Source: Bursaphelenchus xylophilus
Taxonomy: Eukaryota; Nematoda; Chromadorea; Rhabditida; Aphelenchoididae
Assembly: GCA_904066235.2 (NCBI GenBank)
Contig: CAJFCV020000004.1
Span: forward strand, 3,844,001-3,908,000
DNA: 64,000 nt
Reading direction: 5' to 3'
Both the position numbers and the translations under genes were made by a program. The notes below the pieces were generated by a model that did not search any database, was not told the DNA's origin, and saw only the letters and a program-made list of their open reading frames with translations. Below, piece after piece: positions 1 to 64,000 of this stretch; position 1 is the first letter of the stretch; each line of letters starts with the position of its first letter.

Positions 1-2830
1 CGTTTCCATCGGATTCGAAACTCATCGCTTCAGCTGGACAGCGATGATGCGATCCTGGAGGAAGTCCGCGCTTTCTCACCGAATCGGCTGAGCAGACATT
101 GCCGGAAACAATTGTCGCTGAAGGGGTTGGCTGATGAAGGTGAGGGTAGCGACTTTTTTTATGCTAAAGTTTATTATCTAATAACGAAATTTTTACAATA
201 AAAATTTTGAATTCCAGGTCCAGCCGTCCGTTGGGGCAGTCGTTCCCGGATGAGCTCCTGCTCTTCCGTCAACGAAAACATTGACGATCTAAAGCAAATT
301 GGATTTGCCCTCATTTTCGACGCCAAGGAACGAGACTTCCTCTTCCAACATATTCTCCAAATTGAGCGAGAGATTGTGAAATTGGAGACCGGAATTTACA
401 AGGCTTCATTGTCCCGGAGTCAGTTCTTTTATTGTGTCTATCAGGCGTACCGGCACTTCACCCACTCGGTGTGTCTGTTGTACAATTCGTTGAGGCTCCG
501 ACAGCCCGTTTGGTTATCGTTGTTGGACCCGCATCAACAGAATGAGGCGGCTCAACGGTTTTGTCATTCCTTGGCCAAACTGATCGAGCAGCTGGATCGG
601 AAGGAAACGCAATTGTAAGTGGCTGTTGCCAAGTATATTGAATGGTGTATGGAGGCTCTAGAAATCTATAAACTTGGGCTATTTCATGTTCAAAATGCAC
701 ATATGGATTTTAGAAACTTACCATGATTTTTCAGCTTTTTATCCACCCTCCTTTCGACCGTCCTCATGAACCATTTGGCCTGGGTGGCGAGTGTTGCGCC
801 GCCCGATACGATCCCTCAACATGAACGGTCATTACTGTTGGGGACTGTAAGTTTAAGCAATATCATCACCGTCTTTTCTGAACCATTTTAATCCATATCA
901 TTTTAAGAGTGTAATCGACGCTTCCCGTCATCCCTACAACGCCCGATTGGCTCAGTTAATGGAGCTCTGTGGAATCGTTGGAGGAGGCGATAAATTGGCC
1001 AAGACTGTTGTCATCGGGAAGAACCCTCGATTGATCAGCGAGATCCTCTTTGTGTTGTCGTATTTCATCCGATGCTCGAATGTGGAAAGCAGGAGAGGAG
1101 GTGAGGAATATTTCAGAGTATATTAGACTTAATCTGCATGCATAAACTAGGTCAAAATAGCAATAGATTAAAAAGTATTGTCCATAATACTTTACGGCCT
1201 ACTTTCAGAAGTTTTATCGCCCACCAGACCCGCGAATCCGGTGAATCTTGTTGGATCACCCCCTTCGAATGCTCAATCCGATCTAATGGATGATTTCCTG
1301 ACCGACCTCAGCTCCTCAAACACCTCTCAACAGCCGGATCCAGCCCCTTCTTCAATGCCAATTCATCCACCAACCAGAACCAAACGTCCTTCCTCTTCGT
1401 TGTCATCCTCTCAATTCGCAACCTCCCCTCCAGACGGATGCTCCAAGTTCCCCATCGACCTGGACGAACCTCCATCCAAAACTCGAGCCATCAACCCGCC
1501 GTTGAGCCAGTCGATGTATCCGGAAATGGCGAGTCCCACGAGTTCGCGGATAATGAGCCAATCCGTCCACAGCCAGACTATTCATTACTCGAGTGGGCAG
1601 AATGGATTGTCGAGTCCTGCCAGGAGTCGAATGGAATTGATCTTGGATGTGGAGGACGTTCAGATGTCCGGACAAGAACTGGTCCCTTCGTTGTACCAAA
1701 ACTCGCTTCAACAACAGGCTAATGGCGCTCAGAATGGCTCTCACTCTCCTGCCTCAAGCTCTCATTCTTCGCAATCGCTGGGTTCTAATACCAACGCCAA
1801 TGGGGATCTGGGAAGATCGTTGTTGGCTGGAGTTTGTGCTTCCTATTCGCCACATTTTGTGCTATCAGGTAAGCAATTGTTTTGGCAATAACATCAAAAT
1901 TTTTTTTAGTTTACTGCGATAGTATTGATCAATATCTTTGCAGGTGTGGATCTCCGAGAATCCGAAGTGGAAGACACCTTCAACGCCATCTATGAGGACG
2001 TCAAACATCCGACCGGAGAACCTTGTGAGACCGCGATTTCCCCCTCTTCTTCGACCAGCTCAGCCCTCACCAACTCTGCCCATTCCACTCTTCACGACCT
2101 CCCACCTCGACCTTCTCGCCATCGACGTCAAAACTCGACCGTGGCGGATTCGCCGCGCTCTCGAAGCAGCCAGAAGTCGACCTGCATTGAAGGCCCGACT
2201 TCAGCGGTTGTTGTGGTCGGCGATCTCACCGACACCTCTGTACGAATAGTTTCTGCGCAGAATTGTCGCATTGAAGACCAACAAGTCGCGAGCCCGTCGG
2301 ATGCGGTGGTTGCAATGCTGGAGCAGTTCTTGTCGCTCTACAAAATTGAAGCCAACTCGAACTTTTTGATCAGCTTCTTGGAGGACAAGCTGAGCAGTTT
2401 GCTGAGTAAGAGTCAGACGTTGGTCAAGTTGATCACCTCCGAAGAGAAGTCGGATTATCTCTACACCGAAAACAACTCCAATACGGGCCATTCGACAGCG
2501 ATGGAGGTCGAATCCTCCAGCCCTATCAGTCATTCAAAGCCTGATGAGCCCCAATTCCGAGCGCCCAATCCGCCAGCCGCAATTACAATGTCCAAGTTGC
2601 GGAATTTGTCGGTTGTCTCGGTGAAATCTCCCGGCAAGGAGCATCGAGGCTGGGTGTCGACGGACACGATCGACGAAGATCCCGATGACAATGTCCTGGC
2701 GAGCGCTCCGATGGTGTTGTCGATGGAGCGCGTGTGCGAAGTTGTTGGCTGCGACTGCAGCGACCTCAGGCTGATTGTCAATGTGGCGTCGATTTATCAG
2801 CCCAACGTCTTGAATAGTATGGTATTGTGA
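1..2830 (+). CDS. fnip: Folliculin-interacting protein (FNIP), 3' part
   Basis: FNIP proteins bind folliculin and AMPK at the lysosome and help control Rag-GTPase/mTORC1 nutrient signalling. The gene enters from the left edge, so its start is missing. Exons read as 1-139, 218-614, 735-846, 908-1100, 1209-1868 and 1944-2830, all joining in frame with GT-AG introns of 61 to 120 bases; the stop is TGA at 2828. The family signature spans exons 3 and 4: a segment containing MNHLAWVASV, then HPYNARLAQLMELCG, KTVVIGK and LFVLSYFIRCSN. These correspond to the conserved vertebrate FNIP block (NHLAWVP, HPYNPLWAQLGDLYG, RTVVVGK, YFLRCSE). The C-terminal DENN-related part (exon 6) has AVVVVGDLTD and a helical LEDKLSSLLSKSQTL stretch. 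Exon 5 and the start of exon 6 encode a Ser/Pro-rich, probably disordered and phosphorylated linker. Identification is from remembered family motifs. Confidence 0.88.
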
Positions 2831-3459
2831 GCGCTTGTACATACAAAACTCTTAGCCTTATACAGTATATTGTACGATAGTAATTTTATTTCGTCTTGAA
2901 TCCATGATGACTTTTCTTAGAGACTTTAAAATTTTCATTTTTCAAAAATTTGTCATCTTTTGCCCAAAAAAATTATTCAAATCCTTTCTAAACTGCCACA
3001 AAACACACCCGATGTACATATTGTAAGTTTGTAAATTCTCTTCCCCAAATTTCTTTCGAATTTTTATTGTTATCTCCCCTCAGGTCCTCTAAGTTATGGT
3101 TAAAGTTGTTACGCATGGTCTGTTCCGTCATTATATCAAACAATTTACTGAGTAATTTCAACACTCTCCTCCAAAATTGTTAATACAATAAGTTCTTTGG
3201 TATATCCCCCCTCGCTCATACAAATTTGCTCCGTTTTCGCTATTGTATTCGATTTTATTGTATATACGAACCCAAAAATTGCTCATGTTAAGTTTGCTTT
3301 TTGTTAAAGACACCTGTAATAAATGTTAATACACTTATTTGACTTTCTTTTACATAATTTGAGACTCAATTTTCTCCTCAGAAACTTGTGAATTTTCAAA
3401 ATTAAAATTTTATATAAATGAAAGAATTAATTTAAAAAAATCATTCCAAATTTAATGTA
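2831..3459. other. FNIP 3' UTR and intergenic spacer
   Basis: AT-rich, with no coding exon seen. An AATAAA polyadenylation signal at 3318-3323 is the likely 3' end of the FNIP transcript. The transthyretin-like gene starts about 135 bases later. Confidence 0.6.
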
Positions 3460-4474
3460 ATGGTCTCCCGAGCGGTTGTTCTTCTCATTATCGGTCTGAT
3501 TGGCCAAGTCAAAACGGATCATTGGACTCTGGATGGGACTGTTTTCCATCCGGAACTCGATGATTTCAGTACTTATCCTAAAGTTGTAAGCCGAAATTTG
3601 AGATTTATTTTTAGAGGCATACTTAATTTACAAATTTTTTTTGAAGTCCTCTATGAAAGCTGAGACTTTGATCATATTTTCTCAAATTTTTTGACTCGTG
3701 TTTTGCAAAAATCATCGTGCTTTTGAAGCCGTAGACGCCTTTGGGGTGAAAGGTTGCCCTTTTGATCCTACTGTGGCGTCTCGAAGAAATAGGTTTTTTT
3801 CAGTAAAAACTGGCAATGACCTGGGCAAAATTATTAGGCAATGATCTGGGCAAAATTATTGATCATGCTGTGGCATTTTAATGGGAGATGGACTTTTTTA
3901 TGAAAAATTGGCAACGATATGCGAAAAAAACATTTTTTTCTCTGACCACTCTCTGCATTATCAATGATCTCTCAAGAAATCGTTAAAACCTCGGCTTTTC
4001 CTACAAACTCGGATCTAATATTTTGAGAAATTCATTCGAGGCCTAGGCAAAAAACTATGGCCAGATTTGAAAAAGTAAACTGATAACTGTGATTCAAACG
4101 TTTTGTTTGAATTCTCCAGTTTTCCTCGCCCATTTCCTGCTGATTTCCTTTCCTTTAGCGCGTCGAGCTGCTCCAGTACGGTATCTACGACACCGTTGTT
4201 GGCGATACCATTGCCGATGTAAATGGAAGCTTTCATGTGGAAGGTTATCCACCAGTCCTCAGAGCTTCAGATGCCCAGAAATTGAAGATGTAGGTGGCTT
4301 CATTAAATTGCTACATCTTCCAGTTACCATCGATTCACAAAAGGAGAATGCAGAGTCAACGTTTATATCGGGCCAACTTGGCAATTCCACTTTGAAAATA
4401 ACAAGCGATATGATGTCATTTGGAAAGACGAATCCAGCTCTGACGATTTGTGCCCGACCGACTTGTATCCTTGA
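3460..4474 (+). CDS. Transthyretin-like (TTR) secreted protein
   Basis: This is a small secreted protein of the nematode transthyretin-like family, extracellular beta-sandwich proteins whose ligands are mostly unknown. Exons are 3460-3585, 4159-4289 and 4324-4474, with frame kept through a 573-base and a 34-base intron, giving about 135 residues, the usual family length. The first exon begins with a clear signal peptide (MVSRAVVLLIIGLIG). Exon 2 holds the TTR-type strand pattern RVELLQYGIYDTVVGDT followed by ADVNGSFHVEGY, matching the family's 'vkLyd...tDsnGeF.v.G' core. Exon 3 has a Cys pair (GECRVNV, DDLCP). The 573-base intron contains a short imperfect duplication (GGCAATGAYCTGGGC at about 3812 and 3838). 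The stop at 4472-4474 lies on the opposite strand to the open tail of the next gene, so the two genes converge closely. Confidence 0.78.
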
Positions 4475-4625
4475 TTATTTTACAATATATAATTGTAGTT
4501 TGTTGAAAAAAAAAGTTATTTATATTGAAATAAAAATCAACAGTAAAATCCACAATTCTTATGGAGAGAATGGCACAGGATGCGCGTAGAACTACAAGCA
4601 TTTTAATCAAGATCAATCTACTTAC

Positions 4626-6978
4626 TTGATTATCCAAAACTTTGACTTTCAATCTGTCTTTTGCATAGATTCTGGTGCAATGTTCCGCATCCACCGAAGT
4701 GTCGAAGCCGGTGAGAAACCTCTCTTCAATCCTGTGAATCATCTCGAAGGAGTCGATGAATCGAAACTCTACCGTAATGTTGGGATCTCGGAGAATCCAG
4801 TCGCTAATGTTGCTGAGAGTGGCTTGAATGGCTTGTTCTTTGGACTGAAACATATTAATAAGCTTTTTATTAGAAATATATAACAATATTGATATAATAA
4901 TATGTATAATTCTAGCTAACCTACATCATCCAGAGCGTTGAGAACAATCTTCATTTTGCGTTTGAATGGGGTCCGCATTAGGTCATCAAGCAGAGGAAAC
5001 TCTGTTCGGTTGCCCTGAACTTACAGGAAGTACAGTGACGGACCTGATCCAGTGGCAAAAAACGTATCATTTTGCGTCCGGGAGGTGTCAAAAAATTTAT
5101 CAAAACACCTCCCTCTCCAAGTGAAAAAACTCCGATTTCAAAAGCGCGCCCGCTCTTTTTGTGAGGGCCCTTCAAAACAGTTTTTTTTTGCTTGGAGAGG
5201 GAGGCATTTTGTCACATTTTTTGATACTCCTCGGATGCAGAATGGTACGCTTTTTTTGCCAATGGATCAGGTCCGTAATCTCTTGTGTTTTATTAAAAAT
5301 CATCGTCTTCACCTACAAAGTTAGCAGTCGCCTTGATTTTGCACAGCTTCGGGAAATACTCTTGAAGCTTGTCCACGTCGCTGATGGTGTACCACATGTA
5401 ACCCTCGGAGAACGTGAACAACAATTTCTCAATGTGATCGTATTTTCGACCCCTGAAACAAACCTCTCCTGAACAAGAAAACTTACGAGGAAATACACAA
5501 GACTTCATCAAGCGATCCACCGTCAAAAATGATGGCATTCACTTTGTCTTTGCGCGTCTGCACTGATAAATAGGAACCGCGGACATGAAGACGAGTTGCA
5601 GTTAGAGTTGTCGGCAATTCGGCGAGCTGATGGGCGTTGCAGATAAGTTGGTCGAGATTTTTCCTGAGAACAAGGCTATTAGAGGCTACTTTTTGTAAGC
5701 GGAAAAATTTGACACAAGATACAGTGGAGGACCAGATCTAGTGGCAAAAAACGCTCCATTTTGCATCCGGAAAGTATCAAAAAATGTAGCAAAATACCTA
5801 TACGAAGTTTTTTTAGTTGGCGAGGGAGGCATTTTGCCACATTTTTTAATACTTCTCGGATGCATGGTACGTTTTTTGCCATCCGTCACTGTATTTTCTG
5901 GCCAATAAAACTCAAGGTCTTTCTAGTTTAGGGTCTTTTCTCTCCTGCGACAATCAAAATTTTGTTACTTAATTGGGGTAGCCTGTAAAAATTTGGAAAC
6001 GCGAAATCGTGGAACTCAACTCTTCGTGTCCCGACTTTTCGGATCAGCGACAGTTCGGCTCGACGCAAAACCGATCGATATGGGGCATAGTGTAAGTGAA
6101 TACCAAAAAAAAGTTTTAGGAAATCCCTACGAGGCCTGGCAAAGCCGTTGGATGACCGGCCGACGCTCCGCGAAGGCTCGGCGGAGACTTGGTGACGGCT
6201 TGAAATATGTTTACTTTTTCTTTAGTATTGTTGTCTTGAAAGTGTCGCTGACCCGAAAAATCAAAGTGCGAAAAACGATTTCGCGGTGCAAAAAGCACGA
6301 AATTGCACAGTGCAAAAAAATTTTCCTTAGTTGCTAATTTCAGTCCGGCAACTTTCCTGAAGGACTAGTACTGGGCAAGTTGCGGTTAGAAAGGTCCATA
6401 TACAATCCCCAACTTACTCTTTGATTAGCTCCGCTAGCCGGACCATCACTTCTTTCGTCTCATTCCACAATTTGATGGCCTTTTCTTCACCTGAAAAGAA
6501 ATTAAAATACAACCTTAAATAATTTTATTTCAACTTGCCCTTCATTCTCTTAATTTCCAACCTTGCCTCGTCGTCAGCCACCAAAGGTCCCCTGTAAGTT
6601 CGCAGATCCAACGTGGTGATATACGACGCGTACAAAAGCACATCATAAGGGCATTTGTGTTGAACTCCGAACATCTCCGGCGCTTCATCTTTGGCTTTCT
6701 TTTTCATCACGGTGACTTCGAACACTTTGCCCTCCCAATTTTCCTCACATTGAACAACAAAGTAGTTGAATTGTGAAAGTAATAACCAGCGGAACTTTTG
6801 GTTGAGTCGCCAAAGTCATAGTTATATATACATATATATTATGCTTCTAAAATTCTATTTTTCTTACCAAAATTCGCTCAAAATTCGGGCTCCGCAGGTA
6901 TCTTTGCTTCACATTTCTATCATATTCTATGATAAAGTGGTCGATAAAGCTGCGAAGAATCTCGGCGTTCATCCTCAT
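4626..6978 (-). CDS. Gene A: lineage-specific multi-exon protein, function unknown
   Basis: Function not recognised. Seven exons were read by comparison with paralogue B: 6978-6868, 6794-6539, 6490-6418, 5663-5487, 5452-5317, 5014-4925 and 4844-4626. All phases match those of B. This gives about 354 residues, starting MRMNAEILRSF (B starts MRLNTECLLGF). No signal peptide or membrane segment is visible. Recognisable family blocks are PYDVLLYASYITTLDL, LWNETKEVMVRLAEL, DVDKLQEYFPKLCKI and DPNITVEFRFIDSFEM; the alternating Leu/Ile pattern suggests a repeat-like fold, as in F-box-associated proteins (inference). The intron after 6539 needs a GC donor (GCAAGT). The last exon stays open past 4626 to a stop at 4416, antisense to the TTR gene's last exon, but a GTAAGT at 4625 suggests another splice, so the true 3' end is uncertain. 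Introns 3 and 5 carry MITEs. Confidence 0.6.
5033..5275. mobile_element. TA-target MITE, GTGGCAAAAAACG family, copy 1
   Basis: Terminal inverted repeats begin CAGTGACGGACCTGATCC and end in GGATCAGGTCCG, with TA on both sides. The right end lacks the last few bases seen in other copies. It sits in an intron of gene A. Related copies are at 5722, 45857 and 57760. Confidence 0.75.
5722..5891. mobile_element. TA-target MITE, GTGGCAAAAAACG family, copy 2
   Basis: Begins CAGTGGAGGACC and ends GTCACTG, flanked by TA. It shares the internal GTGGCAAAAAACG and GAGGGAGGCATTTTG blocks with copies 1 and 3. Located in intron 3 of gene A. Confidence 0.75.
6110..6375. mobile_element. Lone relative of the CTAGTA-linked array units
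   Basis: Ends in GGCAACTTTCCTGAAGGACT followed by AGTA, like array unit 27163-27357, and contains GCACAGTGC followed by an A-run. Its left part (about 6118-6215) is also found inverted at about 39625-39722. Limits are uncertain. Located in intron 3 of gene A. Confidence 0.4.
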
Positions 6979-7739
6979 TTGGAAAGATCCTCCGGGAAAT
7001 TTTGTTTACTCGAGAAAACGAAAAAAAGATAGCGAGAGGAGAGCGAAAAGAGGTGTGAGTCATGAAAAAGCAAAGCTTTTATACTGAGGAGATTAGTACC
7101 ATATTGTACTCTGTTCAGTATCGTTTTTTTGAGCACACGCCCAACATACTGTTGCTGTCTTCTTGATGTTTAAAAAAATGCGATTTATTTCTTGGAAACA
7201 GATGCTAAATCAAGTATAAAAGACGCATATCTTTGGTGGGAGCTCTAAGACTACATTTTTGCGAAAAAGAGAGGTCATCGTTCAATGATCATATGTATAA
7301 GGCCACCGCCTTGTTAGTGATGAGCCAGTTATTATATTGTTTGCCCAAAGATAAGAGATTCGGTTGAAGATCACCAAATCTTGCAACTCCCAAATTTTTA
7401 AAAACTCTATTTCTTTATTGCACTTTAAAATCACACTACTGCATAAAACAATAAAATTTGATGTTGAAAATGTTGCCCTAATGGGGCATAGATCAATACG
7501 AAGAGAGACTTGTTTGAGCCAGCTTGCATTTGAAGGTAGCGGAGATAGATACATGTGTATGTATTGTGTTTGCGGGCAGATAAATAGACGTTCCGATCAT
7601 TCATGGTCCTGAAACAGAATGACAATTTATTTTAGAGGCAAAAGGTCGCAAAAAGAGTTGCTATGCAAAAATAAGTTCTTCAAAATTTCTTAAAAGAGTT
7701 TGTCAACTTTTAACGCAAAAAAGTTTCTCTAATGTATTA

Positions 7740-8245
7740 GGGTGTCCCATAAGTCTTGTGTATTTTGGGGTCGTTGACTTGTGCGAATTCCTGTGAGCTT
7801 TGTAACGCATTACGAGATATGTTAGACATACGGTTTTGAAGATCAGGAATTGCGCTTTTAAACCGTATGTAGCAAGGCTGCAAAAAATCCACCTGCTACC
7901 CGCACTACCCCAATATTGTACTAGACATCAAAAAAAATTTTGCTTGCTGATGTTAAAATGGGTATATACTTTGGAAAATCAGATGTTTACGCCTATTAAA
8001 CATGAAAATAGGACGCACAAGAGCCCTAGATGTTATTTTAATTCGCGCTGCAGCACGGGCGGGGGTACCTTGGTGGTGGTGTAAATAACATGAGAACTGC
8101 TGCACTCATGCTTTTCAGACTCAATTTTCCAATAGTAGAAAGTGTTGGCTGTAGCTGCGTATGGTAGCTAATCTACTGCATTTAGGCCTGCGAAACGAGA
8201 CTTTAATTCTCAAACCCAAAAATACACAAGACTTATGGGACACCC
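7740..8245. mobile_element. Mariner-type non-autonomous element (MITE)
   Basis: Perfect-looking inverted ends GGGTGTCCCATAAGTCTTG...CAAGACTTATGGGACACCC about 506 bases apart, with TA duplicated outside. No transposase reading frame is inside. It lies between A and A2. Confidence 0.8.
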
Positions 8246-8281
8246 TAATATCACATAAATTGAAATTGAATGGAATTTTGA

Positions 8282-8746
8282 CCTTGCCTCTTCAACTTTG
8301 ATGCTTATCTTGCTAAGGTTCGGAAACTGCCTAAGGCTGTCAACATCTCTGAATAATGAGCTGGGAGATTTACAGACGAAAACAATTTTTATTTTCCTTA
8401 CATCATCGTATTTCCGGCCTCTAAATGCAATGATTCGGTGTCTTTTTTGCCTTACCTGTTGATCGATAAAAGTTTGCCAAGATTTGAGCCTTCCTCGAGA
8501 ATTTTAAGAGTGAGTTTCTGGTCTTGGATCAAACCTTTCATTCCCTCGCCGCTGATGACATAATCTTCTGCGGTCAAAGATATGGGAAGTCGGGAGAGCT
8601 GAGAGTCTGTGCATTCCAGCGGAGCCAGTTTACCACTGTAATATGTATGGTTTTACAGGATATATGCGCTTGCTTTTGTAACAGGTCAATCATGAGAACG
8701 ACGGCTTTTTCGAAACGATCAAACAAGCTTTTCCATTTGTCTTCAT
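8282..8746 (-). pseudogene. A2: partial or decayed paralogue of gene A
   Basis: On the minus strand the order of blocks matches the middle exons of gene A: DEDKWKSLFDRFEKAVV (compare EEKAIKLWNETKEVMV), then LSRLPISLTAEDYVISG, then GRKYDDVRKIKIVFV and RDVDSLRQFPNLSKI (compare GRKYDHIEKLLFTF and SDVDKLQEYFPKLCKI). The join near 8655 would need a 21-base intron or a frameshift. An upstream piece at about 8870-8960 (IILLCLMLISL) resembles gene A exon 2 but does not join in frame. No N-terminal or C-terminal exons were found. I call it a pseudogene or incomplete gene; an unusual splicing pattern remains possible. It lies head to head with gene B. Confidence 0.5.
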
Positions 8747-9103
8747 CTGAAAAAAAGCTTCCATTTTCAGTGTTTACTAAAACTTGTCCACAAAGAACTC
8801 TCGTATCAAGGAAGCATGTTTTTAGTGTAAAATTTTTAAAAATATATTATCTTAGCGGTAGCTTACATTTTGCTTTTTTCCTCACGCCTTCGTATTCCTC
8901 CTCCCAGGGAAATTAGCATAAGACATAAAAGGATTATGTAGTTACCTTGAGTAAGTTTGCCTCTTTTCCTGAAAACAGCCGCACCCAAGTTGTAAACGAT
9001 AAATTGCTCTTCGTTCGTATGAGTCATTGTTATCATATTGATATTCTTTTTTAATGCAAGAATACATGTTATCGACCATTTGTCGCCCCTAATTGACAAA
9101 GAG

Positions 9104-10654
9104 ATGAGACTAAACACGGAGTGCCTTCTAGGTTTTATTGGGTATTACAAAAGATTTTTTGATAGCGGCTACTACAAGGAGGGGATAAAAGAGCTCAGAT
9201 GTAAGAGAATTCTGGTAAGTTGATAGATGTTTATATACGTTAGAATTGTTTTCCAGCGCTTGACGCGACGTTCACGCCGCCTTTTCCTCGATGATTACTC
9301 CCACGTCGCCATTGACTATTGCTTAACATGGTCAGTCCCGATTTAAGTGTATTACTGTGTATATTAATGCCTTTTTTGAACAAAAATAATTCTCAATCCT
9401 AGCAGATTTTGCGTACACTATCCGCGCTGTTTCAGCGAAGGCAAGCCACGCGTGGGCATAACATTAACAAAAGATACGAAAAAGGAAGGAGAAAATGAAA
9501 CTGATGAGTTACCGCATATTGTGTCATATATCGAGCCGGTCGATATACTGTGGGTTATTCCGTATATAGACAGTCTTGAGTTGAAGGAATACGATGGGAA
9601 GTTGATTAGTGATGACGTAGTGGAAAGTGAATCGAAGAAGAGCAAATGTGAGGCTTTGAAATTACTGTAGTGTTGGGTATCTGATATGGCTGTATATCTT
9701 GTAGTCAGATCTCATTTGAATTCACCTATGCGTTTATTGTAGGTGAATTACATGGCACTTTTCAGTTGATGACGAAGAAAGAGTTTGGAAGGAATACGAG
9801 GAAGTTACAATCCGCCTTATCAAGTCGCTAGAAAAGTAAGATCGCCTTCAGTATTGAGCCCTTTTCGCAGTGTTAAGATGAAGAAGATCGCTTGCAATAT
9901 AGGACAAATAAAAGTCCTCTCCCACTTATTGATCGCTGATGCTTGGAGCGTCAGTAATGATGACTTTACGGTTGAGAGGAATAACAAACTTCTGAAAGTT
10001 GAGGCCTTGAGCCCTTACAAATGCTTGGGGGACTTCCTGCAACTCGCATAGTAGGTTCCTTCTATGTGTATATGTAGCTAAATATTAGCGGCACGAAATG
10101 TGATGATACAGAGAAATTGGAGATTGAAATCCTGGGAGAGTACAAAGATTGCCATATCACTGACATACAAAAGTTACAGGAGTATTTTCCACTCTTGCGA
10201 AAGATCAAAATCTACTGGAATGTAGGTAGAACACCCTTAATCTTACCATCTTTTCCATAGTATGAAAGTGGGAAGCTGACAACAAGCATTGTCGAACCTT
10301 TGATGGCCACAAAGTTTGAACGGCCAATGAAAGTCACCATCGCAACGGATGATGGTCGTGTAAGTATAAGATGAGAAAATTCATTCAAATTCTCAGTCGG
10401 AAGACGATGATATCATAGAAATGGTAAATCTTATTCTGAAATGGAGGGAATTGGACCCAAATGTCAGCATCACACTCTGCATCACCGACAATGGTGGAAT
10501 TGAGGACGAACTCAGCGAAGACGTCTTACACGAGTTCGAAAAAATAGTGGGGCTACCGGACTCGTCTGAGTATACGTATAAGTTTGTTGGCGATCGGCTC
10601 AAAGTTATCGTGACTGAAGTAGGTTTCCGACCACATGTATCAAAGGCAATCTGA
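9104..10654 (+). CDS. Gene B: intact paralogue of gene A, function unknown
   Basis: Function not recognised. Eight exons join in frame: 9104-9214, 9257-9330, 9403-9647, 9766-9835, 9871-10050, 10089-10221, 10261-10359 and 10397-10654, giving 389 residues. Introns are 35 to 118 bases with good GT-AG ends. The start MRLNTEC is chosen because gene A has MRMNAEI at the same place and both first exons are 111 bases. Blocks in order: FLDDYSHVAIDY, EPVDILWVIPYIDSLEL, VWKEYEEVTIRLIKSLE, KVLSHLLIADAW, DIQKLQEYFPLLRKIKI and VNLILKWRELDPNVSI. It contains no signal peptide or transmembrane stretch. Conserved exon phases between A and B, despite strong protein divergence, point to an old duplication under selection. 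Stop at 10652; a GTAGGT at 10620 could allow an alternative end. Confidence 0.68.
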
Positions 10655-10957
10655 TTTTTTAAGGATATCGATTGAGAGAAGAAGTCCGTCAAATTCTACT
10701 CACAAATATAATATTTGAATGAATTCTCATTTATATTCACACATTTCCCTCCTGGTAACGCCAGATTTACCATTTATTTTTTATAACATATATAACAAAA
10801 CCTTCAACCTAATAGGCAACCAAGTCGAGGGAATCGTCTTAAACTTAAGAAACCGACTATGTTTTGTGTAAGCCGATAAAGTCCAAGGGTTTTTTTATCA
10901 GCCATAATTCCCTTTCGTCGTTTATTTGGTTATTTAATTTCTTCGATGAACTGTTAC

Positions 10958-12513
10958 ATGTTTCTCTTCCCTTTTGTTTTGATACTATGTCAACGACTTG
11001 CAGCAACAAGTGTTGTTGAGATTCCAGTAACACCTTCTATGGTGGCATTGTGTAGGCAATGTTTTCCTTGTTTATAAATATAAAATTAACGTGTAACCTT
11101 TGCAAGTTTACAGCCGACACTTTATTCGTTGGGACGGGGAAACAAGAGATGGCTTTTCAGTTTTCCTTGACGACCTCTGAGATCAGCATTTCTGATGCGG
11201 AATGCAACAACACCTACGGGAAATGCGGAAAATATTGCAACCTACGTGAGCACAATAACTAATAACGCAGTAATGCCCCCACGTTTAGCCACTTTCTGCT
11301 CGCTATACTGTAGTCCAATGTGCTGCATTATGGACACGTGGGTGGAAACACGTTGTGATACACTATACAACAAGTATTTGCATAATTCGTCGAAATTGAA
11401 GATCCTCAACGATTACTGGAAGTCAGCGGACGGCCAATCACTTGGCGTTTGGGCTGAAGACCAAATATTTTTCAAAGATTCGGCCAGGAAAACAATGGAT
11501 TTGGGTACCTTGAAAATGGCGTTAAATGTCTATACAAGTGTGTTGAACGCCGAGTGGTCTATATCACTGTAAGCATGTATACATAACAGGGGTCCTTTAC
11601 TGAGGGCCCCTCTTAGGCGTCTAACTGCCAAATCCTTTTCCGTAGTAATCAAGTGTTGGCTGGTTATCAAACATGCCCGCAGAATCTCCGTGGTTCTTCT
11701 AGCTGCCCGCAAGTGCGGGCGCGCCCTCTCTTATATCAAAAAAATACCAAGTATTTACATCCTAGGGCCCGAGTTGGTCTCGCCCGTGATTCAACCTCAA
11801 AGAATTTTGTCAACGCTTTGAAGGAGCGTGGCTACATAAACTATGCTTTGTTCACCACTGTATTTTCTAACGAAAAGAGAAGATGCGCATTAATGTTTGG
11901 AGATTACAAACGAGAGGACTGTAAAAATGAACTGGCCGAATTTAAAGCCGCTGGTGACCGTGAGTGGATCTTAGACGCAGTAGGAGTCCGGTTTCTTGAT
12001 TACGAGTCGCGCCGGCGATATAGAGTAGGTCCTAACAGTCACTAAGAAATGGCTTAAGTGCTTGACATATTGTACATATACACATACGTTTCAGTTGCTC
12101 TTCACAGAAGACATTTCAATTTACATGCCTCGCCATGTCCTTGTTAGCTTTATCAACGCCGGGGCATTGACGTTTAAAGTAAGCTGCACCAATAATGTCA
12201 ACAACTCACGATTTAGCAATCTAGTATGTTTGCCCCTTCAAACACGTATGCCGTGAATCTCACAACATTTGATATAAATCAGCGGCAATTTTTCGCTCTC
12301 AGCAACTCATTTGCTCTCAATGTTACACTTCGTTCCATCAACGTAGCTGCTAATACAGGTGACCTACAAATACATGCGAACGCTTTGGACCCAAATCCCG
12401 ACAACGTGGAGTGGGCCGCTGGAGATGTTTTCTTCCGTGAATACTGCGTCTCGTTTGATTACGAACTAAACACTGTTGGATTCTCTGAACTGTTAGAAAA
12501 GCGGCGGTTGTAA
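10958..12513 (+). CDS. Secreted pepsin-family (A1) protein lacking catalytic aspartates
   Basis: Six exons join in frame: 10958-11051, 11114-11245, 11289-11568, 11646-12024, 12095-12178 and 12217-12513, about 421 residues. It begins with a signal peptide (MFLFPFVLILCQRLAA), so it is probably secreted or lysosomal. The pepsin fold is recognisable from LFVGTGKQEMAFQF (family 'iGTPpQ.f.v.'), ARVGLARDSTSKNFVNAL (family 'GilGLg'), CALMFGDYKREDC and, near the C-terminus, AAGDVFFREYCVSFDYELN (family 'iLGDvFiR.yy.vFD'). The first catalytic site, normally DTGSS after the F, reads SLTTS. The second, normally DTGTS, reads TEDIS. Both active aspartates are therefore gone and the product should be a non-catalytic pseudoprotease, perhaps a binding protein (inference). 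A truncated copy lies at 30551. An unspliced or misread exon could shift these alignments. Confidence 0.65.
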
Positions 12514-13165
12514 AATTGCAGTTTAATAAACACAGGTATATGAAATAAAACCTTAACATATCTTTATTTTTGACTGCATAAACGGTAATAAAACAGTCAC
12601 GGTTTCTGCAGTTTATTGCTCTCTAGATTTACCTGGGGTGTTTTACAGCTAGGAAATTTTTACATTGCGAAAGATTGCTGTGAGCCGATAAGGCCTAAAA
12701 GGGCACCTCCTAAACTTTTCTTTAAATTTTGAACACAAGTCGGGCATGAACTAAATAACAATTCCTGAAAGTTTTATCTCGCGCTTTTCGGGATAATCCT
12801 AGTGAACTTTTCTCGGAACACCACGCAAATTTTGACCAAGTTTTTACCAATTGAAGAGCTTTGTTTGGAGCTAAAGTAAACTCTGGCAGCTTGACAAGCC
12901 TTAAAATAACAAATTTGGTTAATACTACACCTTAATTAGTAGTTCCAACATAAAAAGATTTTTAAAAAAGGGGCAATTGAATCGTGATGCGAGAAAAGTT
13001 CTGAGGGGTTTTTTCACCATTACAAACCAAAATTAGGCAGCTAATGTTTACATATTCTGAATCAGAAAAATTATGCGAATTTTTTGATATATGACTCGAC
13101 CTGTAACTCCATACTCCATAGAAATACTTTCCTCGTAAAAAAAGGAAAGGCTAGTACTGGGCAAG
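12514..13165. other. Spacer with a decayed half of a CAAGG-type element
   Basis: 12600-12800 is duplicated at 31345-31540. It includes a GAACACAMGTCGG / CGCGCTTTT piece of the CAGGGGAAGTAC MITE family. 12985-13145 resembles the right arm of the element at 14297-14888 (GGCAGCTAATGTTTACATAT, ending ACTTTCCT) but has no matching left arm. No gene seen. Confidence 0.5.
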
Positions 13166-13188
13166 TTGCTCGTTAAACAATCCCCAAC

Positions 13189-13757
13189 TCACTCTTTGAT
13201 TAGCTCCGCTAGCCGGACCATCACTTCTTTCGTCTCATTCCACAATTTGATGGCCTTTTCTTCGCCTGAAGAGAAATTAAAATACGACTTTAAAAAATTT
13301 TCTTTCAACTCGCCCTTCATTCTCTTAATTTCCTGCCTAGCCTCGTCGTCAGCCACCAAAGGTCCCCTGTAAGTTCGCAGATCTAACGTGGTGATATACG
13401 ATGCGTACAAAAGCACATCATACGGGCATTTGTGTTGGACTCCGAACATCTCCGGCGCTTCATCTTTGGCTTTCTTTTTCATCACGGTGACTTCGAACAC
13501 TTTGCCCTCCCAATTTTCCTCACATTGAACAACAAAGTAGTTGAATTGTGAAAGTAATAACCAGCGGAACTTTTGGTTTAGTCGCTAATGTCATAGTTAG
13601 TCATAGTTAATATATTTATATCTTTTTAAAATTCGTCTTTTCTTACCAAAATTCGCTCAAAATTCGGGCTTTGCAGGTATCTTTGCTTCACATTTCCACC
13701 ATATTCTATGATAAAGTGATCGATAAAGCTGCGAAGAACCTCGGCGTTCATCCTCAT
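13189..13757 (-). pseudogene. A': 3'-truncated copy of gene A
   Basis: Nearly identical to the 5' half of gene A: exon 1 at 13757-13647 and exon 2 from 13569. The stretch MFEVTVMKKKAKDEAPEM is unchanged. Where A has an intron with a GC donor, A' has GCGAGT and no stop, so the intron sequence reads through as ELKENFLKSYFNFSS into WNETKEVMVRLAELIKE and a stop at 13189. A GTGAGT donor remains there, but no exons corresponding to A exons 4 to 7 occur downstream. It is cut off by the decayed element at 12985-13145. It is probably non-functional, or at best encodes a short N-terminal fragment. Confidence 0.6.
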
Positions 13758-13959
13758 TTGGGAAGATCCTCCGGGAAATTTTGTTTACTCGAGAAAATGA
13801 AAAAATATAGCGGGAAGAGAAAGAAAAAATGATGAGTCATGAAAAAAGCAAAGTTTTACACTGAGGAGATTAGTACCATATTATACTCTGTTCAGTCAAA
13901 GATAAGAGATTCCGTCGAGCAGTTTCCCCGTGCTTGCAAAAATTAATGAGCGCACTCAG

Positions 13960-14296
13960 CCTCACCTTTTTTTGCAGTAAGTTTAAGAGTTTCCCAGGTA
14001 GATTAGCATAAGTCAAGTCATATAAAAGTATCTCATAATTTACCAGTTCTCCCTCTTGTTGACTTGTGACAGTAAATTTTCACTCTAAAATTGTCTCTTT
14101 TTCCTAAGGAGCGGTTGTCCAAACGCCCTTTATATCTACGTTTGATCCTCCACCATAGCTTTAGAAGGAAAGACCGGGAACAGATCATCATATTGGCAAT
14201 GTTTATAGTGCATAAGTCGTTGTTCAAGACCCCTTCTTCTTGAAAATTGCACTTGCATATTATAGTTACCTTGGATAAGTTTGCCTCTTTTCCTCA
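13960..14296. pseudogene. A2' remnant
   Basis: Scraps matching the A2 region (TTACCTTGAGTAAGTTTGCC-like sequence, AGATTAGCATAAG) lie in the same relative place in the second block and continue at 14889-15010 after the inserted element. No open exon chain is left. Confidence 0.35.
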
Positions 14297-14888
14297 CAAG
14301 GAAAGTACTTTTATGGGGGCTCCTACTTTTTGACGGGACATATCTCAAAAAATCAGAAAAAATGTGCTGATCAAGGATATATAAATCTTAGCTGCCCATT
14401 TTAGGTTTTTAGGGGTGAAAACTCGATCGGAAGTTGACTTAAAGTCCTATATGAACCCCTTTTCGCTTAATTTTTCGCAGGTTTACAATTTTTATTTTGG
14501 CTTAAAATTATGTTTAATGAGTTTCTAAGACGTAATAAGTCAGTCTTGGCCCAAAAATTTATTTTTCTGACTTTTAACTTCAAAAAAAGTTGATTCAACC
14601 CAAAAGGGAAATCGAACTCGTGCGGCGTTCTCCCTCTTGATTCCCAGACTACGGCACTAACCACTCGGCCACACCGCTCTCTTCCGAAGGAAGAGACCGA
14701 CTGCGCTTTTTATCGTTTCGAATGCCTGCGCCTTTTGTAAGGAATTAGGCCAGTTTTGGGGCATTTTCACCCATAAAAACCCAAAATGGGCAGCTAAGAT
14801 TTATATATCCTTGATCAGCACATTTTTTCTGATTTTTTGAGATATGTCCCGTCAAAAAGTAGGAGCCCCCATAAAAGTACTTTCCTTG
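14297..14888. mobile_element. CAAGG-ended inverted-repeat element with 3-bp (TCA) duplication
   Basis: Arms of about 120 bases start CAAGGAAAGTACTTTTATGG and end in the complement ...ACTTTCCTTG. The flanks are TCA on both sides, and in the first block copy (about 8955-8970) the same sequence is uninterrupted. The arms contain TTAGCTGCCCA. The centre contains a tRNA-like segment. No protein is encoded. Compare 58956-59995. Confidence 0.75.
14606..14682 (-). ncRNA. tRNA-Ser-like sequence (pol III module) inside the element
   Basis: On the minus strand there is an A-box-like GTGGCCGAGTGGTTAGTGCC, an anticodon-arm remnant around CTGGGAAT and a B-box-like GAGTTCGATTTC, followed by TTTT. The acceptor and anticodon stems do not pair well, so it is a tRNA relic or pol III promoter rather than a working tRNA. 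Confidence 0.55.
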
Positions 14889-16947
14889 TCAAAACAGCCG
14901 CACCCAAGTTGTAAACGATGGATTGCTCTTCGTTCATCTGAGTCATTGTTATCTTTGATATTCTTTTTAAAGCAAGAATACATGTTATCGAGCATTTGTT
15001 GCCCCTAATTGACAAAGAGATGAGACTAAACACGGAGTGTCTTCAAGGTTTTATTGGATATTACATAAAATTTTCGGGTTTCAACGAAACGGACCTCAAA
15101 TGTGTGAGAATTCTGGTAAGTTGATAGATGGAATATACGTTAGAACTCTTTTTCAGCGCTTAACGCGACGTTCACGCCGCCTTTTCCTCGATGATTACTC
15201 CGTCGCCATTGAGTATTGGTTAGTCCCGATTTAAGTGTATTACTGTGTATATTAATGCCTTTATTCTATTTTTGAACAAAATAATTCTCAATCCTAGCAG
15301 ATTTCGCGTACACTATCCGCGCTGTTTCAGCGAAGACAAGCCACGTGTGAGAATTGCATTAACAGATGTTACGAAAAAGGAGGCTGAGCTAACGGTGGGG
15401 CATCTTTGTGGCCCGATTTGAATTGTTTAGTTTTTGGCCAAATCTTAAAATTCTTTTTTCCCCCTGAATCCTCAGACAACCCCATTTTGTTTGATACCAA
15501 ATATGTTATACATAGTAAGTGTATATATGGATGGTTAGTTATAAATTTCATTTTTCATTCCGTTCAAAAGTGTGCAATTCAGTCCACGGAGGCACTTTGG
15601 ACTAAAATTGGGGAATCAAGTCCATTTGGGCGCAAAGTTGCAATTTTAATCCGTTCTCCGGACTAAAATCAGCAAAGTCAGTTTACGGAACGAACAATTT
15701 TTTTTTTGTCCGCGGACTTTTTTCGTTTCTCCAGGCAACGGACCGAATTCAGCGATTTTGGTTTATCCAGCAAACTCTTCGGGGACAGTTGACCCCGGGC
15801 CCGGGGCTCAAAAAAAATTTTTTATTTCACTTGGTTCACGATGTATTTTCTGAATGAAGGAAACTGGGAATTTTTCCAAAAAGGAATTTTTACCAAGAGC
15901 AGGCTACCCCATTTGATTTTACGTCTAGATTGCCCGTTTTCTGGACGGATAACCCACCAAACTTTGTAATTTTGTGAAGCTTGTTGCCTCATGGATAATG
16001 TAAGTCAATTTATCTTTTTTTTCGCTAAAACAGTGTAAAAGTGGACAGTTATAGGTGTGCAAACTAGATTAATTTTACCATATAAAGACAGCTAATGTTA
16101 TGAAAGACCAGGTTAACCTTGAGTACCAAGTACAACATAAAATTTTCGTAAATTTAGCTGTGTCTGGTTGGAAATTGGTGTTACAATGAAGCTAAAAACC
16201 TATAAAACTGTCCAGGTATAAATGTAGGTCAGCGTACTGGGTTGTTTTACCATGCAAAAGTGGCAAATTTAACGTAATAGCAGTTTTAACGAGGGACCGA
16301 ACGCCAGGACCTAGTACAATATAAAATTTTTGTAAAACTCGCACCTTCTGGTTCGAAATTGACATTAGAACCAAGCTAACATCCTACTCTACCCTTAGCT
16401 ATAATTAAGTTTAAAAAGTTTTGGTCGAATCAACGAAATAAACATTATATTATCTATGGAGCAACAAGCTTCACAAAATTCTAAAATTTGATAGGTTATC
16501 CCAAAAGAAAACGGGCAATCTAGATAGGAAATCGAATAGAAAAGCCTACCCTTGGTAAAAATCCTTTTTTGAGCAAATCCAAGCTGTTATCAATCAGAAA
16601 GTACATCTTGAACATAGCGAAATAAAAAAAATTTTTGAGAAGAAGCCCGGGGTCATCTGTGCCTCTGTGATTTGTTTGGAATTTTCCAAACCACGGACAA
16701 CTCCAAAAAATCCGAGCAAACAAATCAAGAAGTCCATGGATCAAAAATCAGTGGACTAGATTTCCGGAAACCTGTCCACACGACGGACTGATTTGCGTTT
16801 GTCTGAACGGCAAACCAAAAGTGGCGATTTTTGTTTGCACCACGGACAGGATTTCCCGATTTTAGTCCAAAGTGCCTCCGTGGACTGAATTGCACACTTT
16901 TGAACGGAATGAAAAATGAAATTTATAACTAACCATCCATATATCTA

Positions 16948-17513
16948 CAGTTGTTGGATTTATTCTTGGAGTTCATTTTTTCGGTTGTTTTTTCGCTCTT
17001 TCCCGGTGTGTCCGGAAATGGAGCACGGTGCGGAAGAAAAATACGGTGGAATTTCCCCTCCCGAAAATCGACGATGAGAATAAGAACAAAAAATGAAGAT
17101 CAACCTGCAGAATTTGTCGAATAGCCCTTGGTGAAGGCATTCCCTCGGTTCTGGCCAAACTTCGTGTACTCATATGCGGATTTTCTCGGAATTTTGACAA
17201 AACTTCTTCAATTTTCAGCTCCATTCGTACCCATCGTTCTTGCTTTTTTTGTTTCCTGTTAACGCTGCCAATCTCAAGGAACTTATTCCACCAACGTCAA
17301 ATTGCCTTGCGATCTGGAGGTTAGGCATTACGTCCGTATTTCATCCTGTATTCCCTTTGAACATTTATCGCCGAGCCGTACTTGCCTTGCCAAACCACAG
17401 ACCAAGCTTTTTCTTCCACACCGTACTCCATTTCCGGACACACCGGGAAAGACCGAAAAAACAACCGAAAAACGACCGAAAAAAATGAACTCCAAGAGTA
17501 AATCCAATAACTG
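16948..17513. mobile_element. Tc1/mariner-type element with transposase N-terminal remnant
   Basis: Starts CAGTTGTTGGATTTATTC and ends with its complement, with TA on each side. Inverted ends are about 95 bases. The interior encodes a decayed transposase DNA-binding region on the minus strand. Confidence 0.7.
16973..17420 (-). pseudogene. Transposase DNA-binding domain remnant (DUF4817-like HTH)
   Basis: Minus-strand reading gives VQREYRMKYGRN, RWWNKFLEIGSVNRKQ and, in another frame, STRSLARTEGMPSPRAIRQI. These are the two helix-turn-helix motifs found at the N-terminus of many mariner-like transposases ('VQR.FR..FGR.PP.. .I.RW...F.eTGSv'). Stops and a frameshift interrupt it and no catalytic domain follows. 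Confidence 0.6.
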
Positions 17514-17544
17514 TAGATGAAACTTACTATGTATAACATATGTA

Positions 17545-20501
17545 CAGTGCGCGCCAAAATGATAGAGCCACTCAATTTTTCTGGATTTATTCTTTTATGG
17601 TTAGGTGGGCCAAGCCGGCATAATGCATATATGCAATAACATGATAGACCTGCACTACGGCCACCATAACTAAGGACTAGCCTGGCGCCCAATCCAAAAA
17701 AAATCAAAAATTCGGACCTTCCCCCTCGGTCGACGCGTCAAAATGATAGAGCCACCGGATTTTTCTCCTCGGTGGTGGCAGGCGGGGATCTATTGGTACT
17801 GTAGTCTGTTAATATTACTACTGCTATTCACTGCTGATGTGAAACGGTTACTGTAACTACCGGCCATACGGTAGCTTTTGGCAAAATTAGAAAATTTTCC
17901 AAATTTTGGGTAAAATCGACCGGAAATAAATTTTCGGACGGTTGTATCCGGGTGGAAATGCCTTCAAAACATATTAGAAGGCCTATATTTTCTAACAGTA
18001 ATCAATTTCCGTTGAAATCATATCGACCATATACAAAGAATGATATTATATTACTTTAGCAGATGGACAGATTCTATAATAATGTCAATTATGCCAATGT
18101 GGGAGCATGGAAGTAAAACCAAACTTCCTGCTAGACTGCAACACACGATATAGAATATTTTCATTTAACCTGGAAAGGCTGTAAAGTCTCGTACACCCTA
18201 GGAATAATGCCACAAGAGAAGCAATTCTGGTTCTCTAGATGACTACACCAAAGTTTCTCTGTAGTTGTTTATCATTACGTTATTGCTGAGTTAATCATGC
18301 TACGTTACGCACAAAAAGATCCGCACTCGTCGTTTCAAAACCCGAAGCCATCATATTCTGACGCTAGTGATGCCACCAAAATATCGTTTTTTCGGGTATA
18401 ACTTTGGTAAACTTCATAATACCGTTAGCAATTTGAATAAAGGAATTATTGAATTCGGTCCTGTTATAGTAATCTATGGTCCTTTTGCAATTGTACCACA
18501 AGTTCTGGGGCCGCTTCTCAGACTCATACATAAGCAATACACATTATTATAGAATCTGTCCATCTGCTAAAGTAATACAGTGTGTCCCAGGTTTTTGGTT
18601 CCACCCCATTTTTTGATCATATCTCGGGGGGTTTTCTCTCAAATGTCATGAAATTTTACACAAGTGTTAATCAACCTTTAAGAAAACGCTATGCGAAGTT
18701 TCATCCCATTTGACTTCAATACTCTGACATTATGGCGATTTTTTAAAAATTTTGGGTGTCCCAGGTTTTTGGTTCCACTTGGAGATTTGCGAGTTTTTGG
18801 TCCGGTTTTTGAACCAACCTGCTCTTAATACGATTCCTCGTGTTCTCTGTAGTATAAGAAAGGGTATTACATTTGGATCTATCGTACTTTATCGACGCAG
18901 TGGTCCCACGAGCCATCTCCGACCTTATACATGAAGTAAACATTGGTTTTGAAAAAAATCCCGATTAGTGATTTACTTCCGGCAAGAAACGACTTAGACT
19001 ACTTGTAGCAAATGTAGGGTGTAAAACAAACCGATACCGATTTGTTTGAAGTCATTTAATCGACCTGTTAAGTCATTTAAGCTACCGTATACCTTCTACC
19101 GTAAACTTCAAAGACCCTAAAAGTACAGAAAATTACTATCCATGGGAACTTTTTGCTCAGAAAATCAAACTCAGCATGACTTGTTAACAAACCTACAGTT
19201 GCATCATTGTTAACAAACATACAGCTGCATCTTATTGCTTGCTGAAATGTTCTATCCGCCGCAGGTGGTTGGTTCAAGGATAAATGGGTAAAAGCAAGCC
19301 TATTTTGGCCTATTTTTCGGAACTTTTTTGTAGAACGAACTTTACAGACCCGATTTATTTTGAAACGGCTAATGATTGTAGCATTACGTTTTCAGGCACG
19401 CTGCGTTCAAATTCGCCTTTCAAATTTTGTGATTCTCGTCCATTCCTCTTGGTATTTCGGGGTATAAAGTGTTACGGTAGCTGCTTGTTGAAGATGATAT
19501 GCCAAGAAAATACTCGAGATCATTGAGCAAGCCGCTTTTTTTCATCAAGTAGATGCACACTATATAATTTTACAGCATTGGCTAGTTTAATGCCCAAAAA
19601 ACTGCCTGACTTACTTTTTTTTCAGAACCAATCTTTATCTCATGTACAAGGTCGGAGATGGCTCATAGCGCCACTCCGTCGAAAAAGTAAGGCAGATACG
19701 AATGTAATACCCTTTCTAATACTACAGAGAACACGAGGAATGGTATTAAGAGCAGGTTGGTTCAAAACCGGACCAAAAACTCGCAAATTTCCAAGTGGAA
19801 CCAAAAACCTGGGACACCCAAAATTTTAAAAAAATTGCCATAACGTCAGAGTACTGAAGCCAAATGGGATGAAACTTTGCATAGCTTATTCTAAAAGGTT
19901 TATTAACACTTGTGTAAAATTTCATGACATTTGAGAGAAAACCCCCCGAGATATGATCAAAAAATGGGGTGGAACCAAAAACCTGGGACGCACTGTATAA
20001 TATCATTCTTTGTATATGGTCGATATGATTTCAACGGAAATTGATTACTGTTAGAAAATATAGGCCTTCTAATATGTTTTGAAGGCATTTCCACCCGGAT
20101 ACAACCGTCCGAAAATTTATTTCCGGTCGATTTTACCCAAAATTTGGAAAATTTTCTAATTTTGCCAAAAGCTACCGTATGGCCGGTAGTTACAGTAACC
20201 GTTTCACATCAGCAGTGAATAGCAGTAGTAATATTAACAGACTACAGTACCAATAGATCCCCGCCTGCCACCACCGAGGAGAAAAATCCGGTGGCTCTAT
20301 CATTTTGACGCGTCGACCGAGGGGGAAGGTCCGAATTTTTGATTTTTTTTGGATTGGGCGCCAGGCTAGTCCTTAGTTATGGTGGCCGTAGTGCAGGTCT
20401 ATCATGTTATTGCATATATGCATTATGCCGGCTTGGCCCACCTAACCATAAAAGAATAAATCCAGAAAAATTGAGTGGCTCTATCATTTTGGCGCGCACT
20501 G
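17545..20501. mobile_element. TA-target element with arms of about 550 bases
   Basis: Starts CAGTGCGCGCCAAAATGA and ends with its complement, TA outside. The arms run 17545 to about 18100 and 20501 back to 18540, the right arm being interrupted by the element at 18578. No transposase found, so it is non-autonomous. Confidence 0.75.
18578..19995. mobile_element. Innermost TA-target element, nested in the arm of another
   Basis: Starts CAGTGTGTCCCAGGTTTT and ends AAAACCTGGGACGCACTG, with TA on both sides. Removing it restores the outer element's arm exactly (GATATTA...TTACTTTAGC). Each arm repeats the block GTCCCAGGTTTTTGGTTCCA twice, about 180 bases apart. No coding sequence. Confidence 0.75.
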
Positions 20502-20534
20502 TATTTGGTATCAAATAAAATTGGGTTGTCTGAG

Positions 20535-21212
20535 GGGTAATTGAATATTCGGGTGATGCGCACTCGAGTAGTGAAAATTTGGGTGAGCAAACTCGGGTGG
20601 TGAAAATTCGGGTGATCGATTTTTGGGGTGGGTGAATATTCGGGTGAGGAAGAAAATATTGTATTGATGGTTAATAAATATACTGTAACAATATTAAAAT
20701 TTTTAAGTTGAAATTTTTGGTTTTCGAGCATAAGGCATCCAAAAATGAAGTCCGTTTCGCTCGAATATCAATGCCAACGCTATTATTATCGTTATAATGA
20801 GTAAAGGATTGTAAAATCAAATACTACTGATGACGCAAAATTGTAAATAATTAAAAATAAACTTTTTCATCAGTTTTTTGGAGCGTTTGATAATGGAGAA
20901 TTCAGATTCGCCAACAGGTCGGGCATTGATATTCGAGCGAAACGGACTTGATTTTTGGATACCTTATGCTCGAAAAACCTAAAAATGAATAAAAAACCAA
21001 AAATTTCAACTTAAAAATTTTAATGATGTTACAGTATGTTTATTAACCATCAATACAATATTTTCTACATCACCCGAATATTCACCCACCCCAAAAATCC
21101 ATCACCCGGATTTTCACCACCCGAGTTTGCATCACCCGAACAAGCGATCACCCGAGTACGCTCACCCGAATTTTCACCACCCAAGTGCGCACCACCCCAA
21201 TATTATCAACCC
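20535..21212. mobile_element. Fold-back with short tandem motifs in its arms
   Basis: Arms 20540-20790 and 20930-21210 are inverted copies. Their outer parts are built from repeats of ATTCGGGTGA / TCACCCGAAT; the inner parts share TTAAAATTTTTAAGTTGAAA. Confidence 0.6.
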
Positions 21213-22524
21213 CGGGAAAGATACCCCGACCTGTATATTTCGTCATGTGTGGAGCCGGTTGATATACTGTGGTTTATTCCGTATGTAGACAGTCTTACGT
21301 TGGGGAAATACGATGGGAAGCTGATTCGTGATGACGCAGTGGAAAGTGAATCGAAGAAGAGCAAATGTGAGGCTTTGAAATTACTGTAGTTATGCGATAT
21401 GTAATATGTATTTGATATGCTTGTGTATCTTTTAGTCATAAATAGATCACTTTATTTCACTTACGCGTTTATTGTATATCGCACTTTCCAGTTGATGACG
21501 AAGAAAAAGTTTGGAAGGAATACGAGGAAGTTACAATCCGCCTTATAAAGTCGCTAGAAAAGTAAGATCACCTTCAGTATTGAGCCCTTTTCGCAGTGTT
21601 AAGATGAAGAATATCGCTTGCAATATAGGACAAATAAAAGTCCTCTCCCACTTATTGATCGCTGATACTTGGATCGTCAGTAATGATGACTTTACTGTAG
21701 AGAGATATAACAAGCGTCTGATTGTTGAGGTCTCGAGCCCTCACAAATGCTTGGTAGACTTCCTGGACCTCGCATAGTAAGTCTATGTACATATATATAT
21801 AGCTAAATATTAGCGGGACAAAATGTGATGATACAGAGAAATTGGAAATTTTAATCTTGGACGGATACGAAGATTGCCATATCACTGACATACATAAGTT
21901 ACAGGAGTATTTGCCACTCTTGCAAAACATCATAATCTACTGGAATGTAGGTAGAACACTCTTAATCTCATCCTCTTTTGCATAGTATGACGGTGGAAAC
22001 CTGGCAACAGCCATTGTCGAACCTTTGATGGCAACAAAGTTTGAACGGCCAATGAAAATCACCATCGCGACGGATGATAGTTATGTAAGTATAAGATGAG
22101 AAAATTCATTCAAATTCTCAGTCGGACGACGATTATATCATAGAAATGGTAAATCTTATTCTGAAATGGAGGGAATTGGACCCAAATGTCAGCATCAAAC
22201 TCTGCATCACCGACAAATATGGAATTGAAGACCAACTTAGCGATGAGGTCTTACACGAGTTCAAAAAAATAGCGTCGACACCGGACTGGCCTCAAGAATA
22301 TAGCTTTCTTGGCGATCGGCTCGAAGTTATCGTGACTGAAGTAGGTTTTCGACCACATGTATCAAAGGAAATCGGATTTTTTAGGAAATTGATTGAGAGA
22401 AGAAGTGTTTATACCGTGAAATTTTACTCACAAATATTTGAATGAATTCTCATCCATATTCACCGTCACCTTTTACATACTTCCTTTCTTGTAACGCCAG
22501 ATTTACCATTTATTTTTTATAGCA

Positions 22525-22689
22525 TGTGAGGCGGAACGATCGAGCTTCGAGGAACGATCTAAATTTATTCAAATTTGATTGTACTTGTGGGCCTTCCCTA
22601 TAAAAGGGCCTCCTTTCCACTGAATAAATCACTTGACTCTTGAGCGTCTCGTCTCTCGTTACTGGGTTGTCGGGCCTTTCGCCATAACA
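22525..22689. mobile_element. Probable solo LTR
   Basis: A 165-base segment that begins TGTGAGGCGG and ends CCATAACA (TG...CA). It contains a TATA-box-like CTATAAAAGGGCC and an AATAAA about 30 bases later, as retrotransposon LTRs do. It is absent from the equivalent place after gene B (about 10790). A clean target duplication was not found, so this is tentative. Confidence 0.4.
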
Positions 22690-23040
22690 TATAAAGGCGG
22701 TCATATAAGATCTCGGATTTTTTTTTTTCCCAAATCGCGATTTTCGGTGCACAAAAAAGTCGACGCCCAAATCGGAAACCTGGCGTCGACTTAAATATTT
22801 TTTTCTCGGCACCGAATTCTGAAATTCGGTAAATTTTTCCAAGTTTTTTCGAAATCAGTGCACGAAGTCTTAAGTCTGCACCGAAGACTGAAGTGCTTAA
22901 GTCAGCACCGCATTTCGGAATTCGGTGCTGAAAAAATTAAGTTGACGCCAATTTTTCGATTTGGGCGTCGACTTTTTTGTGCACCGAAAGTCGTGATTTG
23001 GGAAAAAAAAATTCCGAGATCTTATATGACCACCTTTATA
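22690..23040. mobile_element. MITE with near-palindromic structure
   Basis: Starts TATAAAGGCGGTCATATAAG and ends with the complement (CTTATATGACCACCTTTATA). Inner arms share AAGTCGACGCCCAAATC. It directly abuts the next element, sharing the TATA. Confidence 0.7.
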
Positions 23041-23358
23041 TACAGGGTGGTCCAGCTAAGTTCGCGGATGTAAAATGCTTATAACTTTTTATAGGATTGT
23101 TCAATTTTTATGAGCAATAGCTCATTTTATTCCTTAGTAGTTGCCATTTTGTTTAAAAAAAAGATCATTAAAAACTATCAATCCTACGTCGAGTTATGAC
23201 CCTTCAAAGTCAAACATGCTTTTTCACGTAAATTTTTAAAAAAATTTAATTTTCAAAAATTTTTGAATTGCGGTGTCAACGCTCGCTGTTACCGGGAAAT
23301 GATGGTGAACAGAGCGATCCCAGCAATGCAAAATTGGCCCAATTTTGCCAGTCTTTGG

Positions 23359-26300
23359 TACTAGTCGCGGCAAAAAGTCTTTGGAATTTTCTGCGACCCT
23401 GCACTGTGCGCGAACCCGAAAACACATTTTGCACCGTGCATCCGGCCCGAAAAGTGCTTTTGCACTGTGCAATTTTGTTGATTTTGCCTTATTGTCGCGC
23501 GCGATTCCCATTTTTCTCAGCGACAAATCGACATTTCGGGGTGCGGCGGGATTTGGGGGCCGCGAAAAATTCCAAAGACTTTTTGCGCCGACTGATACTA
23601 CTAGTCGGGACAAAAAGTCCTGATAATTTTGCACCGTGCGGATTTGAACGTTTTGGGTTGTCGCTGCGAAAATCGCGAAAAAAAGTGTTTTGCACGGTGC
23701 ATTTGACCCGAAAAGTGCATTTTGCACAGTGCATTTTTGTTTGTTTTTGCCTTACGTCGCGCGCGATTCCCCATTTTTCGGAGCGACAAATCGTGTTTTT
23801 CAGAGTGCGACAGAAATCGCGCAAAATCCGCACGGTGCAAAATTATCAGGACTTTTTGTCCCGACTAGTATCAGTCTGGCCGAAAAAGAATTGTCCTCCG
23901 CGCCCCCCTCCATCGCGCTCACTCGAAACCCCAATTTGCATCGCGGAGAAATTTGGAGGGCATCGCCGAAAGAAAGAGCAAAAACAACGCATCGCCAGCG
24001 ACAAAAGTGGGTTTTGCACAGTGCAAATGCCCTTTTTCTGCTGTTTCGCACTGTGCAATTCCACAAATTCAGCGATTTTTCGAAGTCGCGCGCACTTTTG
24101 CGATGCATCGCTCAAACTTTCGGTGCCGCTCATTTTCGAGATTGCGATTTCGAAGCTGCGACGAGGGTAATTCTTTTTCGGCCAGACTGATAGTCGCGAC
24201 ATAAAGTCCTGACACATTTTGCACCGTGCGAAAGTTCGGGGTTTGGACGTCGCGCCCCCAAATTCATTTTGCACCGTGCATTCTTCTTTCATTTCATCCG
24301 CACTGTGCATCTTTTCGCATTTGTCGCCGCGATTTCCCGTTTTTGCGCTAGCGACGTGCACTTTCGCGCGCGACAAACCCGAATTTGAGGGCGCGACGTC
24401 CAAATCCCGAAATTTCGCACGGTGCAAAATGTGTCAGGACTTTATGGCGCGACTAGTACTATCAGTCTGGCCGAAAAAGAATTGTCCTCCGCGCCCCCCT
24501 CCGTCGCACTCACTCCAAACCCCAATTTCAAATTTGGAGGGCGTCGCCGAAAGAAAGAGCAAAAACGACGCATCGCCAGCGATAAAAGTGGGTTTTGCAC
24601 AGTGCAAACGGCTTTTTGCACTGTGCAATCCCACAAATTCAGCGATTTTTCGAAATCGCGCGCACTTTTGCGATGCATCGCTCAAACTTTCGGTGCCGCT
24701 CATTTTCGAGGGTGCGATTTCGATGCTGCGACGAGGGTAATTCTTTTTCGGCCAGACTGATACTAGTCGCGCCATAAAGTCCTGACACATTTTGCACCGT
24801 GTGAAAGTTCGGGGTTTGGACGTCGCGCCCCCAAATTCGGGTTTGTCGCGCGCGAAAGTGCACGTCGCTAGTGCAAAAACGGGAAATCGCGGCGAGAAAT
24901 GCGAAAAGATGCACCGTGCGGATGAAAATGAAAGAGAAAGCACGGTGCGAAAGTGCATGTCGCTAGTGCAAAAATGGAAAATCGCGGCGACAAATGCAAA
25001 AAGATGCACCGTGCGGATGAAATGAAAGAAGAATGCGCGGTGCGACGTCCAAACCCCGAACTTTCGCACGGTGCAAAATGTGTCAGGACTTTATGTCGCG
25101 ACTAGTACTAGTCGGGACAAAAAGTCCTGATAATTTTGCACCGTGCGGATTTTGCGCGGTTTCTGTCGCACTCTGAAAAAACGATTTGTCGCTTCGAAAA
25201 ATGGGAATCGCGCGCGACAATAAGGCAAAAACAAACAAAATGCACTGTGCAAATGCACTTTTCGGGTCAAATGCACCGTGCAAAACACTTTTTTCGCGAT
25301 TTTCGCAGCGACAACCCAAAACGTTCAAATCCGCACAGTGCAAAATTATCAGGACTTTTTGTCCCGACTAGTATCAGTCGGCGCAAAAAGTCTTTGGAAT
25401 TTTTCGCGGCCCCCAAATCCCGTCGCACTCCGAAATGTCGATTTGTCGCTGAGAAAAGTGGGAATCGCGCGCGACAATAAGGCAAAATCAACAAAATTGC
25501 ACAGTGCAAAAGCACTTTTCGGGCCGGATGCACGGTGCAAAATGTGTTTTCGGGTTTGTGCACAGTGCAGAGTCGCAGAAAATTCCAAAGACTTTTTGCG
25601 GCGACTAGTACTACTAGTCGCGGAAAAAAGTCCTGGGATTTTCTCGCGCCCCCCAAACTCCATCGCGCTCCAAAAAGTTGATTTGTCGCGGGAATCGCGC
25701 GCGACAATAAGGCAAAATCAACAAAATTGCACTGTGCAAATGCACTTTTCGGGTTCATGCACAGTGCAGAGTCGCAGAAAAATCCCAGGACTTTTTTCCG
25801 CGACTAGTATCAGTCTGGCCGAAAAAGAACCGGCCTCCCCGAACCCTTCCGTCGCACTCACTCCAAACCCCAATTTGAATCGCGGAGAAATTTGGAGGGC
25901 GTCGCCGAAAGAAAGAGCAAAAACAACGCATCACCAGCGACAAAAGTGGGTTTTGCACAGTGCAAATGCCCTTTTTCTGCTGTTTCGCACTGTGCAATCA
26001 ACAAAATTCCCACAAATTCAGCGATCTTTCGATGTCGCGCGCACTTTTGCGATGCATCGCAAAAACATTCAATTTCGAGGTTGCGATTTCGAGGCGCGAG
26101 GGGGGCCGGTTCTTTTTCGGCCAGACTGATAGTCGCGGAAAAAAGTCCTGGGAATTTCTCGCGCCCCCCAAATTCCGTCGCGCTCCGAAAAGTTGATTTG
26201 TCGCGGGACTCGCGCGCGACAATACTATCAGTCTGTCGGAAAAATAACGGCGGATCGTCGCAGCAAAATGTCTCGCCTCGCCGCTATCGCGCACCAAATC

Positions 26301-28003
26301 CCAAGCCGCGGCTTGCAGTCGCAAAGCGATGATGAGCGATTCCGAGGCGCGACGATCCGCCGTTATTTTCCCGACAGACTGATAGTCGCGGAAAAAAGTC
26401 CTTAGAATTTATCGCGGCCCCCAAATCTCGTCGCACCCCGAAATGTTGATTTGTCGCTGAGAAAAATGGGAATCGCGCGCGACAATAAGGCAAAAACAAC
26501 AAAATTGCACAGTGCAAAAGCACTTTTTCGGTCGGATGCACGGTGCAAAATGCTTTTTCGGGTTTATGCACAGTGCGAAATTCTAAGGACTTTTTTCCGC
26601 GACTAGTAAGGCAAAATCAACAAAATTGCACTGTGCAAAAGCACTTTTCGGGTTCATGCACAGTGCAGAGTCGCAGAAAAATCCCAGGACTTTTTTCCGC
26701 GACTAGTACTAGTCGCGACATAAAGTCCGTAGAATTTTCTGCACTGTGCATAAACCCGAAAAAGCATTTTGCACTGTGCATTCACCCGAAAACACATTTT
26801 GCACCGTGCAATTTTGTTGATTTTGCCTTATTGTCGCGCGCGATTCCCGTTTTTCGCAGCGACAAATCAACATTTCGGAGCGCGACGGAATTTGGGGGCC
26901 GCGAAAAATTCTACGGACTTTATGTCGCGACTAGTACTAGTCGCGGAAAAAAGTCCTTAGAATTTCGCACTGTGCATAAACCCGAAAAAGCATTTTGCAC
27001 CGTGCATCCGACCGAAAAAGTGCTTTTGCACTGTGCAATTTTGTTGTTTTTGCCTTATTGTCGCGCGCGATTCCCATTTTTCTCAGCGACAAATCAACAT
27101 TTCGGGGTGCGACGAGATTTGGGGGCCGCGATAAATTCTAAGGACTTTTTTCCGCGACTAGTACTAGTCCTTCCGTAAAGTCGCTGGAATGTTTTCGGCG
27201 ACATGCACCCCGCGAAACCGAAAGTTCACTTTGCACTGTGCAATTTTTGGCTTTTTGCACAGTGCAATGAGCTTTTTGGGACGTCGCTCGCACCCTGAGT
27301 TTTTTTGCACAGTGCGCGTCGCCGAAATCATTCCAGCGACTTTACGGAAGGACTAGTACTAGTCGCGACATAAAGTCCTGACACATTTTGCACCGTGCAT
27401 TCTTCTTTCATTTCATCCGCACTGTGCATCTTTTCGCATTTGTCGCCCCGATTTCCCGTTTTTGCACTAGCGACGAGGACTTTCGCACGCGACAAACCCG
27501 AATTTGCGGGCGCGACATCCCAAACCCGAACTTTCGCACTGTGCATTCTTCTTTCATTTCGCATTTGTCGCCGCAATTTCCCGTTTTTGCACTAGCGACA
27601 TGCACTTTTGCGCGCGACGAACCCGAATTTGGGGGCGCGACGTCCAAACCCCGAACTTTCGCACGGTGCAAAATGTGTCAGGACTTTATGGCGCGACTAG
27701 TATCAGTCTGGCCGAAAAAGAATTACCCTCGTCGCAGCTTCGAAATCGCAATCTCGAAAATGAGCGGCACCGAAAGTTTGAGCGATGCATCGCAAAAGTG
27801 CGCGCGACTTCGAAAAATCGCTGAATTTGTGGGATTGCACAGTGCAAAAAAGCCGTTTGCACTGTGCAAAACCCACTTTTATCGCTGGCGATGCGTTGTT
27901 TTTGCTCTTTCTTTCGGCGACGCCCTCCAAATTTCAAATTGGGGTTTGGAGTGAGTGCGACGGAGGGGGGCGCGGAGGACAATTCTTTTTCGGCCAGACT
28001 GAT
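23359..28003. repeat. Chain of about 18 TIR units joined by TA dinucleotides
   Basis: A GC-rich block of consecutive inverted-repeat units, each 160 to 345 bases. Approximate limits: 23361-23592, 23601-23868, 23871-24190, 24191-24456, 24461-24760, 24763-25106, 25108-25370, 25373-25610, 25613-25806, 25809-26130, 26131-26706 (split by two nested units, 26222-26380 and 26381-26607), 26709-26932, 26935-27160, 27163-27357, 27359-27700 and 27703-28003. Six terminal types recur: CTAGTCGCGGCAAAAAGTCT, CTAGTCGGGACAAAAAGTCC, TAGTCGCGACATAAAGTCC, CTAGTCCTTCCGTAAAGTCG, CAGTCTGGCCGAAAAAGA and CAGTCTGTCGGAAAAATA. Neighbours meet at junctions such as GACTAGTACTAGTC. Most units contain the dyad GCACNGTGC, often beside a run of A or T. 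Long reading frames occur but share no protein family and follow the repeat pattern. Confidence 0.85.
26222..26380. mobile_element. Array unit of the CAGTCTGTCGG MITE family
   Basis: Ends CAGTCTGTCGGAAAAATAAC / GTTATTTTCCCGACAGACTG. It is inserted at a TA inside the unit 26131-26706. Half copies occur at 38075-38163 and 57965, and a full relative at 43461-43595, so this family is also dispersed outside the array. Confidence 0.75.
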
Positions 28004-28164
28004 ATTCTTCCATAATTTGGCGCCTCATTTGTTCATCCTGGCGAACTCGTTCCACCTCTTCTTCGATTACGCGCTTCAATTCCACGTCTTTGGGCGCCAA
28101 TCCCTGATGAAAATCCGCTGTTTTAAAAGAGAGTTTTTTACAAATTGAAGCTTCTCATAACAAG

Positions 28165-29860
28165 GGCCGGACATTTCGAAAAAACGACCGACTCAGAATC
28201 TTTTGATATTTTGCATAGTTGATGTACTATGATAGCTGAACGTCAGCACGAATTTTTAGTTTCTGAAATTACCGTATACGGGGGTTACGTTAGGTACAAT
28301 TTTTAGAAAGATTGGGTTCGTATGTAAAAGCCTTAAGGAGTAAAGGCACAAAACCTCGCCGTTTTACGTTTTTGACCATGGGGAACATTTTCATAATTGA
28401 CAACTTTGCCGTAGGATGTTGCCTTCGACTACTTTGAAAAATACCAAGGTACCATATTGAATGTAACTTTTTTGCAGAGAACTTGTCTCAACTTTTGAAA
28501 CCTCTCAAAAATACGTTGACACGTATGGAACGACATATCAAAAATTTAGAAAAATAAAAGGGGGGGTTTTGGAGTTACGGTACTTTGAATGTTGCCGGTG
28601 CGGTATATCAAAAAATAATTTTTTTCGAAATGGGTGTAGAAGACCCGCAAACATTGCTAAAATACGTTTTCGACCATGGCGAACATTTTTGTAATTGACA
28701 CTTTTTTTGTAGGATGTAGTCTTCGCCTACTTCGAAAATGACCCAGATACCATGTGTAACGTAACTCTTCGGCATTCTACTTGTCTCAACTTTTGAAACC
28801 TCAGAAAAATACGTTGACATGTACGGAACAACATATCAAAAATTTAGAAAAATAAAAGGGGGGGGGGTTTTGGAGTTATGGCACTTTTAACGTTGCCGGT
28901 ACGGTATATCAAAATTTCATTTTTTCTAAAATTGGAGTAGGACAACCGCGAACCTTGCCAATATACGTTTCCAACCATGGGGAACATTTTTGTAATTGAA
29001 AGTTTTGTTCTAGGATGCAGCCTTCGACCGGTTTGAGAAATGTCAAGATACCATGTTCAATATAACTTTCCGGCATTCAACTTGTCTCAACTTTTGAAAC
29101 CTTTCAAAAACACCTTGACATATGTGTAACAACATATCAAAAATTTAGGGAAATAAAAGGGGGGGTTTTGGAGTTATAGCACTTTGAATGTTGGACATAC
29201 AGTACACCAAACTTTTTCTGTGATGCTGACATCCGATATTGATAGATTCCACCGTCGTATGGCACACACGTCTCTAAACCGTGTCAATTGTTACAAAAAA
29301 ATTAAGAAATCACTGATCTTGCTGTTACAGTAACCAGTCATCTGCGCACGATATGTTACAGTATGCTTAGGTCTAGTTTTTTTGATTTTTTTGTGAAAAT
29401 AGTTTGTGAGGGTCTTACAACATAGATAAAACATTACATTTTATTTTTAAAATAATCTACGTAAAGTTAAGCCGAGAATAAATCGAGGTGTACTGTATGT
29501 CCAACATTCAAAGTGCTATAACTCCAAAACCCCCCCTTTTATTTCCCTAAATTTTTGATATGTTGTTACACATATGTCAAGGTGTTTTTGAAAGGTTTCA
29601 AAAGTTGAGACAAGTTGAATGCCGGAAAGTTATATTGAACATGGTATCTTGACATTTCTCAAACCGGTCGAAGACTACATCCTACAAAAAAAGTGTCAAT
29701 TACAAAAATGTTCGCCATGGTCGAAAACGTATTTTAGCAATGTTTGCGGGTCTTCTACACCCATTTCGAAAAAAATTATTTTTTGATATACCGCACCGGC
29801 AACATTCAAAGTACCGTAACTCCAAAAGTCGGTCGTTTTTTCGAAATGTCCGGGCCATCC
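28165..29860. mobile_element. Fold-back whose arms are tandem repeats
   Basis: The left arm carries about three tandem copies of a roughly 300-base unit (28266-28565, 28566-28862, 28863-29165). Each copy contains ACTTGTCTCAACTTTTGAAA and ends in AATAAAAGGGGGG. The right arm (about 29505-29825) holds one inverted copy. Both outer ends share GGACATTTCGAAAAAACG. It interrupts the transposase relic. Confidence 0.65.
29196..29508. mobile_element. Loop segment with its own inverted ends
   Basis: Between the fold-back arms: begins TTGGACATACAGTACACCAA and ends with GGTGTACTGTATGTCCAA. Either the loop of the fold-back or a separate MITE inserted at its centre. Confidence 0.5.
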
Positions 29861-30550
29861 TTCGATTTGTAAAAAACTCTCTTTTAAGAACCCCCAAATG
29901 GAGAAATCTAGCGGAGTTAGATCAGGTGAACGCGGGGGCCAAGCAATTGGAGCTGGTTGCCGCGCAGATCCCCGGCCCATCCAACGACCTGGAAAAACCT
30001 GGTCAAGGAGTTGACGGACCGCTATAGCAAAATGAGGTGGCGCGCCATCTTGTTGAAAAACAAGACTGGCAAAATTGGCCCAATTTTGCATAGCTGGGAT
30101 CGCTCTGTTCACCATCATTTCCCGGTACCAGCGATGACACCGCAATTCAAAAATTTTTGAAAATTAAATTTTTTAAAAAATTTACGTGAAAAAGCATGTT
30201 TGACTTCGAAGGGTCATAACTCGACGTAGGATTGATCGTTTTTAATGATCTTTTTTTTTAACAAAATGGCAACTGCTAAGGAATAAAATGAGCTATTGAT
30301 CATAAAAATCAATACAAATTTTTACAATCCTATAAAAAGTTATAAGCATTTTACATCCGCGAACTTAGCTGGACCACCCTGTACAACAAAACTTCCGAGC
30401 CAGTAAGTAACCAAGTCGAGGGAATCGTATTTAAACATAAGAAACCGACTATGTTTTGTGTAAGCCGATAAAGTCCAAGGGTTTTTTTTATCAGCCATAA
30501 TTCCCTTTCGTCGTTTATTTGGTTATTTAATTTCTTCAATGAACTGTGAC

Positions 30551-31340
30551 ATGTTTCTCTTCCCTTTTGTTTTGATACTATGTCAACGACTTGCAGCAAC
30601 AAGTGTTGTTGAAATCCCAGTAACACCTTCCATGGTGGCATTGTGTAGGTAATGTTTTCCTTGTTTATAAATATAAAATTAACGTGTAACCTTTGCAAGT
30701 TTACAGCCGACACTTTATTTGTTGGGACGGGGAAACAAGAGATGGCTTTTCAGTTTTCCTTGACGACCTCTGAGATCAGCATTTCTGATGCGGAATGCAA
30801 CAACACCTACGGGAAATGCGGAAAATATTGCAACCTACGTGAGCACATTAACTAATAACGCAGTAATGCCCCCACGTTTAGCCACTTTCTGCTCGCTATA
30901 CTGTAGTCCAATGTGCTGCATTATGGACACGTGGGTGACAATGCGTTGTGATACACTATACAACAAATATTTGCATAATTCGTCGAAATTGAAGATCCTC
31001 AACGATTACTGGAAGTCAGCGGACGGCCATTCACTTGGCGTTTGGGCTGAAGACCAGAGATTGCCACGGCTCCGGAGCCGGCTCTTGGCTCCGGCTCCGA
31101 GCCAAGATTTCCCGGCTGGGGGCCGGGAATCGGAGCCGGAGGCCTTTTCAAATTTTGCACGGAGCCAAGAGCCCGAGCCGGAGCCAAAATTTTGACCGTG
31201 GCAATCTCTGCTGAAGACCAAATATTTTTCGAAGATTCGACCAGTAAAACAATGGAAAAGCTATAGTAATCGTTGACGATCTTCAATTTCGACGAATTGT
31301 GCAAATACTTGTTGTATAGTGTATCACAACGCATTGTCAC
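30551..31340 (+). pseudogene. C': truncated, partly inverted copy of the pepsin-like gene
   Basis: Exons 1 (30551-30644), 2 (30707-30838) and the start of 3 (from 30882) match the gene at 10958 almost base for base, with the same splice sites. The frame is open to 31055, where a 154-base MITE is inserted. Soon after, at 31262-31340, the sequence turns into the reverse complement of 30934-31014, then jumps to the 3' flank of the original gene (31341 = 12600). Exons 4 to 6 are missing. Confidence 0.7.
31056..31209. mobile_element. GC-rich MITE with 10-bp target duplication (Mutator-like)
   Basis: Perfect 14-base ends AGAGATTGCCACGG / CCGTGGCAATCTCT. GCTGAAGACC is repeated directly on both sides (31046-31055 and 31210-31219) and is present once in gene C. 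The interior is a GGAGCC-rich imperfect palindrome. Confidence 0.8.
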
Positions 31341-31879
31341 CGGTTTCTGCAGTTTATTGCTCTCAAGATTAACCAGGGGTGTTTTACAGCTAGGAAATTT
31401 TTACATTGCGAAAGATTGCTGTGAGCCGATAGGGCCTAAAGGGCACCTCCTAAACTTTTCTTCAAATTTTGAACACACGTCGGGCATGAACTAAATAACA
31501 ATTCCTGAAAGTTTTATCCCGCGCTTTTCAGGCGCCGCAGAGAGAGTACGCTAAACACGGAGAGGGACAAAGAGAAAAACACTTTTTGGCCATAACTTTT
31601 CTAGTTTCGCGCGGGAAAAATTGATTTTTTGTAGAAACACAAAAATCTTTCAAGACGACGATGGGTGACATTTTATACAACAAAAAAATTTCAAAATAGG
31701 TTGTGACATGTATCTTTTCATCGTAAAACATGTCACACTCTACGACCTCTGCTTTGGAGTTTTGAATCCCTTGTATATTATATGTCAGCTCGCTTTTGTT
31801 GAAAATAAAAGTAATTTATTAAAATATATTGAAAATAACGCCCTTAAATTATAATATAGAGGTGTAGTTTACGAAAAAA
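31341..31879. other. Spacer with MITE fragment
   Basis: 31341-31540 duplicates 12600-12800. 31540-31640 is a fragment of the CAGGGGAAGTAC MITE family (GAGAGTACGCTAAACACGGA, TTTTTGGCCATAAC). No gene seen. Confidence 0.5.
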
Positions 31880-33299
31880 TCAAAGTTTTGGTCGGTTAAA
31901 AGGACCTTTATAATCGACGCCTCGCACGAAGAAGTCGCTTCGGTGTTTCCCATCTGAAATTGTCATACATTTTTTCGTGCTCAGTATGATTCTTATGAAA
32001 TATTACGAAGACAATATCTCTTTATAACCCCACTCACCTTTCACAAAACTGTACTGGTTAAAGTCGCTGATTCCATAATCCTTCAGAATGTCATCATCAT
32101 AAACGAATTGCCCGGTAAATTCCCGACTTTTCTTACTTAAAACTACATACGCCGCGTCAGCTACAATCGTATCTTTTCGGCAGTAATTCTGCGCATTCTC
32201 CTCGACATTAGTTATTTTTACGGCTGCTGTCCAAATCGAAGTCCTTGGCCATAACGAGTTGACGGCGATTCCGTCCTCCTTGAACTCTGCGGCCATCCCC
32301 ACAACACACATACTCATTCCGTATTTAGCAATCGTGTAGGCGACATGATATTGATACCATTTTGGCTCCATCAAAAGTGGCGGACAAAGGCAGAGGATGT
32401 GGGGATTGGGGGACTTTTTGAGGTAGGGGATGCAAGTCTTGGAGCTGAAAATTAAAAATTTGACTAGCAGCACACGAGAAGAACGTCGGGGTGTTATGTG
32501 AAGAGTCTGCTGGCCTTTTTAAGCCAGGTCTATCCACTGATACCTAAAATGAGAGGTGTGCGACACTCTTTGCGTCCTTGCGAATTCTCTCACCTAGCCT
32601 AGATTCAACCTCATAATCCAGCTAGCCTTTTGAAGGCACTGCCAACGTTACTATTTAGGCAATAGGCTTTTGGCAAACAAAGAAAAATTACACAGTAAAA
32701 GACCAAGTTTTTTCATCGAGAATTACAAAATTCAAGTTAAGCCGCCGGAAGAAATTGAGCCGCATTTTCTATTTTCAAAGGTTATCAACTTTTCCAACCT
32801 ACAGTAAAAACGTTCCTCTCGCATTGACCTGATGCATCAGATCGTATCGTTTCATATCTGTCTCCAAAGTCAAAGTCAGCGATATCGCCGAGGCATTGTT
32901 GATCAGCACATCAATCCCGCCGAAACGCTCTACCGCCGCTTTCACAGCCCGTTGAACGTCTTTCTCTTTCCGGACGTCCATCACAACTGGAAGACATTGC
33001 CCTCCGGCATCTTCGATCTCCTTTGCCGCAGTGTAAATTGTACCTAAATTGGGGAATAATAGTCGTATTTGTAGCTGAAATTACCTGGCAAAATTGGATG
33101 AGGATCGGCGGTTTTGGCAGCAATTACAATATTCGCTCCATCCTTGGCCAGTTTCTTGGCAATTGCCAACCCAATTCCTCGGGATCCGCCGGAGATAAAT
33201 ACTGTTTTGTTTTTGAAAAACCTACAAGATCGACCTTATACAGCAAAACAATTTTTTCAGGATTTAATTTCAGCCACCTTACCCCGTATTCTCGACCAT
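31880..33299 (-). CDS. HSDL2-like short-chain dehydrogenase, copy 1 (catalytic Ser replaced)
   Basis: Five exons: 33299-33283, 33221-33085, 33043-32803, 32444-32038 and 31953-31880, 291 residues. The protein has the Rossmann nucleotide-binding motif SGGSRGIGLAIAKKL near residue 15, INNASAIS, and the catalytic YTIAKYG, in the order of HSDL2 (C. elegans dhs-6 type), which in other animals is peroxisomal or mitochondrial and linked to fatty-acid metabolism. The HSDL2 SCP2 domain is absent, so it corresponds to the dehydrogenase half only. The segment before YTIAK, ILNISPP in the two sister genes, is ILCLCPP here, so the catalytic serine is a cysteine. The last three residues, PKL, fit a peroxisomal PTS1 signal. 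Same strand and intron layout as copy 2. Confidence 0.85.
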
Positions 33300-34331
33300 G
33301 TCTTCTATTCTTTGCCTCGACAGAGCTGACCACTCCTGCAATACAAACTTTTACAAGGAATTTTTATTCTTAAAAAGAGATCACTGCGGAATGTATTCTC
33401 CTCTAGAACGATCAATCAAACGCCTTGTCAGCAAAAAAGTTGTTTACCGACCACACTGGAAGCAGTTGAAGACCACATGTTACAGTATTTAGAAGCGGTT
33501 TACAATATTAAAAAAAAGATCTTATTGGCTTTGAGTTGTATGTATAAACATAAAACAAAATGCATAATTTCAACGTCGTAAACACAAACAGTCAAGGACC
33601 CCGCTATGAATAAACCTGCCCAAACTAAATTGACATCAAAAGTAGAATCTAACCTTTTACAAGGAACTAGCGTACAACTAAGCCTGTAAAATCAGGTCAG
33701 AAATCTCAAAGGTCAATTTTAAGTCAACACGAATCTGCTCGATCTCTTGCAATTCGATGTTTTGTAGTTTAGCTCCACCTCAATGTCGTTTGAAACCTTT
33801 GGCTCAACTATATGTAATATATTGCAAACTCAAGCGGGCTATGCAAAAAATTGCGTAAAAAAACTATCCCCCCTGCTCCGCTGTCCTCCTTGTGGCACGC
33901 TACAAACACGGTTGATAAATAAAATAAATATTACAGTAACCAAAACCACCAACAACTTCGACGTGCAACGAGGAACAAAAAAAGAATCTCCTACTCAAAA
34001 AAGTAGGTTTTTATATTGTAACAATTACTGGGAATGCCCTTGACTTTCGGTAGTGTAATGCCACCTTCGATGACCGCAACTTGAGACTACGGGCCTACGG
34101 TTGTTTTTTATTAGTCTTAAAAAGTGTGTGGTTAAAATAGATTCGTTTTCATTGAGTTGCTAAAAACTGTTAATGCACAAAGTCTAATCGACCACACATA
34201 TCGCGGAAGTGAATATAAAACATCATAAGGTGTAACAACGGAGACGTTGAAAGGCACAGTTTCACAGAGGCAAATATAAATCATTTATTCGTCGATAAAA
34301 TTTAAAGAATCAACAAAAAATTTGGAGAAAG
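33300..34331. other. Intergenic spacer between dehydrogenase copies 1 and 2
   Basis: AT-rich, no conserved exon or repeat recognised. It should hold the promoter of copy 1 and the 3' end of copy 2. Confidence 0.4.
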
Positions 34332-35820
34332 CTAGATTTTGGCTCTGGTAAATGGCCCCGTATACACAACGCCGGGCACGAAGAAGTCGGCGATCAATTT
34401 GTTGCCTGAAAACAATTAAAAATTCCAAGGTTATAAAGGCGATTTAGAACACTGAATTTTTCGATCTTGATTCTTTTGGAACATTTATAAAAACTTCAAT
34501 ACGTACATGAACGTACTGAAATCTGTTTTTTCACTTATTTTTTAACATTACCTTTAACAAATTGATATTGATCAAAGTCGCGGATCCCGTGTTCTCTCAG
34601 AATTTCATCATCAATCAAAAATTTCCCTGTGAATTCTCGACTATTTTTGCTCAAAATCACATAAGCAGAATCGGCCATAATTGTGTCTTTTCGCAAAAAT
34701 TCAGAGGCATCTTTATCCTTGTGAGTCACTTGAATGGCCGCCGTCAAAATGGAGGTCCTTGGCCATAACGCGTTAACTGCGATTCCGTCGCTTTCAAATT
34801 CAGCGGCCATTCCCAGAACACACATACTCATCCCGTATTTGGCCATGGTGTAGCCAACGTGATAGCGGAACCATTGGGGTTCCATGAGAAGGGGTGGGGA
34901 GATGTTGAGGATGTGGGGATTGGAGGACTTTTTGAGGTATGGGATGCAGGCTTTGGAGCTGAAAATTAAGAGTCTTAATTGTTAACAAGTAGGACGAAGA
35001 TTTAGCAAGCACTTGTTGCATTGAAGACCTTATTTATCACACTTTGTTTTACACTAACGGAGGATATATTATTTATGATGACTTATCATTTTTAGCAGGC
35101 CTCCTTACACCCATTTGATAATTCGATGCTTCATAGTTTCAACGCTTTTTCAACACCTCAACGGCTAGTTGAGAAGACTTTTAGGCCTTGTATATATTAT
35201 ACCTACATACAACCTACAGTAAGAAAGTTCCCCTTGTATTCACTTGTTGCATCAAATCGTATCGTTTCGCCTCTGTTTCCAGCGTTCCAGTTGGGGCGAT
35301 TGCGGAGGCATTATTGATCAGAATATCAATTCCTCCAAAATGATCTACAGCGGCTTTTACGGCTTTCTGAATATCACTTTCACTTCGGACATCCATCACC
35401 ACCGGAAGACACTTTCCTCCAACCTTTTCGATCTCTTTGGCCGCGGTGTAAATTGTGCCTGAGAAAAGACAGTAAAGAAAATTGAACATAAATATATAAT
35501 GTATGTAGTAGAGAAAACCTTTGGCTACCTGGCAAGGTAGGATGAGGTTCTGAAGTCTTGGCGGCTATGACGATGTTGGCTCCATCTTTGGCGAGTTTCT
35601 TGACAATCGCAAGGCCAATGCCTCGGGACCCACCGGAAATGAAGACGGTTTTGTTTTTGAAGTATCTAAAATTGGGATTTTTCTTTTATTTGGGTTGTTA
35701 TTTACAGTAGAACCATTATACGAAAGCTGGAAAGAGAATGAAAACTTTGTTTGTCAAAAAAGGGTTTCATTGTCGGAGGAACAAGTTAGTAGCATTTACT
35801 CACCCAGTATTGTCCACCAT
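34332..35820 (-). CDS. HSDL2-like short-chain dehydrogenase, copy 2
   Basis: Five exons with the same lengths as copy 1 (35820-35804, 35665-35529, 35458-35218, 34958-34552, 34405-34332), 291 residues. Motifs: ISGGSRGIGLAI, INNASAIA, HILNISPPLL with the catalytic serine, and the YTMAKYG catalytic Tyr/Lys pair. All residues of the SDR catalytic tetrad look present, so it is probably an active NAD(P)-dependent oxidoreductase; the substrate is unknown. The C-terminus reads RAKI, a weak match to PTS1. It begins MVDNTG, preceding the first strand as in the sister genes (MVENTG). The very short first exon (17 bases) is kept in all three copies, which supports the start choice. Confidence 0.87.
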
Positions 35821-36458
35821 GCCGTTCAACTTGATTGCAGCAAAACCCCAACAGTCTGAAATATTATATCAAAAAAAATCCGTTCATTGATGGACCAGTT
35901 AAACGTTGCGGCAAAGGGTAATTAGGTTAGGATTTTGACTCAAAAGACGGTAAAAAATGATCGGAAATCAAAGACCGGAAAACTGGTTGAAACTGTAACA
36001 AAATCGAGCAATGTTCAAATTTTAAATTTTATTGAACTTTCAAATTTAATTCGTAAACTAAAAAACTTGTAATGCCTTATTAAAAAATTGCAAGATGCTG
36101 AAAAGGCTGTCCCAATTTAATTACTGGTAAATTTCAAGGGGAAAATACGTGGAAAAACAATCATCTTGTTTGCTAGAATTGTTATACAACGCGTGTGAAG
36201 GCGATAACTTCACTTTCTGTAGTCAACGTCAAAAAAGCCGTTTATTGGAAAAAATATCTTGACTGATTGCGGTGAAAAAATTAAACAGTTTTTTAATGTG
36301 CTTATTGTAAGTGAAAATATGATCTTTCATAGAAATAAATATCATTTTACATAACTGCAAAAAATATTAGTTTTATTGAGCTGACAAATATTTATTTACA
36401 AGAAAATCGACTTTTTCAATGGCAAGTATAATATGATGACTGTCTAGATACACTCGAT
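35821..36458. other. Intergenic spacer between dehydrogenase copies 2 and 3
   Basis: AT-rich; nothing recognised beyond presumed promoter and 3' UTR sequence. Confidence 0.4.
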
Positions 36459-37840
36459 TTACATTCTAGACTTAACAAGCGGTCCATAGTATTTGACTCC
36501 AGGCACGAAGAAATCATACGCGACTGCATCATCCTTATGGAATTTGTACTGATCAAAGTCAGTGACCCCATTCTCTTGCAGAATCTCATCGTCGATCACA
36601 AATCTTCCCGTGAATTTTTTACTGTCTTGACTGAGAATCAAGTACGCCGAATCTGCCATGATCGTATCTTTCCTGCAATATTTTTGCGCGTCCTTTTCTT
36701 TGTTGGTCAATTTTATGGCCGCCGTCCAAATCCCGGTTCTTGGCCACAAACAGTTGACGGCGATTCCGTCGTCTGCCAACTCCTTGGCCATTCCCAGCGC
36801 ACACATACTCATTCCGTATTTGGCGATGGTGTAGGCGGTGTGGTATTGGAACCATTGCGGGTCCATGAGAAGAGGTGGGGAGATGTTGAGGATGTGGGGA
36901 TTGGAGGACTTTTTGAGGTAGGGGATGCAGGTCTTGGAGCTGAAAATTAAAGATTGAGTAAGCAGAAGACATAAAGACAAGATCTTAATGCTTTCTAAAG
37001 AGCCTACTGGCCTTTTTTGGCCTAATGAGTGGGTGATAGAGGTACGCTTTAGATCTTTTCAAGAGCTACGCACAGATCCGAAGTTCAATCCTCATAATCC
37101 AGCAAGTCTTTTGAAGGAACTGCCAAGGTGACTTTTCAGACACTAGTCTTTTGACAAACAATACATAGTAAAGATCCATGTTACTTCTTCAAAAACTAAA
37201 AAATTCAAGTGAAGCCCCTAGTGGAAATTCAACCCCAATTCTTTTTTTCAAAGACCAACAACCTTTCCAACCTACAGTAAAAACGTTCCCCTCGTATTGA
37301 TCTGTTGCATCAGGTCGTATCTTTTCATGTCTGTCTCCAAAGTCCCTGTTAATCCAATCGCCGAAGCATTGTTGATCAGAATATCGATCCCTCCGAAATG
37401 ATCGACCGCCGCTTTTACGGCCTTCTGAATGTCGGCTTCTTTACGGACGTCCATCACAACTGGGAGGCATTGTCCTCCGGCCTCTTCTATTTCCTTGGCC
37501 GCTGTGTAAATCGTGCCTGAAGTAAAGGGGAAAAAGTGAGCGGCAATGAAGAGTATGTGTATGTATATATATCCATAAATACTATGTAGTATAAATAAAA
37601 AAGCAATATTTTTTAATGCCTACCTGGCAGCGTTGGATGAGGCTCGGCGGTCTTGGCCGCAATCACAACTTTTGCTCCATCCTTGGCCAATTTCTTGGCA
37701 ATGGCCAGGCCAATTCCTCGAGAGCCGCCGGACAACAGAACTACTTTATTTTTGAAAAATCTGAAAGCCGGAAATGGCGGAGATTGTGGTTAAAAAACAT
37801 ATATTTAACTTGAAGCCACCTACCCGGTGTTCTCGACCAT
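36459..37840 (-). CDS. HSDL2-like short-chain dehydrogenase, copy 3 (last intron lost)
   Basis: Four exons: 37840-37824, 37760-37624, 37516-37276 and 36939-36459, 291 residues. In copies 1 and 2 the last part is split by an intron; here the equivalent exons are fused with no extra or missing codon (KFHKDDAVAYDFFVPGV), which looks like precise loss of an intron. Motifs: LSGGSRGIGLAI, INNASAIG, HILNISPPLL and YTIAKYG, so the SDR active site is complete. The C-terminal SRM matches a PTS1 peroxisome signal. The first three introns are at the same positions as in its neighbours. Tandem arrangement on one strand, spaced by about 0.6 and 1 kb, indicates local duplication. Confidence 0.88.
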
Positions 37841-38074
37841 CTTTAATTTGATTGCAATACGTCTGATCTAAATAATATTTGCGTATAAAATTGGCAATAA
37901 AAACCGCGTGTGTGTTTATTTTACTTCTCTAACATCTACACGAGGAAGAGGTTTCTTGCAATTTTAGGAAAGCGGGAATTAACCGACTAATTGAGTTTGA
38001 GTTTCCAGAATTCGGTTTTGGAAATTAAAGTCACAAATCAAATAGTCTTAACAATGAGGAAGTCGGAATAACTT

Positions 38075-38163
38075 CAAACCGCGGCTGGGAATTTGGTGCG
38101 CGATAGCGGCGAGGCGAGACATTTTGACGCGACGATCCGCCGTTACTTTCCCGACAGACTGAT
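38075..38163. mobile_element. Half copy of the CAGTCTGTCGG MITE
   Basis: Ends TACTTTCCCGACAGACTG and contains GGCGAGGCGAGACATTTTG, as in array unit 26222-26380. The partner end is missing. Confidence 0.6.
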
Positions 38164-40006
38164 ATGTACAGTAAAAGCTCAATACAACGAATCGCAAGAG
38201 GCCAAAAAAATTCAAAGTTTTTTGTTATAAAAGGAGTGCAATGTAAGATGTAATTTAGCCTCAAAAATGAACCTTGATATCTCTGAAACTGTTCGTTATA
38301 CGGAGGTTTCTCTCTATTTGGCCACACAGAGTATGCGTTTACTTGAGGAAAATGAGGGCAAATCAACGCTTTCTTAATTTTCCAGAGATGGCTTTTTCCC
38401 CGAGAAAAAGCAGGTCTGATATCTCCAATTCAAAGGAAGACCTTATTTCAGAACCACCGAACTTTATCCCCCTGGGAGACCGCTTTACTTATCTGTTACT
38501 TATTATTTTACAGCAAAAACGAACAGTTAGAAAAACCGCAACATCCCCAAAAACAATTCGTCTTAAACTCGTGAAACGCCGCGGTTCTTATATCAAGCGG
38601 CATAAGTGATCGCTTCATTTCTTGTAGTGAGTGCTGCAATCGCCGCTAAATTACAAAAAACAACAATTCAAGAGCCTTGTGCGTTCAACATTTGAAAGCA
38701 TTCCAATTTTGGGTTGCAACCACAAAACACAGAAAAAATCAATTAAATTTTAATTTGAAAAAAACGAGATTTATTGACCTATCGATGTGTAGGCACTACG
38801 ACTTTTCGGGTCAGCGATATTTCTGGTCAACGATGCTATGAATCATGTCGGTTCGTCGTTGTCATGCATGGGTGTGGGTAGGAGAAGGGTTAGTTAGTAG
38901 AAATAATAAGATTGATTGGGTCTTACGATAGCTTATCACCTATTTTGAGGTATAATTTACATGTACTCAATAATATCTAGACAAAAGTTACAAATCTTAA
39001 TTTTTTCCCGTAAATTTTGGTCTGTTTTACGTTACAATAATCCACTAAAAAATGGTGTCTTCTACCAGTTTTCAAAGGCACTTCAATGACGTATGTCACT
39101 TATCATTTGGTGAGGGTTCGTATGTACACTTTCCTAGTTAGGGTAAAAAAACTAACGTTAGTAATAGCTAACAGAGGAAGTACTCCAAGTGTGACGCTCA
39201 GATTTTCTTTAAATTTTGCACACACGTCGGATATGGACTATATATCAATTCCTGAAAGTTTTAGCTCGCGCTTTGCGGGCGCCGCCGAGATATCGACGAT
39301 TTTTGCCGCCGAGAGAGCACGCTAAACGTGGAGAGCGGTCAGAGAGAAAAGCGCTTTTTGGCCATAACTTTGGCAGTTTCGTGCGGAAAAATTTGATTTT
39401 TTGTAGAAACATTATCCTTTACGGTTGAAATAGGCATGAAACTTTTCGTGCCGAAATTCAGCAAAAAGTCCTAAATTTTCGCCGACTTTCGATCTAAAAA
39501 TCCCGGTTGTTTCTGCAAAGCGCGAGCTAGGATTCTCGCATATATCTTAGAAAAAATTATCCTAAATTTGTGCCAAGTTTCATCAAAATCTGAGCGTCGC
39601 ACTTGGAGCTTCACCTGTAAGATTAGAAAAAGTATTGCAAATCTTCGCCAAGTCTCCGCCGTGCTTCGCCGAGCGTCAGTCGACCATCCAACGGCTTTGC
39701 CAGGCCTCGTAGGCACTTCCTACAACCTCCTTTCGGGTATCCAATTGCCCTAGGCCTCGTATCGATCGTTTTTTCTGATGTCTCAAACTGCCGTCGACCC
39801 GAAAAGTCGGGATGCGGATGGGAATTAGTGGATCGAAACGTGGTGTCACAGAGCAATGCCTGTTTTATAATGTAATTCGTCTGGCAAAGAGATGAGATTG
39901 CAATCATTATACCCGTTTATTATATGTTCTTATTGGCATGTCTGAATTAGTTAAGACTTTGAATATTACAAATAAAACAACCCTAGATAGTGATTCATTT
40001 TTGATA
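38164..40006. other. Non-coding stretch with repeat fragments
   Basis: 38167-38300 starts CAGTAAAAGCTCAATACAAC and resembles the end of a Tigger/pogo-type element, with no second end seen. 38995-39135 is a partial relative of the MITE at 51147. 39174-39618 is a MITE (listed). 39620-39850 is a repeat also found inverted at about 6118-6215. A reading frame at 38274-38609 shows no recognisable features. Confidence 0.4.
39174..39617. mobile_element. CAGGGGAAGTAC-family MITE, copy a
   Basis: Starts CAGAGGAAGTACTCCAAGTG and ends CACTTGGAGCTTCACCTG, with TAA on both sides. Inner hallmarks of the family: CACACACGTCGG, CGCGCTTTGCGGGCGCC, GAGCGGTCAGAGAGAAAAG. Confidence 0.75.
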
Positions 40007-43000
40007 TCAATCTATGACTCCGTTGATGGCAATGTCGGGCATTGAGTGACGATATTTGGAGACTTTTCGATTGGCTTTGACCGAGTTTCGACGGTCTTCG
40101 AATAAGTCGAATTCGAGCTGTTGATCCAGATGAGGGGGTCCTAGTTGAAAGTAGCCGATTCTGGTGTATCTAAAAGAGATATTACAGTAAGCTCAATGTA
40201 ATCTAAGTCAATGTGATGAAAGGAAGAACATTTTTAAAGCCAAAATTCGAGTTTTTTGCGGGAAAGAGACAAATTTTACATACATTTGATCCGAAAAATG
40301 ACTATATGTAATATAAGATACAATACGATATAATATGTAAAAATCTCGGCTTACCGATAAATCAGATCCATCCAGCATCCAGCCACAGTGAACGCGTAGA
40401 GATAATCGGCCGGGTATAGGATCTGTGTGACAATCATGCTCATCAAAGTCACCGCGCTGAACCCAAACTCCTTTTCGTGGCCGATCTGATATTTGATGAT
40501 GGTCGTTTCGAAATAAGTCAGCCCAAAGTTGACCACGTTGGCCATAAATGATGCTATGGCAATGCTGGGTAAGAATCGTCGGCTGGCTTTCATATCGCGG
40601 TTACTTAGCGCCAGAATTCGGCGTAGAGAGAAGAATTGGAGCCATTGGGAGGCCTGAAATTTGAATTTTAACATTTTCAATTTTTTTTTGGATATAAGAG
40701 ACTCAAAAAATTTTACAGGCTTTGTCATACGCGATATATTTTTTTAGAAGAATAATTACCAAAAAAATAAAAAAAACAGTTTCTGACGAGAGTGGGATTC
40801 GAACCCACGTCTCCGGAGAGACTGGTGCCTAAAACCAGCGCCTTAGACCACTCGGCCATCTCGCCGCGGCCCTCGAGCGCTCTTTTACTGTGGCGTTTCG
40901 AGAGGGCAAAAGGAGAGGGAACAGTGTGAAAAGAAGTCATTTTTTACACAGTTAATTTTTACTTCACTAGGGTCTCACATGCCGTAATCTTTTCCGTTTT
41001 TTTAAAGCGATACGAGTGTGTTTTGTATCTAAGTTTTGAAGATTGTAACAAAATCAAACTTACGGTCGTTGTGAGAAGTCCAAAGATCCTCATGACAAAT
41101 CCGGTACTATTCAAAAACCCATCATTCTTTTGATAATCCATTTCGACCACTTGAAGAACAAACTTGATTGTCAGTAAAATACAGCATCCCAGGATTAAAA
41201 CCACATCGCCTCGGGCTTCAGCCTTGTGATAAGCGTCAAATCGGCGTTCCTCAACTTTGGCCGCCCAATGGAACACCTAAAACAATTAAAAAAAGTTGAA
41301 TTTTTTGTGGTGTCAGTACTTACCATTGCATGAAAGATGACCTGCATGATTCCCACCCCAATCTGCACATAGTAGTCGGTCATCCAGCCTTGAGCATGAA
41401 GTTTGTCGAACAGAATGGTGTAGTAAAATCGGACGAACCATTGGCCGACAACGAAGATTCCGGAGGTCCACGCAGTGATCATAAGGCACGTTTGGAGGAA
41501 GGGCGAGGTTATTAGTGGAGGCATTGGTGGCTTCTTCGCCCTGCCTCCAACAACTCGAGAAATATCCGTGATAAAGCGCTGCAGGACTCGGCGGACACTC
41601 TTCTTTTGCTGAAAATTGAAGACATTGTAAATTCAGGTTTATATAGCACAATAATCATCCCGATTTGTCGATATAACTACTAATTGAACGGTAAATAAGG
41701 CCTAGAGAAAATTTGAAAGTCTATTAGGCCAGCTGAAGACATTTTATGGCCTTTTTAGAGCCTTAGTTTATCAGAAAAATGACCAAACTTACAAAGGAAG
41801 TACCCCAAGTGCGACGCTCAGATTTTCCTTGAATTTTGCACACACGTCGGTAATAGACTAAATATCAATTCCTCAAAGTTTTATCTCGCGCTTTGAAGGC
41901 GAAGCCGAGATATTCAACAATCCTTGCGGCCGAGGGAGTATGCTAAACGCGGAGAGCGCTCAGAGAAAAAACACCATAACTTCGCTAGTTTTGCACGGAA
42001 GAAATCTATTTCTTGCGGAAACACTATCCTTTGCGGTAGAAATAGGTATGAAACTTTTCGTGTCAAAGTTCTGCAAAAATTGGCAAATTTTTGCCGACTT
42101 TCGATCAAAAAATCTCGGTTATTTCTGCTAAGCGCAAGCTAGGATTATCGCATACAACTTAGAAAAAAATATTCTAAATTTGTGCCAAGCTTTATCAAAA
42201 TCTGAGCGTCGCACTTGGGGTAAGTTCTCCTCAAAAAAACAGCCACTTTTTTGCATGTTCGACATTTTTTGGATAGTTTTCTGACCTCGTTGTCCAAAAA
42301 AGTCATCAAATCAAGCCAAGCGGTTTTTAGTGTCAACTACACTCCCTTCTTACCCGTTGTCTTCGAATCAAATCTTCTGCTCTCTCCTCAGCACCTCCGC
42401 AAACCAACCAGTGAGCAACTAGGACCACTGGAAAGAATTCGGAAGCACACGCAGTGATTGCCGAACTGAGAAGGCCCTTGTTCAAATAATACCACACTTG
42501 ACGGGTTCCTTGTAAGTCCGAGGTGTTGCAAGTGTATTGCCGCTGAACCCCTGGGCACCACATGGACCCGTTCAGTTCTTTTCGTTGGCATAGCGTCTGA
42601 AATTGCATATTTTGATTCATAAACCAAAAAATCAGTGTTTTCAAGAGGTTAATTTATTTATTATATACTATATAAGCCTACCTGATGACTCAAATAGCCC
42701 TTATTCACCACCACTTGCAGCCACACGATGTAAACTGCGGCGTTGATCCACAATCTCCGCAGATGATCCACCTTTTGATTCAACGTTCCGTAATACGACC
42801 GCTGCATTAGATAAACGAAGCTAAGAATGCAAAACAAAATCATCGTAACGTCGTAGATTATCTCCAGCCACACTTCGTTTTGATCATGAGCATCTACCAG
42901 CTCATCACAGTCCTAAATTTTGAGAACAGTGTAAAATACGAAATTAGTTTAGCAGCTTCATTATTCTACAGCCAAAAACTTACTTTAAATGTCAAGTTGA

Positions 43001-43973
43001 AGACTACAAAATAGGCGTAGCCGAGCACAATGCCGACGGTCAACATAAGACCGCTGAATAACATGGGCCGTGGAAGAGTGTGTGGTCGGTATAACTTGGC
43101 CACATTGCAGCGGGCAAACCACATAAATTCGAGCATTACAAAGGTGGTTATGATCATGATCATCGAGACTACCTGCAGATTAAGAATTATTAGGCTATTT
43201 TGATACAATTTCGGAGCTTTTAGGACTCAAAAAGAGTGAAATCTTTCACGGCATAAACTAAAATTTTCTGGCGTTGTTTGTGACTTTTAGGTCAAGAAGG
43301 TCAAGATGGGTATTTGTACGTTGTTTATTGCGCAAGTTAAATTCGCAAAACCGTGGCCAAAAGAACTGTTTTTTGCCTGGCAGAGTCTCCTAATTTTACA
43401 TACTCTCTCGAACAAAATAACAGCCGTATATCCCTACTGCTGCTGTCAACATATCAAAATCAGTCTGTCGGGAAAATAATGAGCACCCTGTAGCACAGAA
43501 AGTCGCATCGAACATTAATTGTGTTGAAACAAAATCAAATTGCTTTTCATTTCAGCGCGAAACGATATTGTGGTCACTATTTTCCCGACAGACTGATAAT
43601 AAGTAAACTACGGCAAACTATGCTTTAGAATCCAACAAAATTTTCTTGTCGCGTCTTGAAAGCCTCTGATTTTTCAACAAGCCATCATAAGCTTACCAAC
43701 TGATAGAGCCTCAGATAGAAGATGGTGTCCACTCGATTCAGCAGCACATAAACATTCATGCACAGCGCAATGGAGACCACGAAATAAATTAGCCATACCC
43801 CCAGCATTCTGTCACTGCCCTCAGGGCAATAAACCCGAGTCTTCTTCTTCAGTCGGGTACAGAATTCATTTTCATCGCGATCGATCTCGTGCAGCGGCCC
43901 CAATTCGCCTTTGAACTCGGCCTTAAGGTGTTCTTTGAAGTCCGTCTTCCGCGCATTCATGTAGTTGGAAGTG
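40007..43973 (-). CDS. Multi-pass membrane protein, probably otopetrin-like proton channel
   Basis: Exons joined in frame: 43973-43697, 43172-42984, 42912-42682, 42596-42354, 41608-41324, 41276-41064, 40653-40355 and 40169-40007, about 633 residues. At least one more exon must lie upstream, as 43973 begins with an acceptor inside a codon. Ten or more hydrophobic helices are visible, e.g. LGVWLIYFVVSIALCMNVYV, MLFSGLMLTVGIVLGYAYFV and VVLILGCCILLTIKFVL. The last part, NVVNFGLTYFETTI then PADYLYAFTVAGCWMDLIYR, resembles the otopetrin C-terminal pattern (N..LW..DTFE..., P..IFYRFHS...EIWK). Otopetrins are plasma-membrane proton channels. The assignment rests on pattern only; another polytopic family is possible. 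Introns hold a MITE (41793-42227), another MITE (43461-43595) and a tRNA gene. Confidence 0.55.
40784..40865 (-). tRNA. tRNA-Leu (UAG anticodon)
   Basis: Minus-strand sequence begins GGCGAGATGGCCGAGTGG and ends with TCTCGTC plus discriminator A. The acceptor stem pairs GGCGAGA with TCTCGTC (one G-U). The anticodon arm CTGGT-TTTAGGC-ACCAG gives UAG; a long variable arm (CTCTCCGGAG) is typical of leucine. GGTTCGAATCC is the T-arm/B box. A run of T follows at about 40771, the pol III stop. It lies in an intron of the membrane-protein gene, same strand. Confidence 0.93.
41793..42227. mobile_element. CAGGGGAAGTAC-family MITE, copy b
   Basis: Starts CAAAGGAAGTACCCCAAGTG and ends GTCGCACTTGGGGTAAG. 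Preceded by TTA. Sits in an intron of the membrane-protein gene. Confidence 0.75.
43461..43595. mobile_element. CAGTCTGTCGGGAAAATA MITE
   Basis: Ends CAGTCTGTCGGGAAAATAA and the complement TATTTTCCCGACAGACTG, 135 bases. In the intron between the first two listed exons of the membrane-protein gene. Confidence 0.75.
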
Positions 43974-45856
43974 CTGAAGGGGTAAGCAAGTTTTAAAAAG
44001 GCAACTCAGCAGTTTCTCGAAAAATGTAAAATAATAGATCTCGAAAATGATGATGTAAGGGAAATACGCTTTTTATGTATGTATATAAACAAGAACAATA
44101 CCGTAAATTGTGGGGTACATTATCAAGAATGAGCTAAAGGGATAATTGCCAGGTTGGATGGAGCAATAGAACATGTTGAACATGTTTTGTGATATTCAAA
44201 AAATAGTCAAGATAGCGCGGGTTATTTCTGGTCGGTTTTTATAAACTAAATAACAAAGCTGTAAGAGAGAAAAACAAAATTAAAAAGTTGTATGTCCTCC
44301 ACACATTAATCCAGGGCGTTTTCCGGCCCGTTTAGAAGTTTCATCCACACACTATCGATTGGCGACCAGATTTCTTATTTCTTAAAACTCTTACGGTAAA
44401 ATTTTTGATGACCAAAATTTAGTCTCAAAAATCAAAAAAATATAAACAAACATTAGTTTACGACCAGAGAGCAAGGATTTCTCCCGGCTAGCCAAGAGTA
44501 AAACAGCAAGATTCATATCTATGTATGCATGTGTAAAAAATTATTTGTGACGAAACACCACATCGATTAAACCTTGGCCAAAAAACAGCTTCGCGCTGAA
44601 TTGACGTGCTAAGTCTTCGGGAAAAATACTCAATTTAGGATGTTTGAGAGTAAGAATTGAATGTTCTGTAAATTTTTTATAAAAAACGGCAGAAGTAGAA
44701 CCTGAAATAAGGAAGTGTAGAAAAAAGATGACATCGGGAAAGTCGTGTTTCCCAGTCCTGCTCATGTTCGAAAAACGAGGGGTAAAAATCTCGTTTTATA
44801 AAAAAAATAGCAAAAAAAATTGTTGACAACTCCCAACACCCATCAATATATACTCAAAGCAATATAAAATGACTACTAACACAGTCAAAAACTACAATCT
44901 CCGTCATCACCGCTCTTGTCAACATAAAAAACGCCCCTCGTTTTCCATAATCATCCACCCACCATGGAAAACAAGGGAACATTTAAATCATCGTCCCATA
45001 AAATAAAACCTCGGCCCGTGACGTCACACTTCTTCCTTGTTTTACTCCTCTCTCTCCCGCTGCGCCGAAAAGATGTTTCTTTCGGACCCATCCTTAAAAA
45101 TTTATGAATTCACACACAAGTGTTTGTTTACATCCTGTTTACAACCCCGTGCCGGTAATTGAGGGTAAAAAGCCCCGAAGCTAAAAACGGAGTCACGTGA
45201 AAAATGGACCCTAATTGGTTGTAAGTGGAACTGCACTTTGAAGCGGGGGTATCCGAATTCTAGAGTATTATTATAGATATCTATGAGTGTTAACATGGGA
45301 GAATATGAATTTGTTTTGAGTGCTTTTGCAAGTATTAGTAATCGGTGAAGCGATGGCATCACAAATGCTCAGAATATGGGAGATATGATGAGACAATTAA
45401 AAGTTTAAAAATTCTCCAAGAATTCCTTCGTAAAAGACTGCCGTGAATCGCAATCTTTGATTGTCGTACGGCTATTTGAGACTTGTTCCTGTGTTTTACC
45501 CAAAAGCAGACAAAGAACGTCTCTTGCAAAACCCAAAACATAATAATCCGGATTCGGTAGCAGATGAGGCGTGTGGAAACGGTTGTGGATTTGAATGACG
45601 AGGCTCTAAAGAAGAGATGATCATCAACTTTGTCTAAAAGAGAGACGTAAAGGGAAATGGTCAATAAAAAACTGTCGCTTATAAAAGTCTGACGTGAGAT
45701 AATTCTCCGTATAATGTATGTTTACTAATATATTATAGTATGATCTAAGAGAACGAGTATAATCTTTAGGCCTTAAAATTTGTTCATATAGAGGAATTTG
45801 CCTTTCTCAGCCTTTCTCAGACCCTCAGTTACCAAGCGGTGTGACTTTTTATTTTA
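43974..45856. other. Upstream region of the membrane-protein gene; no sure exon
   Basis: Contains a minus-strand open stretch at 44541-44699 that follows a TTATTTCAG acceptor (GSTSAVFYKKFTEHSILTLK...), possibly a last exon of something, but no partner exon was found. A CRE-like TGACGTCA lies at 45019. Otherwise no features. Confidence 0.3.
45019..45026. promoter_or_regulatory. CRE-like palindrome TGACGTCA
   Basis: A perfect 8-base bZIP/CREB consensus site in a pyrimidine-rich stretch (CTCCTCTCTCTCCCGC just after). Could belong to a promoter of the minus-strand membrane-protein gene; chance occurrence cannot be excluded. Confidence 0.3.
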
Positions 45857-46115
45857 CAGTGGAGGACCTGATCCAGTGGCAAAAAACCTACCATTTTGCA
45901 TCCAGGAAGTATTAAAAAATGTGGCAAAATGCCTCCCTCTCCAACTAAAAAACTTCGTTTAGAAGACGAAAAGGACGCGCTCTTTTTCCTCATAAAATGA
46001 GCGCTTTTGAAATCTGAGTTTTTTCACTTGGAGAGGGAGGTATTTTGCCACATTTTTTGATACTTCCTGGATGCAAAATGGTACGTGTTTTGCCACTGGA
46101 TCAGGTCCCCCACTG
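45857..46115. mobile_element. TA-target MITE, GTGGCAAAAAACG family, copy 3
   Basis: The best-preserved copy: CAGTGGAGGACCTGATCC at the left, its complement ending CCCACTG at the right, TA outside. Confidence 0.8.
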
Positions 46116-48884
46116 TACCTGTTCGGTGTGAAACCAAGCAAGCATAGAGGTCTCTGGGCAAGTCCTGATCCCAATTTATCCCTAGCTCTTTCAACAGACA
46201 ACCAAGTTCAAGTTCCTTACTTTGACCAAAGATTACGTTAGACGCTGGAAAAAAATTATGTATGTATGTACCCTGCAGACTATGTGGTGTTTTATATTGT
46301 GTTTTCAGCTCTTCGCCAAGACCAAATATTAACATAAAAAGCCAACAAACAAGTCTCCAACCGAAGATCCTGGAAGCTCCCAACCCCGCTTCTTTCCCCC
46401 CGGCAAAGCTCGGCAAATCGGCCGAGTCTTATCGCAATAAACCTCAAAGTCCGACGGACTGAAACTGAAGACAAAAGAAAAAGTAAAATAGCATTTGCTG
46501 GGAATTGGATTCTTGTCTCCGGGCCTATCAAATATCCGCTATGCGTAGGCCAGAGGTTAATCAGGGCAGGAAATGTGGACGACCGTGTTAGTGAAGGGAA
46601 CATGTACGGAATATATTCGGGAGTTCAGAAATAGCATAAAAGGCAAACAGAGGCTCGTGGGAAGAGCGTGGAGATGATATGTTCCGGAGATTTGGGACTC
46701 ATGAACTTGGGAATTTGATGAATAATACAAGGGATCAGAACGTGGGTTAGGTCACACACTAGGCTGTAGAAAATTTTCTATGCAAACAGGAGAAGTGCTG
46801 CAAGTGCACGCTCAGATTTTGGTGAAATTTGCGACAAAATTAGACTATTTTTTCTTTGAAATATGTGGGATTCCTAGATCGCGTTTTGCAGAAAAGACCG
46901 AGAATTTTTACTTGAAACTTGGAAAAATATGACAATTTTTTGCGAATTTTGACATGAAAAATTTCATGCCTATTTCTACCATAGAGCGTAATGTTTCCAT
47001 AAAAAATCATTTTTTCTGCACAAAACTGGCAAAGAGACGGTTAAAAACTCTTTTTCTATGACCGCTCTCCGCGTTTTGCGTGCTCTCTTAGCCACTACAG
47101 GGTCTTACAAAAGACGTAGATTCAGTAGACAGAATTTGAAAAAAAAATATGAGCGTTGCAACTCGATCCTTTCATCAATCGACCAATTTCACATGCCCCT
47201 TGAACAACCAGAATTTGGAGAACGGTAACCTCGCCGAACCCCACCAAAAGAACCCTTAAACTTCCCAAACCCAAACCCTATAAGTGGCAGTGCGGGCATT
47301 TCGCGGAACCCCGAGTTCCTTTCGCCTCGGGGGAAATGATCGGCCGATAAGTCTGACGCCGCCGGCGACACTCAATAAACACGGCACTCAATCGGTTTAC
47401 AAGTGTAGCGCCAAAAATGTAATCCTATTTGTTTACGGGCCGTTCCCTTTCCCCGCCGCTTTTTTTCGTCCGCCGTTTTCCGAAAGCGATTCGAATTTGC
47501 GGCCAAAAATGCAAATGCGTGAACTGGCCTCGGGCCATAAAACATGGGGGTTTATGGAGATCCGGCGATCCGTGGGAAGGGCGGTCTACTAAACGTAGAA
47601 AACTTATTGTTGAGACATATGGCCGTTCGAGAATTCGGTTATAATGGCCGGGCAAATTGACAAAGGTTATGTGGCCGAAGAAAAGGTGAGGTTTTAGGGG
47701 GGAGGAGAGGACTTTGATGAATGAAAATACAAAGGAGACGAACGGAATCAGAGAAAAATTGAGTTGTTTTACTCAAGGCTTGCAAAGAAAGTACAAAACA
47801 AATTCGTCGAGGACTGAAAACAATTTTATTTTGGCAATGAATAAGAAGTTGTAGAATGCCCTAAAAGTATGTAGAATTAGGTGAAATGCACTGGAAAATA
47901 AAGCCTAGAAATCCTAGCTCGTCATTTGCAGAGGCAGCCGAGATATTCAACAATCTTTGAAGGCGATAGAGCACTGCAGATGAGGAGGGACGGACAGGCA
48001 AAAAAGTTTTTTATTCATTTTTTTGCCGCCTTTTTTTAAAACCTTCAAATCTTCAAATGCAACTTCCAATTTGTCTTTCTGATGACTCCAAAAATCCCCA
48101 AAAAAATCCCGACCAAGGATCGAGAGTTATCCGCTTACGCAGCACCTCAGGGCACAAAACTCCGAACGAAGGGCAGATTCATGGGCTCGTTTAAACACAT
48201 GCAAAATTCGCGGGAAATTCGGAGAGTCTGCTGTTTTTCGGGGAAATCAAATTTACCGCCCCGAAAACAAAGAAAAACCCCCCGGAGGGCACGGACGTGA
48301 AAGTGTAGACAATAAAATGGCAAGTTTTATTAGCGAATTAGCGATGCATTAAAAACTGTCGATGAGGTGGATTGTCAACGGGGGAACGGAAAGCATAAAA
48401 ATTTTGATATGTGGCCAAATGTTTGCAGCGTGTGGGCGAATTTCTCGCAAAATATGTATTCATGAGCTTCACAGCGGAACCTCTGTAGCGAAACCGGGTT
48501 TTCCTTGTAGCAAGCGTGATTTCAAAAATGGATGGCTATGGTTTTTTTAATCTACCATGCATATACCTCAATTTTTGAGCATTTTGTAGCCCACACTTTT
48601 CAGGCGGAACGAAAAAAGTTTGGCGATATTTTTAAGCGAGCCAATACAAAATGGAAGATTCTGCCAAAGGAGAATTGTTTTTCGGTTTTCGAACAAAGCC
48701 TTAATCGTATTTTGATCTGGAAAGAATGTAGTTTTCGTATCTAAAAGTCACAACTATACCAGCTGTTAAAAAATATCCCATTCGCAGAGACGTCGTCTGC
48801 GGACGAGCCTATGCGCTTTCTAGCATGAAATGAGAAAAGGTACATGGTAATACGCGGTGAAATACCGAAAATATTATACTAACA
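46116..48884. other. No gene recognised
   Basis: Apart from the decayed MITE, no exon chain, RNA or repeat was found. 47280-47680 and 48080-48300 are less AT-rich than the surroundings and could be regulatory or early exons, but nothing supports a specific call. Confidence 0.3.
46790..47105. mobile_element. CAGGGGAAGTAC-family MITE, decayed copy c
   Basis: Starts CAGGAGAAGTGCTGCAAGTG and retains the inner CATGCCTATTTCTACC and GACCGCTCTCCGCG blocks in the inverse orientation, but lacks a recognisable right end. Confidence 0.5.
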
Positions 48885-49320
48885 AGGGAAGTACCCCAAG
48901 TGAGACGCTCATATTTTCTTTAAATTTTGCACACACGTTGGTCATGAATTAAGTATCAATTCCTGAGAGTTTTAGCTCGCGCTTTGCAAACGCCACCGAG
49001 ATATTGAAACATCTTTGCCGCCGAGTGAGTACGCTAAACGTGGAGAGCGGTCAGAGAGAAAAGCACTTTTTGGCCATAACTTTGTTAGTCTCGTGCGGAA
49101 AAAAATCATTTTTTGTGGAAACATTGGTAGAAATAGGCTGAATCTTTTCGTGACGAAGTTCGGAAAAAAGTTTCGAATTTTCGCCAACTTTGGATCTAAA
49201 AATCTCTGTTGTTTCTGCAGAACGCAAGCTCGGATTCTCGCACATATTTTAAAAAAAATTATTCTAAATTTATGCCAAGTTTCATCAAAATTTGAGCGTC
49301 GCACTTGGGGTACTTCTCTT
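48885..49320. mobile_element. CAGGGGAAGTAC-family MITE, copy d
   Basis: Starts CAAGGGAAGTACCCCAAGTG and ends CACTTGGGGTACTTCTCTTG with TAA duplicated on both sides, the clearest target duplication for the family. Confidence 0.8.
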
Positions 49321-51146
49321 GTAAGCGTTTCTGAGCAAGGTCCGAAAACTTGGCATGTCAGCAAAAGCAGATTTCCGCAAAGTGTTCGGCACTCAGGATC
49401 TCTTACGCAATGTAATCCTTGATAAACGACAACGCTGATAAGTAACAATGCCTTTTGGCATCTTTTTTAAATCGTTTGTTAGTCAAGCACTGTTCCAAAT
49501 CATCTTCATTCTATCGCTATAAGCCCCTCAACGCCTAATGCCCTTTGCCCACTCCCAACCACCTATTCTCGTCCTCCACACCCAATTCCAGTCCAGTCCA
49601 CTGACCCCGAATGTCATTCGCGAACCCTCTTCGTGATGATGTAGGAGAGATTGGAGCGGCGCCGACATGGGCCGCATAACAATAAATTCCGAAGCGAGAA
49701 TCTTTTTAACACAAACATCTTTTGAGGCGAGCAAAATAAATTTGAAAAAACCCGGGTGCCAAACTCTTTCCTTTTTTAATTCGAAGCCATTGGAACTCCC
49801 TCCTCAAATTGACAGAGTAAAAAAGTTTGTGTGTGGAGATGAAGTTCCAAATGTTTTCCTCCTCCCCCAAACCGAATTCGATTTGAAGGCGATGCAAGTC
49901 AGGCACTACACCCATCCCTGCTGATAATATATGTACCCGTGGGCGTTGTTTTCGCCCAAAGTCATCACATTTTACTATACAACCAGGCCCATACTGCAAA
50001 GATGGCGGAAAATCTTGGCTCTACTTGCAAACCGGCAATGCAAAAAGCTTTAGGAATGCAAAAGCTAGCGTAGTAAAACCAACACACTTGATACCATATG
50101 GCGGCACTTGGTATCATAAACAAAAATTTCATAGTTTTTTCGACCATCGTGATCGTTAATTTACTCGTAAAACCAAGGGTCCTCAGTGCCAAAACATTTT
50201 TATTTTCGGCTATAACTCAAAATGAAAAATTGATAAAACTTATAGCCTGGCTTCCGGAACCCAACAATGCAAAGCCTCCAAAAAAGTCTGGATTTTCCGA
50301 ATTCCCTTTCCCGCAGATTCAATTTGGGTCGCCGGTCCCGGAGGGGCGAGTATTTACGATTAAAAATAGCCAAATCACTTAATTCAGTTCAATAAACCTG
50401 GTTACAGAGACGGCTTGCAGGTAATTTTGTTAGGGCAATCGTACATTCATGACGCCATAAGGACAAACAAACGTCAGAAGTTGGAAAGGGACCACCAAAT
50501 ATCATCGAAAACAATGGTTATGATTGCGAACAAACGGTAGCTTGAAAAGGCCAGAATTACTTGTACTTTTTGTCACCACTCTCTTTCTTTTCGTATGTTT
50601 GAGACTTGTGTAATAACATATTCGGCTTGAAATTGAGTTACTACGAAACTGGAAACTGAGTTAGAGAATATAGCTATACAAACATATACTAGTAATAAGT
50701 TTCCTTCTTTTGTCATCATCCTAATTTATTGCCGTTTTCCGCGCCTATGTAGACGTCTACGAAGGCAAAGTTCATCTCCATATCCCTTATTTACAGGATT
50801 GACAAGTCGGGATCTCCCCCCGAAAACAAAGAATCTCTTTGTTTTTTTTGAAGAGATTATAAAAATTCAGTAGACCAAGTGGGAATAGCCGGAAGCAATT
50901 TTTGAAGAGTTCAGAAGTCGGGGCTACAGTGACCCTAAAGTATAAAGTTTATAATTTTCTTTTGAAAACAAGTCTTGGCTCTTGAAAGGCAATCAGTCAG
51001 GATGATATCAAAACACGAGGATTTGGGATGTAAACAAGATAAGATTTGTTGTTGAACATGGCGTTGGACTAAAATAAAATCAAAGTCAGAATGTCTACGT
51101 GATGTGGTGAATTTAGTGCAAGTTTGGCGAAATTGTTGAACTAACT
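49321..51146. other. No gene recognised
   Basis: Only scattered short reading frames without family motifs; intergenic or intronic sequence. Confidence 0.3.
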
Positions 51147-51309
51147 AGGGAAGTGTACAAACTGAACCGCACCAAATGACAAGTGAAATACATCATTGAA
51201 GAGCCCTTGAGAAGTGGCACAAGACAACATTTTCATTAATACTTTTCAAGGTTTCCGAACGGTATATAACACCCGCTATTTGGTGAGGGTCAGTTTGTAC
51301 ACTTCCCTA
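51147..51309. mobile_element. Small MITE with TAA flanks
   Basis: Starts AGGGAAGTGTACAAACTGA and ends TCAGTTTGTACACTTCCCT; TAAC occurs on both sides. A partial relative ends at about 39135. Confidence 0.65.
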
Positions 51310-52825
51310 CTAACAAAGGAATGGTCTGAAATTCCCCCAGCGACTCGGAAAATGACTATTACACGTGGATAGAGCAGGTCAACTTTGGCAAAAAGAGCCA
51401 TTTTCCAGCAGCGGAATAAGCCCGGCAGACGAGAAAAATCGTCCGAAAGTTCCACCAAAATTTTCTCTTTCTCTTCCCTCGGAAAGGAAGAGCGATGTCC
51501 AGTGGTGCTCTGCCCACCTGTACTAGTCATTTTCCCAAACGCCGGAGGAAGTTCAGACCATTCCCTTGTAAGGACCTGTTCGAGGTGAAAGGCGCAAGCT
51601 TTTCTTTTAAAATTCCGCACCCTTGATCTACATAATACCCACTACAGTGCCATAGAATTTTGGTTTGAGCATAGCAGAAGCTACGAAAAGATTCAAGGAC
51701 CTTTGAAAGCAAGGGACTAGGGGAAAAGAAGAGACCAGTTAAGTTAAAACAAAAATTTTTTTGGTTATGTTTCAAATTTTGCGTGAGGAATGCTGACTAT
51801 TTTCTGAAGTGCCCTGAGCAAAACGCGCATAGATTTGCCGATTCTACCGAGCTTCCAGAACCCTAAGGCAGTTATTCCTACCAAACCCAGACATATAATA
51901 AATACCAGATCGTCTGGAATCTCAGGAAAAGATTACCCACCTCTGATTGGGCCCACAAAATCTTTGGCCCTTCTTCCAAAAGAAGCCTCGAAGTAACCGC
52001 CCCAAATGTCGCGAAACCCTACAAAAAACGACGATTATGCTAATCGTCTCCAAAACAAATTATCCCCACAAAAAACAACATCTAACAACGGCGTGAATGG
52101 CGATACCCAAATTCACAACTCGAAAACAACACCCGAAAAAGGGCTCGCGAAAATAACGGAAAAACGACAAATGCGGGAACACGAGGACGTCCTAATGTAG
52201 CTTCGGCGGAATCAGGGCTGCGTTAAGTGTCCAATAAACCCCCACACTCAAAGGGACCGAGGAACGCCCGCTCTGCATTACAGCCTTTATTTCGTTGTTT
52301 TAACTGCGCCGTTAAAAAGCCCCGCGAATATTTCTGGGCCTACATTCTTTGATTTACTCTGACAAATGGGGTGATTTCATCTCCTTACATTTTGTGAACA
52401 GTTAAAATGTTTTTAACAAATCCCTCTTAAATTCTATTCTCTTTAAAAGTTTTAAAAAAACGTTGAAATCCCGACAATTAAAAGCCTTTTAATCTCTCGA
52501 ACTTTGTATTCCAATGGCACGAGCCAATCGCATTCATCAAAAAGGTTCGTTTTTTTCAGCGCTGTTGACCCAACACTTGCAGATTCTTTTGAACAAAAGT
52601 CACTTTATCCACCCCATAAATCTAAGAACAAAGTGGTAGCATTCTCCAGAAGCTTTCGCCAATTTCAGGCTATTCTCCTGTCAGCATCATCATAAGAAAT
52701 TGAAAAATTGGTATACCTGTTCTTTCTCTGGCCAGCGCTCTTTGTTTTACGTGCTCTGGCACTGGTAAAGACTGTTAAATTTCTCAGCTGAGCCTGCAAA
52801 GCGCAGACTAGCTTTTTTAGCTGAC
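51310..52825. other. No gene recognised
   Basis: No exon chain, repeat or RNA found. Confidence 0.3.
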
Positions 52826-53274
52826 AGGGGAAGTACCCCATGTGCGACGCTCAGATTTTGATGAAACTTGGCACAAGTTTAGAACAATTTTTTCTAAGAT
52901 ATATGCGAGAATCCTAGCCCGCGCTTTGCAGAAACAACCGAGATTTTTAGATCGAAAGTCGGCGAAAATTTAGGAATTTTTGCCGAATTTCGGCACGAAA
53001 AGTTTCCCGCCTATTTTGTACCGTAAAGAATAATGTTTCTACAAAAAATCAAATTTTTCCGCATGAAACTGCCAAAGTTATGGCCAAAAAGCGCTTTTGT
53101 CTCTGACCGCTCTTCACGTTTAGCGTGCTCTCTCGGCGGCAAAAATCGTTCGATATCTCGGCGGCGCCCGCAAACCGCGAGCTAAAACTTTCAGGAATTG
53201 ATATTTAGTCCCTACCCGACGTCTGTGCAAAATTTAAAGAAAATCTGAGCGTCGCACTTGGAGTACTTCCCCTA
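52826..53274. mobile_element. CAGGGGAAGTAC-family MITE, copy e
   Basis: Starts CAGGGGAAGTACCCCATGTG and ends GAGTACTTCCCCT. Same inner blocks as copies a and f, opposite orientation. Confidence 0.75.
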
Positions 53275-54069
53275 TGAGTTGTAGGTCTACGCATTCATTT
53301 TTCTCATCACTTACAACTCCTCATTGTAAGATAAGATATCTTACTGTCTCTACGGCCTTCCAGCTCATCGTTTTAGCCCTTTCTAACCTTCAAACTACCG
53401 TATAACCCCCCAACTTTTCATGCCAACTGATTTACAAGCCCTCTGATCAAACCACTGCCCTTCCCAAAATAACCTCCGTCTTGAGCTGACTCTAAAATTC
53501 GAATACTTCCTGATTGTCTTCGCTCTCGAAATTCAAAAATAAATTCTCGGCCCAAGGCGTTTTCGTCTCCGATAAAACAAGATGGGAGGCAGTGTGGCAG
53601 GTAATAGATCCGAGAACAAGTGGGGGATAATTTGTCAGACCAGAAGAATGGGCAAAACAATGGGCCTGGGCTGTGTTTTAATGGCCGTGATGTCACATGA
53701 AATATAATGTGGATTTGTTTTTAGGAACAGATAAGTAAATTCCAATGGAGAAGAAAAGGGTTCAAGAGAGGTCAAGAAAAAGTTTGTTGAAAAAATAGAT
53801 TCAAATTCACAAGGGAAATGCCCTAGAGGCGACGCTCAAATTTTGATGGAAGGAACCTGAAATTTAAACTTTTATTTTTGAGATTGCCAAAATTTATTGC
53901 GGTCTTTGAAAATTCAGTGTAATTTTTCTCCCCTGTTTCATTGAAATCTCAGCATCGCATCTTGAACAAACATCTCCGATATAAAGATATTTTTTATTTA
54001 TTGGCTTATAGTATAAGAGTTAGGGCAGCTTGAGTTTATAGCACATATATGTATGTATCATTTGACATC
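53275..54069. repeat. Spacer; 53760-54069 is duplicated at 63270-63596
   Basis: CACARGGGAAATGCCCTAG, GATGGAAGGAA and TTTCTCCCCTGTTTCATTGA occur in the same order in both places, forming the 3' flank of saposin-like gene S1 and of its pseudogene S7. Confidence 0.6.
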
Positions 54070-54458
54070 TCAGTTCTCCATGTGACACCGTCCAGCATCT
54101 TGACAGACCTGTCTAGATGTTGCGGCTTTATTCTTCTCAAACGCTGTCAATATTCCATTCAACGATTCCGCTGTCGTGTTTCTACAAATTTCTCTCGATC
54201 TTGACTCCGTAACATGCTCGCAAATATCCTGAAAACCCCAGATAACAATATAATTCTTCAAACGTTAACATACAGTACTCACAAAAAAGACTACTTTACC
54301 TTCATCACATCAATCGGGGACTTCCGATTCCCTTTTTTCAATTCATCCACAAACGGAAGACATAAACGGCATGACGCTTCGCCCCAGGGGTTTTTTATCT
54401 TGATGCCAGAAATTGCCACAAAAAGACAGGACAGTAAGATGTGTGGTAGTAAGTGCAT
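54070..54458 (-). CDS. S1: small secreted saposin-B-fold protein
   Basis: Two exons, 54458-54300 and 54228-54070, 105 residues. It begins with a signal peptide (MHLLPHILLSCLFVAISG). The six cysteines have saposin spacing: SCRLC in exon 1; EICEH-type DICEHV and EICRN, then QVCQDAGRC in exon 2. Nematode saposin-like proteins (spp family) are secreted; several act on membranes, in C. elegans as antimicrobial pore formers. Whether this one does so is unknown. A frameshifted copy (S7) lies at 63597. Confidence 0.65.
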
Positions 54459-54708
54459 AGTAAAAGTGGGAAAATGCACGTCGAATGGACTTTATTGTGT
54501 TCCTCCAAAGTGTTCATAATGGAACTCCTTTTATACGGAGAGTAAACAAACAAAAAGTTTTCAATGCCACTTTGAGGATTCAATTTTTTGTCTCTTGCTG
54601 TGTATGAGTAATCAAAAATTCAAGAATTTCAAGTAAGAGGTATAAGTGTTCTCTTGAATTATTTTATTCAATTTGCAATATGATTTTTAGTCAGAATCAA
54701 ACAGACCT

Positions 54709-55906
54709 TCAGCAGAGTGTAACATCTTTACAGGCATCTCTGGACGGGAAGTCAGCGTGGGCGTGGCTCAGGAGGGCAAAAAGATCGTTGAGGAAGCCGT
54801 AGGGGAAGAAGGCGGTGCACGCCCAACTTAGTGGAAATGGTTCGGTGTCGCAAACTCGCTGGAATTGGCCGGCGGTATTATCATTAACAGGGGAAGTACT
54901 CCAAATGCGACGCTCAGATTTTCTTTAAATTTTGCACACACGTCGGGTATGGACTAAGTATCAATTCCTGAAAGTTTTCGCTCGCGCTTTGCGGGCGCCG
55001 CCGAGATACCAAACGATTTTTGCCGCCGAGAGAGCACGCTAAACGTGGAGAGCGGTCAGAGAGAAAAGCGCTTTTTGGCCATAACTTTGGCAGTTTCGTG
55101 CGGAAAAATTTGATTTTTTGTAGAAACATTATCCTTTACGGTTGAAATAGGCATGAAACTTTTCGTGCCGAAATTCGGCAAAAAGTCCTAAATTTTGGCC
55201 GACTTTGGATCTAAAAATCTCGGTTTTTTCTGCAAAGCGCGAGCTAGCATTCTCGCATATATCTTAGAAAAAATTAGTCTAATTTTATGCCAAGTTTCAT
55301 CACAATCTGAGCGTCGCACTTGGAGTACTTCCCCTGTTAGTCAAGAAGAATTTACAAGGAACCCTCGGAGGGCAACGACTAAATCTTTTCAAGGTTTTTC
55401 TTACCATACCCTACATAGGCTATGCAGAAATTTTTTTGATCATAATTTTGCAAATTGAACGCAAAAACAAAACAATTTTTGCAAATTGAACGCAAAAACA
55501 AAAATTTTTGAAGACATATTGTTACTGTAAAGCACAAACAGAAAGCCGATTTTCGGTCTTCCTAATTTCTATGTAATATGTGACATATTTCGACAACGTG
55601 CGACAAAAATTACCATGGCTTCTGAAAAGCGCAATTTGAACTCTGAGGTGTATATTCATATAGACATATTCCTTTTCTTTATCAGCTAAAATAACGATCT
55701 CACTTTACCTGCATAGCTTCATGGATCTTCCCCGACACATCGCCGGTTTCGTCAATCAATTCTTTCAGTTCATCAGCAACTTTAATGCAGACAAAACAGA
55801 CCCAATCTGGATAACCCAGTAAGACTAAAGCGTCGGGAGACGATGCGTTTCTCGTGGCAAACGCATTGCAAACGCAGAAGAGCAGGAAAACAGTCGCGAC
55901 TCTCAT
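54709..55906 (-). CDS. S2: saposin-like protein, intron holds a MITE
   Basis: Two exons, 55906-55709 and 54858-54709, join in phase 0 to 115 residues. Signal peptide MRVATVFLLFCVCNAFA; then WVCFVCIKVADELKELID, and in exon 2 RVCDTEPFPLSWAC and DACKDVTLC, six cysteines in saposin-B order. The 850-base intron contains MITE copy f (54889-55335), whose end lies only about 30 bases from the splice acceptor, so branch point and acceptor must fit in what is left. Divergent from S1 and S3-S5. Confidence 0.68.
54889..55335. mobile_element. CAGGGGAAGTAC-family MITE, copy f
   Basis: Starts CAGGGGAAGTACTCCAAATG and ends CACTTGGAGTACTTCCCCTG. Both ends complete. In the S2 intron. Confidence 0.8.
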
Positions 55907-56097
55907 TGTAAATGTTTTACAAACTGATCGCAATGGAGTGCAATATATAACAAAATAATATCCATTAAATTTTATATGAGGACTAAGAGAATGTAATGAT
56001 TTTAATTTCACAGTTCTGTGCGAGATTAAAAACTGGCTGTATGTATAATCGATTTGTCTGTTAATGAAAATTGTGGAGTGTAAACGTGCATGTATTA

Positions 56098-56988
56098 GGG
56101 TGAACCAAAAGTTTTTGCCGTTTTTTCATGAAAACTTTAAACATAATTTTACAACAAATGAAAACCAGTTAAGTTTCAAAGTAAAGGCCATTTGAATCTA
56201 TGGCTTGAACCCATCTATAGGCAAGTTGTTCGATCCCGCTGCGGTACCACTCCTTTTTCTTAGAAGCGAAAAACTCGCGGCATCCGTCTTCGACATCGTC
56301 CAGATCATTGAAGCTACGACCACGCAAAAAGTGTGCCATGGAGCGGAAAAGGTGATAGTCGTATGACACAAAGTCCAGACTATTCGCTGGATGTGAAAGA
56401 AGTTCAATGGCGTCGAGAGTTTTGATCTTTTCCTTCGTTTGTTTGGCGGTGCGAGGTTTTGCGCTGTCTTGTTGCAGGGGTACGCGGGTTCGATTGATCA
56501 AATCGGGATATTTTTTGCCAATCGCTGCATACATTCGATTGAGTGGAGCGTAGTAGAGGTCTGCGTCAATAGTCCGACCATTTGGAACCAACTCGAAGTG
56601 AATTACGCCTTCAAAATTGTTTTTTAAGATGTCTTGCCCTCGAGGTCCGTGTCGCCGTAGTTGAATCGTTTGAACCAATCGCGCAGTACGATCTGAGACC
56701 ACATTGTAGCCTTCAACTTCGCTTATCTTCTTTACTGCTGCAGTTGCGTTGAAGCCTTGTTTTCGGTAATAACGTAAAAAAACACGAATTTCGGATTTTT
56801 CCTTGTTTTTTCTACAGGTTAAAAGATTTTAAATAAAAGACCAATTAAAAGTTTTAATATATATTATGATAAAGCAGTTCACGACCTTTAAAAATATATA
56901 TAACACATTCATATAAAAATATTTATTTCGTAAAAAAACAATTGGACAAAAAGAGACCTAAAAAACGGCAAAAACTTTTGGTTCACCC
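56098..56988. mobile_element. Mariner element with internal deletion
   Basis: Starts GGGTGAACCAAAAGTTTTTG and ends with its complement, with TA on both sides (TATTAGGG...CCCTAATA). About 890 bases, against roughly 1.3 kb for complete mariners. Confidence 0.85.
56169..56820 (-). pseudogene. Mariner (DD34D-type) transposase with deleted centre
   Basis: The minus-strand frame is open from about 56820 to the stop at 56169. It begins with the helix-turn-helix region (KSEIRVFLRYYRKQGFNAT, ISEVEGYNVVSDRTARLV), then jumps directly to GVIHFELVPNGRTIDADLYY, QQDSAKPRTAKQTKEKI, SYDYHLFRSMAHFLRG and the usual end IDSNGLYFET. Compared with intact mariners the stretch with the first catalytic Asp is missing, while the second Asp (QQD) and third (DYH) remain. 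No ATG is evident. It is unlikely to be active. Confidence 0.85.
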
Positions 56989-57173
56989 TAATAGGAATAG
57001 AAAAGTATGATCAACATCAATGGATAATATCGCAGATATGCTATTCACATACCTGTGTCATTTTGATCAAAGTATACATTTCCAGAAGCAATATCTTTCC
57101 CTTTGAACCACAAATAAACCTTAGTATCCGGCAAATTTAATAGACGTGAATATATATGAATATAAACGTATAA

Positions 57174-57605
57174 TTAGCACAAATGGACCTCATCGCAGAT
57201 ATAAGTAATGTTATTTTTATCGTTGGCGTTGACCAAAAGCTCCGCCATCCTCTGACTGGTTGGCCAAAATCCCCACTTGCACGGCCATCTAAGGAACTCT
57301 CCAAAAATTCTCACGCAAATTTTCTAAAAGAAAGATTACAGCCCTACAGAACTCACTACGGCTAATGTTTTAATGGCTTCTTCGGTGTCTTCTGGTGTGC
57401 CTATTGTACCCTTTAATTCATCCATTACGTCTCTACAATCATCACACGACAACATTTTGAAGGCTTCTTGATTCACAGCTCCATTCTTCGCAACCAAAGT
57501 GTGCTTGCTCAAGCTGTTCATTGCCGGCGGGCATCCCTTCAAAGCATTGTCGACAGTTGCGCCAGCAAGATAGAGAGCGCCGAAGATGACTAAAAAGGAC
57601 CTCAT
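57174..57605 (-). CDS. S3: saposin-like secreted protein
   Basis: Two exons, 57605-57357 and 57323-57174, 132 residues. It shares with S4 and S5 the start MRSFLVIFGALYLAGATVDN (signal peptide) and a prosegment KGCPPAMNSLSKHTLV. Mature cysteines: SCDDCRDVM, KICVR, WPCKW, YICDEVHLC. The intron is only 33 bases. Second exon is 150 bases in S3, S4 and S5 alike. An extra Cys in the prosegment is unpaired by the saposin pattern. Confidence 0.66.
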
Positions 57606-57759
57606 TTCCAAAACTGATATCTTTGTAATCTTGCCCAGTGTTTATATAGTCAGAAATAATGGTAATTTTTAAATAAATTTCAGAAACATTTGACGCGTTT
57701 ATTGCTATTTTTTGCTTTTTATTAAAGTTTTTATAGAAAACTAAGAGCTTATTGTATTT

Positions 57760-57829
57760 TGCTACATTTTTTGATGCTTCCCGGATGCAAAATGATACTT
57801 TTTTTGCCACTGGATCAGGTCCGACACTG
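57760..57829. mobile_element. Right half of a GTGGCAAAAAACG-family MITE
   Basis: Contains GGATGCAAAATGATAC and ends GGATCAGGTCCGACACTG before TA. No left half. Confidence 0.6.
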
Positions 57830-58054
57830 TAATTACGGTTCTGGATTAAATTTCTTAAAAAAAATTCAAACTTACAACAAAAAATCGTAAAATGAAGTCT
57901 TGGGTGTTGCCAGGCTACTTGATTACTGTTATAACCACTTTTCAAACGGCCTGGAATTATATACCTGTCTGTCGGGAAAATAGTGGCGGGTCATCGAAGC
58001 AAAATGTACACACCCTTTGAGAATAGGCCACAGAGCGATTTTTGAAAACTTCAG

Positions 58055-58935
58055 CTCGAACTTTGTAGCCGCAGCCGAGGTATTAAACGATCTTCGTAGC
58101 CGAGAGAGTACGCGAAACGCGGAGGGCGGTCAGGGGTAAAAACAATTTTTGGCCATATGTTGCCAGTTCCGCAAGCAAAAATCTTATTTTTCATGTGAAC
58201 ACTCTCTATACGTTAGAAAATAGGCATGAAACACTTTTAATCCCCAAATTTGCAAAGATTTGTCGATTTTTATCCAACTTACAGGGGAAGTACCCCAAGT
58301 GCGACGCATAGATTTTGATGAAACTTCGCCTAACTTTTGAATAATTTTTTCTGGGATATATGCGAGAATCCTGACTCGCGCTTTGCAGAAACAACCGAGA
58401 TTTTTATATCGAACGTCGGCGAAAAGTTGACACTTTTTGCCGAATTTTGGCACGAAAAGTTTTATACTTAATTTGGGGCAATGTTCCAACAAAAAATCAA
58501 TTTTTATGTGTGCAAAATTTAAAGAAAATCTGAGCGTCGCACGTCAAACTGAGATAAGCTAAAACGGTCAGGTGAACGGATTGGCAATTAGCCAAAAAAG
58601 AAGCAAAAAAACTTTCTTGTCGGAGAAGAAATGGGGAGTTTTTAGGGCGAGAGAGTACGCTTTTGCTCGTCTTTTCTCTGACTTCTCTGTGAATTCAAGA
58701 CGAAGTGTAGAAAACCGATAGCGAAGGGTCTATTCCGGTCACCGGACTCCTCAGTTTGACGTGCGTCGCGCTTGGCGTACTTCTCTTGTTAGTGCCAAAA
58801 AGTCTCGGCAGTTTCCCCAAAGCGTGCGCAAGGCGCGCCTAGGCGTCTCGCATATGTCCTACGTTTGAAAAAATTATTCCATATTTGCGTCAAGTTTCAT
58901 AAAATCGGAGCGTTCACTCGGGGTGCTTCCCCCTG
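58055..58935. repeat. Scrambled fragments of the CAGGGGAAGTAC MITE family
   Basis: Three pieces: 58055-58280 (inner part), 58282-58545 (left end CAGGGGAAGTACCCCAAGTG to GAGCGTCGCACG) and 58730-58935 (right end ending CACTCGGGGTGCTTCCCC). They look like an older copy disrupted by one or more others. Confidence 0.55.
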
Positions 58936-58955
58936 CGAACCATAAATTAACTTTA

Positions 58956-59995
58956 CAAGGGGTCGGCAAATAGTTGCACCCTGCTTTCTTAACGAAACCT
59001 ATATCATTTAAAAGAGCATTAAAAATAGTGCACAGCGCAAAAAAAATTAGCTGCCCAATATATGTTTGGGCAAAGTTATGGCCTAAATACAGATTTTAGC
59101 CTAATTTCCGCGTCACTTTATAAGCTCTTGGAACGGCAACAAAGTTGTGTCCAGTTGGCCGAGTGGTAGTGACCTCACTTCCGGCGAAACAGGTCGTGGT
59201 TTCGAAGCCGGGCGCTGCAATTTTTTTTGCATTTCGTCTCTTATATGCCACAAAACCATGGTATGTTGATATTTTTAAATAATTTTTGTTCCTTCGCAGT
59301 CAAAATACATTTTTACGGAATTTTTTCGAGTTTTTGGTTTTTTTGCTACCACCACAAATTTGATGGTGATGAGAGTGGGGATTCCTATCGTATAATTACA
59401 AGGGTGTCATGCCTTTACCCTGACCGATTATGATTACTGGACGATAATTCAATTTACAAGGGCCTATAAATATAATTTTTTCGAAAAAAATACGAAGAGA
59501 AAATTACAAAAGCGGCCAAAACACTATTGCTGACACAGTGGCCTAACCATCGGTAAGGCTAGGACAATAAATTTTTGATTTTCAGATTTTTGTTTGTAAA
59601 TGGCCACGACGATCATACAAATGAATTCTCAAAGTTTTTTGCTCCAGTTTTCCCATTAACCTAGTTTTATTTACAATTTTTTGTAAATGGCAGTAATGCG
59701 ACATTATAATGTCTAATAACTCATAACCAAGGATTGATAAAGCGATGAAACGACCGTGATAGACGTTTCGGGATACTAGTAAGAAAATGGAGACAATTTC
59801 AAGCCGCCAGGATTACTGTAATAGAAGAAACCGGCGTTTTGGCCGCATATAACCCTTATCATAAAACGGCCATAACTTTGCCCAAACATATATTGGGCAG
59901 CTAATTTTTCCTGTGTTGTACACTATTTTCAATGCTCTTTCAAACGGTATATGTTTTGTTAAGAAAGCAGGGTGCAACTATTTGCCGATCCCTTG
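58956..59995. mobile_element. CAAGG-ended element with TTA duplication and tRNA-like core
   Basis: Starts CAAGGGGTCGGCAAATAGTT and ends with the complement AACTATTTGCCGATCCCTTG; TTA on both sides. Arms of about 150 bases include TTAGCTGCCCAATATATG. No transposase. Same end (CAAGG), same TTAGCTGCCCA block and same kind of tRNA-like core as 14297-14888. Confidence 0.8.
59149..59220 (+). ncRNA. tRNA-like sequence (pol III module) inside the element
   Basis: GTTGGCCGAGTGGTAGTGACC matches an A box and GTGGTTTCGAAGCC a B box, about 40 bases apart, followed directly by a run of eight T. Stems are poor, so a functional tRNA is unlikely, but pol III transcription is plausible. Confidence 0.55.
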
Positions 59996-60049
59996 TTAGT
60001 ATCCGGCAAATTTAATAGACGTGAATATTATATGAATATAAACGCATAA

Positions 60050-60496
60050 TTAGCAAATATTGATGGTATCGCAGATGTAAGTAATGTTGTTTTTATCTTT
60101 GGCTTCCACCAACAACTTCACGATGAGTCTATTGAGTGGTTCAAATGCTAGCTTGCACGGCCAAAACAACAAAATTCCAAAAGTTGCCTCGCATTCTCTC
60201 TAAAAGTATTTTTATTTTTACAACCCTATTGCAAAACTCACGTCGAATGCTTCTTCAACAGCCTCTTCGTCGTTTTCTATTTTGCCTATTGCACGCTTTA
60301 ATTCCTCCATTACGTCTTTACAAACACCACACAACGGGGTGCTCAGCAACATTCTGAAGGCTTCTTGATTCACGGTTCCATTCTTCATAACCAAAGTGTG
60401 CTTGCTGTTCATTGCCGGCGGGCATCTCTTCAACGCGTTGTCGACAGTTGCGCCAGCAAGATAGAGAGCACCGAAGACGACTAAAAAGGACCTCAT
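60050..60496 (-). CDS. S4: saposin-like secreted protein
   Basis: Two exons, 60496-60242 and 60199-60050, 134 residues, intron 42 bases. Start MRSFLVVFGALYLAGATVDN. Cysteines PLCGVCKDVM, RECEATFG, WPCKL, YICDTINIC fit the saposin-B pattern. Close relative of S3 and S5; flanking sequence is also shared (GTATCCGGCAAATTTAATAG downstream). Confidence 0.66.
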
Positions 60497-60797
60497 TTCC
60501 AAAACTGATATCTTTGTAATCTTGACCAGTGTTTATATAGTCAGAAATAATGGTAATTTTTTAATAAATTTCAGAAACATTCGAGGCGTTTATTGCCACT
60601 TTTTGCTTTTTATTAAAGTTTTTATGGAAAACTAAGAGCTTTATTGGAATTCAAATTTGTAAAAAAATGTTTATTAAACTTGACTGCATACATTGATTCT
60701 TTAATATTATTATTCAAGCCTTTGCGGAAAATTTTAATTATTCCGAACGTGAAATTTTTTGGTTAAAGCCAGAAGAGCTTCAAAAAATCTAATCTTG

Positions 60798-60990
60798 CCA
60801 ATCTAAAAACACGTTCTCCTTTAATTTCGCTCCGTGCTCAATCTTACTGTAAATTTTTATGTGTACGCCAGATGCATTTTGCGATGATTCCAACCGAAAA
60901 CCATGCCCGATAACTGATACGAAACTGACTGGTCGAGTTTGTAAAAGTAAGGGCATCACTATCGCCTGGACTGTGAAAGTGCAATTTAGT
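60798..60990 (-). pseudogene. Fragment of an unrecognised gene, copy 1
   Basis: Minus-strand reading gives SPGDSDALTFTNSTSQFRIS, then a 2-base insertion shifts frame to GFRLESSQNASGVHIKIYSK. The sister copy at 62684-62887 reads through without the shift. Family not recognised; each copy lies just upstream of a saposin-like gene. Confidence 0.4.
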
Positions 60991-61313
60991 GATTAGGCTG
61001 AATATGACTTTTTCAAGAGTGCAGTAGGCATTTTTGGATTTTCGGTCTCGACAGCTGATAAATACACAGTAGCCTAATAGTAAGACATAGAAGAGTTGAA
61101 CCTATCCAGCGGAGGGTTTGATTCGTCCGCTTAAGACAGTTTTGAGAAGATTCCAAAAGTCCGAGAACGTGTTTGAGAAAGATATATGAACTTTATTTTT
61201 CAGAAGACTTGCCTCGCAACGTCCTAACTTCGCAATCTTGGTTCAAACCCCCGCCGGTCCCGTAGTATTTATGTATTAAGGCATCTGCTCTCCAAACCTC
61301 TTTTGACTTACAG

Positions 61314-61745
61314 GGGAAGTACTCCAAGTGCGACGCTCAGATTTTGATGAAACTTGGCACATTTAGAATAATTTTTTGGGGCTTCGGTAGTTGAGCCCCC
61401 CACGAAAGGTAGTTCAAACCCCCACTGTTTTGCCCGTTTCACACCCCACATAATGAACAAATTAGAATAATAAAAAAAATGTAAGTGGGGGTTTGATCTA
61501 AAACGTACGGGACTTGGCCTAAAACGTAGGGGGCTTTTTCTAAAACGGAGGGGGCTTCATCTAAAACGTAGGGGGCTTGTGCTGGACCATAAAACTTGGA
61601 TTAATTCTTTGAAATAAATTTTGGGGTTGAGAATGGACGAGGGGGGTTGTACTGGGTCATGGGGGGCTAAACTGGACTGGGGGGCTGTACTACCTTAGCC
61701 CCAATTTTTTCTAAGATATATGCGAGAATCCTAGCTCGCGCTTTG
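61314..61745. mobile_element. CAGGGGAAGTAC-family MITE, copy h, interrupted
   Basis: Left end CAGGGGAAGTACTCCAAGTG at 61314, continuing after the insertion as TTTTTTCTAAGATATATGCG to about 61745, where it stops at a saposin-gene fragment. Confidence 0.65.
61378..61702. mobile_element. hAT-like MITE with 8-bp duplication
   Basis: Ends GGGGCTTCGGTAGT and ACTACCTTAGCCCC. AATTTTTT occurs on both sides (61370-61377 and 61703-61710) and once in uninterrupted copies of the host MITE. The interior is rich in GGGGGCTT/AAAACGTAGG repeats. Confidence 0.75.
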
Positions 61746-61784
61746 CACAAAAGGATGGCGTTAGAAAGAAGAAGAACTTTAAAC

Positions 61785-61850
61785 GTATTGAAGGCCTTTT
61801 GATTCACGGTTCCATTCTTCATAACCAAAGCGTGCTTGCTCAAGCTATTC
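61785..61850 (-). pseudogene. S6: fragment of a saposin-like exon 1
   Basis: Minus strand reads MNSLSKHALVMKNGTVNQKA, as in S4/S5 exon 1, with neither signal peptide nor saposin core. It is joined at about 61850 to the block downstream of S5. Confidence 0.6.
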
Positions 61851-61983
61851 ACATACCTATGTCAATTTGATCAAAGCATACATTTCCAGATGCAATAGCT
61901 TTCCCTTTGAACAACAAATAAACCTTACGATTAGTATCCGGCAAATTTAATAGACGTAAATGTATATGAATATAAACTTATAA

Positions 61984-62438
61984 TTAGCACAAAAGGATGG
62001 TCTCACAGACGTAAGTGATGTTATTTTTATCATTTATATCAATTATTGTGTCCACGATGAGCTTATTGAGTGGTTCAAAGACTAGTTTGCATGGCCAATA
62101 CATCAAAAATCCAAAAGTTGCCTCGCATTCTTTCTAAAGGTATTTTTATAACCTTATTGCCTTGTTGCAAAACTCACATTGTATGCTTCTTCAACAGCCG
62201 CTTCGGTGGCTTCCATTATTCCTATAAAACGCTTGATATCCTCCATTACGTTTCTACAAGTATTACACAACGGGGTCGTCATCAACATTCTGAAGGCTTC
62301 TTGATTCACGGCTCCATTCTTCGCAACCAAAGTGTGCTTGCTCAAGCTGTTCATTGCCGGCGGGCATCCTTTCAACGCGTTGTCGACAGTTGCGCCAGCA
62401 AGATAGAGAGCGCCAAAGATGACTAAAAAGGACCTCAT
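61984..62438 (-). CDS. S5: saposin-like secreted protein
   Basis: Two exons, 62438-62178 and 62133-61984, 136 residues, intron 44 bases. Start MRSFLVIFGALYLAGATVDN. Cysteines PLCNTCRNVM, KECEATFG, WPCKL, YVCETILLC give the complete saposin-B set. Most similar to S3 in exon 1 and to S4 in exon 2, which suggests exchange among the copies. Confidence 0.66.
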
Positions 62439-62683
62439 TTTCAAAACCGATATCTTTGTAATCTTGGCCAGTGTTTATATAGTCAAAAATAATGTTAATT
62501 TTTTAATAAATTTCAGAAACATTCGAGGCGTTTATTGCCATTTTTTGCTTTTTATTAAAGTTTTTATGGAAAACTAAGGGCTTTATTGGAATTCAAAATT
62601 GTAAAAAAAATGTTTGACTGCATACCTTGACTCTTAATGTTACGTGAAATTTTTTGGTTAAAGCCAGAAGAGCTTCAAAAAAT

Positions 62684-62887
62684 CTAATCTCGCCAATCTA
62701 AAAACATGTTCTCCTTAAATTTCGCTCCGTGCTCAATCTTACTGCAAATTTTTATGTGTACGCCAGGTGCATTTTGCGACAATTCCAACCGAAAACCAAC
62801 CCGATAACTGATACGAAACTGATTGGACGGGTTTGTAAAAGTAAGGGCATTACTGTCGCCTGAATTGTGAAAGTGTCCCAAACCCAT
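62684..62887 (-). pseudogene. Fragment of an unrecognised gene, copy 2
   Basis: Open minus-strand reading SGDSNALTFTNPSNQFRISY then RLELSQNAPGVHIKICSK and a stop after FLDWRD. Same block as 60798-60990. Could be a genuine last exon whose partners were not found. Confidence 0.4.
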
Positions 62888-63269
62888 TTGGCGTGTTAAG
62901 TAAACCTGTAGGGCTTGCTCCTGCTGCGCAAGCCCTTAGTCCAATGTCTATGAAATCGCCAACTCGTTACCCAAAGCTACTAGAGAACGTGAAAGAAACT
63001 GGAATATGTACACCCCAATCCTGTACCCTAATACAAGACGGACGAAGTGCCGAAAGGGGGCGGGAGACCCCCTGGGTTGACGTGCCTTGTCTCTCAGGGC
63101 AATACCGGGATCATAATCGAGGCTTCACTTTTATTTTAATGTCGGGGTGTATAATATTTTTCGTTTATGGGCTTTTAATCAGACCGAACATTTTTGAATT
63201 CTATTCTCCATGTGACACCGTCCAGCGTTCAAGATGTTCCGTCTTTATTATTAAATTTCAAGAAAATTC
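62888..63269. other. Unassigned stretch
   Basis: Less AT-rich than its surroundings (GGGGGCGGGAGACCCCCTGG near 63055), with a 133-codon plus-strand frame that has no recognisable features. Origin unclear. Confidence 0.25.
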
Positions 63270-63596
63270 CGATGGAAAAAAAGGATTCAAGTGAAGTCAA
63301 GGAAAAGTTTGTTAACAAAATATATTCAAATTCACAGGGGAAATGCCCTAGGGGCGATGCTCAAATTTTGATGGAAGGAAGCTAAAATTTAAATTTTTAT
63401 TTCTGCATAGCGCTTGTCAAAAATTTTTGTGATCTTTGAAAATTACGTGTAATTTTTCTCCCCTGTTTCATTGAAAGCTCAGCATCGCATCTTGAGCAAG
63501 CATATCCTATATGTAGATACTTTTTGTTTATTGGCGTATAGTATTATAAGAGTTAGGGCAGCTTGAATTTTTAATACATATATATGTACGTATCAT

Positions 63597-63925
63597 TTGA
63601 GATTTCAGTTCTCCATATGACACCCTCCAGCATCTTGACAGACCTGTCTAGATGTTGCGGCTTTATTGTTCTCAAACACCGTCGATTCCGCTGTCGTTTT
63701 TCAACAAACTTTTTTTGATTTTGACTCCGTAACATGGTCAAAAATATCTTGAAAACCCTCAGGTGGAACAATACCAGAAATTTAAGATACAGTACACACG
63801 AAAAGGTCTACTTTACCTTTATAAAATCAACCGGGGTCTTCCGATTTCCTTTTACCAATTCTTCCACAAACGGAAGACATAAACGGCATGACGCTTCGCC
63901 CCAAGGTTGTTCATTTTGACTCTAG
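63597..63925 (-). pseudogene. S7: frameshifted copy of S1
   Basis: Exon 1 keeps PWGEASCRLCLPFVEELVKG but a one-base deletion before it breaks the link to the signal peptide. In exon 2 (from about 63751) the first Cys is Phe, an in-frame TGA replaces an Arg codon after KKVC, and about 18 bases are deleted. The 3' flank matches that of S1. Confidence 0.75.
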
Positions 63926-64000
63926 AAATTCCCACAACAAGACAGGACAGTAAGATTTGTACGTAGACAATTATTTTGGCTAACAGAAAATAAGGTGCTT

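What the first reader, a model, noticed from the sequence alone, without database searches (positions are those of the whole stretch)
23359..28003. Chain of about 18 different palindromic transposon units joined end to end by TA
Each unit has its own inverted termini of six recurrent types, yet almost no other DNA separates them: one ends in ...GACTAG, then TA, then CTAGTC... Simple tandem duplication is not the cause, because unit types alternate, orientation varies (25373-25610 is the reverse complement of 23361-23592) and one unit is split by two others. It looks like repeated insertion at the edges of earlier insertions. I know of no described system of this form. It might work as a satellite-like or small-RNA-producing locus (inference).
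Basis: partly seen in the sequence, partly recalled or inferred. Interest (0 to 1): 0.88.

Follow-up and report, generated by a model that had tools for sequence, protein, structure and literature searches.

The report
Edge-on-edge chain of mini-transposons
In this nematode chromosome eighteen short DNA transposons of eight families stand end to end, most neighbours sharing a single TA, and such joins occur at 36 of the places examined in the genome, likely because new copies insert at the edges of older ones.

Summary
Window 23359-28004 is a chain of 18 units of 8 families (A-H): 14 of its 18 joins are a single shared TA, 4 have a TAC spacer. One unit is split by two others; A recurs inverted. 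The units are short elements with terminal inverted repeats and TA flanks (MITE-like), not whole palindromes. The exact join GACTAGTACTAGTC occurs 62 times in the 78 Mb genome, 0 in the reversed control; 59 of 62 join two recognised unit ends, 3 have a decayed-looking side. Fetched loci hold 110 exact shared-TA joins in 36 clusters. Censuses: 15 of 69 C ends and 16 of 27 P ends share their TA with another unit. Solitary insertions show no preference for that sequence; P interiors hold 3 insertions in 16 copies. Chain-mates are no more alike than strangers, so most arrived independently, though some dimers moved jointly. I infer insertion directed to the edges of resident kin, probably by machinery bound there. 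Eleven of 12 families carry GCACNGTGC, in eight mostly 36-38 or 46-47 bp from the end; the abundant F family lacks it and rarely chains. The transposase was not found. Closest published: plant SaTar arrays and TA-sharing pithovirus repeats.

The parts
23359..23597 (+). unit A (CTAGTC end left, TCAGTC end right); leftmost unit of the chain
23599..23870 (+). unit B; preceded by TACTA, read as insertion into the terminal C[TA]G of D1
23869..24192 (+). unit C1 at the TA between B and D1
24191..24458 (+). unit D1, lacking its first bases here (TAC at 23596-23598 is read as the displaced start)
24460..24762 (+). unit C2, after an unexplained TAC spacer
24761..25107 (+). unit D2
25106..25373 (-). unit B2; with A2 forms a dimer 99.0% identical to one on contig C6 (L027)
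25372..25610 (-). unit A2 (inverted copy of A)
25612..25809 (+). unit E1, read as inserted into the terminal C[TA]G of E'
25808..26131 (+). unit C3 at the TA between E1 and E'
26130..26224 (+). unit E', first part (split at an interior TA)
26226..26384 (+). unit F, read as inserted into the terminal C[TA]G of E2
26383..26608 (+). unit E2, read as inserted at the interior TA of E'
26607..26708 (+). unit E', second part
26707..26936 (+). unit G
26935..27163 (-). unit E2b, identical over 226 bp to E2 in inverted orientation
27162..27358 (+). unit H
27357..27702 (+). unit D3
27701..28004 (-). unit C4; rightmost unit of the chain
23401..27867 (.). 50 of the window's 52 GCACNGTGC motifs lie in the chain (shuffle mean for the whole window 0.33)
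23041..30386 (.). host of the chain: a mirror-image, degenerate element (arms 23041-23355 and 30062-30383, 92% inverted; TA flanks by eye)

Best explanation
The stretch is a chain of 18 TA-flanked mini-transposons with no recognised coding domain, and it likely grew one insertion at a time because new copies preferentially enter the TA at the edge of a resident copy, or the TA three bases inside its terminal CTAG. Shown: exact joins far above chance, use of edges rather than of the same octamer elsewhere or of interior TAs in P, chain-mates that are overall no more alike than strangers, and dimers that recur with different neighbours and so behave as larger units. Inferred: the edge is chosen because transposition machinery (or a partner protein) is bound at the resident's end, where most chain-forming families carry GCACNGTGC, in eight of them mostly 36-38 or 46-47 bp from the TA. 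The transposase is unknown; the TA duplication and TIR form suggest a Tc1/mariner-type enzyme. Selection may add to the pattern: units are TA-poor inside, so an edge hit spares both partners.
For: 62 GACTAGTACTAGTC sites, 0 in the reversed control; all 62 lie in the fetched loci and 59 join two recognised unit ends (45 distinct contexts printed). GACTAGTA occurs 2,908 times against 2,036 for the reversed control, so roughly 2,000 copies are not on units, yet at most 3 show such an insertion. Of 214 free flanks, 3 begin TACTAGTC and all 3 look like decayed unit ends. Censuses: C 15 of 69 ends and P 16 of 27 ends share the TA; exact-pattern G/E/D ends on C1 below 12.1 Mb, 15 of 82 (22 of 105 with near-matching ends). 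P: 3 of 16 copies are interrupted inside, with about 32 interior TAs per copy. Chain-mates are not more alike than strangers, p=0.52. Joint movement: A-B 99.0% at two loci, D-P 95.0% at two, H-P 95.7-96.8% at three, with outer flanks that differ. Motif position. F, with no motif: 2 of the 100 listed ends.
Against: No transposase with these termini was found. Binding at the ends is not shown. C chains although its motifs lie 130-161 bp from the ends, H has them mostly at 75 or 47, and half the ends of E and G have none in that half. About ten insertions do lie inside units. The fetched sample beyond the C, P and C1 censuses was chosen for joins. F's 2 of 100 was read by eye from six flanking letters of the first 100 of 2,307 sites (all on C1 below 2.5 Mb), and F may use another transposase. 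The TAC between D1 and C2 is unexplained. The nearest relative lies in the same chain for 14 of 89 units against 6.9 expected, and some joins were copied as dimers, so not all joins are independent insertions.
Confidence: 0.6

Rival explanations
1. Tolerated-region model: insertions land on random TAs in neutral DNA, and because units are TA-poor inside, the surviving or available TAs are mostly at edges.
For: Interior TA observed/expected is 0.21 in short units against 0.69 in the window background, while AT is hardly changed (0.83 against 0.89). The chain has 91 TAs in 4.6 kb, 299 expected from base composition.
Against: P has about 32 interior TAs per copy yet 3 of 16 copies are interrupted inside, against 16 of 27 shared edges. 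F is TA-poor too (0.39) and far commoner, but 2 of 100 listed ends are at edges.
Confidence: 0.15
2. Hairpin model: units extrude hairpins or cruciforms and the TA at the foot of the hairpin is a deformed, favoured target.
For: One representative of each of 12 families folds far better than shuffles, z -6.6 to -18.0.
Against: F folds strongly (-0.47 kcal/mol per base, though with the weakest z) but rarely chains; P has only about 30 bp of terminal repeat and the highest share of joined ends.
Confidence: 0.12
3. Short-sequence preference: the target is simply a favoured motif such as GACTAGTA, which unit ends happen to carry.
For: Joins do carry it, and the neighbouring C[TA]G sites are used as well (43 ends).
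Against: Roughly 2,000 non-unit copies of GACTAGTA (estimate) show at most 3 such insertions; 3 of 214 free flanks carry it, all decayed-looking unit ends. TCAGTC and TTACGC edges are used too. A preference for a longer stretch of the terminus is not excluded.
Confidence: 0.07
4. Local duplication or recombination, as in satellites, made the arrays.
For: Some blocks recur; E2 and E2b in the window are identical over 226 bp; the nearest relative is in the same chain for 14 of 89 units against 6.9 expected.
Against: Same-chain identity is not higher overall (p=0.52); orders and neighbours differ between loci.
Confidence: 0.04
5. Assembly artefact.
For: Repeats are hard to assemble; one chain lies on the 14.5 kb unplaced contig C8.
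Against: 36 clusters of different order, 35 of them on six chromosome-sized contigs, with exact TA joins.
Confidence: 0.02

Closest known systems
SaTar arrays (non-autonomous MULEs of guayule, rice, sorghum, citrus; PMC5907723, passages read)
   Same: Arrays of intact short TIR elements of different families, joined end to end rather than nested; solitary copies exist as well.
   Different: There, 9-10 bp target duplications and microsatellite spacers, targeting of microsatellites, Mutator type. Here a 2-bp TA that is itself the join, no microsatellite, and a few true nestings.
Pithovirus M1/M2 repeats (PMC10664404, one section and passages read)
   Same: MITE-like units with putative TA duplication; the TA is shared between neighbours; clusters; units thought to move together.
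   Different: Two families in a regular (M1-M2)n-M1 order with higher identity within a region. Here many families, irregular order, no such excess overall, in a nematode.
MITE multimers of rice and maize (Jiang and Wessler 2001; paper not held, known only from citing passages in PMC5907723 and PMC10664404)
   Same: MITEs found next to or in other MITEs; 11% of rice MITEs in multimers, as cited.
   Different: There, insertion into an element is said to be commoner than adjacent insertion; here the edge dominates.
Tc1/mariner-type MITEs (Stowaway and palindromic TA elements of Caenorhabditis; names recalled)
   Same: TA flanks, TIRs, small size, no recognised coding domain.
   Different: No autonomous partner found; terminal bases CTAGTC/TCAGTC and the GCACNGTGC array are shared across families.
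IS30-type targeting of its own ends in bacteria (recalled; one search listed two papers, neither opened)
   Same: Insertion favoured at the ends of resident copies, as recalled.
   Different: Bacterial, other transposase class; the comparison rests on memory.

Membership tests
Tc1/mariner-type MITE | 2-bp TA target duplication | tested here: met
   TA at both ends; outer flanks of solitary copies differ beyond the TA
Tc1/mariner-type MITE | terminal inverted repeats, small, no recognised coding domain | tested here: met
   TIR lengths; 10 of the 11 open frames of 150 aa or more over the chain were scanned, 0 Pfam matches
Tc1/mariner-type MITE | related autonomous transposase with the same termini | tested here: inconclusive
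   8 PF13358 loci, none bounded by these termini (one, L090, has a decayed related repeat nearby); PF01498 silent, its controls too; PF01359 and other transposase families not searched genome-wide
SaTar arrays | 9-10 bp target duplication and microsatellite flanks | tested here: not met
   TA only, no microsatellite at the joins
SaTar arrays | non-nested arrays of unrelated intact elements | tested here: not met
   arrays of mostly intact units, but E' in the window and about nine other units are interrupted
Pithovirus M1/M2-like arrays | neighbours share the TA | tested here: met
   68 of 91 adjacent pairs
Pithovirus M1/M2-like arrays | units of one region more alike than units of different regions | tested here: not met
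   p=0.52
Satellite DNA | tandem, homogenised copies of one unit | tested here: not met
   types alternate; no homogenisation overall

The most novel reading that the evidence does not exclude
A cut-and-paste system in an animal whose machinery, docked on phased GCACNGTGC sites behind the transposon ends, steers new copies onto the edges of its own kin, so that many families build shared, non-disruptive trains whose cars or groups of cars can leave again together: a self-made safe harbour.
Probability: 0.33. Interest if true: 0.82.

Novelty: new variant of a known kind. Interest (0 to 1): 0.62.

Why it matters
How transposons avoid killing their host and each other is a central question, and targeted safe harbours are, to my knowledge, known for few DNA transposons. 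Here the harbour would be the transposon family itself. The sequence gives a measured edge preference, an internal negative case (F), a candidate recognition motif and recurring composite blocks, so the idea is directly testable. It would also explain how arrays of unlike units arise without tandem duplication.

Tried and rejected
Autonomous partner: PF13358 gave 8 loci, none bounded by these termini; PF01498 gave none, with silent controls; no other transposase family was searched genome-wide. Long elements with matching ends (L017, L026, L064, L111, L115) show no transposase that I could recognise by eye; they were not scanned against Pfam. First idea that the TAC/TAG spacers are excision footprints: most are better read as insertion into the neighbour's terminal C[TA]G, since inner hits (43) and +3 spacers (37) occur in similar numbers; the spacer between D1 and C2 stays open. 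Motif-directed targeting outside units: GCACNGTGC lies within 150 bp of 9 of 36 free C flanks (0.36 expected; at least two of the nine lie inside P- or H-like units) but of only 4 of 75 free non-F flanks of the C1 set (0.75 expected), so it is not general. An empty paralogue of the chain's target was not found among held loci; the joined flanks keep an open frame across the join on the minus strand, weak support for a clean TA target. Bacterial-type promoter and terminator scans found nothing above shuffles. Function as a small-RNA source: only sub-threshold Rfam hits. Literature on nematodes: searches listed nothing that matches by title or abstract start; this does not show absence from print.
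Full report
What was checked. The window is G000:C4:3844001-3908000 of a 78.25 Mb assembly with six chromosome-sized contigs and two small ones. It is a nematode: 15 copies of a spliced-leader sequence one base from a pattern I recalled as C. elegans SL1, with none in the reversed control, two full-length SL1 model matches (below Rfam's gathering score) beside a 5S rRNA match above it, and contig C7 starting with TTAGGC-type repeats. The species was not identified.

The chain. From 23359 to 28004 there are 18 units: A, B, C1, D1, C2, D2, B2, A2, E1, C3, E' (split), F, E2, G, E2b, H, D3, C4. Each complete end starts CTAGTC or TCAGTC inside a TA. Of the 18 joins (E' counted as two pieces), 10 share exactly the TA flanking both units, 4 share a TA inside the neighbour, and 4 have a TAC spacer. 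Corrections: eight families rather than six, and terminal repeats rather than whole palindromes. The chain sits inside an old mirror-image element whose arms are 23041-23355 and 30062-30383. Ten of the 11 open frames of 150 aa or more over the chain were scanned and match no Pfam family.

How it was built. The joins tell an order (my reading). E2 entered an interior TA of E'. F entered the TA inside E2's terminal CTAG. E1 entered the same kind of TA in E', and C3 then entered the TA between E1 and E'. The same pair of steps explains B and C1 at the start of D1. One TAC, between D1 and C2, has no such explanation.

Genome-wide. GACTAGTACTAGTC occurs 62 times, 0 in the reversed control. All 62 lie in the loci that I fetched; in 59 both sides are recognised unit ends, and the other 3 have one decayed-looking side. 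With the other end types the fetched loci hold 110 distinct shared-TA joins (up to 5 mismatches allowed in the neighbour's 24-base end) in 36 clusters; the largest have 11, 10 and 10 joins, the window being one of the tens, and many have a single join. With about 4.8 million TAs in the genome, taking the window's density as typical, 500 units inserted at random would give about 0.05 such joins, and 2,000 units 0.8.

Samples not chosen for joins. All C ends but one (69 of 70; the one with a mismatch was not fetched): 15 share the TA with another unit, 6 sit in a neighbour's terminal CTAG, 4 lie 3 bases off, 6 lie 4 to 29 bases off, 38 have no recognised unit within reach. All 27 P ends: 16 share the TA, 7 have none, 4 other. 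Exact-pattern G, E and D ends on C1 below 12.1 Mb: 15 of 82 share it, 62 are free, 5 other; with ends of up to 2 mismatches, which favours chain loci, 22 of 105. F is the commonest of the families counted by end pattern: 2,307 ends with a pattern that misses flanks starting with T. Of the 100 listed, all on C1 below 2.5 Mb, I read 2 as exact edge joins from six flanking letters, and 3 or 4 more as possible hits inside a neighbour's terminal repeat. Fisher tests against F: C p=3e-5, P p=2e-11, G/E/D p=2e-4.

Why not sequence alone. GACTAGTA occurs 2,908 times against 2,036 for its reversal, so about 2,000 copies should not belong to units; at most 3 of them show an insertion of this kind, against 59 joins at unit ends. 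Among 214 free flanks only 3 begin TACTAGTC, all decayed-looking unit ends. Edges with other bases (TCAGTC, TTACGC, TTAGCA) are used as well. A preference for a longer stretch of terminus remains possible.

Why not TA scarcity alone. Units avoid TA inside: observed/expected 0.21 in short units, 0.69 in background, while AT hardly changes. That makes edges a large share of the available TAs, and it may reflect loss of units that were hit inside. But P has about 32 interior TAs per intact copy, some 510 in 16 copies, and only 3 of the 16 are interrupted inside, against 16 shared edges.

Independent arrival and joint departure. Same-chain copies of a family are not more alike than copies from different chains (47 against 1,590 pairs, p=0.52), although the nearest relative lies in the same chain for 14 of 89 units against 6.9 expected. 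One D copy is 100% identical over 356 bp at two loci with different neighbours, and G copies of equal length have a median identity of 0.996, so movement was recent. Blocks also move: A-B (window and C6, 99.0%), D-P (two loci, 95.0%) and H-P (three loci, 95.7-96.8%), each with outer flanks that differ. A-D-H recurs at two loci (98.5%) with different right flanks, but F precedes it in both (cut short in L028), so its left limit is not shown to be a unit end. In L015 an H also abuts a P, but the H is turned round. A third A-B pair, at the left of the window chain, is 96.1% alike but has TACTA at its join, and may be independent.

What the units share. GCACNGTGC occurs 52 times in the window, 50 of them in the chain, against 0.33 in shuffles. 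It occurs in 11 of 12 families examined, not in F. In A, B, D, E, G, P, R and S the motif nearest an end is mostly centred 36-38 or 46-47 bp from it; Q has 45-56, H mostly 75 or 47, C 130-161; half the ends of E and G, and 5 of 12 of A, have none in that half. Spacings of 20-21, 29-32, 39-40, 50-51 and 60-61 are common, with exceptions such as 24 in H and 104-125 in B and D. I infer a protein site set by helical turns behind the end. Several families share interior stretches, so they are not independent witnesses.

Mechanism. The most likely account is insertion aimed at the edge of a resident unit by machinery bound to its end. The edge preference is shown; the bound machinery is inferred. 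The transposase is unknown. Hairpin-foot targeting is the main physical rival: all families fold well, but F folds well and chains little.

Known relatives. SaTar arrays (PMC5907723, passages) are non-nested arrays of MULE-type elements at microsatellites. Pithovirus M1/M2 repeats (PMC10664404, passages and one section) share the TA between neighbours. Both are good works-like comparisons, but membership fails on target duplication and strict non-nesting for SaTar and on within-region similarity for M1/M2. Jiang and Wessler 2001 was not held and is known only through citation. I therefore rate this a new variant of a known kind.

Noticed in passing
window 23041-30386: Mirror-image element that hosts the chain; inner stretches 28567-29208 recur inverted at 29487-29827 (90-92%).
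   Followed up: partly
whole genome: F family (TCAGTCTGTCGG ends) has at least 2,307 exact ends, by far the commonest of the families counted by end pattern, with no GCACNGTGC and few edge joins in the 100 ends listed.
   Followed up: partly
L011 2995-3262, L028 5747-6015, L097 280-574 and others: Two further chain families with ends TTACGCTTTTTCAAAAGTGC and TTAGCATTTTCAC, which carry neither CTAGTC nor TCAGTC.
   Followed up: partly
unit families A-S: Many GCACNGTGC spacings lie near multiples of 10 bp (20, 30, 40, 50, 60), and many distances from unit ends differ by 10; H uses 24.
   Followed up: partly
C4:727853, C6:1254221-1254534, C6:9615473-9615796: Some solitary C copies lie in GCACNGTGC-rich DNA that matches none of the defined families (9 of 36 free C flanks have the motif within 150 bp; at least two of the nine are inside P- or H-like units).
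   Followed up: no
window 24457-24462: TAC spacer between D1 and C2 with no displaced unit start to explain it; an excision footprint or a lost unit are possible.
   Followed up: no
G000:C6:5052062-5069617: Repeated SL1-like genes about 911 bp apart whose leader differs by one base from the C. elegans pattern that I recalled; 5S rRNA lies beside SL1 in L118.
   Followed up: partly
window 24207-24439 and 25061-25151: Rfam microRNA-precursor models match unit hairpins far below their gathering scores (for example 55.9 against 245 bits).
   Followed up: no
window 1172-2830; 40784-40865; 56169-56828: FNIP-like gene exons, a tRNA gene, and a Mos1-type transposase fragment (one of its two Pfam matches just below cut-off).
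   Followed up: no
L028 (C8:1-10000): Small unplaced contig with 7 exact joins; shares an A-D-H block (98.5%) with C6 near 3176720-3177506.
   Followed up: partly
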